Shown here: positions 1-64,000 of the stretch, in pieces | How positions within the stretch are numbered: the stretch's first letter is position 1 | Layout: every line of letters begins with the position of its first letter | Assembly: GCA_900199595.1 (NCBI GenBank) | Contig: FZRB01000012.1 | Span: 1 to 64,000, forward strand | DNA length: 64,000 nt | Source of the DNA: Lachnospiraceae bacterium | GTDB taxonomy: Bacteria > Bacillota > Clostridia > Lachnospirales > Lachnospiraceae | Direction: 5' to 3' | Position numbers and translations under genes: made by a program | The notes under the pieces: model-generated | Database searches by the model: none | Told to the model about the DNA's origin: nothing | Seen by the model: only the letters and a program-made list of their open reading frames with translations

Positions 1-180
1 ATGTGGTGGTCTGCTTTTGATACCTTTTTCCAACCTGTATTTAATTTTCAATTTTTATAAATTTAGCCTTGACTTTTTATTTGCAGGCTATGTTAAATGT
101 CAATTCTTCGATGATACTTGCATAAGTCCTGGAAATAGCGTTTTAAAGCACTTTGCCACCTTGGTAAGTTCAACTGAAAG
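1..180. other. Left-edge stretch without a supported gene
   Basis: No open frame with a start and ribosome-binding site is visible. The minus strand near 95-180 reads as a short coding-like scrap that I cannot assign; it may be the decayed end of a gene. Confidence 0.4.
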
Positions 181-702
181 TTATCTTTTCTTATAGGAGT
201 AATCACACATATTGCTGCCAATTCTTTTGAGCAAGGCATTTGCCTCTTCCCTGGAATGAAGCATTATGATATCCTTATCCGAATATTTATTAAATAATTC
301 AATTAAGACAGGCTTGTCCTCGGTCTCATAATTCTTCACTAGTTTTACCAATTCTGGATCCGGTTTATTATCTGTCCACGGAATATCTCTTCTTTCTTTG
401 CCAACACGATCTATAATCCCTTGCAAGCATACTTCTACATCATAATCTAAAAAGAAAACAGTATCACACGCAGCAATTCGTTTTTCATATGTCCTACTGT
501 AATCACCATCTATAATCCAATTATCACGATTAACAAGATCATCAAGCTTTCTATCAAATTCATCTCTTGAAATATGTGTTCTATCCGGTTTCCACCAGAT
601 ATTATCCAAATGATAAAGCGGCAATTTCGTTATATTTTGAAGTTGTACGGCAAAAGTGCTCTTGCCACTGCCAGAGCAGCCGAGAACAATTATCTTTTTC
701 AT
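181..702 (-). CDS. P-loop nucleoside/adenylate kinase-like protein (FlaR 'topology modulation' family)
   Basis: About 173 aa from the ATG at 702, which has an AGGAGATAGG ribosome-binding site just upstream. An ATG 60 bp further upstream lies in a repeat and lacks such a site. The N-terminus carries a Walker A motif, GCSGSGKST (residues about 8-16), followed by the family-typical LPLYHLDNIWWKPD segment and a WIIDGDY motif. These match the small P-loop kinases often annotated as adenylate kinase or FlaR/topology modulation protein. The substrate is not known and a nucleotide kinase role is inferred only from the fold. The gene is cytosolic and stands alone; its promoter region coincides with repeat R1 (724-895). 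Confidence 0.8.
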   Translation of the reverse strand: MKKIIVLGCSGSGKSTFAVQLQNITKLPLYHLDNIWWKPDRTHISRDEFDRKLDDLVNRDNWIIDGDYSRTYEKRIAACDTVFFLDYDVEVCLQGIIDRVGKERRDIPWTDNKPDPELVKLVKNYETEDKPVLIELFNKYSDKDIIMLHSREEANALLKRIGSNMCDYSYKKR

Positions 703-723
703 CCTATCTCCTTGATTATCCTG

Positions 724-895
724 AAATAAACTTTTACAAGCCATTCCGAAAAACAAACACATCAGTTTCGGAAAACAAATTAATTATAACATAGATTATC
801 ATGGTTTCAATGTCACTAGTCAGCAAAAAAAGACATATCGTAGCTACTATTACGTAACTACGATATGCCATATTTCCTTTTATTTTTTATGCTAT
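724..895. repeat. Repeat R1, copy A
   Basis: About 170 bp nearly identical to 18469-18637 in the same orientation. It starts with an AAACTTTTACAAGCCATTCC block and ends at TGCTATA. It contains the hairpin at 834-867. Copy B lies directly 3' of the intact DUF3427 helicase and copy A lies in the zone holding a helicase remnant, so R1 probably travelled with that locus. Confidence 0.9.
834..867. terminator. Bidirectional hairpin terminator inside R1
   Basis: Arms CATATCGTAG and CTACGATATG around a 14-nt loop, with T-rich sequence on the right side and A-rich sequence on the left. It would stop the minus-strand 95-aa gene. Confidence 0.65.
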
Positions 896-1174
896 AACCT
901 CTACCTTTGCATTTTTATTTTCATTTTTCTTATTTTTTCCTATCGCAAATACTGCACCCGCTATACTACATCCAAACCCTGAAACTGATAATGCAACGAT
1001 TATGCTTCTAATTGTCCAATCGCTCATAAGAGGTGTGATAATCATAAGTTCCCAGATGACTCCTACAGCAAATCCCGCTATCATTCCTTTAACAACTTCC
1101 ATCTTGCTACTAGAAGACTTAGATGCCAGAGTTTTTGCAGCTCCACCCACTTTTCCGCCATGGTGTACCGCCAT
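887..1174 (-). CDS. Small two-helix membrane protein, unknown function
   Basis: 95 aa with a good ribosome-binding site (AAAGGAGGAAG) before the ATG at 1174. The N-terminus is basic and Gly/Ser/Lys-rich. Two hydrophobic segments follow (about residues 29-50 and 58-80), then a Lys/Asn-rich tail, NKKNENKNAK. It sits between the helicase remnant and repeat R1 on the same strand. I do not recognise a family. Position and size would suit a small stress or immunity membrane protein, but nothing in the sequence shows this. Confidence 0.55.
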   Translation of the reverse strand: MAVHHGGKVGGAAKTLASKSSSSKMEVVKGMIAGFAVGVIWELMIITPLMSDWTIRSIIVALSVSGFGCSIAGAVFAIGKNKKNENKNAKVEVIA

Positions 1175-1228
1175 AAATTCTTCCTCCTTTCACAAGTTCT
1201 CCTTGCCAGAAGAAAATCCATTATGATA

Positions 1229-1467
1229 CGTTCAGGAGATGCAGTCATACCAAGCCAGAACTCTGGCACGAAATAATCCATAATCTTCTGATAACTTGCC
1301 GCTCCTGTTCTATGAGCCTCATCAATAACAATAGTTTTGAAGCAATCCTTCTGGAACTGCGTCATAACTTCATCTTTTGACATCATTTGCATTGTAGCAA
1401 AAAGGATATCTGCATCAGTATCCTTGCTATTACCTGAAAGAAGTCCGTATGTCTTGCCCGTCCCAAC
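1229..1467 (-). pseudogene. Remnant of DUF3427-type DEAD helicase (motif II region)
   Basis: Minus-strand translation gives MQMMSKDEVMTQF, then TIVIDEAHRTGAASYQKIMD and LGMTASPER. This is close to the intact helicase at 18664-21750 (its positions 20510-20730). Only about 240 bp of the middle of the gene remains. The downstream part is replaced by out-of-frame sequence, and the 5' side joins repeat R2 exactly where Walker A-type sequence would be. It is non-functional. Confidence 0.9.
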
Positions 1468-1573
1468 GTTTTGTCAATACCTAAATTCTGTGAAATTTTC
1501 AAAAAGCCCCTAAATTGGGGCTTTCAGAGGGTATTAGGAAATACAGTGCATTCTATATTATGACATGCTACCT
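1468..1573. repeat. Repeat R2, copy A, with terminator-like hairpin
   Basis: About 105-115 bp shared with 8126-8241, running from GTCCCAACGTTTTGTCAATA to GACATGCTACC. It contains a hairpin with AAGCCCC and GGGGCTT arms at 1504-1523. In both places R2 abuts a broken copy of the helicase gene. Confidence 0.85.
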
Positions 1574-1580
1574 TTTTAAA

Positions 1581-3038
1581 TCATTTAAATAAATCATCTA
1601 GCGTAACTACTCTGACAAAATCCCCATAATATTCGTTATGTGTTAGTCCATATGTTGTAATCAAAATATTATGAACTGATGCCTTCTTAGGAATAACTTC
1701 ATATAGTAATTTCTTTCTCTTTTCTAATATTAGATGATAATCCTTATCAACAGAAAAACTTTCGCTATAAAACTTGGATTCACACATATTCACCACATTA
1801 TCTTTTCTTTCGATTATAAGATCAATTTGAGTACCCTCAGAATCCTTATCGCCTTTCTTAGACCATAATGACTCTTCTGTAGAAACCCCTCCAATCTCTA
1901 GTGCAGTTTTTATTTGTTTGATATGATTCCAGCATACATTTTCAAACGCAAGCCCCTTCCAAGTTGTGACTTTAGGTGAATCTGCAATATTAATCCAATT
2001 CTTTCTTTTATTGTTCTTGTTTCCGTACATAAATGATAAATAGAAATTACAATATGGATCAATCAATTTGTAAAATGTCTCTCTCTTACTATTTCCAAAG
2101 GAATTATATTCAATTATAAAATCACCTGATATTAGTGCCTTCAACTGCTTTGATAATTCACCACTATCTGATATTCCAGTTTGAGTAGTCAGTTCCTTTC
2201 TTGTAAGGCCACGTGTTTTTGAACCAATAGCTCCAACAATTGTTTTCATGATTTCTGGGTTAACAAATAACGAAGAAAACAGTCGATTATACTCATCTTT
2301 TAATAAAGCATCATCAGAAAAGAAAATATTATCAATATTTTGTGGAAGACTTAATTCCTTTTCAAAATACTTCAAATAATATGGAATTCCACCTACCATC
2401 ATGTAAGTCTGTGTCATATCATATCTAGACATACATATATTTCTTGAGTCTAAAAAAAGTTCACATTCTTTTAATGTAAATGGATATAGTTTCATCTCAT
2501 ATGTAACTCTGCCATATAATCCCCCATGATTATTGATTACGTGATCTAAAATCCAGGAACTTGAACTTCCACAAACTATAACCATGATATTCTTTTTATG
2601 ACAAGCCCATCCATTCCAAAACGCTTCAAAACCTGTCATAAAATTTGATCTAGGCGTATCCAACCATTGTATTTCATCAATAAATATAAGAACTCTTTCT
2701 TTATCATCATATTTGTCAATGATAAGATCTTCCAACATATAAAATGCTTCTAACCAAGATTTAGGCTTTACCTTATCTTTATATCCTTGAAGCTTAAGTG
2801 ATCTGAAAAAATGATCCAGCTGATTTTTCATCTTGCTTTTTCTCTTATTATCTGTCGTATTCAAATCATCTATAGGAGATAAACCTGAATGGCGAAAACT
2901 CATTCTACCTTCAAATACTTCGTCTATCAAAAATGTCTTCCCTACTCTTCTTCGTCCATATAATGCAACGAGTTCTGCCGAATCACTATTATATAAATCA
3001 TTCAACTTTTTTATTTCTTTTTCTCTTCCTACTATCAT
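1581..3038 (-). CDS. ATP-binding protein, ATPase_2 + DUF234 type
   Basis: About 485 aa from the ATG at 3038, preceded by AAGGAGAGTGAC; the open frame extends 22 codons further upstream without a better signal. The N-terminal STAND-like ATPase has Walker A GRRRVGKTF and Walker B VLIFIDEIQW, with a Cys-Gly-Ser-Ser-Ser sensor. The middle is a winged-helix region (GLTRKELTTQTGI). The C-terminus is the nuclease-like DUF234 region (ESKFYSESF, TQIDLIIER). Such proteins are common in archaea and Clostridia and are of unknown role; a toxin- or defence-like function is often suspected because of the restriction-endonuclease-like C-terminus. The gene is flanked upstream by two strong palindromes (3051-3102, 3132-3187) and by helicase and NUDIX remnants. 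Confidence 0.85.
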   Translation of the reverse strand: MIVGREKEIKKLNDLYNSDSAELVALYGRRRVGKTFLIDEVFEGRMSFRHSGLSPIDDLNTTDNKRKSKMKNQLDHFFRSLKLQGYKDKVKPKSWLEAFYMLEDLIIDKYDDKERVLIFIDEIQWLDTPRSNFMTGFEAFWNGWACHKKNIMVIVCGSSSSWILDHVINNHGGLYGRVTYEMKLYPFTLKECELFLDSRNICMSRYDMTQTYMMVGGIPYYLKYFEKELSLPQNIDNIFFSDDALLKDEYNRLFSSLFVNPEIMKTIVGAIGSKTRGLTRKELTTQTGISDSGELSKQLKALISGDFIIEYNSFGNSKRETFYKLIDPYCNFYLSFMYGNKNNKRKNWINIADSPKVTTWKGLAFENVCWNHIKQIKTALEIGGVSTEESLWSKKGDKDSEGTQIDLIIERKDNVVNMCESKFYSESFSVDKDYHLILEKRKKLLYEVIPKKASVHNILITTYGLTHNEYYGDFVRVVTLDDLFK

Positions 3039-3050
3039 GTCACTCTCCTT

Positions 3051-3102
3051 GTTATATTTTTCGGTGAGAACACTTTTTACTCTCTTTACCGAAAAATATA
3101 AC
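3051..3102. promoter_or_regulatory. Palindrome 1 upstream of the ATPase gene
   Basis: Perfect 15-bp inverted repeat, GTTATATTTTTCGGT (3051-3065) and its complement at 3088-3102, with a 22-nt centre. It lies just 5' of the ribosome-binding site of the 1581-3038 gene. It is a likely operator or leader hairpin. Confidence 0.75.
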
Positions 3103-3131
3103 ATTTCATTACAGATTCGTCAACAAAAAAC

Positions 3132-3187
3132 GCGTTATATTTTTCGGTGAAGAGTGTTTTTTTACTCTTCGTCGAAAAATATAACGC
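3132..3187. promoter_or_regulatory. Palindrome 2 upstream of the ATPase gene
   Basis: Inverted repeat GCGTTATATTTTTCG (3132-3146) with its complement at 3173-3187. It continues inward as GAAGAGT/ACTCTTC around an 8-nt loop, so in RNA it folds as a stem of about 24 bp with two G-U pairs. The arm core is the same as in palindrome 1. It overlaps the end of the NUDIX remnant. Confidence 0.75.
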
Positions 3188-3189
3188 AA

Positions 3190-3375
3190 AATCACTTCCA
3201 TATCAGTTGGCAGCCAGTCTACCGCGGTTGGAAGCTTTGAATCAATTTCAAGCCACTTAGCTGCCTCATGTTCAAGAAACGTCAGTTAACCCTTTACTAT
3301 TTCACACCAGTAAACATGCATGGTGATATGAAATATCGGATAATCGGTCTCTACTGTTTTTATAAGGTTTCCTAC
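3190..3375 (-). pseudogene. 3' half of a NUDIX (deoxy)nucleoside triphosphate pyrophosphohydrolase
   Basis: Minus-strand translation reads ETDYPIFHITMHVYWCEIVKG, then a TAA stop, then LTFLEHEAAKWLEID and AVDWLPTDMEVI in the same frame. This is the typical C-terminal half of MutT-like NTP pyrophosphohydrolases. The Nudix box itself is missing and the in-frame stop breaks what is left. From memory, such NUDIX enzymes are often neighbours of DUF3427 helicases, which fits the helicase remnant nearby; that association is an inference. Confidence 0.75.
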
Positions 3376-3379
3376 CTTT

Positions 3380-4210
3380 TTATTTTCTGATATCCTCTCC
3401 CGTTCTTCCAACAGCTTCCCCCATAACGACCGGTATCTCTACTCCCGTATTAACGCTTCCTGCAATATCTTCTCTAAGTCTGGCTTTGCCCTCCGGAATA
3501 AGAACTATTATCGTAGAACCACCATATTCGAAATGTCCCTTCTCTTCTCCACGACTAACACTTCCCGAAGCGGGGCATTCATTGACAATTCTCCCCACAA
3601 GCATAGCACCAACTTCCATCTGAACACATCGTCCGAAATTATCTGTGTTTATCACCGAATATTCTCTGGTATTCTCAATATATACTGGAAACTCTGCCAG
3701 AGCTACCGGTCTTACAGTATGATATAAGCCATTAATCTGCCTATCCTTATACTTCTTTCCGGAATCAAAATATACATATCTGTGGTAATGATTTACACAA
3801 AGTCTGTACACAAGGACATATCCATTATCAAAGCCGGCAGCGAGTTTTTTGTCTTTCAATAATCTGTCAATGGTAAACCTGCTCTGCTTAACATTGAGAA
3901 CCGTACCATCATTTATCTTATACACACTCAGAAGACCGTCTGAAGGAGCAATCAGAGACGTCTTCTCCTTACTGATCATACGAAGTCCCGGTTTAATCCT
4001 TCTGCAGAAGAAATCATTAAAGCTTCCTATATCATCAAGCAGATAGTCTGCCTTATCGATTCGGTTCTTTCTCACAAAGGAATCTATCAGAATCATGGAA
4101 AACCGACTATCCAGCAACTTTCCCGCCAACTCCGAAACAGGTCTGCTTATAAGAGGTTTCAAGATTATCCTACCTATTTTGTTATAATATAGAAATCTCA
4201 GAATATCCAT
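3380..4210 (-). CDS. psd: Phosphatidylserine decarboxylase proenzyme
   Basis: 276 aa. It converts phosphatidylserine to phosphatidylethanolamine at the membrane. The LGST-type self-cleavage site appears as FEYGGSTIIVL near residues 227-237; the Ser would become the pyruvoyl group. The conserved His-rich motif VNHYHRY (about 139-145) and the APSDG segment (about 88-92) are present. It is the last gene of the operon GNAT-flippase-pssA-psd and lies 70 bp after pssA, so both steps of PE synthesis from CDP-diacylglycerol are encoded together. Length fits the short prokaryotic PSD type. Confidence 0.93.
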   Translation of the reverse strand: MDILRFLYYNKIGRIILKPLISRPVSELAGKLLDSRFSMILIDSFVRKNRIDKADYLLDDIGSFNDFFCRRIKPGLRMISKEKTSLIAPSDGLLSVYKINDGTVLNVKQSRFTIDRLLKDKKLAAGFDNGYVLVYRLCVNHYHRYVYFDSGKKYKDRQINGLYHTVRPVALAEFPVYIENTREYSVINTDNFGRCVQMEVGAMLVGRIVNECPASGSVSRGEEKGHFEYGGSTIIVLIPEGKARLREDIAGSVNTGVEIPVVMGEAVGRTGEDIRK

Positions 4211-4280
4211 ATTATTATTCCAAACTTAAAATATGATTTCAGTGACACTTAAACGTACAAATGATAAAAGAATTATCAAA

Positions 4281-4979
4281 TCACTCTGTGTAATATCCAA
4301 AAGCTACAATACACATAATAAATTCAATTAATCCCAACAATATAATAATAGCAAGGCCTAGTTTGCCAGGTTTACGTACTTTAATATTTATAACAAATGC
4401 CATAGCCATGATAAGCATCATTAAAAAATAGAAAATCGTCAGATCCCAATCACTAAAGAAATGGATTATCATCACCAGAGGAAATACTAGAGCCGACGCT
4501 GTAACAGGAACCCCAATGTAATAAGTTATCCCTGTCTTACTCGCCTCTTCTGATCTGATTTCACTGGTTGCATTAAAATACGCCAGTCTAATAAGCGCAG
4601 CCAATACATAAAACAAAGCAATAACCAGAAGAATGATGAGCATTGCAAAAGAACCTTCATATTCCCTTCTTCTGACTATCTCCGTAAATATACCACTTAT
4701 TCTGAGCTGTGCCAATCCTATAGAAACGGGAAGAACTCCAAAGCATATAAGATCTGCAAGGGAATCTATCTGAACCCCAAAATTTTTCTCTATTTCTGTT
4801 CGATCCTTCTTGGTTCTGGCAACTCTTCCATCAAAAGCATCAAGAATTCCTGATAACATAAGAAAAAATATCCCAATTTCAGGATGTCCAACTCCGGTTA
4901 CAGCAATAATAATGCCAAGGACTCCCGATATCAAAGATAAATAAGTAAGAATAACTGTATAATCGTATACTCCTATCAT
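4281..4979 (-). CDS. pssA: CDP-diacylglycerol-serine O-phosphatidyltransferase
   Basis: About 232 aa from the ATG at 4979, whose ATGA overlaps the stop of the upstream flippase-like gene (stop 4976-4978). The purine-rich GGAAGGAAGGGAAAA precedes it. The CDP-alcohol phosphotransferase signature is visible as DAFDGRVAR, followed by GVQIDSLADLICFG, with the metal- and substrate-binding Asp residues in place. Six or so hydrophobic segments make it an integral membrane enzyme. It makes phosphatidylserine from CDP-DAG and serine; Psd downstream then decarboxylates it. Confidence 0.9.
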   Translation of the reverse strand: MIGVYDYTVILTYLSLISGVLGIIIAVTGVGHPEIGIFFLMLSGILDAFDGRVARTKKDRTEIEKNFGVQIDSLADLICFGVLPVSIGLAQLRISGIFTEIVRRREYEGSFAMLIILLVIALFYVLAALIRLAYFNATSEIRSEEASKTGITYYIGVPVTASALVFPLVMIIHFFSDWDLTIFYFLMMLIMAMAFVINIKVRKPGKLGLAIIILLGLIEFIMCIVAFGYYTE

Positions 4980-6016
4980 TTTCCCTTCCTTCCTGCAAAA
5001 TATCCTATTAATGTAATAATTCCACTTATTGAAACACAAATATAAAATGTAATTCCACGGCTGATCATCTCAACAGCATAGGCCATCTGCTCCCCCATTA
5101 ATCTACTGAAGCCATCAATCATGAGGTAATCCGATATACCCATACCTCCGGGAATCGGAATAAAATTATAACCTATGGTTACCAGACACTGTTTAGAGAA
5201 TACCTCTGCCATCTTAAGTTTATCACCACCAAGTGATGCAAATATGAGCATCGGAACAAAAAGCTGAGATGCCCGCTGAAAGAAATTCCACAAGAACGCT
5301 CTAATAAGAACGTTCTTATTGTCAGATATCATATCGGAACACATTTTATAATCATTCTTTATCTTCTCAATTTTGGATAGCTTACGTTCTTTCTCCTTAA
5401 TCACCTTCTTTTTGCATAGAAAAGAAAATATTTTTAAAAGTGGTTTAAATATATATTCTTCATTCTTCAGCAAAACGATAAAAATCAATGCCAGAATCGA
5501 CAATGTTGCAAAACCAACAGTTATAAGAATTTTTGAAAGACGACTGAATTCCATAAAAGCCATCGGTGAAATAATAATGGCAATTACGCCAAGGACAATA
5601 ATCGAAATCGTATACATCATAAGGTTCAGAACCAGAGTTGCCGTAGTAATGCCTGTTGGGATTCCGTCTCTGATCATAAAGAAGGCACTCGCCGGCTGTC
5701 CACCGGTAGCTGATGGTGTTATTGCCGAGAAATATATATCTGAAGTACTATACAATAGTCCCTTGACAGGACTTCTCATGTATCCGGATTTCTTCAGGAT
5801 TGAACATATAGCAACTCCCTCAAACCACACATACAGAGCCGCTGCTATTACACCCAGAATAAAGAACAGCTTATTCGAGGATCCGATTGCACTCACCAGG
5901 TCACTGATGGAAATATCTCTGCTCTGCCTTAACACTACTCTTATAGTAAGTATAGCCAGCAGGAAAGATATTATCGCCCATATAAGTTTTTTTGATATTT
6001 TCTTTTTCTCACCCAT
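4976..6016 (-). CDS. YbhN/UPF0104 family membrane protein (LPG synthase TM-like)
   Basis: 346 aa with about eight transmembrane segments. It starts with a basic KKKISKKL stretch. Conserved family motifs are ATGGQPASAFFM (about residues 101-112) and, near the C-terminus, IPGGMGISDY. These match the lysylphosphatidylglycerol synthase/flippase transmembrane domain family, here without the aminoacyl-transferase domain. The likely role is lipid handling or flipping. The ATGA overlap with pssA and the shared operon with psd support a job in phospholipid metabolism; the substrate is unknown. Confidence 0.8.
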   Translation of the reverse strand: MGEKKKISKKLIWAIISFLLAILTIRVVLRQSRDISISDLVSAIGSSNKLFFILGVIAAALYVWFEGVAICSILKKSGYMRSPVKGLLYSTSDIYFSAITPSATGGQPASAFFMIRDGIPTGITTATLVLNLMMYTISIIVLGVIAIIISPMAFMEFSRLSKILITVGFATLSILALIFIVLLKNEEYIFKPLLKIFSFLCKKKVIKEKERKLSKIEKIKNDYKMCSDMISDNKNVLIRAFLWNFFQRASQLFVPMLIFASLGGDKLKMAEVFSKQCLVTIGYNFIPIPGGMGISDYLMIDGFSRLMGEQMAYAVEMISRGITFYICVSISGIITLIGYFAGRKGK

Positions 6017-6026
6017 TTGTCAAATA

Positions 6027-6563
6027 TCACTTCCTGATTTCCTTCTCAAAACGGAAATCCAAGCCAGGATTATCTTCCGCATCATTGGAATTCATATGAT
6101 CATCGGGGCATTTATGGAATGGATTATAAAACTCTACTATATGGAATCCACATTTATTCACATAGAAGTGTATATTTCTAGTCTCAAAATACGGAGTAAA
6201 TGTTTCCCATACTCTGACTTCCGGGTGCAATTTTTCGACCTTGCACCATGCACCATAACCTATTCCTTTGCTATGTTCATCAGGTATTGTAAACAACAGA
6301 TCAAGAAAACCTCTATTCTTTTCAACATGGATTACAACACCGCCGGCAATCCTGCCATCACATACGATTCTATATGCTTCACCCTGATCGATACTGTCTT
6401 CGATTGTCTTTCGAGAAATGATTTCACCGTCTTCTTTCATCTGATCGTTACGCAATCCGAATTCCTCCATAGAGCCATACTTAAAGGCCCACTGATTATC
6501 TTTGATGAATCGCTCACGATCATCTCTCTTTAGCGGAATCAGTACAACATTAGATTTATTCAT
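6027..6563 (-). CDS. GNAT family N-acetyltransferase
   Basis: 178 aa. A GNAT core is seen in GGVVIHVEKNRGFLDLLFTIP, followed by HSKGIGYGAWCKVEK (acetyl-CoA loop) and FYVNKCGFHIVEFY at the C-terminal end. The ATG at 6563 has a strong AGGAGG site at about 6568-6574. It is the first gene of the phospholipid operon (10 bp before the flippase-like gene). Its 5' leader can form a terminator and an alternative hairpin next to the ribosome-binding site, so expression of the whole operon may be ligand-controlled. The substrate is unknown. Confidence 0.82.
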   Translation of the reverse strand: MNKSNVVLIPLKRDDRERFIKDNQWAFKYGSMEEFGLRNDQMKEDGEIISRKTIEDSIDQGEAYRIVCDGRIAGGVVIHVEKNRGFLDLLFTIPDEHSKGIGYGAWCKVEKLHPEVRVWETFTPYFETRNIHFYVNKCGFHIVEFYNPFHKCPDDHMNSNDAEDNPGLDFRFEKEIRK

Positions 6564-6570
6564 TGTTACC

Positions 6571-6712
6571 TCCTATCTTCGCCGAAAATAAAAAACTCGG
6601 CGATGAAAATACATCTTTCCGAGCTCACTCGACACCTTATCCGATAGGCGGCCTGCAGATAAACATCTACGATCCCCTGTGCTACGGCACACTATCCTCC
6701 GGTGACCATTTA
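6571..6712 (-). ncRNA. Attenuator / riboswitch-like leader of the GNAT-phospholipid operon
   Basis: After a TATAAT box (minus strand, about 6717-6722) the leader folds into a three-way junction. P1 is GATAG/CTATC (6692-6696 with 6643-6647). P2 is TGTGC-loop-GCACA (6678-6691). P3 is GTAGAT-loop-ATCTGC (6655-6670). Joining strands are GGGGATC and AGGCCGC. Next come a CGAG/CTCG hairpin and the terminator at 6596-6623. The terminator's 3' arm can alternatively pair downstream as TCGCCGA/TCGGCGA. I cannot match it to a known riboswitch class. Confidence 0.6.
6590..6623 (-). terminator. Intrinsic terminator in the GNAT leader
   Basis: On the minus strand CTCGG-AAA-GATG pairs with CATC-G-CCGAG and is followed by T6. 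Part of the stem overlaps a competing upstream CGAG/CTCG hairpin and a competing downstream hairpin, the usual layout of a transcription attenuator. Confidence 0.7.
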
Positions 6713-6779
6713 TTTAATTATATGTATTGTCTTTATACCATAAAACATGAGTAAAAACAAGTACAGCGTGTTCTCAAAA

Positions 6780-6947
6780 TCACCCCATCTCAGTTCCATC
6801 GATATCCTTAGGTACTTCATCCTCCGCTTTTTTCCATTTCACCGCACCTATCCAGCTTTCACCAATTTCATTTGTTGGTCTAAACCCTCCTGTCTGAAAA
6901 ATGACAGCTTTTCTTTGCAAAATATGCCTTATTTTATCAATACTCAT
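6780..6947 (-). pseudogene. 55-aa N-terminal fragment of an unrecognised protein
   Basis: Starts MSIDKIRHILQRK and contains a TGGFRPTNEIGESWIGAVKW segment that looks like the start of a larger globular protein. The frame hits TGA after GTEMG, and a second TGA follows two codons later. A weak AGGATTAT site precedes the ATG at 6947. I read it as a truncated gene; a genuine small protein cannot be excluded. Confidence 0.45.
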
Positions 6948-7037
6948 ATAATCCTCAAAAAGTCAAAAAATCACGATGCACTTTAAACTACATTTAAAAT
7001 ATAGCACAAAAAGAATACTCTGAATAGAAGTGATAAA

Positions 7038-7060
7038 GAGGAGTTCATCCTGAACTCCTC
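7038..7060 (-). terminator. Terminator downstream of higBA
   Basis: Perfect 10-bp stem GAGGAGTTCA/TGAACTCCTC with a 3-nt loop, followed on the minus strand by TTTATC. It lies 55 bp after the higA stop. Confidence 0.7.
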
Positions 7061-7114
7061 CTACTTGAATTAGTAATACTATTCCTACCACTCCGAACTG
7101 GAATCTTCTTGTAA

Positions 7115-7399
7115 TCATATTTTTTTAGGAACAAACTCTATCCTTAGTGTACTATCCATTGCCTCAGCAAGACGCTTTAGTAATGAGATACTTGGATTTC
7201 TTGTTCCTTTCTCCAAACGACTTATATCTGCCTGGCTAATCCCGCTTTTTTCAGAAAGCTCCATTTGAGTCAGCCCTGCGCGGATACGGGCATCAAGTAT
7301 TGCTCTTGTTATATCCATTTCCGGCTGTAACGCTTCATACTCTTTTCTGAATTCTGGATCCTGAAGTAGCTCTTCAGTTAATTTCTGTAAATCACTCAT
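7115..7399 (-). CDS. higA: HigA-type antitoxin, XRE family HTH
   Basis: 94 aa from the ATG at 7399, chosen because GAAAGGAGGCGGGTAC sits just upstream inside higB. The N-terminus is acidic and helical, followed by a helix-turn-helix: RAGLTQMELSEKSGISQADISRLEKGTRNPS. The C-terminus LRIEFVPKK is typical of HigA/RelB-like partners of Gp49-like toxins. Its start overlaps the end of higB by 8 bp, so the two are translationally coupled. It neutralises the toxin and most likely represses the shared promoter at 7782-7826. Confidence 0.9.
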   Translation of the reverse strand: MSDLQKLTEELLQDPEFRKEYEALQPEMDITRAILDARIRAGLTQMELSEKSGISQADISRLEKGTRNPSISLLKRLAEAMDSTLRIEFVPKKI

Positions 7400-7757
7400 A
7401 TGTACCCGCCTCCTTTCTACGGTGATAATCGCTTCTTCTACTCTTTGCCAGATCAATCTCTGAACGAGGAGTCTTTTGTCTTTTCTTAACAAATCCATTC
7501 GTGGTTATTATTATTTTACCTTTGTCGAAAAAATATAGTATTCTAACAATATCATTTCCCTCGATTGTACGTAACTCGAATATACCATCCTCTAATTCCT
7601 TCGAAAGAGGTTCTCTCGCCAGATTTCCATATTCTTCAAGCAAGTGTAGATTGGCCACTACCTTAGCTTTCATCTTTACATTTAAGTTTTTAATAAATTC
7701 GCCAAGCGGTTTGCTACCATCAGCTTCTTTATAAAAATCAACAACAAAGTTTGACAA
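7392..7757 (-). CDS. higB: HigB-type toxin (phage-derived Gp49-like RelE family)
   Basis: 121 aa. Family features are the N-terminal GSKPLGEFIKNL, KVVANLHLLEEYGN, the core GIFELRTIEGNDIVRILYFF and the C-terminal IITTNGFVKKRQKTPRSEI segment, which together define the Gp49-like mRNA interferases. The toxin is expected to cleave mRNA on the ribosome. Toxin-first order with the XRE antitoxin after it is the normal higBA arrangement. A textbook sigma-A promoter with flanking direct repeats lies upstream. Confidence 0.9.
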   Translation of the reverse strand: MSNFVVDFYKEADGSKPLGEFIKNLNVKMKAKVVANLHLLEEYGNLAREPLSKELEDGIFELRTIEGNDIVRILYFFDKGKIIITTNGFVKKRQKTPRSEIDLAKSRRSDYHRRKEAGTYE

Positions 7758-7781
7758 GACTATCTCCTTTCTCTTATGTAA

Positions 7782-7826
7782 TATATAACATATCGATTAA
7801 AATATGTCAAATATAACATATTCATT
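7782..7826 (-). promoter_or_regulatory. higBA promoter with direct-repeat operators
   Basis: The minus strand reads TTGACA (7805-7810), 17 bp, TATATA (7782-7787). Two direct repeats of ATATAACATATnnATT start at 7783 and 7811 with a 28-bp period. They overlap or flank the promoter elements, so they are good candidates for HigA binding. Confidence 0.7.
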
Positions 7827-7917
7827 CAATACTTTTCTTGCTTCCACAAAAAAGAAAATCAAATAAGAACAACCTCAAAGGATGGTTATGAAGTTGTAAT
7901 CTGTTGTGCGTTGTCAA

Positions 7918-8132
7918 AAAGATGTCGTAAATTGATTTTCATCCATTAACAAGTTACTGATAAATATCATCCCTCACAGGTGTATCCAGCTTCCACTCTA
8001 TCTCAACAGCTGTCTTATCTGTATTAGCCATTATGAATTCATCTGCTCACGTTGAACCAGGAACAAAACGCGCTTGTTGTCAGTCATGGCATCACGGACA
8101 CCAAAGGCAGATGCGTACGTTTTGCCAGTCCC
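7918..8132 (-). pseudogene. Second DUF3427 helicase remnant with a large internal deletion
   Basis: 7956-8037 matches the 3' end of the intact helicase (18679-18760; minus translation near WKLDTPVREDIYQY). 8090-8132 matches its Walker A region (20861-20905). The roughly 2.1 kb between these segments is missing. The right edge joins repeat R2 at the GTCCC of the GTGKT codons, as in the first remnant. Confidence 0.85.
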
Positions 8133-8241
8133 AACGTTTTGTCAATACCAAAAATCTGTTAAAATTTCAAAAAGCCCCTAAATTGGGGCTTTCAGAGAGC
8201 ATTAGAAAATTCAGTGTATTCTACATTATGACATGCCACCC
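8126..8241. repeat. Repeat R2, copy B, with terminator-like hairpin
   Basis: Closely matches 1468-1573, including the CAACGTTTTGTCAATACC start, the AAGCCCC/GGGGCTT hairpin near 8172-8191 and the GACATGCCACC end. It is joined to a helicase remnant in both cases. Confidence 0.85.
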
Positions 8242-8367
8242 TAATTATTCACCACTTAACCAACAAAAAATATCACATATGTTAAATATTTAGATTATCA
8301 ATTAGCTAGTTCAAAAACTTCTACATTTTCAATATATTATAACCCCCTTACTCTGAATAGAAGAAAA

Positions 8368-8402
8368 ACGCCTACAAGTACATATCATATACTCATAGAC
8401 GC
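8368..8402 (-). terminator. Terminator of the TfoX-like/reductase operon
   Basis: On the minus strand a 13-bp stem (GCGTCTATGAGTA with TACTTGTAGGCGT, several G-U pairs) is followed by TTTTTC. It lies about 85 bp past the stop of the gene at 8487. The remaining 8242-8486 sequence shows no gene. Confidence 0.65.
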
Positions 8403-8486
8403 CTTATCGCTATATATATTATTAAGTTCAATTCCGATTATAACTTACTATCGCTTAATCTCGACAAACGGGAAGTTTTGAGTGTC

Positions 8487-9074
8487 TCAAAATTTTATAC
8501 CCATTTCATACGCCTTGGAAAGATGTCGAGCAATATTCTCACTTCGTGCTTCTTCATTCCAATGCGTCATACTATCAAAAATAACCATTTCTTTATCTTT
8601 TGCTCTATCACGAATTCTATCTCCCAACATTACTGTTTCCATAGCACTCTTTTCCCCTGTTTCAATGAGAGAGTTCATTGATTTTCCTGCACAAACTATA
8701 AATAATGCTTTTTCAAGAACCTTCATCGTAGGATCCGGTTTATAAGCAAATCCTGTTGTCCAAATTCGGTCAAACCAACCCACAAGCTTTGCGGGTGCTT
8801 CTGTCCAAAATACAGGATATATAAACACAATTGCATCACTGTCCTGTATTTTTTCCTGTTCGAGCAAGACATCTTTTGATTTTATTCCATCAGTTCTGTA
8901 ATAGGTTTCTCGTAAATATTCTTCTTCACTCATATCTGTTTTAAAATTCATATCATATAAATCAGATATAAGAATCTCATGACCTGCATCTCTTAAACCT
9001 CGTTCAAAAGATTTATATACATCATACGTAAAACTATCTTTTGAAGGATGGCAATATACAATAAATACTTTCAT
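8487..9074 (-). CDS. Flavodoxin-fold NAD(P)H quinone reductase-like protein
   Basis: About 195 aa from the ATG at 9074 (MKVFIVYCHPS); an upstream ATG at 9119 would overlap the preceding gene. The YCHPSKDSFTYDVYKSF start binds the FMN phosphate. AIVFIYPVFWTEAPAKLVGWFDRIW is the hallmark of the NQO1/MdaB/KefF family (flavodoxin_2). It is expected to be an FMN-dependent cytosolic quinone or xenobiotic reductase. It follows the TfoX-like gene in what looks like a two-gene operon ending at 8368-8402. Confidence 0.85.
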   Translation of the reverse strand: MKVFIVYCHPSKDSFTYDVYKSFERGLRDAGHEILISDLYDMNFKTDMSEEEYLRETYYRTDGIKSKDVLLEQEKIQDSDAIVFIYPVFWTEAPAKLVGWFDRIWTTGFAYKPDPTMKVLEKALFIVCAGKSMNSLIETGEKSAMETVMLGDRIRDRAKDKEMVIFDSMTHWNEEARSENIARHLSKAYEMGIKF

Positions 9075-9115
9075 ACCAATACCTCTACCAAATTTGAATT
9101 TGTGCTTTGGCCGGA

Positions 9116-9640
9116 TCATTTCTTATGCTTGCCAAAACCTTTATATGCTTCAATATATTCGACACTAATTTCAGAATTATCTAATTCCTTTTTTATAATA
9201 TCAAGAGCATTATCTATAATTGTCTTGAAACATGCAAACAACTCCATATGTGATGACCAAAAAGTCTTATCAATCAGTGTTATATGATATAGTAACTCAC
9301 CTTTATAGAAAGCACCCGGAGCTAAAGGATCCAACTGAACCTTTTCAAGAATATATGGCAAACATTGCTCCAGAATCAGCGACTTATCATCAAAACTATC
9401 AAATACATGCATCAGTGTCTTTGAACCCTCATACGGATAACGTAGTTCGGAATCTGCAAGCAATCTGTCCGATGTCGGCGTCCTCTTTAAAAACAGTTCG
9501 TTAGCGCAAATATCACCTATCAGTTTACCATTGAGGTATACAAGATATCCGCCCATCATTGATTTTATGATAATATCACCGGCTGCAGAAAAAACTTCAT
9601 GAACACATTCATTAAATTCATTCACCTTGCTTTTCCTCAA
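9116..9640 (-). CDS. TfoX N-terminal domain protein
   Basis: 174 aa. Residues about 10-105 fit the TfoX/Sxy N-terminal domain: FSAAGDIIIKSMMGGYLVYLNGKLIGDICANELFLKRT. The rest is a helical extension unique to longer Clostridial forms. TfoX proteins regulate competence in Gammaproteobacteria, but these Firmicute homologues have no shown role. It is likely co-transcribed with the reductase gene downstream, 40 bp away. Confidence 0.75.
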   Translation of the reverse strand: MRKSKVNEFNECVHEVFSAAGDIIIKSMMGGYLVYLNGKLIGDICANELFLKRTPTSDRLLADSELRYPYEGSKTLMHVFDSFDDKSLILEQCLPYILEKVQLDPLAPGAFYKGELLYHITLIDKTFWSSHMELFACFKTIIDNALDIIKKELDNSEISVEYIEAYKGFGKHKK

Positions 9641-9674
9641 TCAAAATTCCGTATTTCTCCTCTGTACCAATTGC

Positions 9675-10097
9675 TTATATTTCCATATCTTCCAGAATAT
9701 CAACCGCGTATTCTACCATTCTCGGACAAATATCCTTAAAAAGTCCATTCTCCCGGGCATAGAGCATCCCCGCTTCGGAGGATATGTCACAGCCAAGTAT
9801 ATCCTTGCAGATATATGAAGCATTCTTTTCTTTGAATCTTTCCATAAACTCAGCAGCCTTGGGATAAGCAGTCGCTTTATAGTCGGGGCCGTCTCCGTAT
9901 TTCAACCCGATCACCATGATTGCCCCGGATACAGCACCACACACTTCACCTTTTCTCACGCCCCCGCTGAAACATGCTGCCACTTTCATAGCCTGATCTA
10001 CCGTCAGCCCATAATCATCCGCGTATGCTCCAAGAACTGCCTGCGAGCAATTGAATTTTTCATAAAATATCTTCATTGCTTTTTCTTTGTGTGTCAT
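9675..10097 (-). CDS. C_GCAxxG_C_C family redox protein
   Basis: 140 aa. The Cys pattern defines the family: NCSQAVLGAYA near residues 16-26, then AACFSGGVRKGEVCGAVSGA, then KDILGCDIS and a late ICPRMV. These proteins are found in anaerobes and are thought to bind metal or cycle disulfides; function is unproven. It lies 18 bp downstream of a GNAT gene on the same strand and may be co-transcribed. Confidence 0.85.
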   Translation of the reverse strand: MTHKEKAMKIFYEKFNCSQAVLGAYADDYGLTVDQAMKVAACFSGGVRKGEVCGAVSGAIMVIGLKYGDGPDYKATAYPKAAEFMERFKEKNASYICKDILGCDISSEAGMLYARENGLFKDICPRMVEYAVDILEDMEI

Positions 10098-10115
10098 AGA
10101 TCTTCACTCCGCTTT

Positions 10116-10634
10116 CTATAGTTTTTTCTGCATCCATAACAGATCATACCATCTATCAAATTTCTTACCTATAGTCTTCATGTGAGCTACTTTTGTATAT
10201 CCCGATCGTATATGAAACTTATAGCTGTCATGTGTGAGATATTCATCCTCTTCATCACTATAGGCGACTCCTGCAAGCAGGTTGACTATGTCCTGTTCTT
10301 TAAGCCTTTTTTCCAGCTCTTTGTACAGCAACGAACCGATACCCTGTCTGCGATAATCCTTATCAACATAGATAGATGTTGTTGCTGTCCAGTTATAAGC
10401 TTCTCTAGAACTATATGGTCCCGCATACGCATAGCCGACGATTCTGTCTTTTAATAAGCACACCATATATGGATATTTTTCTTTTGTTGTCTTGATCCTT
10501 TTTTCAAAATCTGCAACTGACGGAACTTCATATTCAAAAGAAACAGCGGTATTCAGAACATAATATGAATATATCTCCACCAGTTTTTTAGCATCTTCGG
10601 GATCAGCGTCCCTTATAAACAGTTCACTTTCCAT
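10116..10634 (-). CDS. GNAT acetyltransferase, phosphinothricin/methionine sulfoximine type
   Basis: 172 aa. The N-terminus FIRDADPEDAKKLVEIYSYYVLNTAVSFE, the core VGYAYAGPYSSREAYNWTATTSIYV and the acetyl-CoA loop YRRQGIGSLLY are typical of the Pat/Bar/YncA branch. The C-terminus FDRWYDLLWMQKKL matches the family ending. It likely acetylates an amino-acid-like compound. A short degenerate copy of its 3' end is found at 12833-12890. It is upstream of the C_GCAxxG_C_C gene. Confidence 0.85.
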   Translation of the reverse strand: MESELFIRDADPEDAKKLVEIYSYYVLNTAVSFEYEVPSVADFEKRIKTTKEKYPYMVCLLKDRIVGYAYAGPYSSREAYNWTATTSIYVDKDYRRQGIGSLLYKELEKRLKEQDIVNLLAGVAYSDEEDEYLTHDSYKFHIRSGYTKVAHMKTIGKKFDRWYDLLWMQKKL

Positions 10635-10658
10635 ATTACCTCCAAAGGCAATTAGTAA

Positions 10659-11120
10659 TCACCCATATGGATATTCCTTGCTAAGATCTATCCTCATTGA
10701 TACAATACCATTTTCCTCTGATAATTCTTCGTATCCCAAACGTTTATATAGGCTATATCCAATTCTCATAACTTCCGGTTTCGTTGTGAAAATCAATTCC
10801 TTAAACCCAAGTTCAAAAGCCTTATCCGTCATTGCTTTGAGCATTATCCTTGCATATCCTTTTCCTCTGTATTCCGGTCTGATAAACAGACGCTTTCCTT
10901 CACAGGTTTCGTCGCTTATTTTCTTTATGGCAACACAGGCAATGGGTTTATCTTCTTCATATCCTACTATTATCGCTCCACCTGAATAATACCCATGCAG
11001 ATCATCCAATTCCTTATCAAAGGAAACAAAACAGCTTTCTGCCCCTTTGATATGCGAATACTCAACAAAAAGCTCTTTCACAATATCAGGATTAGTACAC
11101 TCTTTCGTTTCAAAAAGCAT
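10659..11120 (-). CDS. GNAT family N-acetyltransferase
   Basis: About 153 aa from the ATG at 11120, which has GGAGGAG immediately upstream; an ATG at 11135 lacks such a site. The GNAT core is AIIVGYEEDKPIACVAIKKI, then RLFIRPEYRGKGYARIMLKAM (acetyl-CoA loop) and YSLYKRLGYEE at the end. Small-molecule substrate unknown. The gene follows the thioredoxin-like gene of the ars-type operon at 30 bp and may be read with it. Confidence 0.83.
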   Translation of the reverse strand: MLFETKECTNPDIVKELFVEYSHIKGAESCFVSFDKELDDLHGYYSGGAIIVGYEEDKPIACVAIKKISDETCEGKRLFIRPEYRGKGYARIMLKAMTDKAFELGFKELIFTTKPEVMRIGYSLYKRLGYEELSEENGIVSMRIDLSKEYPYG

Positions 11121-11149
11121 AATATTCTCCTCCATATCCCTGACATCTC

Positions 11150-11377
11150 CTATAAGAGTTTTTCAACGTCCTTCGCTTTAAGAACTTTTCCGGCTGAAAC
11201 TACTTTTCCATCAATTATAAGAGCCGGCATACTCATCACCTCAAAACTCATGATCTTTTCCATATCCGTGATATACTCTATCTCTGCATCGATTCCTTTT
11301 TGAGCCACTGCTTCCTTTGCGGATGCAAGGAGAGCCTCACAGCTTTTGCATCCTCCGCCTAATACCTTGATATTCAT
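11150..11377 (-). CDS. Small thioredoxin/glutaredoxin-like redox protein
   Basis: 75 aa; the ATG at 11377 is 8 bp from GGAGG, while the one at 11383 is too close. MNIKVLGGGCKSCEALL carries the GCxxC active site of the MTH895/TM0996 'thioredoxin family' (thioredoxin_3). A cis-Pro follows in MSMPALIIDGKV. It is 14 bp after the permease gene. In many anaerobes this trio (ArsR, DUF318 permease, thioredoxin_3) forms one operon. The partner dithiol may reduce or hand over a metalloid or the permease's cysteines; that is inference. Confidence 0.88.
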   Translation of the reverse strand: MNIKVLGGGCKSCEALLASAKEAVAQKGIDAEIEYITDMEKIMSFEVMSMPALIIDGKVVSAGKVLKAKDVEKLL

Positions 11378-11391
11378 GACCATATCCTCCT

Positions 11392-12393
11392 TCAGATGAA
11401 TAAATATTGAAATAAGTTGAAACCATATCCGACAATGATGATACCCACTGTACAGATGGCTATAAATATTCCTAACAGTTTTGTCTTAATAGCTTTCTTC
11501 AGCATAATGAGTGACGGAAGACTGAGTGTAGTCACTGCCATCATAAAGCTTAAGATCGTACCAAGCAAAGCGCCCTTGGACAAGAGTGCCTCTGCTATAG
11601 GGATCACACCAAAGATATCAGCATACATCGGGATACCCAGGATTGTTGCAAGTATCACTCCAAAGGGATTTCTTCCCCCAAGCACTGCCCTAATCCAGCT
11701 TTCCGGAATCCAGTTATGTATCAAAGCGCCAATACCAACTCCTATCAGAATATATGGAAACACCTTTTTTACTGTAGATACTACCTGGTCCTTTGCATAG
11801 ATGAATCGTTCTTTAACAGTGAGGCTCGGAGTTTCTATATCAACACTACTGTTCGCATTCCTGATAAAATCCGCGACCTGATCTTCCATATGTAATTTCT
11901 CGATCAAAGATCCACCTACGACAGCAATCATCAGCCCCATCACAACATAAACGATGGCTATCCGTACGCCAAAGATACTCATAAGCAGTACGAGGCTCCC
12001 CAGATCCACCATCGGTGATGAGATCAAAAAAGAGAATGTTACTCCAAGCGGTAATCCGGCTATCGTAAATCCCATAAATATCGGGATGGATGAGCACGAG
12101 CAGAATGGTGTCACGGTTCCAAGCAAGGCTCCTACGATATTTGCTCCGATTCCGTGAAATCTGCCCATTATCTTCCTGCTACGCTCCGGCGGAAAGAAAC
12201 TCTGGATATATGAGATTACAAAGATCAGCAAACAAAGAAGGATCGTGATTTTTATAACATCATAGATAAAAAAGTGTATGCTGGAGCCTATCCTGCTATC
12301 TATATCCAATCCTAATGCAGACAGGAGTTCCCCGATCAAAATATTCAGCCACTTCATTCCCAGGATCTGTGTCTGAATAAAGTCCCACATCAT
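11392..12393 (-). CDS. DUF318/ArsP-type permease
   Basis: 333 aa, about eight transmembrane segments. Family marks are the FCSCSSIPIFMGF motif (conserved cysteines in the membrane, about residues 102-114), a second half with GNPFGV-type turn GGRNPFGVILATILGIPMYAD, and FMMAVTTLSLPSLIML. This is the PF03773 permease family, which includes ArsP for organoarsenicals. Its start overlaps the arsR stop (ATGA at 12390-12393). With the ArsR sensor and the redox protein it probably forms a metalloid efflux unit; the actual substrate is not shown. Confidence 0.87.
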   Translation of the reverse strand: MMWDFIQTQILGMKWLNILIGELLSALGLDIDSRIGSSIHFFIYDVIKITILLCLLIFVISYIQSFFPPERSRKIMGRFHGIGANIVGALLGTVTPFCSCSSIPIFMGFTIAGLPLGVTFSFLISSPMVDLGSLVLLMSIFGVRIAIVYVVMGLMIAVVGGSLIEKLHMEDQVADFIRNANSSVDIETPSLTVKERFIYAKDQVVSTVKKVFPYILIGVGIGALIHNWIPESWIRAVLGGRNPFGVILATILGIPMYADIFGVIPIAEALLSKGALLGTILSFMMAVTTLSLPSLIMLKKAIKTKLLGIFIAICTVGIIIVGYGFNLFQYLFI

Positions 12394-12692
12394 GCTTTCC
12401 CCTTACAGCATTTGCCGGTGGTTTCATTACAGAGAGTTTTAATAAATCCACAGAATTCTTTCATGATGTCCGTGTTTATTGAATAGTAGTGCCACTTGCC
12501 TTCTTTTCTGTCGTTAACCAGTCCCGAATCTACCAGTATCTTCATGTGATGAGAAAGAGTGGGCTGAGTAATATCGAACTTTTCAAGAAGCTTGCATCCA
12601 CACTTTTCCTGATCAGAAAGCATCTTAACTATTTCCATTCTGTTGGGATCTCCAAGAGCCTTACATATCAGCACTTCGTCTAATTTAGCCAT
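12390..12692 (-). CDS. ArsR family transcriptional repressor
   Basis: 100 aa winged-helix repressor: LGDPNRMEIVKML, QPTLSHHMKILVDSGLVNDRKEGKWHYYSI. A Cys pair, KCGCKLLEKF, lies at the start of the DNA-recognition region, as in ArsR-type As(III)/Sb(III) sites. Further cysteines are at the C-terminus (CNETTGKCC). It is the first gene of the operon and probably represses its own promoter, which carries an inverted TCTATGT/ACATAGA repeat (12718-12747). Confidence 0.9.
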   Translation of the reverse strand: MAKLDEVLICKALGDPNRMEIVKMLSDQEKCGCKLLEKFDITQPTLSHHMKILVDSGLVNDRKEGKWHYYSINTDIMKEFCGFIKTLCNETTGKCCKGKA

Positions 12693-12717
12693 AATCTTCT
12701 CCTTGCATTGATATTCG

Positions 12718-12757
12718 TCTATGTGTTGATAGTAACATATACATAGATGTCTGTCAA
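12718..12757 (-). promoter_or_regulatory. Promoter and operator of the arsR-permease operon
   Basis: Minus strand TTGACA (12752-12757), 17 bp, TACTAT (12729-12734). The inverted repeat TCTATGT (12718-12724) and ACATAGA (12741-12747) spans the -10 box, as expected for ArsR. Confidence 0.7.
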
Positions 12758-12775
12758 TGTGTTATTTCAAAAAAG

Positions 12776-12800
12776 AGACAGGGTATGTAATACTCTGTCT
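12776..12800 (-). terminator. Terminator of the chromate transporter operon
   Basis: 11-bp stem AGACAGGGTAT/ATACTCTGTCT with a 3-nt loop, followed by TTTTTTG on the minus strand. It lies about 100 bp past the last chrA gene, after a GNAT 3'-end remnant. Confidence 0.65.
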
Positions 12801-12832
12801 TATCCATCGTCCGTTATCCTGAAATATAGTTT

Positions 12833-12890
12833 ATTTTGCATCCACAAAAGATCATACCATCTATCAAACTTTTTCCGATATCTTCAAATT
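12833..12890 (-). pseudogene. Remnant of a GNAT gene 3' end
   Basis: About 55 bp clearly similar to 10118-10180, the end of the phosphinothricin-type GNAT gene (shared block GATCATACCATCTATCAAA). No open frame remains. Confidence 0.65.
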
Positions 12891-12898
12891 GATCCAAT

Positions 12899-13462
12899 TT
12901 AGAATAATCCATAAACTATCATCCCACACACTGCTGATACGCATATTAACATTATAGGCGAGATTTTCTTTTTTATAAGCTTTCTTAATCCAAAATATAA
13001 TCCTCCCAATACTATAGTTAAAGCAATAGCCGGGATATCAGGCACTGCCCCCGAACAAACATTGAAATTCTTCCAGATCATATATATTCCTGTTGCAAGA
13101 ATAATACCTATAATACAAGGTTTTAAACCACTTAATGCTCCCTGAAACACTTTGTTTTTCAAAAGACTCTTAAATAAAAGCATTATAACAAGTATTATTA
13201 GAAAAGCTGGAATAACAACAGCGGTTGTAGCAATAAATGCTCCTAGAATCCCACCTTTAGTACTCCCTATATATGTTGCTAGATTCACCATAATTGGTCC
13301 GGGGGTACTTTCACTTACGGCAATCATATATGATAACATTTCATCATCTAGCCACCCATACGATAAAACAATTTCACGAATCAGCGCTATCGAAACATAC
13401 CCACCACCAAATGAAAAAAGACCAACCTTTAGAAATCCTATCAATAAATCAATATATATCAT
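12899..13462 (-). CDS. chrA: Chromate transporter, half-size CHR protein (second of pair)
   Basis: 187 aa with about five or six hydrophobic segments. Starts with the CHR signature LKVGLFSFGGGYVSIALI and contains SESTPGPIMVNLATYIG, the conserved Pro-Gly-Pro motif. Short-chain CHR proteins work in pairs with opposite topology to export chromate or related oxyanions. Its start codon overlaps the stop of the other half (TAATG at 13462), so the two are translationally coupled. In this anaerobe a substrate other than chromate is possible. Confidence 0.9.
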   Translation of the reverse strand: MIYIDLLIGFLKVGLFSFGGGYVSIALIREIVLSYGWLDDEMLSYMIAVSESTPGPIMVNLATYIGSTKGGILGAFIATTAVVIPAFLIILVIMLLFKSLLKNKVFQGALSGLKPCIIGIILATGIYMIWKNFNVCSGAVPDIPAIALTIVLGGLYFGLRKLIKKKISPIMLICVSAVCGMIVYGLF

Positions 13463-14034
13463 TAGTCAGCTTCACTCCTTTCTGTTTTGTTATTTATCAG
13501 AAAGGATACCAGTCCGATCAATGCGGCAAAAAGCATAATTACAAGTGATGAAATATGTAAAGAAAAAAAGTTTATCACAAGCATTGCTATACATGATGCA
13601 ATAATTATAATGATCTTAAGTGATGTTAATTTAGCCTTTGAAAGCATCTTAACAGCTGCATCCAGTATTAGAATACCAACTGCTATTTTTATTCCATGAA
13701 ATGCATTATTTATCCAGGATATTTCAAGAAACCTATCTAGATATTTTGAAATCAGAAAGATAATAACAAACGATGGAAGAACCATACCAATAGTTGCAAA
13801 TATAGCTCCCAAGAGTTTCTTCCTCTTATATCCTACATATGTAGCACAGTTAATAGCTATCGGTCCTGGTGTTGATTCAGCTATAACTGTAATATCCATC
13901 ATTTCATCGTGTGTAATCCATTTTTTCTTTTCTACGCATATATCTTCAATCAGAGATATCATTGCGTATCCACCACCAAATGTAAATGCTCCTACTTTAG
14001 CAAATGTAAGAAACAACTCAATCAAATCATTCAT
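13462..14034 (-). CDS. chrA: Chromate transporter, half-size CHR protein (first of pair)
   Basis: About 190 aa from the ATG at 14034, which overlaps the stop of the NifX-like gene (TAATG); GGTGG lies upstream. Signature segments: FAKVGAFTFGGGYAMISLI and AESTPGPIAINCATYVGYK. It is the partner half of the downstream gene and probably forms a heterodimer with it in the membrane. The tight coupling of NifX-like, chrA and chrA suggests one transcript and a shared function in oxyanion handling. Confidence 0.9.
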   Translation of the reverse strand: MNDLIELFLTFAKVGAFTFGGGYAMISLIEDICVEKKKWITHDEMMDITVIAESTPGPIAINCATYVGYKRKKLLGAIFATIGMVLPSFVIIFLISKYLDRFLEISWINNAFHGIKIAVGILILDAAVKMLSKAKLTSLKIIIIIASCIAMLVINFFSLHISSLVIMLFAALIGLVSFLINNKTERSEAD

Positions 14035-14417
14035 TAATGACATCCACCATGACCGCAACCATGATCACCATGACCTTCATGCTCATGATGATCACAAGTT
14101 GCTTCTCCAATTTCAGCAAGAGTACCTGAAATATAAGACTTAATCACTTCATCAGCATCCCCGGAAGCACCGGCATACACCTTAATACCGGATTCGGCCA
14201 TAGCCATAATTGCTCCACCGCCTATACCACCACATATCATAGTTTCTACGCCGCGTTCTCTAAGGAATCCTGCAAGTGCACCATGACCTGTCTCACCTGT
14301 ATCAATCACCTGTGAAGACGTTACCTCACCGCTTTCAATTTCATAAATCTTAAACTGTGGTGTTCTTCCAAAATGTGGAAACACCTCACCATTTTCATAT
14401 GTAACTGCTACTTTCAT
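14034..14417 (-). CDS. NifX/NifB-type dinitrogenase cofactor-binding domain protein
   Basis: 127 aa. MKVAVTYENGEVFPHFGRTPQFKIYEIE and CGGIGGGAIMAMAESGIKVY define the Nitro_FeMo-Co domain (PF02579). The C-terminus is a His/Cys-rich metal-binding tail, HHEHEGHGDHGCGHGGCH. Proteins of this type without nif genes bind iron-sulfur or molybdenum-type clusters. Immediately upstream and overlapping is a 23-aa ORF; immediately downstream are the two chrA halves. The neighbourhood suggests molybdate, chromate or other metal oxyanion handling, by inference. Confidence 0.88.
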   Translation of the reverse strand: MKVAVTYENGEVFPHFGRTPQFKIYEIESGEVTSSQVIDTGETGHGALAGFLRERGVETMICGGIGGGAIMAMAESGIKVYAGASGDADEVIKSYISGTLAEIGEATCDHHEHEGHGDHGCGHGGCH

Positions 14418-14485
14418 TTTCTTCCTCCATTCATAATTTTCTCAAATTTAAACATCCCATCTGGGAATTGATTATCCAAATCCAT
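14414..14485 (-). CDS. 23-aa small ORF overlapping the NifX-like gene
   Basis: Starts MDLDNQFPDGMFKFEKI, ends in GGRK with a TGA that overlaps the ATG of the next gene (AAAATGA). An AAGGAG site lies 6-7 bp before the ATG at 14485. This looks like a translated, coupling leader peptide or the end of a lost gene; I recognise no family. Confidence 0.45.
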   Translation of the reverse strand: MDLDNQFPDGMFKFEKIMNGGRK

Positions 14486-14556
14486 ATGTTCTCCTTCCGG
14501 ATCATTTGGATCAGGATGAAACTTCCGGTATAATGCTCATCCCAACAAACAGGAAT

Positions 14557-15042
14557 TTAATGCTTATCGTTTCTTTTTAGCCTTATTTTCCCAGTCATAT
14601 GTTCTACAACTAGTTTGTAAACTGTTGTTCGAGGCATGACAGCCTTATTGAATGGAAAATGCTCCATGTGATAATGCTTCATTAAAATACACAAGGCATT
14701 ATACTTTTCTTCATCAGGTATCATCTCGATATGTCCATGCCCAATCACACTTTGATATTCCATTGTGCAGCTTCCACGTTCAATTTCCGATACCAAATTA
14801 TGTTCACAATCCATTTCAAAACTTGCCCGATTATCTTTTGCAATTAGTTTGAGTTTTGTTCCCTCTGATGCTCCATGGAAATAAAGTTCTAAATTATTAT
14901 CTTCTGTAATATTGATTCCAAAGTTAAGTGGCAGTATATATGGATAATCCTCATCATTCAAAGCAAGTCTGCACACATCACATTTTTCAATTATTGCAAT
15001 TATGTCTGAGAACTTTGTAACCTCTCTATCACTGCGTCGCAT
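14557..15042 (-). CDS. Pyridoxamine 5'-phosphate oxidase-like (NimA type) flavoprotein
   Basis: 161 aa. Begins MRRSDREVTKFSDIIAIIEKCDVCRLALND, then YPYILPLNFG and LYFHGASEGTKLKLI; the family pattern RxxDRE...ILPLNFG...HGA..G matches the NimA/PNPOx-like split-barrel flavin-binding group. These are often called nitroimidazole resistance proteins, but most Clostridial members have unknown function. The gene is followed by 60 bp and then the chr operon. Confidence 0.85.
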   Translation of the reverse strand: MRRSDREVTKFSDIIAIIEKCDVCRLALNDEDYPYILPLNFGINITEDNNLELYFHGASEGTKLKLIAKDNRASFEMDCEHNLVSEIERGSCTMEYQSVIGHGHIEMIPDEEKYNALCILMKHYHMEHFPFNKAVMPRTTVYKLVVEHMTGKIRLKRNDKH

Positions 15043-15069
15043 TGTTTTTCCTCCATAAACCTAAATTTA

Positions 15070-15486
15070 TCAGCATCTCATAAAACCACAACAACCTATT
15101 TCCGAAAACTCAGAAAAGCCCAATGACTTATAGAATGCAATCGTTTTAGGAGTATTATCCGTAATCAACTCGATTTGTCGAACTTCAGGATATCTGTCAA
15201 GAACAGATTTCAACAAAGCAGTTCCAACTCCTTTGCGCTGATTGTTCGGAAACACTAAAATATCCTGAACAAATACTATAGTATACCCATCGCCCACAAC
15301 TCTAATAATTCCAAGCAACTCATCGTTTTCGTATGCCGCTAAAACAAGCAATGAGTTTTTATAACCTTGTTCAAGCACCTGAGGTTTTTCAGTATATGCA
15401 GTCCATCCTACTTCATTATAAAGACGAAGTATTTCAGTTTCTTTGTAATTTATATATTCTTTGATTTCCACTCTTTTTCCCTTCAT
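15070..15486 (-). CDS. GNAT family N-acetyltransferase
   Basis: 138 aa. DELLGIIRVVGDGYTIVFVQDILVFPNNQRKGVGTALLK contains the acetyl-CoA loop (RKGVGTAL), and IAFYKSLGFSEFSE is the usual C-terminal strand. It ends with two Cys near the terminus (GCCGFMRC). The start is uncertain: ATG at 15486, or GTG at codon 6 behind AAGGGA. It is 27 bp upstream of the NimA-like gene on the same strand. Substrate unknown. Confidence 0.82.
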   Translation of the reverse strand: MKGKRVEIKEYINYKETEILRLYNEVGWTAYTEKPQVLEQGYKNSLLVLAAYENDELLGIIRVVGDGYTIVFVQDILVFPNNQRKGVGTALLKSVLDRYPEVRQIELITDNTPKTIAFYKSLGFSEFSEIGCCGFMRC

Positions 15487-15514
15487 AAAGCGAAGTTTGT
15501 TATCATCTATAAAA

Positions 15515-15670
15515 CTGTAATATAATTATATACCAATTCTATCATAATTCTTGACGAAATCAATTGGATTAGGCATAGTCAAAACGAGCTGGACAACGGT
15601 AATCTTACCGCCATACAGCTCGTCAATTATCTTATGATATCTAATATACAGAAAAACTTTCACACACTCC
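15515..15670. repeat. Left arm of a 156-bp inverted repeat (with a 60-aa ORF)
   Basis: About 90% identical in inverted orientation to 17664-17819. It holds a long hairpin: ACGAGCTG ... CGGTAA-TC-TTACCG ... CAGCTCGT. In this copy a 60-aa minus-strand ORF (15526-15708) stays open; in the other copy it is broken by stops. I do not recognise the peptide (ends PIDFVKNYDRIGI). Confidence 0.85.
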
Positions 15671-15821
15671 ATCCGAACTTTGTGTACGGTTTTCTTTTCT
15701 CTTACCATAATAAAGGCCTCCTTAAAATATTAATATTTTACCTTAGGAGACCTCAATAATACATAACTATCTATAATGTTAGTAGAAATGGGAATTGTAC
15801 TTTCCGTTTCCGGACAAAAAT

Positions 15822-15867
15822 AAGGGATATCACAGTTACGCCTTAATGTGTAACAATGATATCCCTT
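15822..15867. terminator. Terminator downstream of hsp20
   Basis: Perfect 11-bp stem AAGGGATATCA/TGATATCCCTT around a 24-nt loop, directly after the hsp20 stop codon. Confidence 0.65.
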
Positions 15868-15877
15868 AAATTATATA

Positions 15878-16324
15878 TTATCCTTCAATAGCTATATACT
15901 GTTTTTCTGGAAGTTTCTCTGCTTCATTCTTAGGAATTGATAATTTCAAAACTCCATCTTCGAACTTAGCCTTTACATCTTCCTGCTTAACTGCATCTCC
16001 TACATAAAAACTTCTCTGCATAGCACCTGCATAACGTTCCTGACGGATAAGTTTACCCTTCTTATCCTTTTCTTCCTTATCAAGTCCCTTAGCAGCGCTT
16101 ACTGACAAGTAACCATTTTCAAGTGATAACTTAATCTCGTCCTTCTTAAATCCAGGAAGATCAATATCAAGCTCATACTTGTCATCATGCTCATGCACAT
16201 CAGTCTTCATAACCTGTGCAGCTCTCTTTCCATAGAGTTTTCGGTCGATATCTCCGAAATCCATCCTTGGAAAATCCATCCAATCATCCAACAAATTTTC
16301 TCCAAAAATACTAGGTAGTAACAT
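15878..16324 (-). CDS. hsp20: Hsp20/alpha-crystallin small heat shock protein
   Basis: 148 aa, preceded by GAAGGAGGAA. N-terminal region MLLPSIFGENLLDDWMDFP, then the alpha-crystallin domain VHEHDDKYELDIDLPGFKKDEIKLSLENGYLSVSA to the conserved GVLKLSIPK (the A-x-x-x-n-GVL motif) and a C-terminal extension. It is an ATP-independent holdase that binds unfolded proteins in the cytosol. The promoter overlaps a CIRCE element (16450-16476), so it should be repressed by HrcA and induced by heat. It lies inside the segment bounded by the 156-bp inverted repeat. Confidence 0.95.
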   Translation of the reverse strand: MLLPSIFGENLLDDWMDFPRMDFGDIDRKLYGKRAAQVMKTDVHEHDDKYELDIDLPGFKKDEIKLSLENGYLSVSAAKGLDKEEKDKKGKLIRQERYAGAMQRSFYVGDAVKQEDVKAKFEDGVLKLSIPKNEAEKLPEKQYIAIEG

Positions 16325-16433
16325 AAGTCATTCCTCCTTCTCAAGAAAAATATAATTAAATAAGTTTCATGAGCAAGGGAAGGAGCGTTTGGATTCTTAC
16401 CCGGAATCTTCTCTATTCCTTTGTTCTGACTAT

Positions 16434-16476
16434 GTTATAACACTAATTGTTAGCACTGTCAATGGGTGAGTGCTAA
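16434..16476 (-). promoter_or_regulatory. hsp20 promoter with CIRCE (HrcA) operator
   Basis: TTAGCACTG-N9-GAGTGCTAA at 16450-16476 differs from the CIRCE consensus at one base. On the minus strand TTGACA (16457-16462), 17 bp, TATAAC (16434-16439) form a sigma-A promoter with its -35 inside the operator. Confidence 0.9.
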
Positions 16477-16712
16477 TTTTTTCTGGCTACTATAGTAAGA
16501 TTCAACCACATCATCGCAAGGTAATCTATTAAGCTGTAATTATCAAAATATACTGTCATACAACTTAACCTCATTAATACTTGTATTTATAACAGATGAT
16601 GTTATAGAATGAAGCAGTCTCCAAAGAAGATGGCGACCATCTGCCAATCTATTTTTGATGGTTTTAGTGGCATACTATAGTGTAAATATTAAAGTAAAAC
16701 AAAGGAATCAAT

Positions 16713-17636
16713 ATGATTTGTGGAATGACTATTTACCAGATATTCTGGTACTTTATAATATATTCTCTTATAGGCTGGATGATAGAAGTTGTCTTTCACG
16801 CCGTTACTCAGGGAAAAATCGTTAATAGAGGCTTTTTGAATGGTCCCATATGTCCGGTATATGGTTCTGGTGTTCTTATGGTACTTATCGTGCTTTTTCT
16901 TGTAGGTAGTATTCTCGGGACCAAAACAACCGTTGATACTTCTCATCCGATGATTCTATTTGCTATAGGTATAGTATTTGCTTCATTAATAGAATTTCTT
17001 GCAGGCTTTATTCTAGATAAACTCTTTCACGCAAGATGGTGGGATTACAGCGATAGAAAGTTTAACATCAACGGATACATATGTCTGGAATTCAGTATGA
17101 TCTGGGGGTTAGCAATTGCATTTGTCTTAAGAGTAATACAGCCGGAAATAGAAAATATAGTTGATATAATTCCCCACATACTGGGTATTCTTTTCCTTGT
17201 AATTATATACCTGATTTTCGTTGCCGACATTATTATTACCGTTCTTACAGTTCTAAAAATGAATAAGCAACTCGAAAAAATGGAAGATATCCAGAAATCC
17301 ATTCTTAAAATCAGCGATGAAATGTCTGAAATAATAGGATCTGGAACTATAAAAACAATGGATACGCTTGAAAAGGGATATGAAACAGCAACTAAGAAAC
17401 AGGAGCAACTACACGAGAATTTAAACGAAAACAAAGAAGAACTGCTTAACGCGATAAAGAACAGCAAGGAAGACTATCAGAAACGCAAACTTGAACTTGA
17501 AGAACGTTTTGAACACCTGAAGAAAGAGTTTATGTACAGCAAGCTTTTTGGAACACGCCGCTTGCTTACTGCATTTCCTGGCATGAAACATAATCTTTAT
17601 CAGAAAATAATCGATAAACTTAAAGAGAATAAATAA
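16713..17636 (+). CDS. Putative ABC transporter permease (DUF1113/PF06541) with coiled-coil tail
   Basis: 307 aa. About five or six transmembrane segments fill the first 175 residues, with the family motifs YSLIGWMIEV and GFLNGPICPVYGSG near the N-terminus and WWDYS at about 110. The C-terminal 130 residues are charged and strongly coiled-coil (EKMEDIQKSILKI ... LELEERFEHLKKEF). The AAAGGAA site precedes ATG 16713. Proteins of this family are called ABC permeases, but no ATPase is adjacent and the function is unknown. It is transcribed away from hsp20 inside the inverted-repeat-bounded segment. Confidence 0.82.
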   Translation: MICGMTIYQIFWYFIIYSLIGWMIEVVFHAVTQGKIVNRGFLNGPICPVYGSGVLMVLIVLFLVGSILGTKTTVDTSHPMILFAIGIVFASLIEFLAGFILDKLFHARWWDYSDRKFNINGYICLEFSMIWGLAIAFVLRVIQPEIENIVDIIPHILGILFLVIIYLIFVADIIITVLTVLKMNKQLEKMEDIQKSILKISDEMSEIIGSGTIKTMDTLEKGYETATKKQEQLHENLNENKEELLNAIKNSKEDYQKRKLELEERFEHLKKEFMYSKLFGTRRLLTAFPGMKHNLYQKIIDKLKENK

Positions 17637-17663
17637 CATTTAATATATATCTGTAATATGGAT

Positions 17664-17819
17664 TGTGTGAAAGTTTTTCTGTAGATAAGATATCCTAAGA
17701 TAATTGACGAGCTGTATGGCGGTAAGATTACCGTTGTCCAGCTCGTTTTGACTATACCTAATCCCATTGATTTCGTCAAGAATTATGATTAAATTGGTAT
17801 ATAATTATATTCCAGAATA
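17664..17819. repeat. Right arm of the 156-bp inverted repeat
   Basis: Inverted match of 15515-15670, starting GGATTGTGTGAAAG and ending near ATTATATTCCAG. The embedded reading frame is interrupted (CTG TAG; AAT TAT GAT TAA). The CAGCTCGTTTTGACTAT part keeps the long hairpin. Confidence 0.85.
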
Positions 17820-17851
17820 TTTTTCTATCTATTTATTATATTATTATGATT

Positions 17852-18358
17852 TTAGAATGAATTTAAAAATCTTATAGCTAATAGAATAAACAAGAGAATG
17901 ACAACAATAACACCAAGAACTATAAATATAGGAATAATATGTTCAGTGCCATTATCAGCCTTTTTCCCCCAAGGTGTACAGCTATTTGATGGGGCATGTG
18001 GATCATATAAAACATCTATTGTTTTCCCTACTCCACCTAAAGAAGTAAATATTTCATCTCTGCCAGTATATCTTACACCATTTACAAAATACTCATAACT
18101 TGCAATTGTACGATCACCACCTGACCAAGCATCAGAATTACCGCGAAATTCAACTGGCATAGTACCATACATATCTGTAACTCTCGCCTTTGTTTTTACA
18201 GTACACTTTTTATTTCGTTTTATTTTTTCCTTAACAGTCTTAGGATTAGTAAGTCTCGTAACTAATATAGGCAACCCGAATGCTATAAATACCATTAAAA
18301 TAATCATTATTATCCCAAAAATCTGACGTCCACTTGCCAAAATCATCATATCCCCCAT
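17852..18358 (-). CDS. DUF3592-type membrane protein
   Basis: About 168 aa from the ATG at 18358 (MGDMMILASG); the frame opens earlier at 18394. A transmembrane segment at the N-terminus (IFGIIMIILMVFIAFGLPI) is followed by a soluble beta-rich part with KTKARVTDMYGTM, YEYFVNGVRYTG and KTIDVLYDPHAPSNS, the DUF3592 pattern, and a second transmembrane segment at the end (IFIVLGVIVVILLFILL). Function unknown. Repeat R1 copy B lies 110 bp upstream of its start. Confidence 0.75.
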   Translation of the reverse strand: MGDMMILASGRQIFGIIMIILMVFIAFGLPILVTRLTNPKTVKEKIKRNKKCTVKTKARVTDMYGTMPVEFRGNSDAWSGGDRTIASYEYFVNGVRYTGRDEIFTSLGGVGKTIDVLYDPHAPSNSCTPWGKKADNGTEHIIPIFIVLGVIVVILLFILLAIRFLNSF

Positions 18359-18468
18359 AAAACCATTCTCTTTAATTTCTATCACAGTCAACAAACAAAT
18401 CCCATTTCATCCAGACTTTTTTTCCATGCCAGATAATTACCGGAATAAACTATCACAGGTTATTATGG

Positions 18469-18637
18469 AATAAACTTTTACAAGCCATTCCGAAAAAAAA
18501 CACATCAGTTTCTGAAAACAAATTAATTATAACATAGATTATCATGGTTTCAATGTCACTATTCATCAAAAAAAGACATATCGTAGCTACTATTACGTAA
18601 CTACGATATGCCATATTTCCTTTTATTTTTATGCTAT
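18469..18637. repeat. Repeat R1, copy B
   Basis: Direct copy of 724-895, located immediately 3' of the intact helicase gene. Contains the CATATCGTAG/CTACGATATG hairpin at 18577-18610, which probably terminates the helicase operon. Confidence 0.9.
18577..18610. terminator. Terminator of the helicase operon
   Basis: 10-bp stem with a 14-nt loop, 50 bp after the helicase stop; identical to the hairpin in R1 copy A. Confidence 0.65.
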
Positions 18638-18663
18638 AGGATGTCGTAAATGGGTAAAATTTC

Positions 18664-21600
18664 TTACCCATTTACTATATACTGATAAATATCCTCCCTA
18701 ACAGGAGTATCCAGCTTCCACTCTATCTCCACGGCAGTCTTATCAGTATTCGGCATAATAAATGGTCTTGTAAATCCTGTAGCTGTCATTCTGCCAAGGT
18801 AGTAAAATTCCTTGGATATTTTATCGTCCTTGTTCTTTCTCACGAAAAGTTCAACATCTATGCCGCGTTCCTTTGCATAAAGGAAGTTCTGTACATCTTC
18901 TGATTCAACTGTTCTGCTCTGCTTTGATATAGCAATGAGTGAGCTGCGAGATGTGAAATGATCCTCATACTTTATAGTGTCCTGAATGTCATCACTTTTA
19001 TCATAGTTAATGAATACTGGAAAAGTCTTAGTAGTCTTATCATACTTATAACCACCGATATTGAGCGGTACCTCATTATGCTCCCAATTAAGAAGTCTAC
19101 ATGCATCTTCATAGGTATATTTCTGATACAGCACGAGTTCCGTATCCTGGTAAGTCTTGGAATAATCACGCTCGTATCTGTATCTTCCGAATTCAAGAAG
19201 CTCTTTCACAATGTCGTAGAACTCTTTGTTATGAATCATTTTCTGTAGAGGCTTGCTTATCTCGAAGTCACCATCCTGGCTCTTCTCGATAAATACACAA
19301 TCCTCGTAGGTCTTCTTTCCGGAACCGGATGGGAACTCATTTGTAAGTACATTTACAACACTCTTCACAACCTTGTCCGGGCAGTCCTTGTTGTAATTCT
19401 CCTTTAGCGAAGTCTTCATCCCATGAACCAGCGCATCCTTATAGATCAGCATTCGAGAAAGCATTTCCAGTTCATGTATACGCTTTCCACTTGCGAGCTT
19501 CTTGGAAATGAATTCGACTATCTTCTCTTCATTTGCAGAAAGTCTTACCTTATAATCCTTCTCATACTTCACTAGGAACTTGTAATATGAACCAAGGGAA
19601 TTATTGTCGAATATGCGGAGCACATCCATTTCACCGTATCTATCAAAGTCCATCAGGTTTGGAATGCGTCCCAGCTTGTATTTCAGATTCTTGTAGTTTT
19701 CTCTGATAAGCTTGATGTCGCTAAAGTTTGCCGTATCGATTGCAGCGTAAATCTTCTTCTTTGATATCTCATCAAAATGAATTGTCGAGATTCCCGGAAT
19801 AACCTTTTCACCCTCAGTAACATAGCGGCGGATGTTATCCTTGTTGTAGGTCCTGTCGCCCGAAAGAGCAATCGGAATCATAAAGTTATTCTTATAGTTG
19901 GCAATGAAATCAAGGATAACTACAAAGTCCTTATCATCAGCCTTTCTGAGACCACGGCCAAGCTGCTGGACAAATACAATAGGTGACTCTGTTGGACGAA
20001 GCATTACTACCTGATTAACTTCAGGAATATCAACACCCTCATTGAATATATCCACTGTAAAAATGTAATCGAGATAATCCCCATGCTTTGTTCCATCTAT
20101 ATCAACCTGAATATCCTTTGTCAGAAGTTCTATCGCAGCTTCTCTTTCTTCCTGACTGTCTGAACCTGTAAGAGCCTTCGTCTTATAACCTCTCTCATTA
20201 AAGATTCCACTTAGAGTTTCTGCTTCTTTCCTGGAACTACAGAAGACAAGTCCCTTCACTCTGTCGCCTGAATAACCGTAGAAGTTCATTTGCCGAGTGA
20301 TGTAATCCACTCTCTTATCAGACACAAGGAATCTAAAGTTTTCCATTTCAGTTTTCTCGTCAATTACTACACCATCTAATTCCATATCTGTTATACCGAA
20401 GTAATGGAATGGACAGAGGAGATTTTCCTCCATAGCCTGTTGAAGTCTAATCTCAAGAGCAATATTGTGATCAAATGTCGCGAATACATCAAAGTCATCT
20501 GTTCTTTCAGGAGACGCCGTCATACCAAGCCAGAATTCTGGCTCAAAATAATCCATAATCTTCTGATAGCTAGCCGCTCCTGTTCTATGAGCCTCATCTA
20601 TTACGATAGTTTTGAAACAGTCCTCCGAAAATTGATTCATCACTTCTTCCTTCGACATCATTTGCATAGTTGCAAATAGGATATCTGCATCTGTTTCCTT
20701 GCTATTACCTGAAAGAAGTCCGTATGTCTTGCTTCGACCAAATACATTTTTATATGACTTCATCGCCTGCTTTGCAATCTGCTCACGGTGGACGATGAAA
20801 AGAATGCGGTTAGATTTCACGGTGTTATTCTTAGAAACATTCTCAGAATCACCCATCGCATCACGGAGTCCAAAGGCAGATGCGTACGTTTTGCCCGTCC
20901 CGGTTGCTGATATGAGAAGCGCTTTATCTTCTCCCTGTTCTCTTATCTTTTTCAGATTATTGATAAAGTCCACCTGCATCGAATTTGGTGAGAGTCTATA
21001 TTGTTCCAGTGAAACTACAGGACTTGCCTCTGCAGCAAGTTTTCTCTGTTTCTTTATAGTCTGATACTTAGTTCTATATTCTTCGATAAAACCCTCATAC
21101 TTACTTGTATGGTTCTTATCACCCCACAGCGCATCAAAAGCAGACTGGATGTTCTTATACATTTCACCTTCAGCTGTTGATACCATCTTGGTATTCCATT
21201 CTTTATTAACAGAGAGCGCTTTTCCTGTCATGTTGGAACTACCAATGATAAATGTATATGTCTCATCACGCTTAAAGATATAGCCTTTTGTATGGAATCC
21301 GATTCTTTCAGTGTCAGGTGTTGGAGTTGTACCATCTTCTAAAACTGCACTCTCACCACCTATATATTCTCCATCGGATATTCCTGATAGCACTGCATCC
21401 TCATGGTACATACGAAGCTCGATATTCTTAAACTCTGCCAACTTATCGAGAGCTTTAGGATCGGTGAACATGTTGTAATCAGTTGTAAGAACTTTTCCCG
21501 GAACACCTCTCTCTTCAAGTTCCTTAAATGTAAGAAGCAGTGGCTCAATTCCACCGAGAGTTATAAAGGCAACACTAAAAGTAAAGGAGTCACATCTCTT

Positions 21601-21750
21601 AAGCTCTTCCTCAATAGATGTGAGTACCTTTACTCCCTTTTTATGATCATTTGATATAAAATCCGGTTTATATGCAGCACTTGATTTATTGGTTGAATCA
21701 ATAAATGCAGTGGTTGCACCGGATATAATTCTTTCAACATTCTTACTCAT
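18664..21750 (-). CDS. PLD-nuclease / DEAD-like helicase / DUF3427 protein
   Basis: 1028 aa. The N-terminal phospholipase D-like domain has the HxK motif HTKGYIFK (about 153-160) followed by IIGSSNMTGKAL. An SF2 helicase core follows: Walker A SATGTGKTYAS (about 285), DEAH-type box VIDEAHRTG (about 395), TASPER, and helicase C motifs FNEGVDIPEV and QLGRGLRKADDK. The last roughly 300 residues are DUF3427-like. Such proteins resemble the helicase-nuclease subunits of restriction or defence systems, and action on foreign nucleic acid is the best guess. It is 22 bp downstream of the cupin gene in a three-gene operon. Two decayed copies of the same gene are at 1229-1467 and 7918-8132. Confidence 0.9.
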   Translation of the reverse strand: MSKNVERIISGATTAFIDSTNKSSAAYKPDFISNDHKKGVKVLTSIEEELKRCDSFTFSVAFITLGGIEPLLLTFKELEERGVPGKVLTTDYNMFTDPKALDKLAEFKNIELRMYHEDAVLSGISDGEYIGGESAVLEDGTTPTPDTERIGFHTKGYIFKRDETYTFIIGSSNMTGKALSVNKEWNTKMVSTAEGEMYKNIQSAFDALWGDKNHTSKYEGFIEEYRTKYQTIKKQRKLAAEASPVVSLEQYRLSPNSMQVDFINNLKKIREQGEDKALLISATGTGKTYASAFGLRDAMGDSENVSKNNTVKSNRILFIVHREQIAKQAMKSYKNVFGRSKTYGLLSGNSKETDADILFATMQMMSKEEVMNQFSEDCFKTIVIDEAHRTGAASYQKIMDYFEPEFWLGMTASPERTDDFDVFATFDHNIALEIRLQQAMEENLLCPFHYFGITDMELDGVVIDEKTEMENFRFLVSDKRVDYITRQMNFYGYSGDRVKGLVFCSSRKEAETLSGIFNERGYKTKALTGSDSQEEREAAIELLTKDIQVDIDGTKHGDYLDYIFTVDIFNEGVDIPEVNQVVMLRPTESPIVFVQQLGRGLRKADDKDFVVILDFIANYKNNFMIPIALSGDRTYNKDNIRRYVTEGEKVIPGISTIHFDEISKKKIYAAIDTANFSDIKLIRENYKNLKYKLGRIPNLMDFDRYGEMDVLRIFDNNSLGSYYKFLVKYEKDYKVRLSANEEKIVEFISKKLASGKRIHELEMLSRMLIYKDALVHGMKTSLKENYNKDCPDKVVKSVVNVLTNEFPSGSGKKTYEDCVFIEKSQDGDFEISKPLQKMIHNKEFYDIVKELLEFGRYRYERDYSKTYQDTELVLYQKYTYEDACRLLNWEHNEVPLNIGGYKYDKTTKTFPVFINYDKSDDIQDTIKYEDHFTSRSSLIAISKQSRTVESEDVQNFLYAKERGIDVELFVRKNKDDKISKEFYYLGRMTATGFTRPFIMPNTDKTAVEIEWKLDTPVREDIYQYIVNG

Positions 21751-21772
21751 TGAATCATTTACCTCTTCAATA

Positions 21773-22111
21773 TCAGCCCTTCACCCTTCGTCCACCAAAA
21801 GCATGAATAGATCTAGTTCCTGCCTTTACTCTTCCACCCTGAAGGCTTCCCTTCGGAATGAAAAGCTCATCACCGGCATGTAGTACATATTCTTTTCCAT
21901 CTATAGTTACGATATATTCTCCTTCTACACAGAGCATATATTCGTCATAATCGTGAGTATGTTCCTTAGATACTCTGTCAGCCTTATATATCCAAAATGC
22001 CATCTGGCTTCCGTCATTTGCTGTATAATAGTAGCCTTCTATATCCGGCGTATTCTGCTGATCAGCAGGTATCATATTTTCTTTTCTAAACATAAACTCA
22101 GGAAAGTTCAT
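21773..22111 (-). CDS. Small cupin-domain protein
   Basis: About 112 aa from the ATG at 22111, 5-10 bp after GTGAGGA; a GTG at 22126 is the alternative. Single cupin barrel: motif 1 is KEHTHDYDEYMLCVEGEYIV (two His, Glu, as metal ligands), motif 2 is AGDELFIPKGSLQGG, without the usual His. It could bind a metal or a small ligand. It lies between the PNPOx-like gene and the helicase gene, so it may serve as an accessory or sensory unit; that is inference. Confidence 0.8.
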   Translation of the reverse strand: MNFPEFMFRKENMIPADQQNTPDIEGYYYTANDGSQMAFWIYKADRVSKEHTHDYDEYMLCVEGEYIVTIDGKEYVLHAGDELFIPKGSLQGGRVKAGTRSIHAFGGRRVKG

Positions 22112-22115
22112 TTTA

Positions 22116-22538
22116 TTAATCCTCACAAATAAAATCTTCTGTCTCTAGGTCGCAGTAATATCTTCCCTTTATTGCGGTAAACTTGAGAACGCAGTAATCT
22201 GGATCAGTCACTCCCTTCTTGTAGAACATGGTATCTCCTCTTCTCCAGATCATATTCTTTGTTTCCTGATCTGTCAGAACTTCCATAGTTCCAATCAGCA
22301 TGACACCCTCATACTTGATCAGTCCTTTATGATAGAAATATATGCTGGCATTTGGATTATCCCGAAACTGCTTAACCCTCAAAGAAGATGTATTCGTAGA
22401 AAAATAAAATTCCTTTAAACCATTTCTCTTTCGAGGTTTTAGCATAGCCTTAATATTCGGAAATCCTTTCTCATCTACTGAAGTAACAAAGCTCACATTC
22501 TGCTTATCTATAAATTTTTCTAAATGATTATTCATCAT
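22116..22538 (-). CDS. Pyridoxamine 5'-phosphate oxidase family protein
   Basis: 140 aa. The split-barrel flavin-binding fold is seen in NVSFVTSVDEKGFPNIKAMLKPRKRNGLKEFYFSTNTSSLRVKQFRDNPNASIYF, close to general-stress-protein-26-like PNPOx proteins. A C-terminal strand, GRYYCDLETEDF, closes the domain. It is the first gene of the operon with cupin and helicase. Probably binds FMN or a deazaflavin; no substrate can be named. Confidence 0.82.
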   Translation of the reverse strand: MMNNHLEKFIDKQNVSFVTSVDEKGFPNIKAMLKPRKRNGLKEFYFSTNTSSLRVKQFRDNPNASIYFYHKGLIKYEGVMLIGTMEVLTDQETKNMIWRRGDTMFYKKGVTDPDYCVLKFTAIKGRYYCDLETEDFICED

Positions 22539-22611
22539 ATTTTTAAATCCTATTCTTGTGTTATAGTTTTACAATTTTATTTTTTACCTTACTTTACATT
22601 AGTATATCAAA

Positions 22612-23952
22612 TCACATTAATTCTTCGATAACAAATGGCAACATATAAATAGGCTTAAACAATAATTTATTTTCTTCATCCACATCCTTCTGAGAAAAGA
22701 GAAATGCATTTTTTATTAAATTAGAATACTTTTCGCAGAAAACGTCTATGGATTCGTGCCTCTTTCGTGCAGATGATTTAACTTCAAAAGGAGAAATCTT
22801 CACTCCATCCTGAACCAAAAAATCCACTTCATAATAATGCGTGCTATTAGGTTTATCCCACGTATGATAATAGAGTTCTCTTCCGGTCGAAGCAATCATC
22901 TGAGCCACTGCATTCTCATACAAATACCCTAAATCAGCAGGCAATTTATCGCTTAATAGCTTGGAATAAATGTTTTCACCAGTTTGGGGAGATGCATTAA
23001 ACAACATCGTTGTAAAAAGACCAATATCTGACAAATATAATTTAAATGTATCATCACTTCTCGTCTGTGAAAGTGTAGCGCTTGGATTAAATGTGTTATA
23101 ACATGGGATAACTGTTTTCGAATCCAATAAATCCGACAAACGTTCTACATCCTTTACAGTTTTCCTTTTGGATGTAGCCTTTGATATCAGATACCTTTTC
23201 TTCTGCGTAGCCAACTGACTTGGTATTGACTTATACATTTTACCAATCAATCCTGAAGAATCTATCTTTTTAAAATCATCAATATAAAGATCTATAATAT
23301 CTCTTTTTACCCGATCAATTAGTTTAAAATCTTTTCCTTCTACATATGCTTTAACAGCTTGAGGCATTCCTCCTACAGCCATATATATACGATAGTCCCT
23401 CATTAATTTTCGATTTACACTATTCCCCACCGTTTCTCCAGATTTATATAATTCTCGTAACAAATCATACGTATCGTTACCTATCGCCCATAAGAACTCC
23501 TCATAATCCATTGGATAAACTGGTATCTTATGTTCTTCAGATGGAATAACGATATCCTTAACATTTTTCTTAATGCTGATTAGAGATCCTGTTTCTATAT
23601 AATCATATCTTCCATCTGCAACTAAATATTTTATTGCCTGCCTGGTTAAAGGATTCCGCTGAATCTCATCGAAAATAATAACCGATTCTCTTTTGTATAG
23701 TGTTATACCTGTAACTGTTTGTAACCTGAGAAAAAACAGATCCAACTTTGCGATGTCATCAAATACATCCAATAATTCTTTTGAAATATTAGCAAAATCA
23801 ACCTTTATATATGAGCGATAATTTTTCTTGGCAAATTCTTCTGCTATAGTTGATTTGCCTACTCGTCTAGCTCCCTCAAGCAATGCGGCATACTCTGGTG
23901 CATAATTATCTTTCCATTCTTTTAATTCTACTAATGCTTTTCTATTAAACAC
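22612..23952 (-). CDS. ATP-binding protein, AAA_14 + DUF4143
   Basis: About 446 aa from the GTG at 23952, chosen because AAGGAGG lies 7 bp upstream; an in-frame ATG at 23994 has no such site. Walker A is EGARRVGKSTIAEEF, Walker B VIIFDEIQR. The DUF4143 C-terminal region has the nuclease-like YEVDFLVQDGVKISPFEVKSS. These proteins are widespread and of unknown role; the C-terminal domain looks like a restriction-endonuclease fold. It is the second of three such ATPases in this window and lies upstream of the PNPOx-cupin-helicase operon. Confidence 0.87.
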   Translation of the reverse strand: MFNRKALVELKEWKDNYAPEYAALLEGARRVGKSTIAEEFAKKNYRSYIKVDFANISKELLDVFDDIAKLDLFFLRLQTVTGITLYKRESVIIFDEIQRNPLTRQAIKYLVADGRYDYIETGSLISIKKNVKDIVIPSEEHKIPVYPMDYEEFLWAIGNDTYDLLRELYKSGETVGNSVNRKLMRDYRIYMAVGGMPQAVKAYVEGKDFKLIDRVKRDIIDLYIDDFKKIDSSGLIGKMYKSIPSQLATQKKRYLISKATSKRKTVKDVERLSDLLDSKTVIPCYNTFNPSATLSQTRSDDTFKLYLSDIGLFTTMLFNASPQTGENIYSKLLSDKLPADLGYLYENAVAQMIASTGRELYYHTWDKPNSTHYYEVDFLVQDGVKISPFEVKSSARKRHESIDVFCEKYSNLIKNAFLFSQKDVDEENKLLFKPIYMLPFVIEELM

Positions 23953-24137
23953 TATTATTCCTCCTTCCCCTCTTAACATATAGCATTTGTTCATAATTAT
24001 TTTATGTCATTAATGTCATTTCTTCAATATTTTTTTATATGTTTTGTGTATACTCTTCTATTTTTTTGTATTTCGCAACAACAAATCATCATAAAAGCGC
24101 ATTGTTTTGGAGGGTTGTCGGAGGAGTTCTTATATAA

Positions 24138-24170
24138 AAACCAGACCTACCCTAGTCGTAGATCTGGTTT
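24138..24170. terminator. Hairpin terminator
   Basis: AAACCAGA-C-CTAC with GTAG-A-TCTGGTTT, a 12-bp stem with a 7-nt loop. It stands alone between the ATPase gene and the RiPP precursor region. Confidence 0.55.
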
Positions 24171-24425
24171 CATTACCTTCTGTATTATTTTGCTATGATA
24201 ATCAGGCCCGCATATATAACAATATTTGAAGAAAAATATCCCTTAAAAATCAGAAAAAACGCTTTTTTGAAAAAGGACAAAGTCTGGGAATGTCATTATC
24301 GGAAATAAAATAAGCGGCAGGAGTTTTTGACATTTGTCTCTTCTTCTGCCACCGGTATTGTTCCCATCTGTTCTATAATTTATATAAAAAGGTCGCTCTG
24401 TTCATTATCAAATTCTTACTGTGAA
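24171..24425. other. Intergenic stretch, no supported gene
   Basis: I see only AT-rich sequence and one short minus-strand coding-like scrap (24290-24360, GTIPVAEEETN) that I cannot place. It may be the decayed end of a gene. Confidence 0.4.
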
Positions 24426-24776
24426 CTAATTCCATCCGTACGCCTTTTTTTGACAGTCGGTAACATGATTCAAACTAGCAAGTAATTGTTCCCGAGTACC
24501 AACATCCATTAATTCTCCACAGTAAGGACAAGGACATTTTTTTCCCCCATCATCCATAACAACACCACCTGAAACATTTTCTAACTCATCTAAGTTAAGC
24601 TCTTTGCAATCTTCAAAGGGTTTGAAATCCTCTTCTGTCATTTCATAGCCATTTTCTTTTGCAAAGTCTACCAACTTTTCTACAGGCGCCTTACTCTCAA
24701 TCATTGCATTGTACTTTTTAAAGAGTTCTTCGTTCTTTCCTATTTCCTTTATAAACTGCATTAATAGTTCGTTCAT
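24426..24776 (-). CDS. Nif11-type leader RiPP (bacteriocin-like) precursor
   Basis: 116 aa behind AGGAGGG. Residues 1-60 form the helical Nif11-like leader (LMQFIKEIGKNEELFKKYN ... LVDFAKENGYEMTEEDF), followed by the double-glycine protease site LDELENVSGG at about residues 62-71. The core peptide of about 45 residues has four Cys and one His: KKCPCPYCGELMD ... HVTDC. Precursors of this type are trimmed after GG by an ABC transporter peptidase and often modified (lanthipeptides and others). No modification enzyme or peptidase-containing transporter is seen nearby; the exporter at 25648-27928 is the only neighbouring candidate. The CPYC...HVTDC pattern could instead bind zinc. Confidence 0.82.
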   Translation of the reverse strand: MNELLMQFIKEIGKNEELFKKYNAMIESKAPVEKLVDFAKENGYEMTEEDFKPFEDCKELNLDELENVSGGVVMDDGGKKCPCPYCGELMDVGTREQLLASLNHVTDCQKKAYGWN

Positions 24777-24889
24777 ATAATACCCTCCTAGTATGATAGA
24801 TTTACTACTTTTTACTAAATAATATATTTTCTTAACTCTTTCTAACTACATTTTACCACTAAATACGCAACAAATGTGCAACAAAAAGA

Positions 24890-24975
24890 AAATACTTCAC
24901 CACCTTAGGATTTGTTCTGACAAATTCTAATGCTACTGGAATAACTAATTCAATACCTAAGAATATTTCATTTTT
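24890..24975 (-). pseudogene. Fragment of an ABC-2 permease gene
   Basis: Minus-strand translation around LVIPVALEFVRTNPKVVKY matches the intact permease at 25648-26397 (IIPVTIVFVRTNPTFAKY; 25820-25900). Only about 85 bp is left. Confidence 0.75.
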
Positions 24976-24999
24976 TTCTCTTAAACTATCAATTGAATT

Positions 25000-25265
25000 C
25001 TACAGATATACTTCTATCGTTTTCATTTTTTCAGAGAATCCCTGGCGTTCATAAAACTGCATGCCTCTTACAATCTGAGGGAATACCTGGGTACGCATGA
25101 AGTCAGCGCCTCTCGCTTTTCCGTACTCCTTACAGGCTTCGATAAGCTTTGCCCCAATTCCACCACTACGGAGTTTTTCGGATACATCAAGATCCTGCAA
25201 GTATACAACTCTTTCAGGTTTCAGACACGGAACTCTCTTTTGTTCCAATATCATAACATGGGCAA
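25000..25265 (-). pseudogene. C-terminal fragment of a GNAT acetyltransferase
   Basis: YLQDLDVSEKLRSGGIGAKLIEACKEYGKARG carries the acetyl-CoA loop and FYERQGFSEKMKTIEVYL the GNAT end, but the N-terminal half is missing and the 5' side is fused out of frame to the AbiEii-like fragment. No ribosome-binding site is present. Confidence 0.7.
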
Positions 25266-25366
25266 ATAGCTTTAAGAACAATATCTTGACAAACCCTAGC
25301 ATCCGCATTTCTATCAGAATAACCCATTTGTCTATAGTATTCTAACATTTTTTTAATGTCAGCCAT
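25264..25366 (-). pseudogene. N-terminal fragment of an AbiEii/AbiGii-type nucleotidyltransferase toxin
   Basis: From ATG 25366: MADIKKMLEYYRQMG then DARVCQDIVLKAI, the usual start of AbiEii-family toxins of type IV toxin-antitoxin systems. It breaks off before the nucleotidyltransferase motif, where a GNAT fragment begins. The ATG overlaps the antitoxin stop (TGATG). Confidence 0.65.
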
Positions 25367-25630
25367 CAAAACACCTCCAACTGCAATGTTTCCATTATCT
25401 TATTACTTTTAGGTGCCATAAGTGCTATATCTTGAATCTCTTGAATATTTAATTGAGGAAGAATCTTTCGATAATTTAATATAACTTCCTTGTAATAATC
25501 AAAGGAAAGCTTACTCTTATATCTAACAAGTTCAATCAACATACGTTCTTTACTGTATATATGAATATCAAAACCTTTGTGAATAACAGTTTCTAACCAG
25601 ATTGATTGTATTATGACTCTTATTTCACAT
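25366..25630 (-). pseudogene. C-terminal part of an AbiEi-like antitoxin
   Basis: Translation QSIWLETVIHKGFDIHIYSKERMLIELVRYKSKL then SFDYYKEVILNYRK and MAPKSNKIMETLQLEVF is typical of the AbiEi antitoxin C-terminal domain. A stop directly upstream (near 25630) removes the N-terminal winged helix. With the toxin scrap it marks a dead AbiE module. Confidence 0.7.
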
Positions 25631-25647
25631 TATAATAATCAAATTCT

Positions 25648-26397
25648 TTAAAAATCCAGTTCTTTTTTCCTGAATATAATAATAGATGCAATTATTGCTG
25701 CAAATACATAGACTGCAAGAATAATGAAAAGCTTTAATAGACCTGCCCCCACCTGTCCCATCATAAAATCACTGAACATCGAAGAAGCAGCACCATCAAG
25801 ATAGAGTTTTTCTATGTTATACTTTGCAAAAGTAGGGTTTGTTCTGACAAATACTATTGTAACCGGAATTATCATATTAATACTCAGGAATGCAAGTATT
25901 CCAAGAACATTATTCTCTGTTATAAAGAAAATCAAAGCTGCTATTGATATACTTGCCGCTGTAAAAATAAGTTCATTCACAAATGTTAAGAATAAAAATC
26001 TTATTTCCAGCGAAGTAAGACTGATGCCAAGTCCTGCTTGAAGTCCAAATATCAAAGCCCCTCCACAGAGATACATTCCACCAATTATAATCAAAGCATC
26101 AAGAAACTTTGCTATGATAAACTTCTTTCTGTTAATTCCTCGTCCAACTACATTTATATATGCAGTAGACTTAAAATCATCAGCATAAATATTTAATACA
26201 AGAATTGTTCCCAACACGAGTCCCACATAGCTCATACCATCTGCGGCTGCCACTGCAAATCCAAAATTCCTATCCGGAGCCTTGGATACTTGATAGAATA
26301 TCTCTCCGGCAACTACCGCTACCATAAATATAAATGCAATCCAGATTGACTTTTTCTTTAATATCCTTTGCATATCTGCTTTTATAAGATTTCTCAT
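25648..26397 (-). CDS. ABC-2 type transporter permease
   Basis: 249 aa, six hydrophobic segments. Starts MRNLIKADMQRILKKKSIW, typical of ABC-2 permeases, and contains the conserved ADDFKSTAYINVVGRGINRKKFIIAKF cytosolic loop shared with the sister permease. Its start overlaps the stop of the upstream permease (ATGA 26394-26397). It is the last gene of the peptidase-ATPase-permease-permease operon. A decayed piece of a second copy lies downstream at 24890-24975. Confidence 0.88.
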   Translation of the reverse strand: MRNLIKADMQRILKKKSIWIAFIFMVAVVAGEIFYQVSKAPDRNFGFAVAAADGMSYVGLVLGTILVLNIYADDFKSTAYINVVGRGINRKKFIIAKFLDALIIIGGMYLCGGALIFGLQAGLGISLTSLEIRFLFLTFVNELIFTAASISIAALIFFITENNVLGILAFLSINMIIPVTIVFVRTNPTFAKYNIEKLYLDGAASSMFSDFMMGQVGAGLLKLFIILAVYVFAAIIASIIIFRKKELDF

Positions 26398-27110
26398 AGA
26401 TCTATCTCCCTCTTCTTAAATAGTATTACCGATAAGAGGACTACTCCACCGATGTATATGACTATTGCCGGTATGATATGCCAGCCGAAATTACCAGCTG
26501 CAAATATGGCATAAGACTTATCAAGAAGTCCGTCAAAACTCAGGTCATAAACAGGCATAGTGAACTTATTCTGAATCATAGTAAGTGCCATTCTTGAAAC
26601 TGCCAACAGGACAAGCAGGACTGTCATTCCTCCGGATGTACTCCAGGTTGAAAATACCACTAAAGAGGCAACTGCAAAGAACCCTATTCCTCTTAATATA
26701 CAGAAAAGACAGAATACAAGAAGTGATAGATTCTGATTCGGCGTAACTGCTAATCCTGCAGTCATATTCTTGATCAGAACGATTATATATGCTACTGAGT
26801 AAAATGCTGTAAGTACCGCTGTGACATCCAGCAGTTTTGCGAATATAACTTTCTTACGCGATAATCCCTTACCGATAAGATTAATAACGGAGCCACTATT
26901 AAAATCATCTGAATATATCCCCATAAATATCGGTATGCTCACGCCAAACAGCATTAATGAATTTAAATAGCTTTTTGCATATTCTATCTGGTCAGCAGCT
27001 GTATCTGCTGATTCTCTGGTTGCCAGAAATACCAGTATCAAGACTGTTATTATATAGAAAGACGGTTTGCGGAATAATCTTCCAAGATCCGCGCGTATTA
27101 CATTTCTCAT
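26394..27110 (-). CDS. ABC-2 type transporter permease
   Basis: 238 aa, six hydrophobic segments, beginning MRNVIRADLGRLFRKPSFYI. The loop YSDDFNSGSVINLIGKGLSRKKVIFAKL matches the sister gene, so the two are paralogues that probably pair in one transporter. Start overlaps the ATPase stop (ATGA 27107-27110). The operon probably exports, or gives immunity to, a peptide or drug; the substrate cannot be read from the sequence. Confidence 0.88.
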   Translation of the reverse strand: MRNVIRADLGRLFRKPSFYIITVLILVFLATRESADTAADQIEYAKSYLNSLMLFGVSIPIFMGIYSDDFNSGSVINLIGKGLSRKKVIFAKLLDVTAVLTAFYSVAYIIVLIKNMTAGLAVTPNQNLSLLVFCLFCILRGIGFFAVASLVVFSTWSTSGGMTVLLVLLAVSRMALTMIQNKFTMPVYDLSFDGLLDKSYAIFAAGNFGWHIIPAIVIYIGGVVLLSVILFKKREIDL

Positions 27111-27928
27111 TCTTCTGAACCTCCGATCATGCGGAAGTAGAAATCCTCAAGCGAAGACTTCTCAACCACTTCACGTAAAACTTTGATACCATTTTCTTCC
27201 AGTATTTCTTTTGCCCTCTCTGCATCCTCTACTGCTATCTCAACTACAGGCTGATTATCCTGAAGATCATCCTGAGTTATTTCTTTTACAACAATACCCT
27301 CATTAACTATTCCGAATCTATCTGCGGTATTCTCAAGCTCTGACAGGATATGACTTGATACGATAACAGTCATACCGAACTCATCTCTGAGCCTCTGAAT
27401 CAGATGACGGATATCGGCTATACCTTGTGGATCAAGACCATTTGTAGGCTCATCCAAAATGAGTATCTCAGGATTTCCAATAATCGCATTTGCAATTCCA
27501 AGGCGCTGGCCCATACCAAGTGAATATTTCTTAACAGGTTTCTTTACATCCTTAAGTCCAACGATTTCAAGAACTCTCTCTATCTCTTTCTTCTGTTCTT
27601 TTTTAGGAATACCTTTTAATGTTGCCGTATAACGAAGATTATTACGGGCATTCAGATATCCGTAGAATCTTGTACCTACCAGAAAACCTATCTTTGAACG
27701 GTTAGCATAGAGCTGCTTGTTGGTGGTTGAATTATCTATGGACACGGTGCCGTCATTTACTTCGGACAACCCCAGTATCATCTTGAAAATCGTGGTTTTA
27801 CCTGCACCATTTCGACCTATAAGTCCATATATATCTCCACGGTTAACCTGCATGTTTACGCCTTTCAGCACCTCATGGTTACCATAGGATTTTTTTACAT
27901 TATCTAACTTAATTACTGCCTCACTCAT
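27107..27928 (-). CDS. ABC transporter ATP-binding protein
   Basis: About 273 aa from the ATG at 27928 behind AAAGGAAT; the frame extends seven codons further. Walker A GLIGRNGAGKTTIFK, signature YSLGMGQRLGIANA, Walker B EILILDEPTNGLDPQG and the H-loop VIVSSHIL are all intact. It belongs to the CcmA/BcrA-like group that energises ABC-2 permeases. It lies 14 bp after the M13 peptidase and overlaps the first permease, forming a four-gene operon. Confidence 0.93.
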   Translation of the reverse strand: MSEAVIKLDNVKKSYGNHEVLKGVNMQVNRGDIYGLIGRNGAGKTTIFKMILGLSEVNDGTVSIDNSTTNKQLYANRSKIGFLVGTRFYGYLNARNNLRYTATLKGIPKKEQKKEIERVLEIVGLKDVKKPVKKYSLGMGQRLGIANAIIGNPEILILDEPTNGLDPQGIADIRHLIQRLRDEFGMTVIVSSHILSELENTADRFGIVNEGIVVKEITQDDLQDNQPVVEIAVEDAERAKEILEENGIKVLREVVEKSSLEDFYFRMIGGSEE

Positions 27929-27942
27929 TTTATATTCCTTTC

Positions 27943-30024
27943 CTACCATACTTTTATTCTTCTTTCAGGTGCGAGATACATTCCATCACCTTCTTTTATT
28001 CCGTAAGTGTCGTAAAATTCATCAAACTGTTGAAGTCCTATATTAACTCTGTAAAATGCTAACGGATGTGAATCACTTGATATAAGCTTTTTCTCTGTGT
28101 CAACAGACACATTTGTTCTCCATATAGTTGCAAATCTTCTGAAGTACAGGTCATAATTAAAGTCCTTTTCTTTCTCTGCAAGATGAAGAGTTGCCTTTAT
28201 TCCACCCATATCAGCAGTAGCTTCCGCGCATACGTTTGGTCCCAAAACCATTCCGGAACCGGTAAATGGAGTCTGAGATGTATAGTAGTTTGCTACAAAA
28301 GTATTTTTATCATTAAATTCTTTTAGATCATCATCTGAAAGGAATGGATTATTATATCCTTCTTTATCATACTGGGAACCGTTTTTATCAAAGCCATGAG
28401 TTATCTCATGTCCCACAACTGTAAAGAGTCCTCCAAGCTTCTCTTCGTAGGTCATATCTTTCGAATATATAGGAGCTTCAAGTATTCCTGCGAAAATGTA
28501 TATTCCGTTTGTCTGTGAACTATACATAGCATTTGTTATAGTTGTTGAAAGATTCTGATTCATTGGATCCCAGTAATCTCTATCGTAGTTTTCTTTTGAT
28601 AACCAGCCTATATGTTCCATCTCAAATCGTCTGGAGGCAAGGTAAGCTTCAAGAAAACTTCCACCTTCTTCGTGGGACTTGATATCCAGCTTTCCGTAAT
28701 CAACAGTATCGAAATCCTGAATTGCGATATGAATATTAATAGCCTTCAACTTCTCGATACAAGCCTTCTTCCCTTCTTCAGACAGCCAATCCTCACTTGC
28801 GAATATATCCTCAAAACCAGCAAGCAGATTCTCTGTAATTGTTGTAAGTTCATCTATGGTGCTGTCATCGAAACAGTTTTCTACATATACCTGGTTCATG
28901 GCTCCTACCATCGGAGTCTTTGCGATATACTGCTCAAACATAAGAGCATCTTCCAGCTGTTCAGGAGTTTGATCGTAATTATCTTCTTCCTTGAGCTTTG
29001 GTTTATCAATCTCTTTCATCTTGTCATATATGTCTCTGTCCAGATACTGCGAAGCCTTAAAACAATAATTAACGATAAGGAAGGATTTGATATCTTCCAG
29101 ATTGCTTTGCTTACATAGAGATGCAAGTTTTTTTGCATAATCAGGATTAATAGCGATATAAGGAGCATCGGAAAGCCCCCATCCTTCTAAGATCTTCTCC
29201 ATTGGGAATTTCCCTGCCAGCTTTACTGCTTTTTCGTGAGTGTATGTAATATCATCTATTTTTTCTACAGCCAGCAGATTTTCACTTCCGACAAGTTTTT
29301 TCTCCCAGGCTACACAGCCGTTAAAGAGCTTTTCGGCCTCTTCATCACTGTAACCCATCTTTCCCAGGATAAATCCAGCCTTATCGCTGGTCTTTTCAAA
29401 CTTTTCAAAACTAGAGGCTCCATCCATGTTAAAATAGATACTGTTGTCTCCATATTCAGACATGATCAGATCCGGTGCTGTAAAGAAAACCATGTAGTTT
29501 TCTTTATATTTCTCTGAATGCATTATATAATCAGAATTTGTTGTTATAGGTCCCAGGAACAAAGGATTCCTTACCGGGTCAGCCATATAATCATACAGTT
29601 CATTCACACTGCTTATGGACTTTATGTCTTCGAGGTAAGGTCTAAGTGGTTCTACACCGTCCTTAGCTCTGTCATCCCAATTTGAGGCGAGCCCATAATA
29701 GGTTCTAAGACATTTTGCAGTTTCGCCTTCGATAGAATCATCTGTTACGATACGCTTCTTATTCTCGATAACTGCATCTACCACATCCTGAAATGTACCC
29801 TTGTAAGTTTCACCAACCTCATTCTTCCAGGACTGATTAACCGCTGCGGCGAAATCATTCTTCACGTCAAACTCCCCATCCGCCGGGACTGTTCCTATCA
29901 GATCGGAGTCCACCCATTTGTTAGTGATTCCCGTCATAGCGCTTAGAAATTCTCCCATGCTGCATGCTGTAAGTGACATAGACATCGTCACTGCACATAC
30001 AACAGATAATAGTTTCTTTTTCAT
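27943..30024 (-). CDS. M13 family metallopeptidase, lipoprotein
   Basis: About 693 aa from the ATG at 30024 behind AAGGAG. The N-terminus MKKKLLSVVCAVTMSMSLTAC is a lipoprotein signal with lipobox LTAC, so the enzyme is anchored outside the membrane. The zinc site is VVGHEITHGFD, with the third ligand in CAEATADMGG (ExxxD). Neprilysin/PepO-like endopeptidases cut short peptides. Being in one operon with a peptide-type ABC exporter, it may process or destroy peptides at the surface (inference). The usual C-terminal CxxW ending is not seen; it ends RRIKVW. Confidence 0.9.
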   Translation of the reverse strand: MKKKLLSVVCAVTMSMSLTACSMGEFLSAMTGITNKWVDSDLIGTVPADGEFDVKNDFAAAVNQSWKNEVGETYKGTFQDVVDAVIENKKRIVTDDSIEGETAKCLRTYYGLASNWDDRAKDGVEPLRPYLEDIKSISSVNELYDYMADPVRNPLFLGPITTNSDYIMHSEKYKENYMVFFTAPDLIMSEYGDNSIYFNMDGASSFEKFEKTSDKAGFILGKMGYSDEEAEKLFNGCVAWEKKLVGSENLLAVEKIDDITYTHEKAVKLAGKFPMEKILEGWGLSDAPYIAINPDYAKKLASLCKQSNLEDIKSFLIVNYCFKASQYLDRDIYDKMKEIDKPKLKEEDNYDQTPEQLEDALMFEQYIAKTPMVGAMNQVYVENCFDDSTIDELTTITENLLAGFEDIFASEDWLSEEGKKACIEKLKAINIHIAIQDFDTVDYGKLDIKSHEEGGSFLEAYLASRRFEMEHIGWLSKENYDRDYWDPMNQNLSTTITNAMYSSQTNGIYIFAGILEAPIYSKDMTYEEKLGGLFTVVGHEITHGFDKNGSQYDKEGYNNPFLSDDDLKEFNDKNTFVANYYTSQTPFTGSGMVLGPNVCAEATADMGGIKATLHLAEKEKDFNYDLYFRRFATIWRTNVSVDTEKKLISSDSHPLAFYRVNIGLQQFDEFYDTYGIKEGDGMYLAPERRIKVW

Positions 30025-30156
30025 CAAATTCTCCTTCACATAGTTGTTCTAATATTAGACGATGTGATATTACAACAAATGACTCTTTATACGTGTAAAT
30101 CCGTTGCGAAATGAAAAAAACTAGTCGTGAATGGTAATTTTATTTGACAAAACATC

Positions 30157-30191
30157 AAAAAAAGGAGTCCTTTTGACTCGGACCCCTTTTT
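30157..30191. terminator. Bidirectional terminator between ylmH and the peptidase operon
   Basis: AAAAAAAGGAGTCC paired with GGACCCCTTTTT, a 12-bp stem with one mismatch, directly after the ylmH stop. Confidence 0.75.
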
Positions 30192-30194
30192 ATT

Positions 30195-30950
30195 TCAAAC
30201 ATATCTCTTTATCCTGACACTTAGCTTATTCTTTCTGGTAATGCCTTCGTCTCCGTCATATATGAATCTTCCTTTTCCTCTGACAGAAACGATATCCCCT
30301 TCTTTTAAAGATTTGGCATTTCCGGTCATCTCACGACCATTTACAAACACCTTTCCCTCGGATATCACTTTGATAGCCATATCTCTGGAAAGCTTATATA
30401 CTCTTGCTATAATTGCATCCAGCCTGTTGCTGCTGACAATTATGCTTTCTTCAGATATCTCGGGAGTTATACTGTCCGGTATTGATTCACACACCTGAAC
30501 CTTTACGCTGGTGTGCTTCACAGAAGACAGATTCTCCAATATGTATTCGCTGATTGAATCAGCCACAAATATATAGCATTCATTTTCCTTTACGAAAATG
30601 TCACCCAGTTTTGTTCTTTCTATACCAAGCCCGATAACCGAGCCAAGAAAGTCTCTGTGAGTAAGTGTTTCTGCAAATTTCTTCTGAAGAGGACTTACAT
30701 GAAGCAGCGTAATTGGAAAGCTTTCATCATATCCGCAGTTATCAATAGATCCGAATCTCACCATACATCTCTCGCATCCATCAATTCCTCCGAATACAGT
30801 TAAGCCTGCAAAGCTAAGTTCCCTTTCTATAGCATAAAAAGCAGACAGCTGAAGCATATCCAGAAAGTCTGTAAAGACGTATCTGTTTTCGCTATAGGAC
30901 CTGTCTGCTAATTCCTTAAATCTTTTTTCAATCTCAATATTTGTTTTCAT
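30195..30950 (-). CDS. ylmH: YlmH-like S4-domain RNA-binding protein
   Basis: 251 aa. N-terminal alpha/beta part with FTDFLDMLQLSAFY and GGIDGCERCMVRFG, middle FLGSVIGLGIERTKLGDI, and a C-terminal S4 domain RLDAIIARVYKLSRDMAIKVISEGKVFVNGR. This matches YlmH, found near division genes in Gram-positives and shown to bind ribosomal complexes in Bacillus, acting in ribosome rescue. Here it is not beside ftsZ/sepF but 20 bp after the TerD-like protein gene, suggesting a joint transcript with that RNA-linked locus. Confidence 0.9.
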   Translation of the reverse strand: MKTNIEIEKRFKELADRSYSENRYVFTDFLDMLQLSAFYAIERELSFAGLTVFGGIDGCERCMVRFGSIDNCGYDESFPITLLHVSPLQKKFAETLTHRDFLGSVIGLGIERTKLGDIFVKENECYIFVADSISEYILENLSSVKHTSVKVQVCESIPDSITPEISEESIIVSSNRLDAIIARVYKLSRDMAIKVISEGKVFVNGREMTGNAKSLKEGDIVSVRGKGRFIYDGDEGITRKNKLSVRIKRYV

Positions 30951-30970
30951 AGCATGTATGCTCTTTAAGA

Positions 30971-33019
30971 TTACTTATTCATTAAAGCAATCATCTTCTC
31001 AACGTCATATTCTCTGATAACCTGAACACCTTCTGCAACTTCGACTTCCTTATCTGTAACGACTACCTCAGCTTCAGATATATCTGAAACTACTTCAGCC
31101 GCCATCATCTCAAAGAAGGAGTATACATTTATGATGTCAGTAACATGAAAATAATCTGTTATGAAGTCCATTGAGGTTGTACCTGCCACAGCCACTCTGC
31201 TGTCCCTGGCCATGTTCAGCCAGATAAATTCGTTGGTCCAAAGATCCAGACCGAACAGATAAGCAAATGTGCTGTCGCAGTCAATCACAAATGATGACTT
31301 TACTGTCTTAGGTTCATATACCTTTCCACTGTCTTCTATATCCCTGGTCATATAACCGGCCTTACAGAAGCATTTATCAAAGTTCACTCTGGAATATACA
31401 TTATCACAGAATATCATATAATGAACATCCGGATATTCCTTTCTGAACTCATTCATATCTATATCAAAGTATTCTGAACCACCATTATAACCACTTGTTT
31501 CATCACCGGAATATGTGATCGCCGCAGACTGTTTTCCAGCCATGGTTCTCCATGAAAACTCAGTTCTGTTTCCCTTATCATCGATACCGAATACAGAAAG
31601 ATCTATATCGTTGACCTTCTCCCAGTAGGTGAAGGCACGTAGTTTCTTAGTAACCGGCATCTTTATTCTTGAGCCCTTTGTAAGGACACCAAAGCCACTT
31701 TGTGAAGTATTCTCCTGAACCGGAAGTGCATAGTTGACCATATCAGGATCGATATAAACCTTTCCAAGTCTGTCCTTAAGAACTGACTCAAGGTTTTCCC
31801 TGATTCTGGAAGCCAGCATATGTGCCTGTCCCTGTGTTATGACTGACTTCCTCTTTCTCAGCTCTTCGTTAGTTTCAGTATGAACCTTCATTTTATTGTA
31901 TTTAGTGAACTTAAATGTTCTTGGCATAGTACCCTTACTGGTCTGAGAATACTGTATAAGCAGCTGGATCAGAACGATTATATTCTTTGTATCCATGCAA
32001 CTTATGATATATTCCATATCTTCAGTTGATTCACATCTGCTGATGATATAGTTAAGATTTCTAAGCACAGCTGCTGACCCCTTGCCTGTCCTGAGGGCAT
32101 CTACAGCAGCCTTTATATTTTTCTGAGCCATAGCCCTTTCGAAATCGGAATATACAGAAAGATTTTCATCTCCCCTCATAGCATCAAGAAACTTTACTGC
32201 CTCATCAGACTTTGCCTTATAATGGATATGATGAAGCAGACCATTCCAAAGCTTTTTCTTTTCATAGCAGTTTCTTATATCTACTCTGCCACGCATAAAC
32301 ATTCTGTCTATCACTGCTGTGATGAACTTTCTGTCCTGATTCTTAAGATTCAGCTTCTTTATGTTCTTATTATCATATTCACTGTAGTTTATTTCATCTA
32401 CAAGCTTTATAACGTCTGACATTACTATGTAGTCAGAAAATGTAATATCACGCATACTTGTAAGAAGCTTGATAGCTGTATTCTTGGAAGCTATATCCTC
32501 CGGTACAAACTTAAAATCAGCTATATAAGATTTAACCAGCTCAAACTGCTCATCACTGAGAGGTCTTGTACCTGCAAGCAGGTCATTTACAAATTCTCCA
32601 AGAACTGCCTCAGCATCTGCTTCACTTATGATAGAAAAATCCTTTATGTCCGCATTTTCCTTAAAGGCTGTTCTTTCAAACTGCTCCTCAAAGAGGGAAT
32701 GACCGGCCTCGGAGAAATCACCAAAGCCATAGGTAACTGTATAGTGTGCCAGCTGATCAAAGATTAGCTGATCTGTAGTCAGTTCCCTGACAGTCTTTGG
32801 AAAGCCAACATAGAAAGGCTCCGGTACATTTTCGCCCAGACGCTCGGATACAAAACGGATCATATCCTTTGAAATCAACTTTTCTCCCTCAGTTATTCTG
32901 ATATTGAAAAGATTTGCAAGAGCAAACAGAGTCTCAAACTGATTCTCAGTTGTTTCAACATCTGCTTCTCTTACCAAAATATGCTTATTAAATAGATAAT
33001 TTTTGTATATTGTATTCAT
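30971..33019 (-). CDS. Large helical-repeat protein with C-terminal TerD-like domain
   Basis: About 682 aa from the ATG at 33019 behind GAGGAAAT; the upstream in-frame ATG is inside the leader hairpin. Residues 1 to about 420 appear all-helical, possibly HEAT-like (LWNGLLHHIHYK, GSAAVLRNLNYIISR). Residues about 450-640 fit a TerD-like beta-sandwich: NDIDLSVFGIDDKGN, ITYSGDETSGYNGGSEYFDI and VHYMIFCDNVYS, the usual SGDn-G-GD calcium-binding region in altered form. No von Willebrand MIDAS (DxSxS) is seen. The 5' region carries three tandem structured RNAs including a permuted tRNA mimic (33060-33338) and an XRE regulator gene. It may bind these RNAs in a Ro-like way; that is my inference. Confidence 0.7.
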   Translation of the reverse strand: MNTIYKNYLFNKHILVREADVETTENQFETLFALANLFNIRITEGEKLISKDMIRFVSERLGENVPEPFYVGFPKTVRELTTDQLIFDQLAHYTVTYGFGDFSEAGHSLFEEQFERTAFKENADIKDFSIISEADAEAVLGEFVNDLLAGTRPLSDEQFELVKSYIADFKFVPEDIASKNTAIKLLTSMRDITFSDYIVMSDVIKLVDEINYSEYDNKNIKKLNLKNQDRKFITAVIDRMFMRGRVDIRNCYEKKKLWNGLLHHIHYKAKSDEAVKFLDAMRGDENLSVYSDFERAMAQKNIKAAVDALRTGKGSAAVLRNLNYIISRCESTEDMEYIISCMDTKNIIVLIQLLIQYSQTSKGTMPRTFKFTKYNKMKVHTETNEELRKRKSVITQGQAHMLASRIRENLESVLKDRLGKVYIDPDMVNYALPVQENTSQSGFGVLTKGSRIKMPVTKKLRAFTYWEKVNDIDLSVFGIDDKGNRTEFSWRTMAGKQSAAITYSGDETSGYNGGSEYFDIDMNEFRKEYPDVHYMIFCDNVYSRVNFDKCFCKAGYMTRDIEDSGKVYEPKTVKSSFVIDCDSTFAYLFGLDLWTNEFIWLNMARDSRVAVAGTTSMDFITDYFHVTDIINVYSFFEMMAAEVVSDISEAEVVVTDKEVEVAEGVQVIREYDVEKMIALMNK

Positions 33020-33034
33020 TATTTCCTCATTTCC

Positions 33035-33057
33035 GTGCCGGTGTATTCCACCGACAC
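33035..33057 (-). promoter_or_regulatory. Leader hairpin before the TerD-like gene
   Basis: 9-bp stem GTGTCGGTG/CACCGGCAC with a 5-nt loop, 16 nt upstream of the start codon and just before the ribosome-binding site. There is no T-run, so it is not a terminator; it may guard the RNA end or translation start. Confidence 0.5.
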
Positions 33058-33059
33058 TA

Positions 33060-33137
33060 TACACTTAATATTTTGTCACTATCATTCAGGAATCGAACCT
33101 GTAAAACCAGTTTGAAGTAAGTGACAATAGCTGTGTA
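33060..33137 (-). ncRNA. Structured RNA unit C (Y-RNA-like, T-arm only)
   Basis: Outer stem TACAC/GTGTA, internal loop AGCTA opposite AATATTAA, then a perfect 8-bp stem TTGTCACT/AGTGACAA. TACTTCA follows, and a tRNA-like T arm CAGG-TTCGATT-CCTG caps the unit. No D arm is present. The plan is shared with units A and B, but the stem sequence is different. Confidence 0.7.
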
Positions 33138-33143
33138 AAAAGC

Positions 33144-33202
33144 GGCGATATTGGTATATTAAACGGATTAACAATCGAATGAAGTAAATATACCTAGCTG
33201 CC
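33144..33202 (-). ncRNA. Structured RNA unit B (reduced)
   Basis: Outer GGC/GCC, internal loop AGCTA opposite AATATC, perfect 8-bp stem GGTATATT/AATATACC, then TACTTCA and TTCGATT in a simple apical loop. Same plan as units A and C without the tRNA-like arms. Confidence 0.65.
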
Positions 33203-33209
33203 ATATTGT

Positions 33210-33338
33210 AATTGACGATATCACCAGATTATTAACGGTGCTCTACCATTGAGCTACAGCCTCTTTCGAAGCTGGCAGGACTCGAACCTGCAACATCCGG
33301 CTCCCTATGCTTGAAGTAAATCTGATTAGCTGTCAATT
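33210..33338 (-). ncRNA. Structured RNA unit A with circularly permuted tRNA-like module
   Basis: Outer stem AATTGAC/GTCAATT, internal loop AGCTA opposite GATATC, 8-bp stem ATCAGATT/AATCTGGT, then TACTTCA. The apical part is a tRNA read in permuted order: T arm GCAGG-TTCGAGT-CCTGC (33291-33275), acceptor strand CAGCTTC (33274-33268), GAAA loop (33267-33264), acceptor strand GAGGCTG (33263-33257). TA and the D arm GCTC-AATGGTA-GAGC (33254-33240) follow. The two acceptor strands pair over 7 bp with one G-U. No anticodon loop is present. This is the plan of bacterial Y RNAs (YrlA). Confidence 0.78.
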
Positions 33339-33352
33339 ATTACCTTAAATCA

Positions 33353-33607
33353 TTATGCGGTCTTACGTATGGCATTATCATCCGTAACAACGATGATCTC
33401 ATCCATTGTTACTCCGAAAACATCTGCAAGCACCACAAGATTGTCTATAGATGGAAGTGCAGTTCCTCTCTGCCACTTGTATATAGCCTGTGGTGTACCA
33501 AATCCAAATATATCCTGCAGATCAGATACTGTAAGGCCTGCTTTCTTACGAAGTACGGCAATGTTTCTGCCTGTACCTGCTGTATCAATTATCGGCATCA
33601 TATTCAT
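33353..33607 (-). CDS. Small XRE-family HTH regulator
   Basis: 84 aa behind GGAGGG. HTH region: IAVLRKKAGLTVSDLQDIFGFGTPQAIYKWQRGTALPSIDNLVVLADVFGVTMDEII. The single domain nearly fills the protein. It ends 15 bp before the first structured RNA unit and is on the same strand, so it probably shares the transcript or controls the locus (XRE - RNA units - TerD-like protein - ylmH). Confidence 0.88.
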   Translation of the reverse strand: MNMMPIIDTAGTGRNIAVLRKKAGLTVSDLQDIFGFGTPQAIYKWQRGTALPSIDNLVVLADVFGVTMDEIIVVTDDNAIRKTA

Positions 33608-33713
33608 CTAGCCCTCCTATTCCGGTATCAGACCGGAACATAAGAGTTCCAGATCCGATATCTTATAATCGATAATAGTCAAATTTAATCATTTTCCAAA
33701 TCTTAGATAGTGA

Positions 33714-33749
33714 TAAAAAAACCGCTCACCTTACATATAAGATAAGCGG
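33714..33749 (-). terminator. Terminator upstream of the XRE gene
   Basis: On the minus strand CCGCT-TAT-CTTA paired with TAAG-GTG-AGCGG, followed by T7. It separates the XRE/RNA/TerD locus from the upstream GGDEF-protein transcript. Confidence 0.7.
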
Positions 33750-33787
33750 CTGATACTCATGTATATTCTACAGAAACACAACTAATC

Positions 33788-33928
33788 CTATAGCTGTTTC
33801 CACCTATCTATACACCGTAATTCACTTATCTTATATGCACGCGCAAAACTGAAGCACTTTCCATCTGATTCGGGAAGCGCTATTCTGATATCACTGTAAA
33901 GACTTTTTGTTAAATTTGCCGCGAACAT
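33788..33928 (-). CDS. 46-aa small ORF
   Basis: MFAANLTKSLYSDIRIALPESDGKCFSFARAYKISELRCIDRWKQL fits between an AAAGGAAAA site and the terminator at 33714. It follows the GGDEF gene by 98 bp. No family recognised; it may be a real small protein or chance. Confidence 0.35.
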   Translation of the reverse strand: MFAANLTKSLYSDIRIALPESDGKCFSFARAYKISELRCIDRWKQL

Positions 33929-34026
33929 ATTATTTTCCTTTCCGGGGATATCCCCTTTTTTTCTAAAACCACAACTAAACATAACACACTTTTTTCTATT
34001 TGTCATTATACTATTAGTATAATTTT

Positions 34027-36390
34027 TTATTTTTTTATACTTTGACGTCTGGCCTTCTTCGCTTCATAAAGACATTTATCTGCCTGACTCGTAAGATCTG
34101 CAACAGAATAGTTTTCTGAACAGACAAATGTAACACATCCTGTTGAGAATTCTACATAATAAGGCTTGTCACATGTTTCATTAAAGCTTCGGCAGCGTTC
34201 TTTCAGCAGCTTTATTATCTTATCAGTATCTGACTCATCCTCGATTATCATAAACGAAACAAATTCATCTCCGCCTATACGTCCACAAACAGTACCTTCA
34301 CTACGAAAATCACTGAAGGTCTCCTTTATTATTTCAGCCGCATTTTTAAGTGCAAAGTCTCCGTCATAATGTCCAAATTCATCATTTATCTCTTTCAAGT
34401 GATCCAGATCAGAGAAAAAGATTGCTGCCAAGGAGCCTAAATGACTATCAACTTCGTTAACCGCATTTTCCATGAATCCACGTCTGTTATAAAGCCCTGT
34501 AAGTGAATCAGTGGTAGAAATAAAGCTAAGTACCCGGTTTTTATCCTTTAGCTCCTTCAACGTATTAAAGAGCTGTTTTTTCGCCTCATTTTCCTGTTCG
34601 CTTATCTGTTTATAAGCCATAGCAGTACTTATCTGAAGCACCGCACCATACAACAGACCAATAGGGGCATCTTCTATCTCACAGAGCATAATACCATACT
34701 GATATTTTTTTGCAAAAAGCAGAAATGCAGCAAAAACATGCTTAGAAGAAGATGGATATCTCTCAACAAAACCACCTTCTTTAGTAATAACAGGACGCTC
34801 ATTATCTTCATATACTTCTATTTTATCATCCCTGTACTCAGCCACCAGACTTAGCATATCAGGGCACTTAAAATCTTCTCTTCTATCACAAATTACAGGT
34901 TCAGGCAAGAGGTACAGATAAGCACTTTTTGCCCCCTGGGAGATTACATCTTCCAAAGCAAGACGATAGAATTCTTTTTCATCATCAGCATGATCGATCA
35001 TATACTTGATAGAGGCAGGAGCTTTCCAGCTATTATTTAACAGCATTGCTATTCTGTCCTCATCACTTCGCATAACAAATGAAGTAATGTAATTATCAGT
35101 TACTTCAAGAACAGATCCGAGTTGAACCAGAATTTCTGAATCTCTTTCTTTTTCCATAAAGAACTGTATTATCTGATGGAATGATCTTAAGAACCCCGAA
35201 AAATCAAGACTTGTCTGTCCGTCCTTTGAACAAAGCTTCTGAATCTGAATCAAAGCGTTCTCAGGCAGCATCCTGCTATCATAATCCACTTTCTTTTCGG
35301 TAAGACACTTAAGATTATAGACCAAGAATTCAAAGTATTCTTTTCCGTTTTCCCGTGAAGCATCTAAAGCTATACTCTCATAGGAATCTGCTGCAGCCAT
35401 AGATGCTACATTTTTTATAAGTTCTGTGTCTTTGGAATCATTTATTTTATCCAGCAGATCTGAAAGCTCCAGTTCTTCTTTTCCAGGATGAGTATTACAT
35501 CCACAAGACTGACGTTTTAAGAACTTAGCCGGGAGCTTTATTTTAACAGGCTTTGCTTCTTTACAAAGTGAGACAGCATATTTTAATGCCTGATATCCCA
35601 TATCCAGACCGTCCTGATTGGCCGTGGTAAGGGGCGGATCCATTCGCTGTGCAAATTCAACATCGTCATAGCCTGTTACTGCTATATCTCTTCCTGGAGT
35701 CAGACCTCTCTGATAGCACACCTTGTAAATGCTCATAGCCATCTCATCATTAGCTGACACTATTGCTTCAGCTTCAGGATGGGAATTAAGGAGTTTTTCA
35801 ACCATATCATCTACTTTCGAAGAATAATCGCCATACTCCACCATATCGTCAGTCACAGTAAGACCATGAGCCTTCATCGCCTCACGGTAAGCCCGTTCTC
35901 TTTCATTTGAATCAGTATTATTCTTAGGACCACTCAGATACAGAATATTTTTATACCCATGATCTGAAAGAAGATGCTCCATAATGGTATACATGCTTCC
36001 ATAATTATCGCTGATAATGAAACTGTCACAAGACTCCTCATCATATTCTTCAAGTATTACAAGAGGAACTTTACGGAATTTTGAGGCGAAGGCCTCCCTG
36101 TCATCCTTGTCCAGATAGATACAAAGGGTTCCGTAGGAGATGATCAGAGCATCCAGTCCTGCTATAAGTGAATAATCATAAAGGGAATTATATTGATAAT
36201 TATAGGCGTTAAGGTCATTTTCATCACTCTTCCAAAAATCAAGCGCATTTCCCTGTGCACCTACAAAAAAAGAAATATTGACATTTTCAGATTTAGCCGC
36301 TTCACATATACCTCGTATAAGCTCCATCGGATGCTGGGTATGAACATTTCCAATCATTACCCCTATATGATATACCTTATCCCCGGACAT
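34027..36390 (-). CDS. Periplasmic-binding-protein-like sensor + GGDEF diguanylate cyclase
   Basis: 787 aa, no signal peptide or membrane helix, so cytosolic. Residues about 5-300 form a LacI/RbsB-like ligand-binding domain (YHIGVMIGNVHTQHPMELIRGI, EAIVSANDEMAMSIYKVC, AVTGYDDVEFAQRMDPPLTT) without a DNA-binding helix. A long helical linker with Cys-Gly-Cys (RQSCGCNTH) follows. The C-terminal GGDEF domain has LTGLYNRRGF and the intact RIGGDEFVSF active site. It should make c-di-GMP in response to a small sugar- or nucleoside-like ligand. One of three c-di-GMP proteins in this window. Confidence 0.9.
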   Translation of the reverse strand: MSGDKVYHIGVMIGNVHTQHPMELIRGICEAAKSENVNISFFVGAQGNALDFWKSDENDLNAYNYQYNSLYDYSLIAGLDALIISYGTLCIYLDKDDREAFASKFRKVPLVILEEYDEESCDSFIISDNYGSMYTIMEHLLSDHGYKNILYLSGPKNNTDSNERERAYREAMKAHGLTVTDDMVEYGDYSSKVDDMVEKLLNSHPEAEAIVSANDEMAMSIYKVCYQRGLTPGRDIAVTGYDDVEFAQRMDPPLTTANQDGLDMGYQALKYAVSLCKEAKPVKIKLPAKFLKRQSCGCNTHPGKEELELSDLLDKINDSKDTELIKNVASMAAADSYESIALDASRENGKEYFEFLVYNLKCLTEKKVDYDSRMLPENALIQIQKLCSKDGQTSLDFSGFLRSFHQIIQFFMEKERDSEILVQLGSVLEVTDNYITSFVMRSDEDRIAMLLNNSWKAPASIKYMIDHADDEKEFYRLALEDVISQGAKSAYLYLLPEPVICDRREDFKCPDMLSLVAEYRDDKIEVYEDNERPVITKEGGFVERYPSSSKHVFAAFLLFAKKYQYGIMLCEIEDAPIGLLYGAVLQISTAMAYKQISEQENEAKKQLFNTLKELKDKNRVLSFISTTDSLTGLYNRRGFMENAVNEVDSHLGSLAAIFFSDLDHLKEINDEFGHYDGDFALKNAAEIIKETFSDFRSEGTVCGRIGGDEFVSFMIIEDESDTDKIIKLLKERCRSFNETCDKPYYVEFSTGCVTFVCSENYSVADLTSQADKCLYEAKKARRQSIKK

Positions 36391-36421
36391 AACACTACCC
36401 CTTTATAACTGTAAGTTATCT

Positions 36422-36919
36422 CTATTTTATCATCTCAACAAGCTTCTGTACAGTTTCCTCTATCCCCAATCCTTCTTCAGAAATACACACATCGGCATAT
36501 TTGTTATATAGAATAACTCTTTCGTCAAATAACTCCTTTTTAGTCTGTCCCTCTCTAAGTACGACGCCTCGTTGTTTTGTATGATGAAGTCGTTTTTCCA
36601 GAGTTTCATAATCTATCTCCAGATATATGACCTTTCCTATATTCCGAAAATGTGCCATAGCCTCTTCTGCATATACTACACTTCCACCTGTGGCAATCAC
36701 TGTATTGTCGGTAACAAGCTCTGAGCAGACATCATTTTCTATCTTGAGAAATCCTTCAAGACCATCCTCTTCTATGATTTCCCTCAGCTTTTTTTCGCTT
36801 TTTTTCTGTATCAGAAGATCTGTATCAACAAAATCCATTCCCAGGATCTTCGCCAAAATAACGCCTACTGTGCTTTTTCCGGATGAAGGCATTCCTATCA
36901 GTATTATATTATTCATCAT
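36422..36919 (-). CDS. aroK: Shikimate kinase
   Basis: 165 aa. Walker A GMPSSGKSTVG, shikimate-binding DTD (FVDTDLLIQKK) and the GGSVV loop (TVIATGGSVVY), then a lid with RGVVLRE. Phosphorylates shikimate in chorismate synthesis. Tandem ATG ATG behind GGGGAG; either could be the start. Located between alkD and the GGDEF gene on the same strand, an isolated aro gene. Confidence 0.92.
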   Translation of the reverse strand: MMNNIILIGMPSSGKSTVGVILAKILGMDFVDTDLLIQKKSEKKLREIIEEDGLEGFLKIENDVCSELVTDNTVIATGGSVVYAEEAMAHFRNIGKVIYLEIDYETLEKRLHHTKQRGVVLREGQTKKELFDERVILYNKYADVCISEEGLGIEETVQKLVEMIK

Positions 36920-36934
36920 TGTCTCCCCTTCTTA

Positions 36935-37606
36935 TCATCTAAAGCTTTTCAGGTAATCCTTATGTTCATCTGTAACTCTGTAGCTTTCAACTGCTTTCTG
37001 AATAGCCTTTTTATGAACCCATTCATCTAGCCTACGTTCTTCTATATATTTTACAGCTTCATCATATTGTTTTGCCAGAGCCGTTGCAAAGTACCATGCC
37101 ACCATCATCTTCAGATAATAATCATCGCACTTCTTAGAAGCCACGATACCTAAGTATTCTTTCTTAAAGTCTTCTCCAAGAAATTCGTTCATAAGCATAC
37201 GGATTCCGAATCGGGCAGTATAAACATGGTCAGATTTGATCCATTTTTTTATATATGGAAGCAGCTTTTTATGATTCTTTTTAAATGACTTCGGAGTAGC
37301 CTGATCTGATACAGGCCAGCAGTCGACATATGGAAGAAACTCCTCAACCCTCTCGACACATTCATCAAAATCTTTTATCATCGATACAACAAAAAAATGA
37401 ACCAGATTCTCCTCATAGTATTTATGAGGAGAATCTGAAAGAAATGTATCTCTATCCTCGCTTGCAAAAACCTCTTTAGCCACACTTCTCATCTGAGGAG
37501 TTCTGACTCCTATAATTACATCCGGTGATATATTAGGAACAAGCTTTGCCTGAAACTCCTTGTATTTATCATCCTTTACTTCCATAAGTCTTTCATATAC
37601 CTTCAT
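36935..37606 (-). CDS. AlkD-type DNA alkylation repair protein
   Basis: 223 aa behind GGAGGGG. HEAT-like repeats with the family motifs DVIIGVRTPQMRSVAKEV, HKYYEENLVHFFVVSM, VDCWPVSDQATPK and MMVAWYFATALAKQYDEAV. These DNA glycosylases remove bulky or alkylated bases without base flipping. Sits 15 bp upstream of aroK. Confidence 0.9.
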   Translation of the reverse strand: MKVYERLMEVKDDKYKEFQAKLVPNISPDVIIGVRTPQMRSVAKEVFASEDRDTFLSDSPHKYYEENLVHFFVVSMIKDFDECVERVEEFLPYVDCWPVSDQATPKSFKKNHKKLLPYIKKWIKSDHVYTARFGIRMLMNEFLGEDFKKEYLGIVASKKCDDYYLKMMVAWYFATALAKQYDEAVKYIEERRLDEWVHKKAIQKAVESYRVTDEHKDYLKSFR

Positions 37607-37635
37607 ATCACCCCTCCAGCAAATTCATAAATTCA

Positions 37636-37968
37636 TTAATACATCCTGTCATTATTCTGATTATCGCGAAGAAACTTAATAAATCCCACTATAGCTTTAA
37701 AGTTATCTATGCTTCTTTTTATCTTTTTACGTGCACGGATAAAAATATTTTCTTTTTTATCGTTGACAGCTTCACGGCTCTCCGGCTGCCTCTTAGCCTT
37801 ATGTGTGCTCTGAGTACCCTGACCTGCTAAAACAACCTTATGCTGACCATCGGAGTTACGATATATTTTAAACCCACTTTTTTTAAGCTCGTCACATCTT
37901 TCGATGTAACGGCTTATTTCAAAAACATACAGCCTGTCAAGTTCCTGTGAAATACTATCTAAATTCAT
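37636..37968 (-). CDS. Hypothetical 110-aa protein
   Basis: MNLDSISQELDRLYVFEISRYIERCDELKKSGFKIYRNSDG; a helical N-terminus followed by a Lys/Arg-rich linker (RKKIKRSIDNFKAI) and a short C-terminal helix. No family recognised. It is between the 60-aa gene and alkD on the same strand with 22-30 bp gaps, so probably co-transcribed. Confidence 0.6.
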   Translation of the reverse strand: MNLDSISQELDRLYVFEISRYIERCDELKKSGFKIYRNSDGQHKVVLAGQGTQSTHKAKRQPESREAVNDKKENIFIRARKKIKRSIDNFKAIVGFIKFLRDNQNNDRMY

Positions 37969-37990
37969 TTGTTTAACCTCATTATTTCAG

Positions 37991-38173
37991 CTATTTTCCG
38001 GCTTTGGGATTTGGATTTGCCGGCGCATTCTGTCTTGCTTTTTCTGCCTGACGTATTGCTCTGTCATTTGCCTGCTTCATGTACTTGGCACTCTCCTTAA
38101 TATAATGATTCAGGAGCTTTTCCGGATTCTTAGTTGCCGCCATAGCTCTAAGCTGATCCTCCGGAAGCTTCAT
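37991..38173 (-). CDS. Hypothetical 60-aa basic protein
   Basis: From MKLPEDQLRAMAATKNPEKL; continues HYIKESAKYMKQAND then a Lys/Ala/Pro tail (NAPANPNPKAGK). The reading frame stays open a few codons upstream (LWDFDALF), so it may be the 3' end of a longer lost gene. CGGAGG occurs only inside the gene. Unknown function. Confidence 0.5.
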   Translation of the reverse strand: MKLPEDQLRAMAATKNPEKLLNHYIKESAKYMKQANDRAIRQAEKARQNAPANPNPKAGK

Positions 38174-38190
38174 AAACAAAGCATCAAAAT

Positions 38191-38213
38191 CCCATAAACC
38201 TAAGGTTTACGGG
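38191..38213 (-). terminator. Hairpin after the FIST-GGDEF gene
   Basis: 10-bp stem CCCGTAAACC/GGTTTATGGG with a 3-nt loop, then ATTTTG on the minus strand. 30 bp past the stop at 38245. Confidence 0.5.
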
Positions 38214-38244
38214 ACTTATAATTCAAGCGTATATAAACAATTTC

Positions 38245-40023
38245 TTATTCCTGTACAACTTTATTCTTTCCGGTTCTCTTTCCCTGATAAAGTGCATCAT
38301 CAACTCGCATACAGGCAAGATCCGAGTTCTCACCTGCAATCATCTCGGTAACACCGAGACTTATAGTCCGACGACCAGCCAGTTTAAACTCAATTTCGTT
38401 AAATTTAACTCTGATCATCTCAGCTATATTTGTCGCCTGTTCTATATCTGATGTTGGAAGAAGAACCATAAATTCCTCACCGCCCCATCTTCCTATCGAA
38501 GCATCAGGCGCATATTCAGTCACGATATCAAGAAGCATTTTTGACAGTCCCTTCAGAACCATGTCACCTTCTTTATGACCATAGTTATCATTTACCGACT
38601 TAAAATCATCGATATCCATCATTACGAGTGATACACCGGTTTTTGTTCTTCCATGAGCTCCAAAGCTATGTTCTCTGGCACATACAGATATCCTATGCTG
38701 TATCTCCGTTCTGTTATAAAGACCTGTCAGGCCATCTGTAATGGCCATCATCTCAAGATTCTTATTTGCCTGTTCAAGTTCCTCCGTAGCTGCCTGAATA
38801 AATGTAGCCAGTCTCTTTATCATCGAAACCTTTCCTGAGAATTCTGCTTTACTGGCTGAAACATCGGGAACCTTTTTCCCTTTTATATCACCTTCACGTT
38901 GAGCTTCTACTACAAGAGTTACATTATGCTGATTTACATAGTCACCTGTTCTTAGAAACTCACCGGAAGTATAAAATCCTGAAGTCGGTGCCAGAGACTG
39001 AAAAGGTTCTGTCTCATTTCCTATCTCATCATCACCCCAGAAGGTTCTCCTGCCGGCACACGAAAATACAGTAAAGGTTTCCGGAATGAAATCAGCGAAA
39101 GACTCTGCCGCATCATATACACTCTGAAGGATAGTCTGTGGATCACCATAGGCAATCCTTGCATTTACATTTTCAGCTATATCTGCTGTCATTGTAAGAG
39201 AGCCATCCTCACCACTGGCAATTGGCGCTCTGAGAATATCCATTCCATTCAGCTCATACAGGAATGGGAATTCAAGTGTATTAAAAAAGAAATCATCATC
39301 ATTTTTGATATCCAGATATTTGAAATATGTTTCATAGGCAGGCTTTCCATCCAGTTCATAGAGCGTTGCGCCCTTCGCCTTGGAAACTAACAGCTGCCTT
39401 CCAAGAGGCTTCCATCCGGTAACATGAAGTGCCTGAACGTAATAATCATCTCCGCCTGTCAGAAGAAATACCGCAGCATGATCAGATATTGGTCCTTCAG
39501 ACGAGAATACAACGGCTGCATTATCATTTATATCTCTAGAGAAAACACCACCTCCGCAGAAAACAACATGCTTAGGAAGCATTCCCAGTTCCTCACAATA
39601 CTCAGTCATAGACATTCCCCTCATTGTGGTAAATGTCATAACTGACTTAACCCATGGATTTGACCTTACATTTTTATTGAGATCAATAGCTACATCCAAA
39701 GCTTTCTCAGCATCAAGCGGATACTGCAGCACTTTTATCCTGGTCGAAGCATATTCGTAAACCGTGCATACAATACTGATAGGTTCCCTGCTTTTATCGC
39801 CCATTATTATATTTCCATTCGTGGAACCGCCCATGTAAAGAGCATCAGGCATCTCTTTCTTAATGATATCACAGATATTCTGAAGCTTCTCCTTATCAAG
39901 AGACTCTGTATATATCTGGAACAGCACATTAGAAACAACCGATGACTGACACCATTGCTTGATCTTTTTTAATGATTCTACTAAACTCTCATCATTTTTA
40001 TAATCGAATTGAAACTGCTTCAC
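38245..40023 (-). CDS. FIST sensor + GGDEF diguanylate cyclase
   Basis: 592 aa, cytosolic. Residues about 1-370 form the FIST and FIST_C domains (DALYMGGSTNGNIIMGDK, FCGGGVFSRDINDNAAVV, CAGRRTFWGDDEIGNETEPF), thought to sense amino acids or similar small molecules. The GGDEF domain at the C-terminus has LTGLYNRTEI and an active GGEEF (RWGGEEFMVLLP). A plausible c-di-GMP synthase controlled by small ligands. Stands alone on the minus strand with a hairpin behind it. Confidence 0.9.
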   Translation of the reverse strand: MKQFQFDYKNDESLVESLKKIKQWCQSSVVSNVLFQIYTESLDKEKLQNICDIIKKEMPDALYMGGSTNGNIIMGDKSREPISIVCTVYEYASTRIKVLQYPLDAEKALDVAIDLNKNVRSNPWVKSVMTFTTMRGMSMTEYCEELGMLPKHVVFCGGGVFSRDINDNAAVVFSSEGPISDHAAVFLLTGGDDYYVQALHVTGWKPLGRQLLVSKAKGATLYELDGKPAYETYFKYLDIKNDDDFFFNTLEFPFLYELNGMDILRAPIASGEDGSLTMTADIAENVNARIAYGDPQTILQSVYDAAESFADFIPETFTVFSCAGRRTFWGDDEIGNETEPFQSLAPTSGFYTSGEFLRTGDYVNQHNVTLVVEAQREGDIKGKKVPDVSASKAEFSGKVSMIKRLATFIQAATEELEQANKNLEMMAITDGLTGLYNRTEIQHRISVCAREHSFGAHGRTKTGVSLVMMDIDDFKSVNDNYGHKEGDMVLKGLSKMLLDIVTEYAPDASIGRWGGEEFMVLLPTSDIEQATNIAEMIRVKFNEIEFKLAGRRTISLGVTEMIAGENSDLACMRVDDALYQGKRTGKNKVVQE

Positions 40024-40213
40024 AAAAAAAACCTCCGACCATATATATTCCTAATTATATCAAATGAAAGTTATATAGTAAAACAAAATTGAGTCAAAAA
40101 CAGTTCCTATTGACTAAAGAACGAATTCCGCAAAAATATAATTGCCGTCATTGATTATTAGTGCTAATATATACGATTGTTATAAAAATCTGAATCGATG
40201 AAAGGAAAAAACT

Positions 40214-42577
40214 ATGCTTGAATTAAAAGGTATAACAAAGAGTTATAAAATCGGTGAAACAAAGCAACAGGTTTTAAAAGGAATTGACATCAAATTCAGA
40301 AAGAATGAATTCACTTCCATTCTTGGTACGTCCGGCTCTGGTAAAACAACATTACTTAACATCATAGGTGGTCTTGATATTTATGATGATGGTGAACTGA
40401 TCATCGACGGTACTTCAACAAAGCAGTACAAGGACAGGGATTGGGACACATACAGAAATTACAGGGTTGGATTTATATTCCAGTCTTATAATCTTATAAT
40501 GCATCAGTCAGTTCTTCAAAATGTTGAGATGGCGCTCACACTATCAGGTGTTTCAAAGGCGGATAGAAAGGATAAAGCTGTTGAAGCGCTAAAAAAAGTT
40601 GGACTTGAAGATCATATCAATAAGAAACCAAATCAGTTGTCCGGCGGACAGATGCAAAGAGTTGCGATAGCAAGAGCTCTTGTAAATGATCCTGAGATTA
40701 TATTAGCAGATGAACCTACCGGTGCACTTGATTCCAATACAAGCATTCAGATAATGGATCTTCTTAAAGAAATTGCCGGTGATAAACTGGTTATCATGGT
40801 TACTCATAACCCCGAGCTTGCTAAGCAGTATTCTTCAAGAATAATTGAGCTTAAAGATGGTATCATAATAAATGACAGCGATCCATTTACCGGCGAAGAA
40901 GAAACGGTTGAAAGAAACACAACAAAGACATCCATGTCTTTCATGACTGCAATGTCCTTATCATTTAACAACCTGCTTACAAAAAAAGGCAGAACCTTTA
41001 TGACAGCATTTGCAGGTTCTATAGGTATCATAGGTATATCTCTGATACTTGCACTTTCAAACGGTGTTAATAATATGGCTAAATCATTGGAAAGAGATTC
41101 TATGTCAGATTATCCTATAACAATTGAGAAAGTCAGCTATGACCTATTTGGTGCTTTTTCAACAACTATGGAAAATGATTCCAAAAAGCAAAAGGCAAAA
41201 GAAGGAACGCTTATTTCAAATGATGATATAGTCAAGAATACAGTAATGGATCTTGAAAAGGGATTACTTAATGAAAATAATCTCATAGAATTCAAAAAGT
41301 ATATTGACTCTCATGATGAATTCAGTAAAAACTGTGCTTCAATCAATTATTCATATGCTATGGATTTACAGGTATTTACAAAAGATTATAAAAAAGTAAA
41401 TCCAAGTACAATAGCTGAAGATAGTACGATATTCACTGAAATCAATAGTGAATCAGGTAAATACAAACTGCTTGCAGGTAAGCTTTCTGAAAACCCTAAT
41501 GAGATGGTACTTGTTGTTGATTCCAACAGATCAGTAAATGATTCAGTTCTTTATTCCCTTGGTATAAAGGATATTGATACATTACAGCAGGATCTTGAGA
41601 AAATAAAAACAGATAAAAGCTATACAGTGGATGCTACAACTTATTCATATGATGATCTGTTAAACAAAGAATTCAAGGTAATTCTCAATACTGATTATTA
41701 CGAAGAAACGGAAGGTAAGTATGTAGACAGATCAGAAGATTCAGATTACATGAAATCTAAGATTGATAGCGGTATAGATGTAAAAATAGTCGGCATAGTC
41801 GAGGACGAAACAGCATCTGCCAGTGTTGTTGGTTATTCACATGATCTTACTATGCAGATAATCGAAGAAATCAGCAAGACATCCCTATATCAGACTCAGA
41901 TAAACAACAAAGATGTAAATGTACTAACAGGACAAAAATTTGATGGTGTATTAGATACTTATGATAATTTATGTCAGTCTCTTGGATTATATGAAGAAGG
42001 TAATCCTTCATCTATAAGTTTATATCCTAAGGATTATGATTCTAAGAATAACATCGAAAAGCTTATTAATGATTATAACGAAGAGGTTAAAAAGAATGGT
42101 AATGAGGATCTTGAGATCAAGTATTCTGATATGATGAAAACCGTTGTAGGTGGAGCGACTAAGGTAATTGATGGTATATCTTATGTGCTTATAGGCTTTG
42201 TAGCTATAAGTCTTATAGTTTCATCCATCATGATAGCTATTATTACATATATCAGTGTACTCGAGAGAACAAAAGAAATCGGTATTCTTAGAGCTATCGG
42301 AGCATCCAAAAAGGATGTCAGAAGAGTTTTTATAGCTGAAACTGTTATAGAAGGCTTCATCTCCGGTATTCTCGGTGTAGGACTGGCTGCACTACTTACG
42401 TTCCCGATTAATATTTTAGTTAAAGTATTTGCAAAAATAGACAAAATAGCTGTTATGCCTATAGGAGCCGCTTTAATTCTTATCTTACTGAGTGTATTGT
42501 TAAATGTTCTAGCAGGTAACAGACCTTCTAGAATGGCAGCAAAAAAAGATCCTGTAGAAGCGCTTAGATCTGAATAA
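40214..42577 (+). CDS. MacB-like ABC transporter, fused ATPase and FtsX-type permease
   Basis: 787 aa behind AAAGGAAAA. The ATPase is at residues 1-225 (Walker A GTSGSGKTTLL, Q-loop FQSYNL, signature LSGGQMQRVAIARAL, Walker B ILADEPTGALD). A transmembrane helix near 255-285, a roughly 350-residue extracytoplasmic domain and three C-terminal helices with RTKEIGILRAIGASKKDV follow. This is the class of mechanotransmission exporters used for antimicrobial peptides, lipoproteins or cell-division signals. Single gene on the plus strand followed by a terminator. Confidence 0.92.
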   Translation: MLELKGITKSYKIGETKQQVLKGIDIKFRKNEFTSILGTSGSGKTTLLNIIGGLDIYDDGELIIDGTSTKQYKDRDWDTYRNYRVGFIFQSYNLIMHQSVLQNVEMALTLSGVSKADRKDKAVEALKKVGLEDHINKKPNQLSGGQMQRVAIARALVNDPEIILADEPTGALDSNTSIQIMDLLKEIAGDKLVIMVTHNPELAKQYSSRIIELKDGIIINDSDPFTGEEETVERNTTKTSMSFMTAMSLSFNNLLTKKGRTFMTAFAGSIGIIGISLILALSNGVNNMAKSLERDSMSDYPITIEKVSYDLFGAFSTTMENDSKKQKAKEGTLISNDDIVKNTVMDLEKGLLNENNLIEFKKYIDSHDEFSKNCASINYSYAMDLQVFTKDYKKVNPSTIAEDSTIFTEINSESGKYKLLAGKLSENPNEMVLVVDSNRSVNDSVLYSLGIKDIDTLQQDLEKIKTDKSYTVDATTYSYDDLLNKEFKVILNTDYYEETEGKYVDRSEDSDYMKSKIDSGIDVKIVGIVEDETASASVVGYSHDLTMQIIEEISKTSLYQTQINNKDVNVLTGQKFDGVLDTYDNLCQSLGLYEEGNPSSISLYPKDYDSKNNIEKLINDYNEEVKKNGNEDLEIKYSDMMKTVVGGATKVIDGISYVLIGFVAISLIVSSIMIAIITYISVLERTKEIGILRAIGASKKDVRRVFIAETVIEGFISGILGVGLAALLTFPINILVKVFAKIDKIAVMPIGAALILILLSVLLNVLAGNRPSRMAAKKDPVEALRSE

Positions 42578-42632
42578 AGTGTTGTTGTCGGAATCCACAT
42601 CTATGAGTCTGCGAAAATAATATCTAATTCGA

Positions 42633-42665
42633 AAAACAGCTACGGTTTTATACCGTAGCTGTTTT
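42633..42665. terminator. Bidirectional terminator
   Basis: 13-bp perfect stem AAAACAGCTACGG/CCGTAGCTGTTTT with a 7-nt loop, serving the ABC gene on the plus strand and the pseudogene on the minus strand. Confidence 0.8.
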
Positions 42666-42669
42666 CTAC

Positions 42670-43066
42670 TCAGGCTATATACATTCCTGCCGGATCCAGC
42701 AGATTCTTTAATTCATATATTGAAATCATTGCATTTCTACAATTATTAATCTTACGATTCATCTCTTCCTCAGGATCCTTAGGAGCAAAGAATGGTTTTG
42801 TAGTATTCATTGTAGATTGAACAGCGTTCTTGTAACCGCCATTATCTATAGCAACAGTCATGACATTTCCCTTGATACATATACAGAAATAATAGTTCTG
42901 TCTCAAGCGAAGCAAGGTCTCTATCATGGCAGGAGTCAGGAAGCGATAAGCTTTCTCTATCATATTCATCATAAATAAGCTGAAGACAGTCAGCATATAT
43001 TCTGTTGTTACTCCCACTTGCAAGAGGATTAAAAAATCCTATTGGAATCAAATTGAAAATATTCAT
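42670..43066 (-). pseudogene. Frameshifted gene remnant, unknown
   Basis: Two overlapping frames. The first starts MNIFNLIPIGFFNPLASGSNNRIYADCLQLIYDEYD (from 43066), and after a shift near 42960 the rest reads KAYRFLTPAMIETLLRLRQNYYF to the end at 42670. The N-terminus resembles the start of DUF5716/JetA-type proteins, but this is weak. The break is consistent with a decayed gene. Confidence 0.5.
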
Positions 43067-43086
43067 CTAAATGTCCTAATATATAT

Positions 43087-44394
43087 TTAATCTTTCAAAC
43101 ACCCCACTGGGACAACCTTCACACCATTATCAGTTGTATATGCCATTTCAGCATTGGCACATATAATCATTAGTAAAGATGGTTCTCTATAGGTAACGCC
43201 CGGATGTTCTTTATTTGAAAGAGCCTTTTCATTATGTTGTCTAATTACATCTCTAAATTTTAACAAACCCTCTTCAGCCTTTGGTACAGCATTTACACCG
43301 GTCTTTATCTCTATCAGAGCATATCTTCCATCAGAAAGCTGATACACTGCATCAGCCTCGAGTCCTGTATCATCACTATAATGCATGACTCTTGCATTTT
43401 GAGTTTCAGCATATGACAAAAGGTCCCTAATAACCAGATTTTCAAAGGCATGACCAAACATATCTAAATCCATATTAAAATAATCGGGTTTAATTCCCAA
43501 AGCAGCCAGTCCGATAGATGGATCAATAAAAATGTGTTTTTTTGCTGATCTGATTGCCGTTTTGGATCTTATCTGAGGAGTCCAGGCATCTATATCTTTT
43601 ATCACATATAACTTTTCCAAAGCTTCTATATAAGAAGAAATTGTAATATCTGTTATATTATACGATGCCCTTATATCAGAGTTTATTACCGTTTTTTTAG
43701 ATAATGTAGCCATATTTCTAGCGTATGACCAAAGAATAGTTCTTGCCCACTCCGGATTTCTCTTTACTCCATCAACTGCACTAATATCCTTTTTATATAT
43801 TTGTTCGAAATAGTCTGTTGCGATTCGAAGCTTAGCAGCGTCGTCTTTTATTGCGAGGCATCTTGGCCATCCACCTCGACAAATAATATAAAAAAGATCT
43901 TCTAATTTCAGATTGCTTTTTTCACCATCTATATCATACTTATCATCATCGAATAATCTGGATATAGAAACTCCTCCAGTCGACTCACCAGTTTCATATA
44001 ATGTCATAGGATACATGGTTATTTCAGAAATTCTTCCGGTCCCAGTATGAGGGGTATCGATTTTTTTGCTTGATGATCCTGTCAGATAATACTCTCCAAA
44101 AGCTTCAGGATTGTCGTCACAATCTTTTCTTATTGTCCCCCATATCTTTGGAGCATCCTGCCATTCATCAAACAAAATAGGTTTTTCATTTTTCAAAAAT
44201 AGCCTGGGAGCTGTATTAGCAATGCTTAAATATCCTTCTCTCTTTTCTTCATCCTGGAACTCAATGATTGTTTTACATCTTTCATTAGCAGTTCTCGTTT
44301 TTCCACAACCTTTTGGACCCACTATATTTATGGCATTGAAAGCCTTAATCATTTCATCTATATATTTATCTATCACTCTTATATAATATCTCAT
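43087..44394 (-). CDS. ATP-binding protein, AAA_14 + DUF4143
   Basis: 435 aa. Walker A VGPKGCGKTRTA, Walker B KPILFDEWQDAPK, sensor YYLTGSSSKK. The DUF4143 region has FGHAFENLVIRDLL and a nuclease-like core GLEADAVYQ ... YALIEIKTG. Third ATPase of this kind in the window. The upstream region holds three CGAAAAA-containing iterons (44451-44513), reminiscent of the palindrome core upstream of the ATPase at 1581. Function unknown; the repeats suggest autoregulation. Confidence 0.88.
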   Translation of the reverse strand: MRYYIRVIDKYIDEMIKAFNAINIVGPKGCGKTRTANERCKTIIEFQDEEKREGYLSIANTAPRLFLKNEKPILFDEWQDAPKIWGTIRKDCDDNPEAFGEYYLTGSSSKKIDTPHTGTGRISEITMYPMTLYETGESTGGVSISRLFDDDKYDIDGEKSNLKLEDLFYIICRGGWPRCLAIKDDAAKLRIATDYFEQIYKKDISAVDGVKRNPEWARTILWSYARNMATLSKKTVINSDIRASYNITDITISSYIEALEKLYVIKDIDAWTPQIRSKTAIRSAKKHIFIDPSIGLAALGIKPDYFNMDLDMFGHAFENLVIRDLLSYAETQNARVMHYSDDTGLEADAVYQLSDGRYALIEIKTGVNAVPKAEEGLLKFRDVIRQHNEKALSNKEHPGVTYREPSLLMIICANAEMAYTTDNGVKVVPVGCLKD

Positions 44395-44450
44395 TTAATC
44401 TATACCTCCATACTTATTATGCAATGCATCATGTAATAATTCAAGTTCAT

Positions 44451-44513
44451 TTTATGTTTTTCGGCATTTTTATTTTGGGTTTTTCGACTTTTTTATTTTG
44501 GTTTTTTCGATTG
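44451..44513. repeat. Iterons upstream of the DUF4143 ATPase gene
   Basis: Three tandem copies of a roughly 22-bp unit. On the minus strand each reads approximately CGAAAAAcCCAAAATAAAAA. The spacing of about two helical turns is typical of operator iterons. Located 57-120 bp upstream of the start at 44394. Confidence 0.7.
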
Positions 44514-44525
44514 TATAGTACCAAA

Positions 44526-44559
44526 AAAACTCGCACTCATTATAGCGAATGCGAGTTTT
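44526..44559. terminator. Hairpin terminator
   Basis: 10-bp stem AAAACTCGCA/TGCGAGTTTT around a 14-nt loop, between the hairpin array and the iterons. Confidence 0.65.
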
Positions 44560-44640
44560 TCACGTTGATAAACCCTCCACTTTTAAGGTAGGAGCTCTCC
44601 TGTTGTTTTATCTAATTAGCAACCCCCCTGAGCGATCTGT

Positions 44641-44840
44641 GCCATATCAGCTACGCTGATATGCAAGCCTTGCTTGTGCCAAGCATGTTTCACATGCTTG
44701 CAATCCTTGCTTCGCAAGTATTGATTCCACTTCGTGGACTGCATCTGCCTACGGCAGACCCTCGATTCTTCGAATCGAGAGCTTATTCGCAAGTCTTGGT
44801 TCTGCTTCGCAGAACGCATCCTCCGCTTCGTTTCGGACCC

Positions 44841-44848
<8 letters not shown>
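44641..44848. repeat. Array of eight short palindromes with 3-nt loops 3' of gdhA
   Basis: Consecutive perfect hairpins with 5-9 bp stems and loops TAC, CTT or TTC: 44644-44662, 44664-44676, 44680-44700, 44706-44718, 44726-44738, 44744-44758, 44761-44779 and 44799-44815. Examples are CTCGATTC-TTC-GAATCGAG and TCTGCC-TAC-GGCAGA. The array directly follows the gdhA stop. It makes both strands look coding-like, but I see no real gene. Confidence 0.85.
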
Positions 44849-46252
<1,404 letters not shown>

Positions 46253-46297
46253 TTAGGCTACTTGCAGAACTTCTGCACTTTGCCCCACTAAAGCAGA

Positions 46298-46326
46298 ATT
46301 ATATACTAAGAAAAGCGAGTTGTAAA
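46298..46326 (-). promoter_or_regulatory. gdhA promoter
   Basis: TTTACA (46321-46326), 17 bp, TATAAT (46298-46303) on the minus strand, about 100 bp before the ATG. Confidence 0.65.
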
Positions 46327-46440
46327 TAATAAAATTAAGTTTTTTTGTATTATTATTAAGTTTTTTTAGTTTTTTATGAATTAAGTTCTTTTTATAAATA
46401 ATTTATGTAAACTGTTCAGTTTTATGTAAACCGTTATTCG

Positions 46441-47694
46441 TTAAAATACTATGGATATTCTCGTTCCTATGTCTTTTCTGGATAGGATTTCGAAATGTCC
46501 ATTATGCTTATCCACGATCCACTTGGCTATAGACAGTCCCAGACCGGTTCCCTGAACCTTTCTGGTATCATCTGCTCTGTAGAATCTTTCAAACATATGC
46601 TTTACATCTGATTCTGCCATTCCCATTCCATTATCCTGAACTCTCATAAATGGTCTTCCGTCATCGTTGAAACCAACTGAAAGACTTATCTCATCTCCTT
46701 CATTTGTATACTTAGCTGCATTATCTACCAGAATTCTCATTGCCTGTTTTATCATAGAAGGATCTACATTCATGAACACATTTTCATTCTTCTCAAAGAA
46801 TCTATATACATGATGTTCGTCAATCATAAGCGATTCCTCATATATTTCCTTCATGACATCATTCAGCTTTACATTTTCAAATTTCATCGTATTACGTCCG
46901 GCATCACCTCTGGCAAGGAAAAGAAGCTGTTCAACCAGATGATTCATATGATCCGATTCATTTTTTATAGCAGTAATGGATTCATTAAGGATTTCTTCAT
47001 CCTCCTTGCCCCATCTGTCAAGCATATTTGCATAGCCCTTAATTACTGAAATTGGAGTTCTTAATTCATGTGAAGCGTCATTTACGAATCTTGCCTGCTG
47101 CATATATGTATCATGCATTTTCTTAAGCATGTTGTTCATCGCTGCTTCTATTCCCAGAAGATCTGAGTCACCAAGGGAAAGCTCCGTAGTCTGTTCAGGC
47201 GATATATGCTCTATAGCATCTTCTACTATCTGGAACTTAGTTTCATCAAATGGCATTTTCGTGAGCTCATCATATTTTATCGCCATATCATTTATAGGGC
47301 TCAGTATCTTCTTTATCTTTCTATGCTCAGCATAATAGGAGAACAAAAGTCCCAGCTGCTGAAAGATAATTGCCACAGCTACAGCTATAATAGCTGCCAG
47401 TAACACATCAAACGCCTTCTTTTCCAGGAGTACTTTATCCTTGTACTCGACAACATAACGAAGATTAGAGAGACCTTCTCCTCTTGTGGTGAAATTTCTA
47501 TCATAATTCCAGACTATCTCCCCCAGATTATCTGTCTCTGTCTGAATAATCCATAATAAAAAAATGGCTACAAATAAAAATATATTTGCAGCTGAATAAG
47601 CCCCGACCTTACCACGAATAAGCTGACTATGGAGCTTATTCGTGATCGAGGACATCCTTTTTGCTTCTTTATTTTTACTCTGACTTGATGACAT
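46441..47694 (-). CDS. Sensor histidine kinase
   Basis: 417 aa. Two transmembrane helices (about 35-52 and 86-106) flank a roughly 35-residue external loop. A HAMP-like region and DHp box NDASHELRTPISVIKGYANML with the phospho-His follow. The ATPase has N-box ILVDNAAKYTNEG, DNGMGM, and GTGLGLSIAKWIVDKHNG. Overlaps the response regulator gene by 20 bp; starts behind GAGGAGTAGGAT. With the short sensor loop it probably senses the envelope or membrane state. Confidence 0.93.
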   Translation of the reverse strand: MSSSQSKNKEAKRMSSITNKLHSQLIRGKVGAYSAANIFLFVAIFLLWIIQTETDNLGEIVWNYDRNFTTRGEGLSNLRYVVEYKDKVLLEKKAFDVLLAAIIAVAVAIIFQQLGLLFSYYAEHRKIKKILSPINDMAIKYDELTKMPFDETKFQIVEDAIEHISPEQTTELSLGDSDLLGIEAAMNNMLKKMHDTYMQQARFVNDASHELRTPISVIKGYANMLDRWGKEDEEILNESITAIKNESDHMNHLVEQLLFLARGDAGRNTMKFENVKLNDVMKEIYEESLMIDEHHVYRFFEKNENVFMNVDPSMIKQAMRILVDNAAKYTNEGDEISLSVGFNDDGRPFMRVQDNGMGMAESDVKHMFERFYRADDTRKVQGTGLGLSIAKWIVDKHNGHFEILSRKDIGTRISIVF

Positions 47695-48394
47695 ATCCTA
47701 CTCCTCTGACAGTCTGAATCATTCGCACGTTAAAGGCTTCATCTATCTTTGTTCTTAAATATCTGACATAAACATCTATTACATTTGTCTCACCGAGATA
47801 ATCATATCCACAAACTCTTTCCAGAAGAGTGTCCCTCGATAAAACTATATCCATATTTTCCAGGAGGACTTTAAGCATTACAAACTCCCTGTTTGTAAGC
47901 TCAATAGTATGTCCGTCATACTTAACAACATGTCTCTTATCATCCAGTGTAAGCGCATTCCATCTGAGTATGCCTTCCTCATTATCACCTTCGGATGCAG
48001 AAGATAAACTCTTGTTTCCGGCATTTTCACCGCTGTAAAGCTTCAGTGCTACTCTTATTCTTGCAAGAAGCTCTTCTATAGCAAAAGGCTTGGTTATGTA
48101 GTCTACTGCCCCTGCATCAAGTCCGGATACTTTGTCCATAACAGCATCTCTGGCTGTAAGCAGAATTACCGGAGTTGATTTTTCCCTGCTGAGGCGCCTC
48201 ATAACTTCAAGCCCATTTAAGCCCGGGAGCATAATATCAAGTAGTATCAGATCATAATCCTTCTCTATAGCCTTATCCAACGCATCACGTCCATTCATTA
48301 CCTTATCTACCGTGTAGCCCTCATGAATAAGCTCCAGTTCAATAAATCTGGCTAATTTTTCCTCATCCTCTACTACTAATATGTATGCTCCCAT
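47675..48394 (-). CDS. OmpR/PhoB-family response regulator
   Basis: 239 aa. Receiver domain with phospho-Asp in LILLDIMLPGLNG, acidic pair VVEDEEKL, and Lys in YITKPFA. The winged helix has LTNREFVMLKVLLEN and DVYVRYLRTKID ... VRGVGYVIKSE. An acidic Ser-rich linker (SSASEGDNEE) joins the two. Partner of the histidine kinase downstream. Confidence 0.94.
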   Translation of the reverse strand: MGAYILVVEDEEKLARFIELELIHEGYTVDKVMNGRDALDKAIEKDYDLILLDIMLPGLNGLEVMRRLSREKSTPVILLTARDAVMDKVSGLDAGAVDYITKPFAIEELLARIRVALKLYSGENAGNKSLSSASEGDNEEGILRWNALTLDDKRHVVKYDGHTIELTNREFVMLKVLLENMDIVLSRDTLLERVCGYDYLGETNVIDVYVRYLRTKIDEAFNVRMIQTVRGVGYVIKSE

Positions 48395-48409
48395 ATATAA
48401 ACCCTCTTT

Positions 48410-49096
48410 TTACTTTTCATTATTTTCAGCAGATCCCACTGTTGCCTCAGCTGCAGTATCAGTATTTTCTACTGTTGCTTCTGCTACTGTATTTGTGTTA
48501 TCTACTGTTGCTTCTGTTCTGTAGATGCTTGATGCTGCACTAGCTGCATCACTATACTCTGTATTGGAATTATCTGAAGTAAAGCTTTCCTTTGCTTTAT
48601 CTGCAAGATCAGATGCCTGACCAAGTATCTCATTTACTTCCTTCGCATCATCTTTTCCTTCTATAGAGTATCTGCACTCAAGGAAGAGTGAAATTACAAA
48701 TACTATCAGAAGCAGATGCCATGCACAAAGGATAATTATGATTGATAACCAGAGTGGGATATTCAGAACTGTTTCACCCTTTCTTGTTACCTTAAGGGAA
48801 TTATCAACTGTGTACTGGAAACCTCTCTTTATTCCATCACCGATTGTCTTAAAGATACTCTTTCCTGTATCTTTCTTTGTATTTTCCACAGCTGCCGGAA
48901 CATCCTTATATCCTGCATTATCCTCAGGTCTTGTTGTATATATTGTCTGCTCAGGCTGCGAAACCTTATTCTGCTTCTCAAGAATTATCATAGCATCCAG
49001 AAGATCACCATTTGCTTCCTCTAATGCTTTCTTTGCATCCTCATATGATACATGTGCCTTCTCAACTAACTTTTCAACCTTTTCAAAATTTTCCAT
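48410..49096 (-). CDS. DUF4342 (UBA-like) membrane protein
   Basis: 228 aa. Residues 1-45 are a UBA/TS-N-like three-helix domain (VEKLVEKAHVSYEDAKKALEEANGDLLDAMIIL), then a linker, a basic amphipathic part and one transmembrane helix (LWLSIIIILCAWHLLLIVFVISLFL). The C-terminus is acidic and repetitive, with tandem VDNTNT/VENTDT/AAEATV units. 15 bp upstream of the response regulator, so it belongs to the same operon. Possibly a membrane stress protein; function unproven. Confidence 0.8.
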   Translation of the reverse strand: MENFEKVEKLVEKAHVSYEDAKKALEEANGDLLDAMIILEKQNKVSQPEQTIYTTRPEDNAGYKDVPAAVENTKKDTGKSIFKTIGDGIKRGFQYTVDNSLKVTRKGETVLNIPLWLSIIIILCAWHLLLIVFVISLFLECRYSIEGKDDAKEVNEILGQASDLADKAKESFTSDNSNTEYSDAASAASSIYRTEATVDNTNTVAEATVENTDTAAEATVGSAENNEK

Positions 49097-49317
49097 TTTT
49101 ATTTCCTCATCTTTCTTTATAATCTTTTCTCATTTATCTGTCTTCAGGAACTTACGATTTCCTTTTGACAATTCGTATTCTAATATTAATAAATAAAACT
49201 GTCTTTATGAAAAGATTAAAAAAAGATTAAAAAATTTGCCCCCTTTATAAAGTAATGTTAAGATATATATACTATGAAAAAACAATCATAAATCCAGTCA
49301 CGAGGAAGGTATAAGTA

Positions 49318-50901
49318 ATGGCTTATATAGTAAACAATATAAAATGGGACAGAATCTGGATATCATTTTACATAGATAATATCTCACCTGATTCCAATGA
49401 AGGTTATCCTACATTTTATATAAAGGACCTGAGTAGTGAATACTATGCCAAGCTTCGCCACTCCGAAGATAACCCTTCTGAATATAAGCTGAATATAACA
49501 AACCCCGGTAACTGTAGGATGCTCCCTGCAGGTGTATACAGCGTTCTCTCATCGGAGAATGAACCTGTAACATACTCTAATACTATAAACGTTAAAAGGT
49601 ATAATCGTCAATTCATTTATTTCCATAGCGAAAGAGCCTACAGAGTACAGTTTTCCGCTCGTAACGGCCTGAGGATAAAAACAAGTGATACCAAGCTTAA
49701 GAATCTCGGACTTAAGAAATGTATTATCTCCGGCCTCAGACGTTCCAGGCACAATCTAGCAAAGGCTATACTGAGACTTATCTATAATATCTTCTACCTG
49801 ATGTATCACAGGAAGGATTCTTCAGATATTCATAGCATTAAGAACCCCCGCATACTCCTGATGTCAGATCAGAGTGAAGCAATAAGTCCTAACATGGCAG
49901 CGCTTAAAGTCAGACTGACTGAAGAAGGCTACGCCCCCGAAGAAGCTCTCAGAGCTGTAACCACAAAGCACTATAGTCTCCTTCACTGGATTAAAACACT
50001 TAAGAAGATAGCCGAAGCTGATTATATATTTCTGGATGATCACAGTCAGACGACAGACTGGCTTACTATAAAAAATACTATCATTACACAGCTGTGGCAC
50101 GCCGGTGCCGGCTTTAAATCCACCGGTTACAGCAGATTTGGAATGCCTGCCAGTCCCGCTCCATGGTCCGGTCACAGACAGTACACGTATGGCATAGCCG
50201 GCTCAAAAAAGATAAGACACTTCTTCTCCGAAGTATGGGGAATAAACGATTCTCAGGTACTCCCTACAGGAATGCCAAGGCTGGATGAATATCTGGATGA
50301 CGATCACAAACGAAATGCCATGGAAAGGATTCTTTTACATAATCCTATATTATGTAAACAAAGCCGCATTATTCTTTTTGCTCCTACCTACCGTGGAGAA
50401 AACAAAAAGCATGCCTACTATCCGTATGACATGCTTGATTTTGATAAGCTTTATAAGCTGTGTCAGGACACAGATTCTGTGATCATATTTAAAATGCATC
50501 CTTTTATTTCCGAGCCCGTCCCTATTCCTGAAGAGTATAAAGACAGACTCACCGATATGTCCGATTATCCGAATATAAATGATCTCTTCTACATCACGGA
50601 TCTTCTTATTACCGACTACTCATCGAACATATATGAATTCTCACTAATGAAAAAACCTATGCTCTTCTTTGCCTACGATATAAAGGATTATATGAAGGAA
50701 CGCGGTTTTCATAGAGACTACAGAACTAATGTTCCGGGCAAAATTGTCGAATCCTTCGATGACATGGTAAATGCGATCTATTCTGAAGACTTCGAATATG
50801 ATAAGGTTGCCGAATATATAGAGAACAACTTTGATTACGTAGATACTCACGCATGTGACCGTATAATAGAGTGGATCATACGAGGAAATCTACCTTATTA
50901 A
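49318..50901 (+). CDS. CDP-glycerol glycerophosphotransferase family protein
   Basis: 527 aa behind GAGGAAGG. The N-terminal roughly 120 residues form an extra beta-rich domain. The C-terminal TagF/TagB-like domain has TQLWHAGAGFKSTG, FAPTYRGENKK, IFKMHPFI and LLITDYSSNIYEFSLMKKPMLFF, which hold the catalytic residues. It should transfer glycerol- or ribitol-phosphate to a wall or lipid-linked glycan. It lies opposite glpK, whose product feeds glycerol-3-phosphate. Confidence 0.88.
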   Translation: MAYIVNNIKWDRIWISFYIDNISPDSNEGYPTFYIKDLSSEYYAKLRHSEDNPSEYKLNITNPGNCRMLPAGVYSVLSSENEPVTYSNTINVKRYNRQFIYFHSERAYRVQFSARNGLRIKTSDTKLKNLGLKKCIISGLRRSRHNLAKAILRLIYNIFYLMYHRKDSSDIHSIKNPRILLMSDQSEAISPNMAALKVRLTEEGYAPEEALRAVTTKHYSLLHWIKTLKKIAEADYIFLDDHSQTTDWLTIKNTIITQLWHAGAGFKSTGYSRFGMPASPAPWSGHRQYTYGIAGSKKIRHFFSEVWGINDSQVLPTGMPRLDEYLDDDHKRNAMERILLHNPILCKQSRIILFAPTYRGENKKHAYYPYDMLDFDKLYKLCQDTDSVIIFKMHPFISEPVPIPEEYKDRLTDMSDYPNINDLFYITDLLITDYSSNIYEFSLMKKPMLFFAYDIKDYMKERGFHRDYRTNVPGKIVESFDDMVNAIYSEDFEYDKVAEYIENNFDYVDTHACDRIIEWIIRGNLPY

Positions 50902-50948
50902 TGATCAAATCTCGATTTGTACACGGTATCTTAATTATACAAGGTGTT

Positions 50949-52442
50949 TTAATTCTCCACCCAGTCAAAGCTACGGCCGACTGCCTTGCTCCATCCTGCC
51001 AGACGGCTCTTTCTTTCTTCCTCAGATATTTCAGGTTTATATACCTTATCTATGCTGAGAACAGTCCTGAGCTCATCACGTGAGGACCAGTAGCCAACTG
51101 CCAGTCCCGCAAGAAACGCCGCTCCCATGGCTGTACTTTCCAGACAGCTGGGTCTTACTACTGTGGCATTTATTATATCTGCCTGGGTCTGCATCAGGAA
51201 ATTATTTGCTGATGCACCACCATCTACCTTCAGTTCACTTAAAGTTACACCTGAATCTTTTTCCATAGCTGACAGAACATCACTTGTTTCATAGGCTATG
51301 GATTCAAGCGTTGCTCTGATAATATGATACTTATTAACTCCTCTTGTAATACCTACAATAACACCTCTGGCATACTGATTCCAGTACGGTGCACCAAGTC
51401 CTGTAAAGGCAGGTACCACATAGCATCCATTTGAATCAGGCACTTTTGTGGCCATATACTCTGAATCCTCTGCACTGTCTATAAGCCTCATCTCGTCGCG
51501 AAGCCACTGAACAGAAGCTCCGGCTATAAATACAGAACCCTCAAGGGCATACTGTACTTTTCCATCTATACCCCAGGCGAGTGTTGTAACCAGACCATTT
51601 TTTGAAAAGACAGGCTTATCACCTGTATTCATAAGAAGAAAACAGCCTGTTCCGTAGGTATTCTTGGCATTTCCCTTTTCCCAGCACTGCTGACCAAAGA
51701 GCGCAGCCTGCTGATCACCTGCTATACCTGCTATCGGAATCTCACGACCTAGGATGTGCTTGCTGGCACTTCCATATACAAAGCTGCTGTCCTTTACCTC
51801 CGGAAGCATGGATGCAGGTATATTCAGTTCCTTAAGTATATCCTCATCCCACTTAAGCTCATTAATGTTGAACATCATAGTTCTGGAGGCATTTGAATAA
51901 TCGGTTACATGAACCCTTCCGTGGGTCAGTTTCCATATAAGCCAGGTATCAACTGTACCAAAAAGAAGTTCTCCTTTTTCGGCTCTTTCTCTCACTCCGG
52001 GTACTTCTTCAAGTATCCATCTGAGCTTTGTCGCAGAAAAATATGCATCAATAACAAGCCCCGTCTTTGAACGGATAACATCCTCCAGTCCTTTTTCCTT
52101 AAGTGTATCACAATACTCCGAGGTTCTTCTGCACTGCCATACTATTGCATTATAAACCGGTTCACCGGTACTCTTATCCCATACTATGGTTGTTTCTCTC
52201 TGATTGGTTATTCCTATTCCGGCCACATCTTCAGCGCTCACGCCTGCCTTGGCCATGGTTTCAACTGCAACTCCGAGCATGGTAGACCATATCTCATTAG
52301 CATCATGCTCTACCCAGCCCGGTTTAGGATATATTTGTGTAAACTCTCTCTGAGCAACCGATACTATCTTTCCCGAGTGATCAAAAAGTATTGCTCTGTT
52401 ACTTGTTGTACCTGCATCAAGTGCCATTATAAATTTTGCCAT
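50949..52442 (-). CDS. glpK: Glycerol kinase
   Basis: 497 aa from the ATG at 52442 behind [25 protein letters not shown] is the phosphate-binding N-terminus; [31 protein letters not shown] and the second signature [13 protein letters not shown] and [15 protein letters not shown] follow. Phosphorylates glycerol to sn-glycerol-3-phosphate. It follows the EAL gene by 4 bp, an unusual partner. Confidence 0.95.
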
Positions 52443-52446
52443 TTTC

Positions 52447-54375
52447 CTACCCCACTTTTTTTTCAAAAAACTCTGTCAGCTGCTCTATTGGAATCGGTCG
52501 CGAATACTTATATCCCTGCAGATAAACAGCAGACATATCTATGCACCGCTTTTCATCAAGATCATTTTCAACACCCTCATAGAGGACTGAATAATTCAGA
52601 TCTCTGAACATATGAGCCAGATTCCCGACCATTTTTTCTGATTTTTCATTTTCTCCGCTGGCGACAACAAGAGAACGGTCAAACTTGATGATATCAAATG
52701 GAACCTCCATAATTCTCTCAAGATTTGAATAGCCCGTTCCAAAATCATCCAGGTAGAATTTAATACCTTGCTCCTTTAATTCATTTACCTTTGCCTTCAT
52801 GATAATAAAGTCATTTTCATTCTGGGACTCAGTTATTTCTATAGCAATCTTATCCTCAGGAATACCACTATCCTTTATTATCTTATTAATGTCATCGCAG
52901 AAATTATCATCCCTTAGTTCCAAAACCGAGATATTAACAGATATTCTGTTCACCTCATAGCCGTCAACGATCAGCTTTCTTATCTCGGTACAGGTTTTCT
53001 TCAGAATAATAAGTGACAGCACATGAATATACTGATTATCCTCTGCAAGATGAATAAACTGTTCCGGCAATACCATCCCTATCTGAGGAAGATTCAGCCT
53101 CATCAAAGCCTCAGCGGTATCGTATTTATTGGTCTCCATGTTATAAACCGGCTGGCAGTAAACAGCAACTCTCGAATCATCAAGATCACGCCTTCTATAT
53201 ATATCACCAAGCTGGTCAAGTATGTATTTTTCCTGATTGAATGTATTTATATCGTCATAATCAATGAAATGAACATCATTCTCCTTCATAAAACCATGGA
53301 TATGCTTTATGAAGCTTATATACTCATTTCTTCTGCTGATCTCCTCAAGAGAATGCCCCATTACTATTTTATAATCATAACGATACTTGGCATATTCTTC
53401 AAAGAATTCATTCAGGATCATATTTACTTTATTTTCAAAATCCGGATTTCTTCTCTTGTCGGCTATAAGCATTACGTGACCATTTGATATCTGGAAAAGA
53501 ACTGCTCCCCTGAAATACTTTCCCGCGAATCTTCTAAAGGTTTTATTCATTGTTTCAGGGAACTTCTTACCCTCTTCATCAAAATCCTTCATATAAAGAC
53601 TCATAAGGATAAATTCACGGCCACGACTATAATTATAGCTTACCTGATCCTCCAGAGCATTCACGTTTACTGAACCGATTTTTACATCATAAGGATTTGA
53701 ATGAAGCAGATACATCATTGCTATCAGCGGAAACAAAAAAGTAGCTGTAGTGAAAGAGGTCTGGTCGAATCTACCCTGAATAGCTATCACGAAAAATGAA
53801 ACAGCCATGGTACCATAGAAACCTGACATTACCTGGCCGTAAAGCCTGTCTTTGTACCTTATCATCATATACATAATAATTGAACAGAAGAATATATATC
53901 CAACCATGAATATATTAAAGCCTTCCATGGCTGCTCCTTTTACAGCTCCGTATTCTCCTATCCTGAAGCCAAAGCCAAACTTGGATCCCAGAATATCAAC
54001 AACCGTTATAATTACATAACCGGCTATACCTAAACCAAAAAGAATATATTTTTTTATTTTTTCCAGTTGCTGAACCTCTGCAATATATACAATATACAGA
54101 AAAAGATTTGCATAAAGAGATGCATGGAATAAGAATCTTAGACCATAAATGATATGATTATTTACATTTACGTAATCAAAATATAAATAATGATAGAAAA
54201 TATTAGATAAAGAAGACACAAAAAGAACGAAGATCATGCTCAAAAAAATAACAAAGCTTCTGGTCTTCTTTACATATGATGCTAAAATCAATACAGCCAT
54301 AACAACTGATACTGCTATGACAACTATATCTCCAACAGGTGAATAATTATCAAAAAATACTAAGGATCCATCCAT
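52447..54375 (-). CDS. 7TM-sensor EAL-domain c-di-GMP phosphodiesterase
   Basis: About 642 aa from the ATG at 54375. Seven or so hydrophobic segments cover residues 1-230, a degenerate GGDEF-like domain lies at about 245-375 (no GGDEF motif), and an EAL domain at about 395-640. The EAL motif (AEALMRL), [23 protein letters not shown] and YEGVEND are present, so it should be an active phosphodiesterase. HPt gene 20 bp upstream, glpK directly downstream. Confidence 0.9.
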
Positions 54376-54401
54376 TAGCAAAACCCCGATACAAGTGTTT
54401 T

Positions 54402-54737
54402 TTACATAGCCCCGAGTACGTCTCTTTTCTGAAGCAGATCCTGAATGAGCGGTTTATAATCTATGTCTTCCCTCGCACGTAACAGTTCTGTGATCTCCGC
54501 TGCCTTCTCATACATAGGCGTTATGGAGAGATTACCAAGAACCCCTTTAAGCGCGTGTGCTGCCTCAAATGCAGCATCAAGATCTCCTGCTTCGATTGCA
54601 TCAGAAAGCTTATCAAAACTCGGCTCCCCCGCTACAGTAGATACAAGTCTAAGATATAAGGCTTCATTATTCATACATCTTGTCAGACCTTCATCTGTGT
54701 CAACTCCAAAACTTTTAAGTGCATCTATTGTAATCAT
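54402..54737 (-). CDS. Histidine phosphotransfer (HPt) domain protein
   Basis: 111 aa, all-helical. The phospho-His is in AAFEAAHALKGVLGNLSI, the classic HPt site; flanking helices match. A single-domain HPt protein passes phosphate from a hybrid kinase to a response regulator. No such kinase is next to it, so it may serve the EAL sensor in the same operon or a distant system. Confidence 0.9.
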   Translation of the reverse strand: MITIDALKSFGVDTDEGLTRCMNNEALYLRLVSTVAGEPSFDKLSDAIEAGDLDAAFEAAHALKGVLGNLSITPMYEKAAEITELLRAREDIDYKPLIQDLLQKRDVLGAM

Positions 54738-54779
54738 ACCTTTACTCCTTCACCTGTCACACAGTTTTTTGCAAATAAA

Positions 54780-54810
54780 AAGGGTGAAATGAAACAAATC
54801 ACTCACCCTT
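54780..54810. terminator. Terminator between HPt and AAA-like genes
   Basis: AAGGGTGA ... TCACCCTT, 8-bp stem with a 15-nt loop. It lies 37 bp past the stop of the minus-strand gene at 54848. Confidence 0.55.
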
Positions 54811-54847
54811 AATTATACTATAAAAACAGTATATATGAAAGAAATAT

Positions 54848-55990
54848 TTATACGTCAGACGGCAGAATCTCTTTGTCTTCTTTACCGGCAGCTGCCTCTC
54901 TCTTGTCACATTTTTCTATAGCATCATCAATGAACTTGATGAATCTGTCAATATTTCCTTCCTCCATACTCTTAAGAGAATTCTTCATCTTGTCATATAC
55001 GGACTTATCAGCCTTATAGCCTTTCTCCTTTACATATCCTCTTGCAAGATGCATCATGCCTCTTTCCTTAATCTTATGTATATCTATAAGATAGATGAAG
55101 GAATCAACTATATCGGAGTTCTCTTCAAAGAAATTAGCAAGAGAATCTATCTCACCGGTAAGAATAACAACATAATCATTATTATCAGGAGCAGAATCCT
55201 TGATAACCTCAACCAGCTTATTGAATGAAACCAGACCTGCATTCTCTATAATAAGACATCCGCCCTTAAGCTTTGTAAGAGTATCAAGACTCATCTTATT
55301 AAGCTGTTTAGCCTTTGTCTTAGCTATCTTATCTGACTTAACAAGTCCCAGATCATAAAAGCTTCTTGCGAAATCCTCTCCGACCTTAACAGTACCAAAA
55401 CCATTACGTCCGAGGATAACTATATTCTTAGGCATATCTGTATGCTTAATTATTGAATTAATAGCAACTGTTATATCATCTGATGTAGTAGGAATACGCA
55501 TATATTTCTTAAGATAGCTTGCTTCCTTCGGCAGAGCTCCTAGAGGTATCTCTTCACCGGTAACAGGATCAACAACCATCTTAATATTTCCGGACTTTTC
55601 TGCTGCAGCTTCAGCTGCTTCCTTCTTTTTGTCTTCAGCTTCTCTCTTGGCAGCACGTTCAGCTCTCTTCTTAACTTCCTTCTCGTACTTCTCCTGCTCA
55701 GCCTTCTCGCCCTTACTTATTTTTTCTTCTTCTATTCCTTCTTCTTCGGCAATATTGGCAAGAATCTTTTCAATCTTCTTGGATTCTTCAGTTGCCGGAG
55801 CTTCTTCCTGTTCAGATGTTTCACCAGCAGAAGCTTCTGCTTCTGAAGACGATTCTTCTCCGGTGTTCTCCGCCGATTCCTCGGTTGCAGTGCCCTCTTC
55901 GCCCTTACCTTCTATATCTTCTTTTTTCCCAAATAGACTCTTTAACAGTTTTTTAATAGCATCATATGCGGTAGCAAATGGCTTCTTCAT
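54848..55990 (-). CDS. Degenerate AAA+ (SpoVK/CbbX-like) protein with acidic N-terminal region
   Basis: About 380 aa from the ATG at 55990 behind GGAGGT. Residues 1-150 are highly charged and coiled-coil prone (Glu/Lys repeats). The C-terminal half follows the SpoVK/CbbX order: NIVILGRNGFGTVKVGEDFARSFYDLG, LKGGCLIIENAGLVSF and VVILTGEIDSLANFFEENSDI. The Walker A Lys-Thr is lost (GFGTVKV) and the Walker B ends IIENA rather than IDEA. It is probably a non-hydrolysing paralogue. Single gene. Confidence 0.75.
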   Translation of the reverse strand: MKKPFATAYDAIKKLLKSLFGKKEDIEGKGEEGTATEESAENTGEESSSEAEASAGETSEQEEAPATEESKKIEKILANIAEEEGIEEEKISKGEKAEQEKYEKEVKKRAERAAKREAEDKKKEAAEAAAEKSGNIKMVVDPVTGEEIPLGALPKEASYLKKYMRIPTTSDDITVAINSIIKHTDMPKNIVILGRNGFGTVKVGEDFARSFYDLGLVKSDKIAKTKAKQLNKMSLDTLTKLKGGCLIIENAGLVSFNKLVEVIKDSAPDNNDYVVILTGEIDSLANFFEENSDIVDSFIYLIDIHKIKERGMMHLARGYVKEKGYKADKSVYDKMKNSLKSMEEGNIDRFIKFIDDAIEKCDKREAAAGKEDKEILPSDV

Positions 55991-56177
55991 TTTCCCCAAC
56001 CTCCAAGTGAATTTCTAGTCGCAATACACCACTCCTATAGTATCACATTTCATATACATTTATCAAGACCGGCTTGCAAAGAATAAGGAAAAATTTTTGG
56101 TCTTTTTCTTGATTTTTATTTACAAAAGGTCTATGCTATTAATCTATTAATAAAAATGAAAGACAGAGGTGCTCAAA

Positions 56178-57050
56178 ATGAAACCTGTTAAAGAAGGAAA
56201 GGTACGTGAAATCTACGATAACGGCGACAGTCTTATCATGGTTGCAACTGACAGAATAAGCTGCTATGACGTGATACTCAAAAACAAGATCAGCAAGAAG
56301 GGAACTGTCCTTACACAGATGTCTAAGTTCTGGTTTGATTATACTCAGGATATACTTCCAAACCACATGATTTCTGTAGATGTCAAGGACATGCCTGAAT
56401 ATTTCCAGAATCCTGATTATGACGGAAACAGTATGATGTGCAAGAAGCTTACCATGCTTCCTATAGAATGTATCGTACGTGGCTATATAACAGGAAGTGG
56501 CTGGGCCAGCTACAAGGAAAACGGAACAGTCTGCGGCATAAAGCTTCCTGAAGGACTTAAGGAAAGTGATAAACTTCCTGAAGCCATCTACACACCTTCA
56601 ACAAAGGCCGAGATCGGTGATCATGATGAGAACATCTCTTTTGAGAAATCTATAGAAGTTCTTGAGAAGACATTTCCGGGCAAAGGACAGGAGTACGGTG
56701 AAAAGCTCCGTGACTATACACTTGCACTTTACAACAAATGTGCTGACTACGCTCTTACTAAAGGAATAATCATAGCAGATACAAAATTCGAGTTCGGTCT
56801 TGATGAAAACGGAAATATCGTTCTCGGTGACGAGATGCTCACTCCTGACTCTTCAAGATTCTGGCCTGCTGATGGTTATGAGCCGGGACACGGACAGCCA
56901 TCCTTCGATAAGCAGTTTGCGAGAGACTGGCTGAAGTCTGATGAAAATAAAAATGCCCCTGAGGATTGGGAACTTCCACAGGAGATCGTAGATAAGACAA
57001 TCGATAAATATTTATCTGCATATAAAATGCTGACCGGCGAGAATCTGTAA
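56178..57050 (+). CDS. purC: Phosphoribosylaminoimidazole-succinocarboxamide synthase
   Basis: 290 aa from ATG 56178 behind AGAGGTG; a GTG three codons upstream is weaker. GKVREIYDNGDSLIMVATDRISCYDVIL and PIECIVRGYITGSGW and the C-terminal DSSRFWPADGYEPG are typical of PurC. Makes SAICAR in purine synthesis. It faces purE on the other strand; the two are separated by terminators. Confidence 0.96.
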   Translation: MKPVKEGKVREIYDNGDSLIMVATDRISCYDVILKNKISKKGTVLTQMSKFWFDYTQDILPNHMISVDVKDMPEYFQNPDYDGNSMMCKKLTMLPIECIVRGYITGSGWASYKENGTVCGIKLPEGLKESDKLPEAIYTPSTKAEIGDHDENISFEKSIEVLEKTFPGKGQEYGEKLRDYTLALYNKCADYALTKGIIIADTKFEFGLDENGNIVLGDEMLTPDSSRFWPADGYEPGHGQPSFDKQFARDWLKSDENKNAPEDWELPQEIVDKTIDKYLSAYKMLTGENL

Positions 57051-57077
57051 TCCCTCATCCGTCAGCTCGGATCAACC

Positions 57078-57122
57078 AAAAAAGATGACAGTTTGAACCT
57101 GATTCAAATTGTCATCTTTTTT
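57078..57122. terminator. purC terminator (GATGACA/GAACC family)
   Basis: AAAAAAGATGACA ... TGTCATCTTTTTT around TTTGAACCTGATTCAAA; near-perfect 20-bp stem. Shares its scheme with 57123-57155 and 62405-62453. Confidence 0.85.
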
Positions 57123-57155
57123 ATGACAGTTGTGAACCTGGTTCGCTGCTGTCAT
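57123..57155. terminator. Second hairpin of the same family
   Basis: ATGACAG ... CTGTCAT with TGAACCTGGTTCG inside, followed by ATTTTTATT on the plus strand. Close to the purE stop. Confidence 0.6.
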
Positions 57156-57159
57156 ATTT

Positions 57160-57648
57160 TTATTCGTATTTACTGCTGACTTCTTCGTTAGCTTTGATGG
57201 CTGCTGCCTGCATCTTCTGTCTTTCTTCAAGGAGCATATCACGAGCCTCCGGATGCTTTACCGCCATTATCTCAAGGGCAAGCCATGCGGCATTCTTGCT
57301 TCCGTTTATTGCCACTGTTGCAACTGGTATTCCAGGTGGCATCTGAACTATTGAATAAAGTGCATCCTGTCCGTCAAGCACGGAACCTGAAAGCGGAACT
57401 CCAATAACCGGAAGCACGGTCTGAGCTGCCACTACTCCGGGAAGTGCTGCGGCCATTCCTGCAGCTGTTATTATAACTTCCGTGCCGTCCGCATTTATCT
57501 CTTCTATAAATTCGCTGAGCTGCTTTGATGCCCTGTGAGCAGAAAGGCATCTTACCTTCAGCTCTACTCCTTTACTCTTTAATATTTCTATTCCGGGTTC
57601 TACTTTTACAAGATCACTGGTTGAACCCATTATTATCGCTGCTTTCAT
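57160..57648 (-). CDS. purE: N5-carboxyaminoimidazole ribonucleotide mutase
   Basis: 162 aa behind GGGAGGGAG. MGSTSDLVK phosphate loop, SAHRASKQL with the catalytic His, AGMAAALPGVVAAQ and QMPPGIPVATVAI complete the class I PurE fold. It rearranges N5-CAIR to CAIR. No purK is visible nearby. Confidence 0.96.
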   Translation of the reverse strand: MKAAIIMGSTSDLVKVEPGIEILKSKGVELKVRCLSAHRASKQLSEFIEEINADGTEVIITAAGMAAALPGVVAAQTVLPVIGVPLSGSVLDGQDALYSIVQMPPGIPVATVAINGSKNAAWLALEIMAVKHPEARDMLLEERQKMQAAAIKANEEVSSKYE

Positions 57649-57894
57649 TTGATTGTTCTCCCTCCCTTAATGTATTGGAAATACAATGATTATAACACCA
57701 AAAAACCTAACTGAATAGGAATTTGTGAATTATTTTTTTAGCAACTGTGAACTACGTGTGAAACATGCTTTTCGCCAAAAGATGATGTATGATTTATGAT
57801 AAAAATATATGTTTTATGTTAAAAATATTTTCTTTCATCGATATAATGCAAAGTATACACTATTTATAAAAATCTATGAAAAAGGAGAAGCGTT

Positions 57895-58452
57895 ATGAAG
57901 AAAAATAATGGATTTTCACTTGTTGAACTGATAATTGTTATCGCCATTATGGCAATACTCGCAACTGTAATCGCGCCTGCTCTCATTCGCTTTATCGATA
58001 AATCCCGAAAGGCTGATGATGTAGCCGCTGCCAGTGTAATAAGTGACGCATTCAATGCCGCTCTTGCTGAAGAAACTGTATATGAAGCATTAACTGCTAA
58101 GATCTCTGCCGATGGCACAACTGCCGGAGGCTTCTATCCTGTAGTTCTCTGGTGTGCCTCCGGAGACAATGAATGGACTATTCGTGATGGTTATGATTCA
58201 GTGATAAAAGAGGTTATGGACAAGAGTTGTCCACCGCCGGTGGTAAAGTATAAGAAGGAAATCGATCCTGCTTCCTCCGGTACTTCAATAGTTAGTTATA
58301 TTACTTCTTGGAGTAAGTTCACTCCGGCAGGGTGGGGAGTAGCGCTTGTAAAGAATAAGCCATGTGTTCTTATTACAGACGGTACAACCGATCCTGCCAC
58401 TCCTCCTAATGGTATCTCTCTCAACCCGATTATGTGTGTTGATTATAAATAA
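57895..58452 (+). CDS. Orphan type II/IV pseudopilin
   Basis: 185 aa. MKKNNGFSLVELIIVIAIMAILATVIAPALIRFIDKSR is a class III signal: cleavage after Gly6, Phe as +1, Glu at +5, then the hydrophobic helix. The soluble part is unique, with Cys pairs (VLWCASGD, KSCPPP, IMCVDYK). A TATAAT box lies near 57840. No pilus assembly genes are adjacent, so it must use a system elsewhere or serve as a minor pilin. Confidence 0.85.
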   Translation: MKKNNGFSLVELIIVIAIMAILATVIAPALIRFIDKSRKADDVAAASVISDAFNAALAEETVYEALTAKISADGTTAGGFYPVVLWCASGDNEWTIRDGYDSVIKEVMDKSCPPPVVKYKKEIDPASSGTSIVSYITSWSKFTPAGWGVALVKNKPCVLITDGTTDPATPPNGISLNPIMCVDYK

Positions 58453-58485
58453 AAAAAGAGGTTCCTCTCTCAAACCTTTTACGCG

Positions 58486-60588
58486 TTAACGCACCCTGAT
58501 ATTCAGGGTGCGTGTTGCATTTAGAACTGCTATCACCATTACACCGACATCGGCGAAAATGGCTATCCACATATTTGCTATTCCCAATGCTCCGAGCACC
58601 AGACACAGAACCTTGACTGCAATAGCAAATGTAATATTCTGTTTAACTATAGAAAGTGTTTTTCTTGATATCTTCATGGCAAGCGATATCTTTGCAGGAT
58701 CATCATCCATAAGAACTATATCAGCCGCTTCTATGGCCGCGTCAGATCCCATGGCTCCCATGGCTATTCCGATATCAGCTCTTGCAAGAACAGGTGCATC
58801 ATTTATTCCATCACCTACGAATGCAAGTCTTCTTCTCTTCGAATCCTCAGCCGCCCCCAGACCTGAAAGAAGCTTCTCAACCTCTTCTACCTTATCTCCG
58901 GGAAGAAGTTCTGATTTGTAATCAGAAACTCCAACCTTCTGGGCTATAATTCTTGCTGCCTTATCGGAATCTCCTGTAAGCATTACAGTTCTGATTCCCT
59001 GACTTTTCAGCCCCTGCATAGCATTTGAGCTGGTAGACTTCAGTTCATCAGAAATCACTATACATCCAAGATACTTAATATCTCTTCTTCCTGTGTCAGT
59101 GCTATTGTTTTCCAGAACATTTTTTTCTGTCTTATCATCTATAGCATTTGATTGCTCCTTTTCAGCATTATTTCCAAGGAACTCTTCCGCAACATATACA
59201 ACAGTACCCTCATCATGCGTCTCCGGAACCTCAACTCCAACCCGCTTCATCAGCCTCAGATTTCCGGCATATATCTTATAATGGGCAGTTTTACCTGTCG
59301 AAATTTCCTTATCAACTGATTCTACAACTCCATCCGAAGATTCTCTGAACTTAACAGAAGCCCCGTCTGAAAACTCTCTATACTTTACAGAAACTCCATG
59401 ACCGGCTATTTCCTCAGCTTCATATATAAGATTGTAATTGATCTCATTTCCGAATTCATACTTATACGCTCTGATAACCGACTCAGCTATGGGATGATTG
59501 GATGAGCTCTCCGCATTTGCGGCTCTTTCCAGAAGATAATCTCTCGATACGTCGCCGTTTGTATAAATATTCTGAACCTCAAACACACCCTTTGTAAGTG
59601 TTCCGGTTTTGTCAAATACTATAGTATTCGTATCCGCCAGAGCTTCCAGATAGTTTGAACCCTTCACAAGAATTCCTTTTGAGGAAGCACAGCCTATGCC
59701 TCCGAAGAAGCTGAGCGGAACCGATATTACTACCGCACAAGGACAAGATATTACAAGAAATGTAAGCGCCCTCATAAGCCAGTCAACCCAGTCTCCCGGC
59801 ATACCCATCAGCATCCTGATGACAGGCGGCAGAAGGAAAAGTGCCAGCGCCGAATAACAAACTATCGGTGTATAATACTTGGCAAACTTAGAAATGAAAT
59901 TCTCCGTATGTGCCTTTCTCATACTTGAATTCTCAACCATTTCAAGTATCTTCGAAACTGTGGAGTCCTCAAACTCTTTTGTTGTTCTTATCTTAATCAT
60001 TCCTGTAAGAGATATACATCCACTGTATATTTCCTCTTCAGGATGAGCAGCTCTCGGAACTGATTCTCCTGTTAGTGCACTTGTATCCAGGCTTGTGTCA
60101 CCCTCAAGGATGATTCCGTCAATCGGAACCCTTTCTCCGGGATTTACTACTATTATAGAGCCTATCTCAACATCATCAGGATCTTCTTCTGTAATAGATC
60201 CATCCTCATGATATACATTTGCGATCTCAGGACATATATCCATCAGATCCGCGATATTCTTACGGCTCTTTCCAACAGCTATACTTTGGAACAGCTCACC
60301 TATCTGATAGAAAAGCATAACTGCTACGCCTTCGCGGTATTCACCGGTGGCTATGGCACCTACAGTTGCTATAGTCATAAGAAAGCATTCATCGAACACC
60401 TGACCATTTCTGATATTTTTAGCTGCCCTGAGGAGCACGTCACATCCTACTACAAAATAAGGAATCAGAAACAGAGGAAGTTCTACCAACCATGGCACTT
60501 CTATAAAATGAAATGTCACCGAGAAAGCCACTACCAGAACAAGTGCAACTATGCATCTGATTAAATTGTTCTTTTGTTTTTTGTTCAT
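58486..60588 (-). CDS. Heavy-metal P1B-type ATPase (Zn/Cd/Pb type)
   Basis: 700 aa, eight transmembrane helices. TGES (SALTGESV), the CPC metal site (VISCPCAVV), phosphorylation site FDKTGTLTKG, SSNHPIAESV in the ATP-binding domain, TGD and GDGINDAPVLA are intact. The N-terminal HMA domain is missing and is encoded by the small upstream gene. The ATP-binding domain carries an unusual insertion with a doubled YREFSDGASVKFRESSDG. Partner SmtB-like regulator upstream supports zinc/cadmium export. Confidence 0.94.
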   Translation of the reverse strand: MNKKQKNNLIRCIVALVLVVAFSVTFHFIEVPWLVELPLFLIPYFVVGCDVLLRAAKNIRNGQVFDECFLMTIATVGAIATGEYREGVAVMLFYQIGELFQSIAVGKSRKNIADLMDICPEIANVYHEDGSITEEDPDDVEIGSIIVVNPGERVPIDGIILEGDTSLDTSALTGESVPRAAHPEEEIYSGCISLTGMIKIRTTKEFEDSTVSKILEMVENSSMRKAHTENFISKFAKYYTPIVCYSALALFLLPPVIRMLMGMPGDWVDWLMRALTFLVISCPCAVVISVPLSFFGGIGCASSKGILVKGSNYLEALADTNTIVFDKTGTLTKGVFEVQNIYTNGDVSRDYLLERAANAESSSNHPIAESVIRAYKYEFGNEINYNLIYEAEEIAGHGVSVKYREFSDGASVKFRESSDGVVESVDKEISTGKTAHYKIYAGNLRLMKRVGVEVPETHDEGTVVYVAEEFLGNNAEKEQSNAIDDKTEKNVLENNSTDTGRRDIKYLGCIVISDELKSTSSNAMQGLKSQGIRTVMLTGDSDKAARIIAQKVGVSDYKSELLPGDKVEEVEKLLSGLGAAEDSKRRRLAFVGDGINDAPVLARADIGIAMGAMGSDAAIEAADIVLMDDDPAKISLAMKISRKTLSIVKQNITFAIAVKVLCLVLGALGIANMWIAIFADVGVMVIAVLNATRTLNIRVR

Positions 60589-60635
60589 TTTATTAACCTA
60601 ACGCAATAGTTTATCAACTACTGACTTATACATCT

Positions 60636-60854
60636 CTAGAAGAAAATCTCGAATTCGTCTTCAATCTTCTTGCAATTATCTCTGGCTGTCTTAATTACTT
60701 CGTCCGGATCAACACCATCCTCAAACTCAACCTTGCACTTAAGGGTCATAAAGCTGAGGGAAGCATCCTTTACTCCTTCAGTATTCTTAATAGCCTCCTG
60801 CATCTTTTCTGCACATGCTGCGCAGTCAACATCTACCTTATATGTTTTTTTCAT
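60636..60854 (-). CDS. HMA-domain metallochaperone-like protein
   Basis: 72 aa behind GGAGGAAT. MKKTYKVDVDCAACAEKMQEAIKNTEGV has the CxxC metal site in the place typical of HMA domains. It lies 47 bp upstream of the P-type ATPase, which lacks its own HMA domain; it is thus a split-off metal-binding partner. The acidic C-terminus (DEFEIFF) is common in such free HMA proteins. Confidence 0.92.
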   Translation of the reverse strand: MKKTYKVDVDCAACAEKMQEAIKNTEGVKDASLSFMTLKCKVEFEDGVDPDEVIKTARDNCKKIEDEFEIFF

Positions 60855-60968
60855 TTTATAATTCCTCCATATTTTTATTTGTTAAATACATTATTTATAG
60901 AAAGTTAAATGAGATTCTGAGCTTTACTTAAAATGATGACACCATCTTTTGTTTTCCTCAGAATCACA

Positions 60969-61307
60969 TCACTCTTCCAGATGTTCCATACCGAGATTAA
61001 GAATTGATCTCACATGATCATCATCCAGTGAATAATAAATACTCTTTCCGTCTCTTCTGAACTTAACAAGTTTTGAATCCTTCAGAATCCTTAACTGGTG
61101 GCTCACAGAAGACTGACTGAGTCTTAATATCTGAGCTATATCACCAACACAAAGTTCATTATCGAAAAGCGAATACAGAATCTTGATTCTGGTTGAATCA
61201 CCAAATATTCTGAAAAGCTCTGAAAGATCATATAAATACTCATCATCCGGCATAGCCTCACGGATCGCAGCTGCCGCTTCAGAATTAACTAATTTTTCTT
61301 CCTGCAT
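60969..61307 (-). CDS. ArsR/SmtB family metal-responsive repressor
   Basis: 112 aa behind AAGGAGG. LFRIFGDSTRIKILYSLFDNELCVGDIAQILRLSQSSVSHQLRILKDSKLVKFRRDGKSIYYSL is the winged helix. The C-terminal helix DDDHVRSILNLGMEHLEE holds Asp, His, His and Glu in the order of the SmtB/CzrA alpha-5 zinc site; only one Cys remains in the recognition region. It likely represses the HMA and P-type ATPase genes and itself until zinc or a similar ion binds. Confidence 0.92.
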   Translation of the reverse strand: MQEEKLVNSEAAAAIREAMPDDEYLYDLSELFRIFGDSTRIKILYSLFDNELCVGDIAQILRLSQSSVSHQLRILKDSKLVKFRRDGKSIYYSLDDDHVRSILNLGMEHLEE

Positions 61308-61334
61308 ACGAACCTCCTTTTTTATATATGTTTA

Positions 61335-61378
61335 TCTGTTCATATGTTCAATATACTACTATTATTAAATTCTGTCAA
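61335..61378 (-). promoter_or_regulatory. Promoter of the metal efflux operon with likely SmtB operator
   Basis: TTGACA (61373-61378), 17 bp, TATATT (61350-61355) on the minus strand. Overlapping downstream is ATATGAACA-N2-TAAACATAT, close to the ATATGAACA-type inverted repeats bound by SmtB/CzrA proteins. Confidence 0.65.
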
Positions 61379-61380
61379 CA

Positions 61381-61824
61381 AAAAAAAGCCTTTTTTTATT
61401 TCAAACTTTTTTTAATACTTTTTTATAATGTAGGTTTCTGATGTACTGTATGAAACCATATGACATGCTGATCACTCCATCGCGAAGCAATCCCGGAATA
61501 TTTTGATGTATTTTTGCTCTTTCACCACTATATCTTGATGTTTTTTCATATTTTTTCAGCTTTTTTTCTCATTTCAGGCTTATTTTTTGAGCAAACACGT
61601 TGTACAAAATGCACAATCAGACTTTCAAAAATCATACTAATCATACAAGAATTCTATACATCCTATACAATCCACTTCCAGAAGTTCCGTTAATTATCAT
61701 AAAAGCATCAGTTTATAATCCAAAATATTAACAAACTGTACGAAATATTACGAAAGTATTGCATTTTCATTACTTTTGTTGTAAAACATTTGAGGTGATT
61801 TCGAAAGGAGTAAAAAAGTATACT
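61381..61824. other. Long intergenic region, no supported gene
   Basis: AT-rich, with several T-tracts (61500-61580) and repeated TACAAA/TACAA-like motifs toward the exported-protein gene. It may hold its promoter and a structured leader, but no clear hairpin or ORF is seen. The open frame extends from 61759, but the ribosome-binding site and signal peptide point to 61825. Confidence 0.4.
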
Positions 61825-62376
61825 ATGAAACATATAAGATTACGTTTTGTTGCAGCACTGCTTACTTCAATAATGATCTTCGGACTTGAATGTCCAACAC
61901 TCAATATCAACGCGGACGAGCCGGTTCGTATCAACGAAGACCTCAGTCCGATACATAGCGAACTTAAGATAATACTTAATTACAATAACATAAAAAAGGC
62001 CGAAAGCCTTGAATGTTCAAAAAGAATCGCATTTGAATATGCTGCCAAGGATATGCAGGCTCAGCAAAGAATAAACGAAGAAAACGCGGCACTTCAACAG
62101 TATCTGCCTCAGAAGACTTACATTGGAAGCTATGAACTTACCGCTTATATCGCCACCGGAAATCCATGTGCTTCAGGTGTGTATCCAACAGTCGGACACA
62201 CAGTTGCCTGTAATTCACTTCCTATGGGAACACACATATATATAGAAGGCTGTGGTGAATACGTGGTAGAGGACACAGGCGGAATGGCCGACAACGTAAT
62301 AGATATATTTGTATCCGATTACGATACCGCAATAGAATTCGGCAGACAGATTGCCGATGTATATGTGCTTGAATAA
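61825..62376 (+). CDS. Exported 3D-domain (cell wall) protein
   Basis: About 183 aa from ATG 61825 behind AAAGGAGT. Signal peptide MKHIRLRFVAALLTSIMIFGL. A helical middle part is followed by the 3D domain: YELTAYIATGNPCASGVYPTVGHTVACNSLPMGTHIYI, then VVEDTGGMADNVIDIFV with the three conserved Asp residues. 3D domains are lytic-transglycosylase-like folds found in Rpf/MltA-type proteins, so it probably acts on peptidoglycan or binds it. Short member of the family without LysM or G5 domains. Confidence 0.88.
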   Translation: MKHIRLRFVAALLTSIMIFGLECPTLNINADEPVRINEDLSPIHSELKIILNYNNIKKAESLECSKRIAFEYAAKDMQAQQRINEENAALQQYLPQKTYIGSYELTAYIATGNPCASGVYPTVGHTVACNSLPMGTHIYIEGCGEYVVEDTGGMADNVIDIFVSDYDTAIEFGRQIADVYVLE

Positions 62377-62399
62377 TAATAATAATAATAATAATAATT
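62373..62399. repeat. AAT trinucleotide microsatellite
   Basis: Eight to nine uninterrupted ATA/TAA units starting with the stop codon of the 3D gene, followed by an A-run. Located entirely 3' of the coding part. Confidence 0.9.
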
Positions 62400-62404
62400 A
62401 ATCA

Positions 62405-62453
62405 AAAAAAAAAGATGACAAAAGTGAACCCGGTTCACTTTTGTCATCTTTTT
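62405..62453. terminator. Strong bidirectional terminator of the GTGAACC family
   Basis: AAAAAGATGACAAAAGTGAACC with its exact complement; a stem of over 20 bp with nearly no loop. The right arm overlaps the stop of the HD-domain gene (62444). Confidence 0.85.
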
Positions 62454-62902
62454 AGTATGTCGACTGCTTTCTGGTATTTTTCCAGCCTCTTCAGGTCGGC
62501 GTCCGTTACTTTGTCCAACCGTGTGAGGTCTGAATTATGTGCGAGATCTGCCAGCTTTACTTTTGTGGCTATCTCGTTTTCTTTTATTCTCCTGACATAG
62601 CTGTAATAATCTTCCAGCTTTTCCTCTTCTGTCAGTTCACCCTCCGGTGAAATATGTGTCATGTACTCTACAGCCTCAAGCTGTTTTTCCGTAAAACCTA
62701 ATACTCTCAGGTCTTCAATTGTCATATCAGTATCTTCAACAACATCGTGGAGAAGGGCTACCACACAGGTATCCTCTGTCTCCATCTGTTCAGCCAGATG
62801 AAGTGGATGATATATGTAAGGCAGACCGTTTCTGTCGGTCTGCCCTTCGTGTGCTTTATAAGCAACCTTCATTGCAAGCTTTGTAAAATGGGTATAAATC
62901 AT
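62444..62902 (-). CDS. Small HD-domain ppGpp hydrolase-like protein
   Basis: 152 aa. AYKAHEGQTDRNGLPYIYHPLHLAEQM and VVALLHDVVEDTDMTIEDL give the HD residues of the RelA/SpoT hydrolase domain, and VKLADLAHNSDLTRLDK the later Asp. There is no synthetase, TGS or ACT domain, so it is a small alarmone hydrolase-type enzyme (Mesh1-like) or related nucleotide phosphohydrolase. It lies 17 bp downstream of trpS. Confidence 0.88.
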   Translation of the reverse strand: MIYTHFTKLAMKVAYKAHEGQTDRNGLPYIYHPLHLAEQMETEDTCVVALLHDVVEDTDMTIEDLRVLGFTEKQLEAVEYMTHISPEGELTEEEKLEDYYSYVRRIKENEIATKVKLADLAHNSDLTRLDKVTDADLKRLEKYQKAVDILKR

Positions 62903-62919
62903 ATCATACCTCCACCAAA

Positions 62920-64000
62920 TTACTTCTGGTTATATCTGGCCTGCTGTCCCTGAATAAGTGCATCATCATCAAAGTAGTTGATTCTCATAGCAGCCTTCAC
63001 CTCTGAAAGTGTCTGGGCAGCCATCTCGCGAGCTACATCTGTACCTTTTCTGAGTATTTCATATACTGCAGGAATATCCTTTTCAAATTCAGCTCTTCTG
63101 GCACGGATTGGAGCAAGCTCCTTGTTGATTACATTTAGAAGAAGCTTCTTACATTTAACATCTCCCAAGCCACCTCTCTGATAGTGTTCCTTCATCTCAT
63201 CAAGGTTCTTATAATCAGGACAGAACTCTGCGAAGTCCTCATCAGTAGCAAATGCGTCCAGATATGTAAATACCGCATTTCCTTCCACATGTCCCGGATC
63301 ATTTATCTGAATATGAGTCGGGTCGGTGAACATGCTCATTACCTTTTCCTTAACCTCTTTCTCTGTATCAGAAAGATAGATGCAGTTTCCAAGAGACTTG
63401 CTCATCTTTGCCTTTCCGTCTGTTCCAGGAAGTCGGCAGCAAATGGAATTCTCAGGAATAAGTGCATCAGGCTCAACCAGTACTTCACAGTTATAGGTTG
63501 TATTGAACTTTCTGACTATCTCACGGGTCTGCTCGATCATAGGAAGCTGATCCTCTCCAACAGGAACCGTTGTAGCCTTGAAAGCCGTAATATCTGACGC
63601 CTGGCTTATAGGATAGGTAAAGAAACCAACCGGAATGCTGGTCTCAAAATTTCTAAGCTTGATCTCTGACTTAACGGTAGGGTTACGTTCAAGTCTCGAT
63701 ACTGTTACGAGGTTAGCATAGTAAAATGTAAGCTCTGTCAGTTCTGTAACTGCTGACTGGATAAAAAGATTTGACTTTGCAGGGTCCAGTCCAACTGACA
63801 GATAGTCTAGTGCTACCTCAATGATATTATCTCTTATTTTGTCGGGGTTATCAAAATTGTCTGTAAGAGCCTGTGCATCAGCTATCATGATAAATATCTT
63901 ATCAAATGCTCCGGAGTTCTGAAGCTCCACTCTTCTCTTTAAAGAACCTACATAATGACCCATATGGAGTCTTCCTGTAGGTCTGTCTCCTGTTAATATA
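62920..64000 (-). CDS. trpS: Tryptophan-tRNA ligase, 5' end beyond the window
   Basis: At least 360 aa; the frame runs out of the window at 64000 (upstream codons read [20 protein letters not shown]). The HIGH-type motif is HMGHYVG and the KMSKS loop is [21 protein letters not shown] and [21 protein letters not shown] are typical of TrpRS. It charges tRNA(Trp). The start codon is not visible. Confidence 0.95.

Follow-up and report, generated by a model that had tools for sequence, protein, structure and literature searches.

Tandem YrlA-related, probable Y RNA units with variable heads beside the gene of a TerD-domain protein in Lachnospiraceae-type bacteria

To our knowledge, bacterial Y RNAs have been studied experimentally in connection with Ro/TROVE partners. 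A further arrangement, in which RtcB is found with an SPFH/Band-7 protein and a tRNA-like RNA, was reportedly set out by Burroughs and Aravind in 2016. In the Salmonella rsr-yrlBA-rtcBA RNA repair operon, as outlined in excerpts of PMC7790460, Y RNAs, a Ro-type protein and RtcB share one neighbourhood. TerD, RtcB, TROVE and Y RNA are all mentioned in PMC7824862, whose excerpts deal with TerD separately from TROVE and RtcB. Among the matches listed, no title joined a Y RNA with a TerD protein, which does not in itself establish absence from print. The window analysed here, a stretch of 64,000 nt from a relative of Lachnospiraceae of gut and rumen, carries on its minus strand, in this order, an XRE-type gene, three structured units and a 682-codon open reading frame. 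We interpret the units, with a probability of about 0.73, as genes for small trans-acting Y RNAs related to YrlA, with a two-part stem as handle, swappable heads and a TerD-bearing partner of the Ro type.

The cluster of three units (33059-33339, minus strand) was recognised by motif and pairing and lies where the original prediction had placed it. All three units follow the proposed plan of outer stem, AGCTA, 8-bp stem, TACTTC, variable head, return strand, RATAT(C/T) and outer stem. Unit A (33210..33338, minus strand, as are all features of the units) is a Y RNA with a permuted tRNA-like module, identified by motif, covariation, folding and a score of 129.7 bits with R1, a model made from 29 long units alone. 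Its outer stem is AATTGAC/GTCAATT and its internal loop AGCTA/GATATC, with the AGCTA side at 33327..33331; the 8-bp stem ATCAGATT/AATCTGGT is followed by TACTTC (33313..33318) and then by the tRNA-like insert. The insert runs in the order of a permuted tRNA, as claimed, from the T arm (33275..33291) through a 7-bp acceptor-like stem closed by GAAA, with its 3' strand before its 5' strand (33257..33274), to the D arm (33240..33254). The two arms were identified by the Rfam YrlA match and covariation, and the acceptor by covariation.

The two remaining units are short. Unit B (33139..33207; pairing, R1 45.1 bits) has the 8-bp stem GGTATATT/AATATACC and neither T nor D arm, while unit C (33059..33140; motif and pairing), with the stem TTGTCACT/AGTGACAA and a T arm only, was undetected by R1 at E <= 1. 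The 8-bp stems differ in sequence and, in line with the original prediction, are fully paired in all three units. As for the heads of the short units, the T arm of unit C is absent from the minimum-energy fold, and the loop of unit B, CGATTGTTAATCCG, is tentatively a better fit to a small anticodon-arm-like element than to a T loop. Minimum-energy folding recovered the outer and 8-bp stems of units A, B and C, as well as the T stem, 7-bp acceptor and D stem of unit A. The folding energies alone are unexceptional (z -2.1, -0.4 and -1.0), and the case for the units therefore rests on conservation. The string AGCTA-N8-TACTTC occurs six times in the window's own genome, and the 8-bp stem with the expected tail only in the three window copies. 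As a separate observation, loops such as GACTGTTAATC (window 33187-33153, and some short last units elsewhere) are similar to the anticodon arm of tRNA-Asn. Their enrichment is weak, with 9 such elements observed in short units against 2.6 expected and a maximum of 8 in 500 mononucleotide shuffles.

The pairing seen in the window is kept in homologues, with compensatory changes. The alignment comprises 29 of 33 long units, leaving out two near-duplicates as well as L087 and L096, which have linear heads. Of its 985 cells, 96.6% are paired. The covariation score is 0.616, whereas shuffling gave 0.225 (sd 0.012) and sliding the partners no more than 0.13. Two-sided changes were found in 25 of the 34 pairs, including all seven of the acceptor, and unconstrained RNAalifold predicts 30 of the 34.

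The resemblance to YrlA, also part of the original prediction, is borne out by Rfam and by R1. Rfam YrlA matches unit A at 33235-33299 with 44.6 bits (E 1.8e-7), which is below the gathering score of 69 bits. A Pfam TROVE search was positive in 9 of 398 genomes of the phylum, and at six of these nine TROVE loci Rfam lists YrlA-like RNAs of 31.6-39.9 bits, likewise under the gathering score. The stem ends in TACTTC in all six TROVE-linked Firmicutes YrlAs that were read, and the AGCTA loop was not seen in these six copies. R1 matched end to end (model positions 1-131) at seven of the nine TROVE loci (L098, L099 and L101-L105) with 57-81 bits, the other two, L097 and L100, being without a full-length match. 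As these full-length matches stand beside canonical Ro (TROVE) genes, the units and the YrlA Y RNAs are related, and the units are thus relatives of YrlA whose internal loop has changed. When R1 was run over 392 genomes of the order, with stricter filters and eight candidates scored per genome, it matched in 121 at E <= 1e-4 and exceeded 90 bits only in three, those with a close homologue of the gene. A 64-bit match (L210) adjoins a Pfam TROVE gene. The full permuted module of T arm, acceptor and D arm was found on the stem in unit A and 28 relatives, and units B and C are without it.

The pairing of RNA and protein recurs across dozens of related genomes. The partner protein was matched in 4 of 150 genomes of the family and in 8 of 392 of the order, its own genome and distant relatives counted in. 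In the species collection 180 places matched it, of which the best 80, not a random sample, were kept; by record title these comprise 57 Lachnospiraceae, two Chloroflexi and otherwise other Clostridia names. Together with the window, L003, L010 and L011 they form a set of 84 loci, 76 of which have at least 300 nt upstream. L011 and L078 are one record and are both counted within the 76 and the 84, and L002 was omitted because it shares a contig with L020. A strict unit pattern occurred 109 times, with 50 different stem sequences, in the 67 kb upstream of homologous genes, and was present in 60 of the 76 loci. It occurred nowhere on the reverse strand of that upstream DNA, in 168 kb of gene sequence (both strands) or in 20 rounds of dinucleotide shuffles. 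A relaxed finder returned 125 units, distributed over 64 of the 76 loci (for the full set of 84, 130 units at 67 loci), and none in its controls, so that homologous units do stand beside the same partner gene elsewhere, as the original prediction would have it. Divergent units are visible by eye at three of the 12 unit-less loci (L053, L057 and L061); R1 detects the first at 91.7 bits and misses the other two. Cultured carriers with units upstream of the gene include Eubacterium ruminantium (L034) and Eubacterium uniforme ATCC 35992 (L078).

The heads carried on the common stem vary widely. Permuted tRNA heads were counted in 38 of the 130 units, T arms alone in 16 and linear tRNA-like heads in two, which leaves 74 with neither; 34 of the 38 permuted heads are in the first unit counted within 1000 nt. 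At L087 (4493-5928) eight Y units stand in tandem with permuted and linear tRNA-like heads alternating: the four permuted units score 72-112 bits with R1 and the four others 20-40 bits, and in all four low scorers a linear tRNA-like head, one of them decayed, was seen by eye, two of the four also being called by ARAGORN. At L096 ARAGORN calls one tRNA-Ile(aat) within the unit. The alternation at L087, together with L096, thus indicates that one handle has come to bear the tRNA shape in two different topologies. Because the stem persists whether the head is permuted, linear, shortened or missing, at times within a single locus, the functions of stem and head should be separable by simple experiments.

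The partner gene (30971..33019, minus strand) encodes 682 amino acids and most likely starts at the ATG at 33019 rather than the GTG at 33064, to judge from the alignment of homologues. A confident structure model of the protein contains a TerD fold, a beta-sandwich, at residues ~443-620, preceded by a helical N-terminal region that resembles the TROVE ring. On the strength of the model this part may tentatively be regarded as a divergent, cryptic TROVE/Ro-like ring, weak by sequence. Pfam TROVE was not found in the window protein, its own genome or 15 carrier genomes; comparing this one sequence with Pfam and PDB revealed no family, PADLOC reported nothing for it, and a PDB profile search returned only TerD 2kxt (E 0.64). 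After the helical region the protein reads YIDPDM by eye, and then TerD, at the site of comparison with the vWA DxSxS MIDAS; Pfam gave no vWA match in it. The original prediction of a TerD-domain protein rather than canonical Ro is upheld by the TerD fold and by the lack of Pfam TROVE in carriers, but probably not in so far as it set the protein apart from Ro. Given the TROVE-ring-like N-terminal part, 'TerD instead of Ro' would become a probably divergent Ro-like ring with TerD built in. A first structure model from five sequences was poor (pLDDT 69) and was discarded along with its meaningless Foldseek list. On one contig (G092 contig C278; L004-L006) the partner gene is present as three separate pieces, which suggests a decayed copy.

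The alternatives differ in which half of the system they call into question. It is unlikely, in our judgement, that a YrlA-type RNA was taken over by a protein unrelated to Ro, with an unrelated helical repeat as its N-terminus. The weak TROVE signal in the sequence, the missing Pfam match and a Foldseek search that found no match at E <= 0.001 even with the good model all fit such a takeover; however, Ro/TROVE proteins were the only long structural matches among the matches listed, having surfaced in a second-look alignment only, and motif order and a shuffle test count towards Ro kinship of the N-terminal part. The partner is probably a true Ro relative. A far more improbable explanation is that the units are decayed tRNA genes, or an old tRNA cluster, whose tandem order mimics a permuted tRNA. 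The Rfam YrlA model does match tandem tRNA genes, and a match in the window's own genome (L009, 1501-1557), lying among 16 tRNAs, was rejected as such an artefact; sub-threshold matches of this kind are a trap for surveys. ARAGORN, however, calls no tRNA in the window, tandem tRNAs recognised by eye (L213, L214, L216 and L217) score 45-49 bits with R1, far from the 98-130 bits that unit A and two counterparts of it reach in the order survey, and in 29 sequences T arm, acceptor and D arm are enclosed by a covarying Y stem. The covariation of that enclosing stem already contradicts the tRNA explanation.

The units could also act in cis within the 5' UTR of an autorepressed gene, either by attenuation or as sites to which the protein binds, with no separate Y RNA. 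The position of the last unit, which ends 13-36 nt 5' of the start codon in 37 of the 67 unit-bearing loci, would suit a leader, as would the terminator-like stem and U-run that end 35 of the 130 units. A leader would not need covarying tRNA heads, however, and each of the eight L087 units has, by eye, a -10-like box of its own. Moreover, nine genomes with the gene but without an upstream unit (nine of the 12 such loci) were searched by R1, and seven carry a unit outside the leader; the stem finder confirms a unit in eight of the nine. The unit lies directly downstream of the gene in L229 and L233, with a -10-like box in front and, in L233, a U-run behind, and L230 (in L074) has two units 2.5 kb upstream of the gene, behind another open reading frame. 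L228, L231, L232 and L234 hold one unit each, with no 40-mer in common with the gene locus as fetched. In these four, a linkage of unit and gene could be concealed by contig breaks, most easily in L231, where the gene locus extends just 522 nt upstream. L227 is probably an upstream unit, as it lies at the end of a contig and that end overlaps the start of the gene. With seven of nine genomes holding a unit outside the leader, a pure mRNA-leader role is unlikely, and we rate it somewhat below the unrelated protein and well above the tRNA artefact. Of 67 first units, 36 have a -10-like hexamer starting 14-27 nt before AGCTA, whereas only 13 have one at a control distance. Evidence for promoters within the window is weak, with 8 promoter-like sites on the two strands where 4.3 were expected.

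The conserved surroundings of the pair are sparse. Of the synteny originally predicted, the TerD-like gene was retained, whereas the XRE/HTH_3 gene (33353..33607, minus strand; a weak RstR-like match that stays under the cut-off of that model) is optional, lying upstream at 8 of the 84 loci, whose flank lengths differ. RtcB was found within the fetched flank in 6 of the 84, and beyond XRE and RtcB no convincing conserved neighbour emerged across this set. Elsewhere in the window (34027-36390), a LacI-type periplasmic-binding domain is fused to GGDEF. Relatives of the partner protein with 38-52% identity are also encoded on nine IMG/VR viral contigs (L236-L244), seven of them distinct after removal of duplicates (the pairs L236/L239 and L242/L243 show no difference in the compared stretch). 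The relaxed finder placed units upstream of the gene in six of the seven distinct viral loci, in tandem on most of the viral contigs, with one likely chance match inside a coding region of L236/L239; L236 has a permuted tRNA head (R1 75.3 bits). The occurrence of the system on contigs predicted to be viral may point to a role in conflict.

Under the Y RNA reading that we prefer, the units and YrlA would descend from a common ancestor and their products would be small trans-acting Y RNAs. The two-part stem (outer stem, AGCTA/RATATC loop, 8-bp helix, TACTTC) would be the handle by which the neighbouring protein, in this view a divergent ring of the Ro type with a TerD domain, binds the units. 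The head would be a swappable adaptor, which may mimic a tRNA in circularly permuted or in normal order, consist of a T arm or a small hairpin, or be missing altogether. If Ro/Y particles are a guide, RNAs with a tRNA head may cover the ring and recruit tRNA-handling enzymes such as a nuclease, an RtcB-type ligase or modification enzymes, while headless RNAs would form particles without that adaptor. TerD could sense a stress ligand, and the whole may have a role in RNA quality control or repair. The link to TerD would join two poorly understood stress systems.

Several known or candidate systems invite comparison. The MXAN_6230/SCO0854 family (NCBIfam NF041916, RING domain-containing) is similar to the partner protein over residues 301-623 (E 2.4e-25), but unlike its members the partner is far under the family cut-off (88.9 of 600 bits), and no YrlA match was obtained in the fetched stretches of five loci with that family and three with distant relatives of the window protein. 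Another short-hairpin array (L211:960-1900, L212:1520-2140), with a conserved ACAGCAAT and some permuted tRNA heads, has best R1 scores of 63, 57 and 49 bits. In L211 it is followed by a protein that combines DUF2828 with DUF7788 (vWA-like), and it is possibly a third Ro/Y-like system. The RtcB-SPFH/Band-7-RNA system is resembled by a locus of the window's own genome separate from the window (L008:121-2962, contig C24), where RtcB, a YrlA-like RNA and a Band_7/SPFH gene lie side by side; the R1 match there is confined to the tRNA-like part (positions 32-109). As in the Salmonella operon, so far as the excerpts of PMC7790460 describe it, RtcB lies near Y RNAs at some loci here; unlike there, it is optional, and no other conserved repair gene stood out among the neighbours at the 84 loci.

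The closest counterpart remains YrlA with Rsr/Ro60 (RF02553; TROVE, PF05731), under which the window system was not classed because it missed both the Rfam gathering score and Pfam TROVE. Both have a two-part stem and a permuted tRNA module, a gene adjoining that of a ring-type RNA-binding protein (putatively so in the window system) and, in the Firmicutes members read, TACTTC at the stem end. Unlike the YrlA copies read, window-type units have an AGCTA/RATATC internal loop. They also differ from YrlA/Ro in forming arrays of 1-8 units, many headless or with a T arm only and some with linear tRNA-like heads, and in having a partner that is non-TROVE by Pfam and has a TerD fold. The conserved association of RNA and protein is real; the RNA is related to that of YrlA-Ro, the protein probably so, and by analogy the system most likely works as YrlA-Ro does. 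We lean towards regarding it as a second Ro/Y lineage of Lachnospiraceae-type bacteria and predicted viruses, in which arrays of several Y RNA genes, with heads that can be exchanged and include the tRNA shape in two topologies, would serve a TROVE-like ring whose TerD sensor lies within or behind the vWA part.
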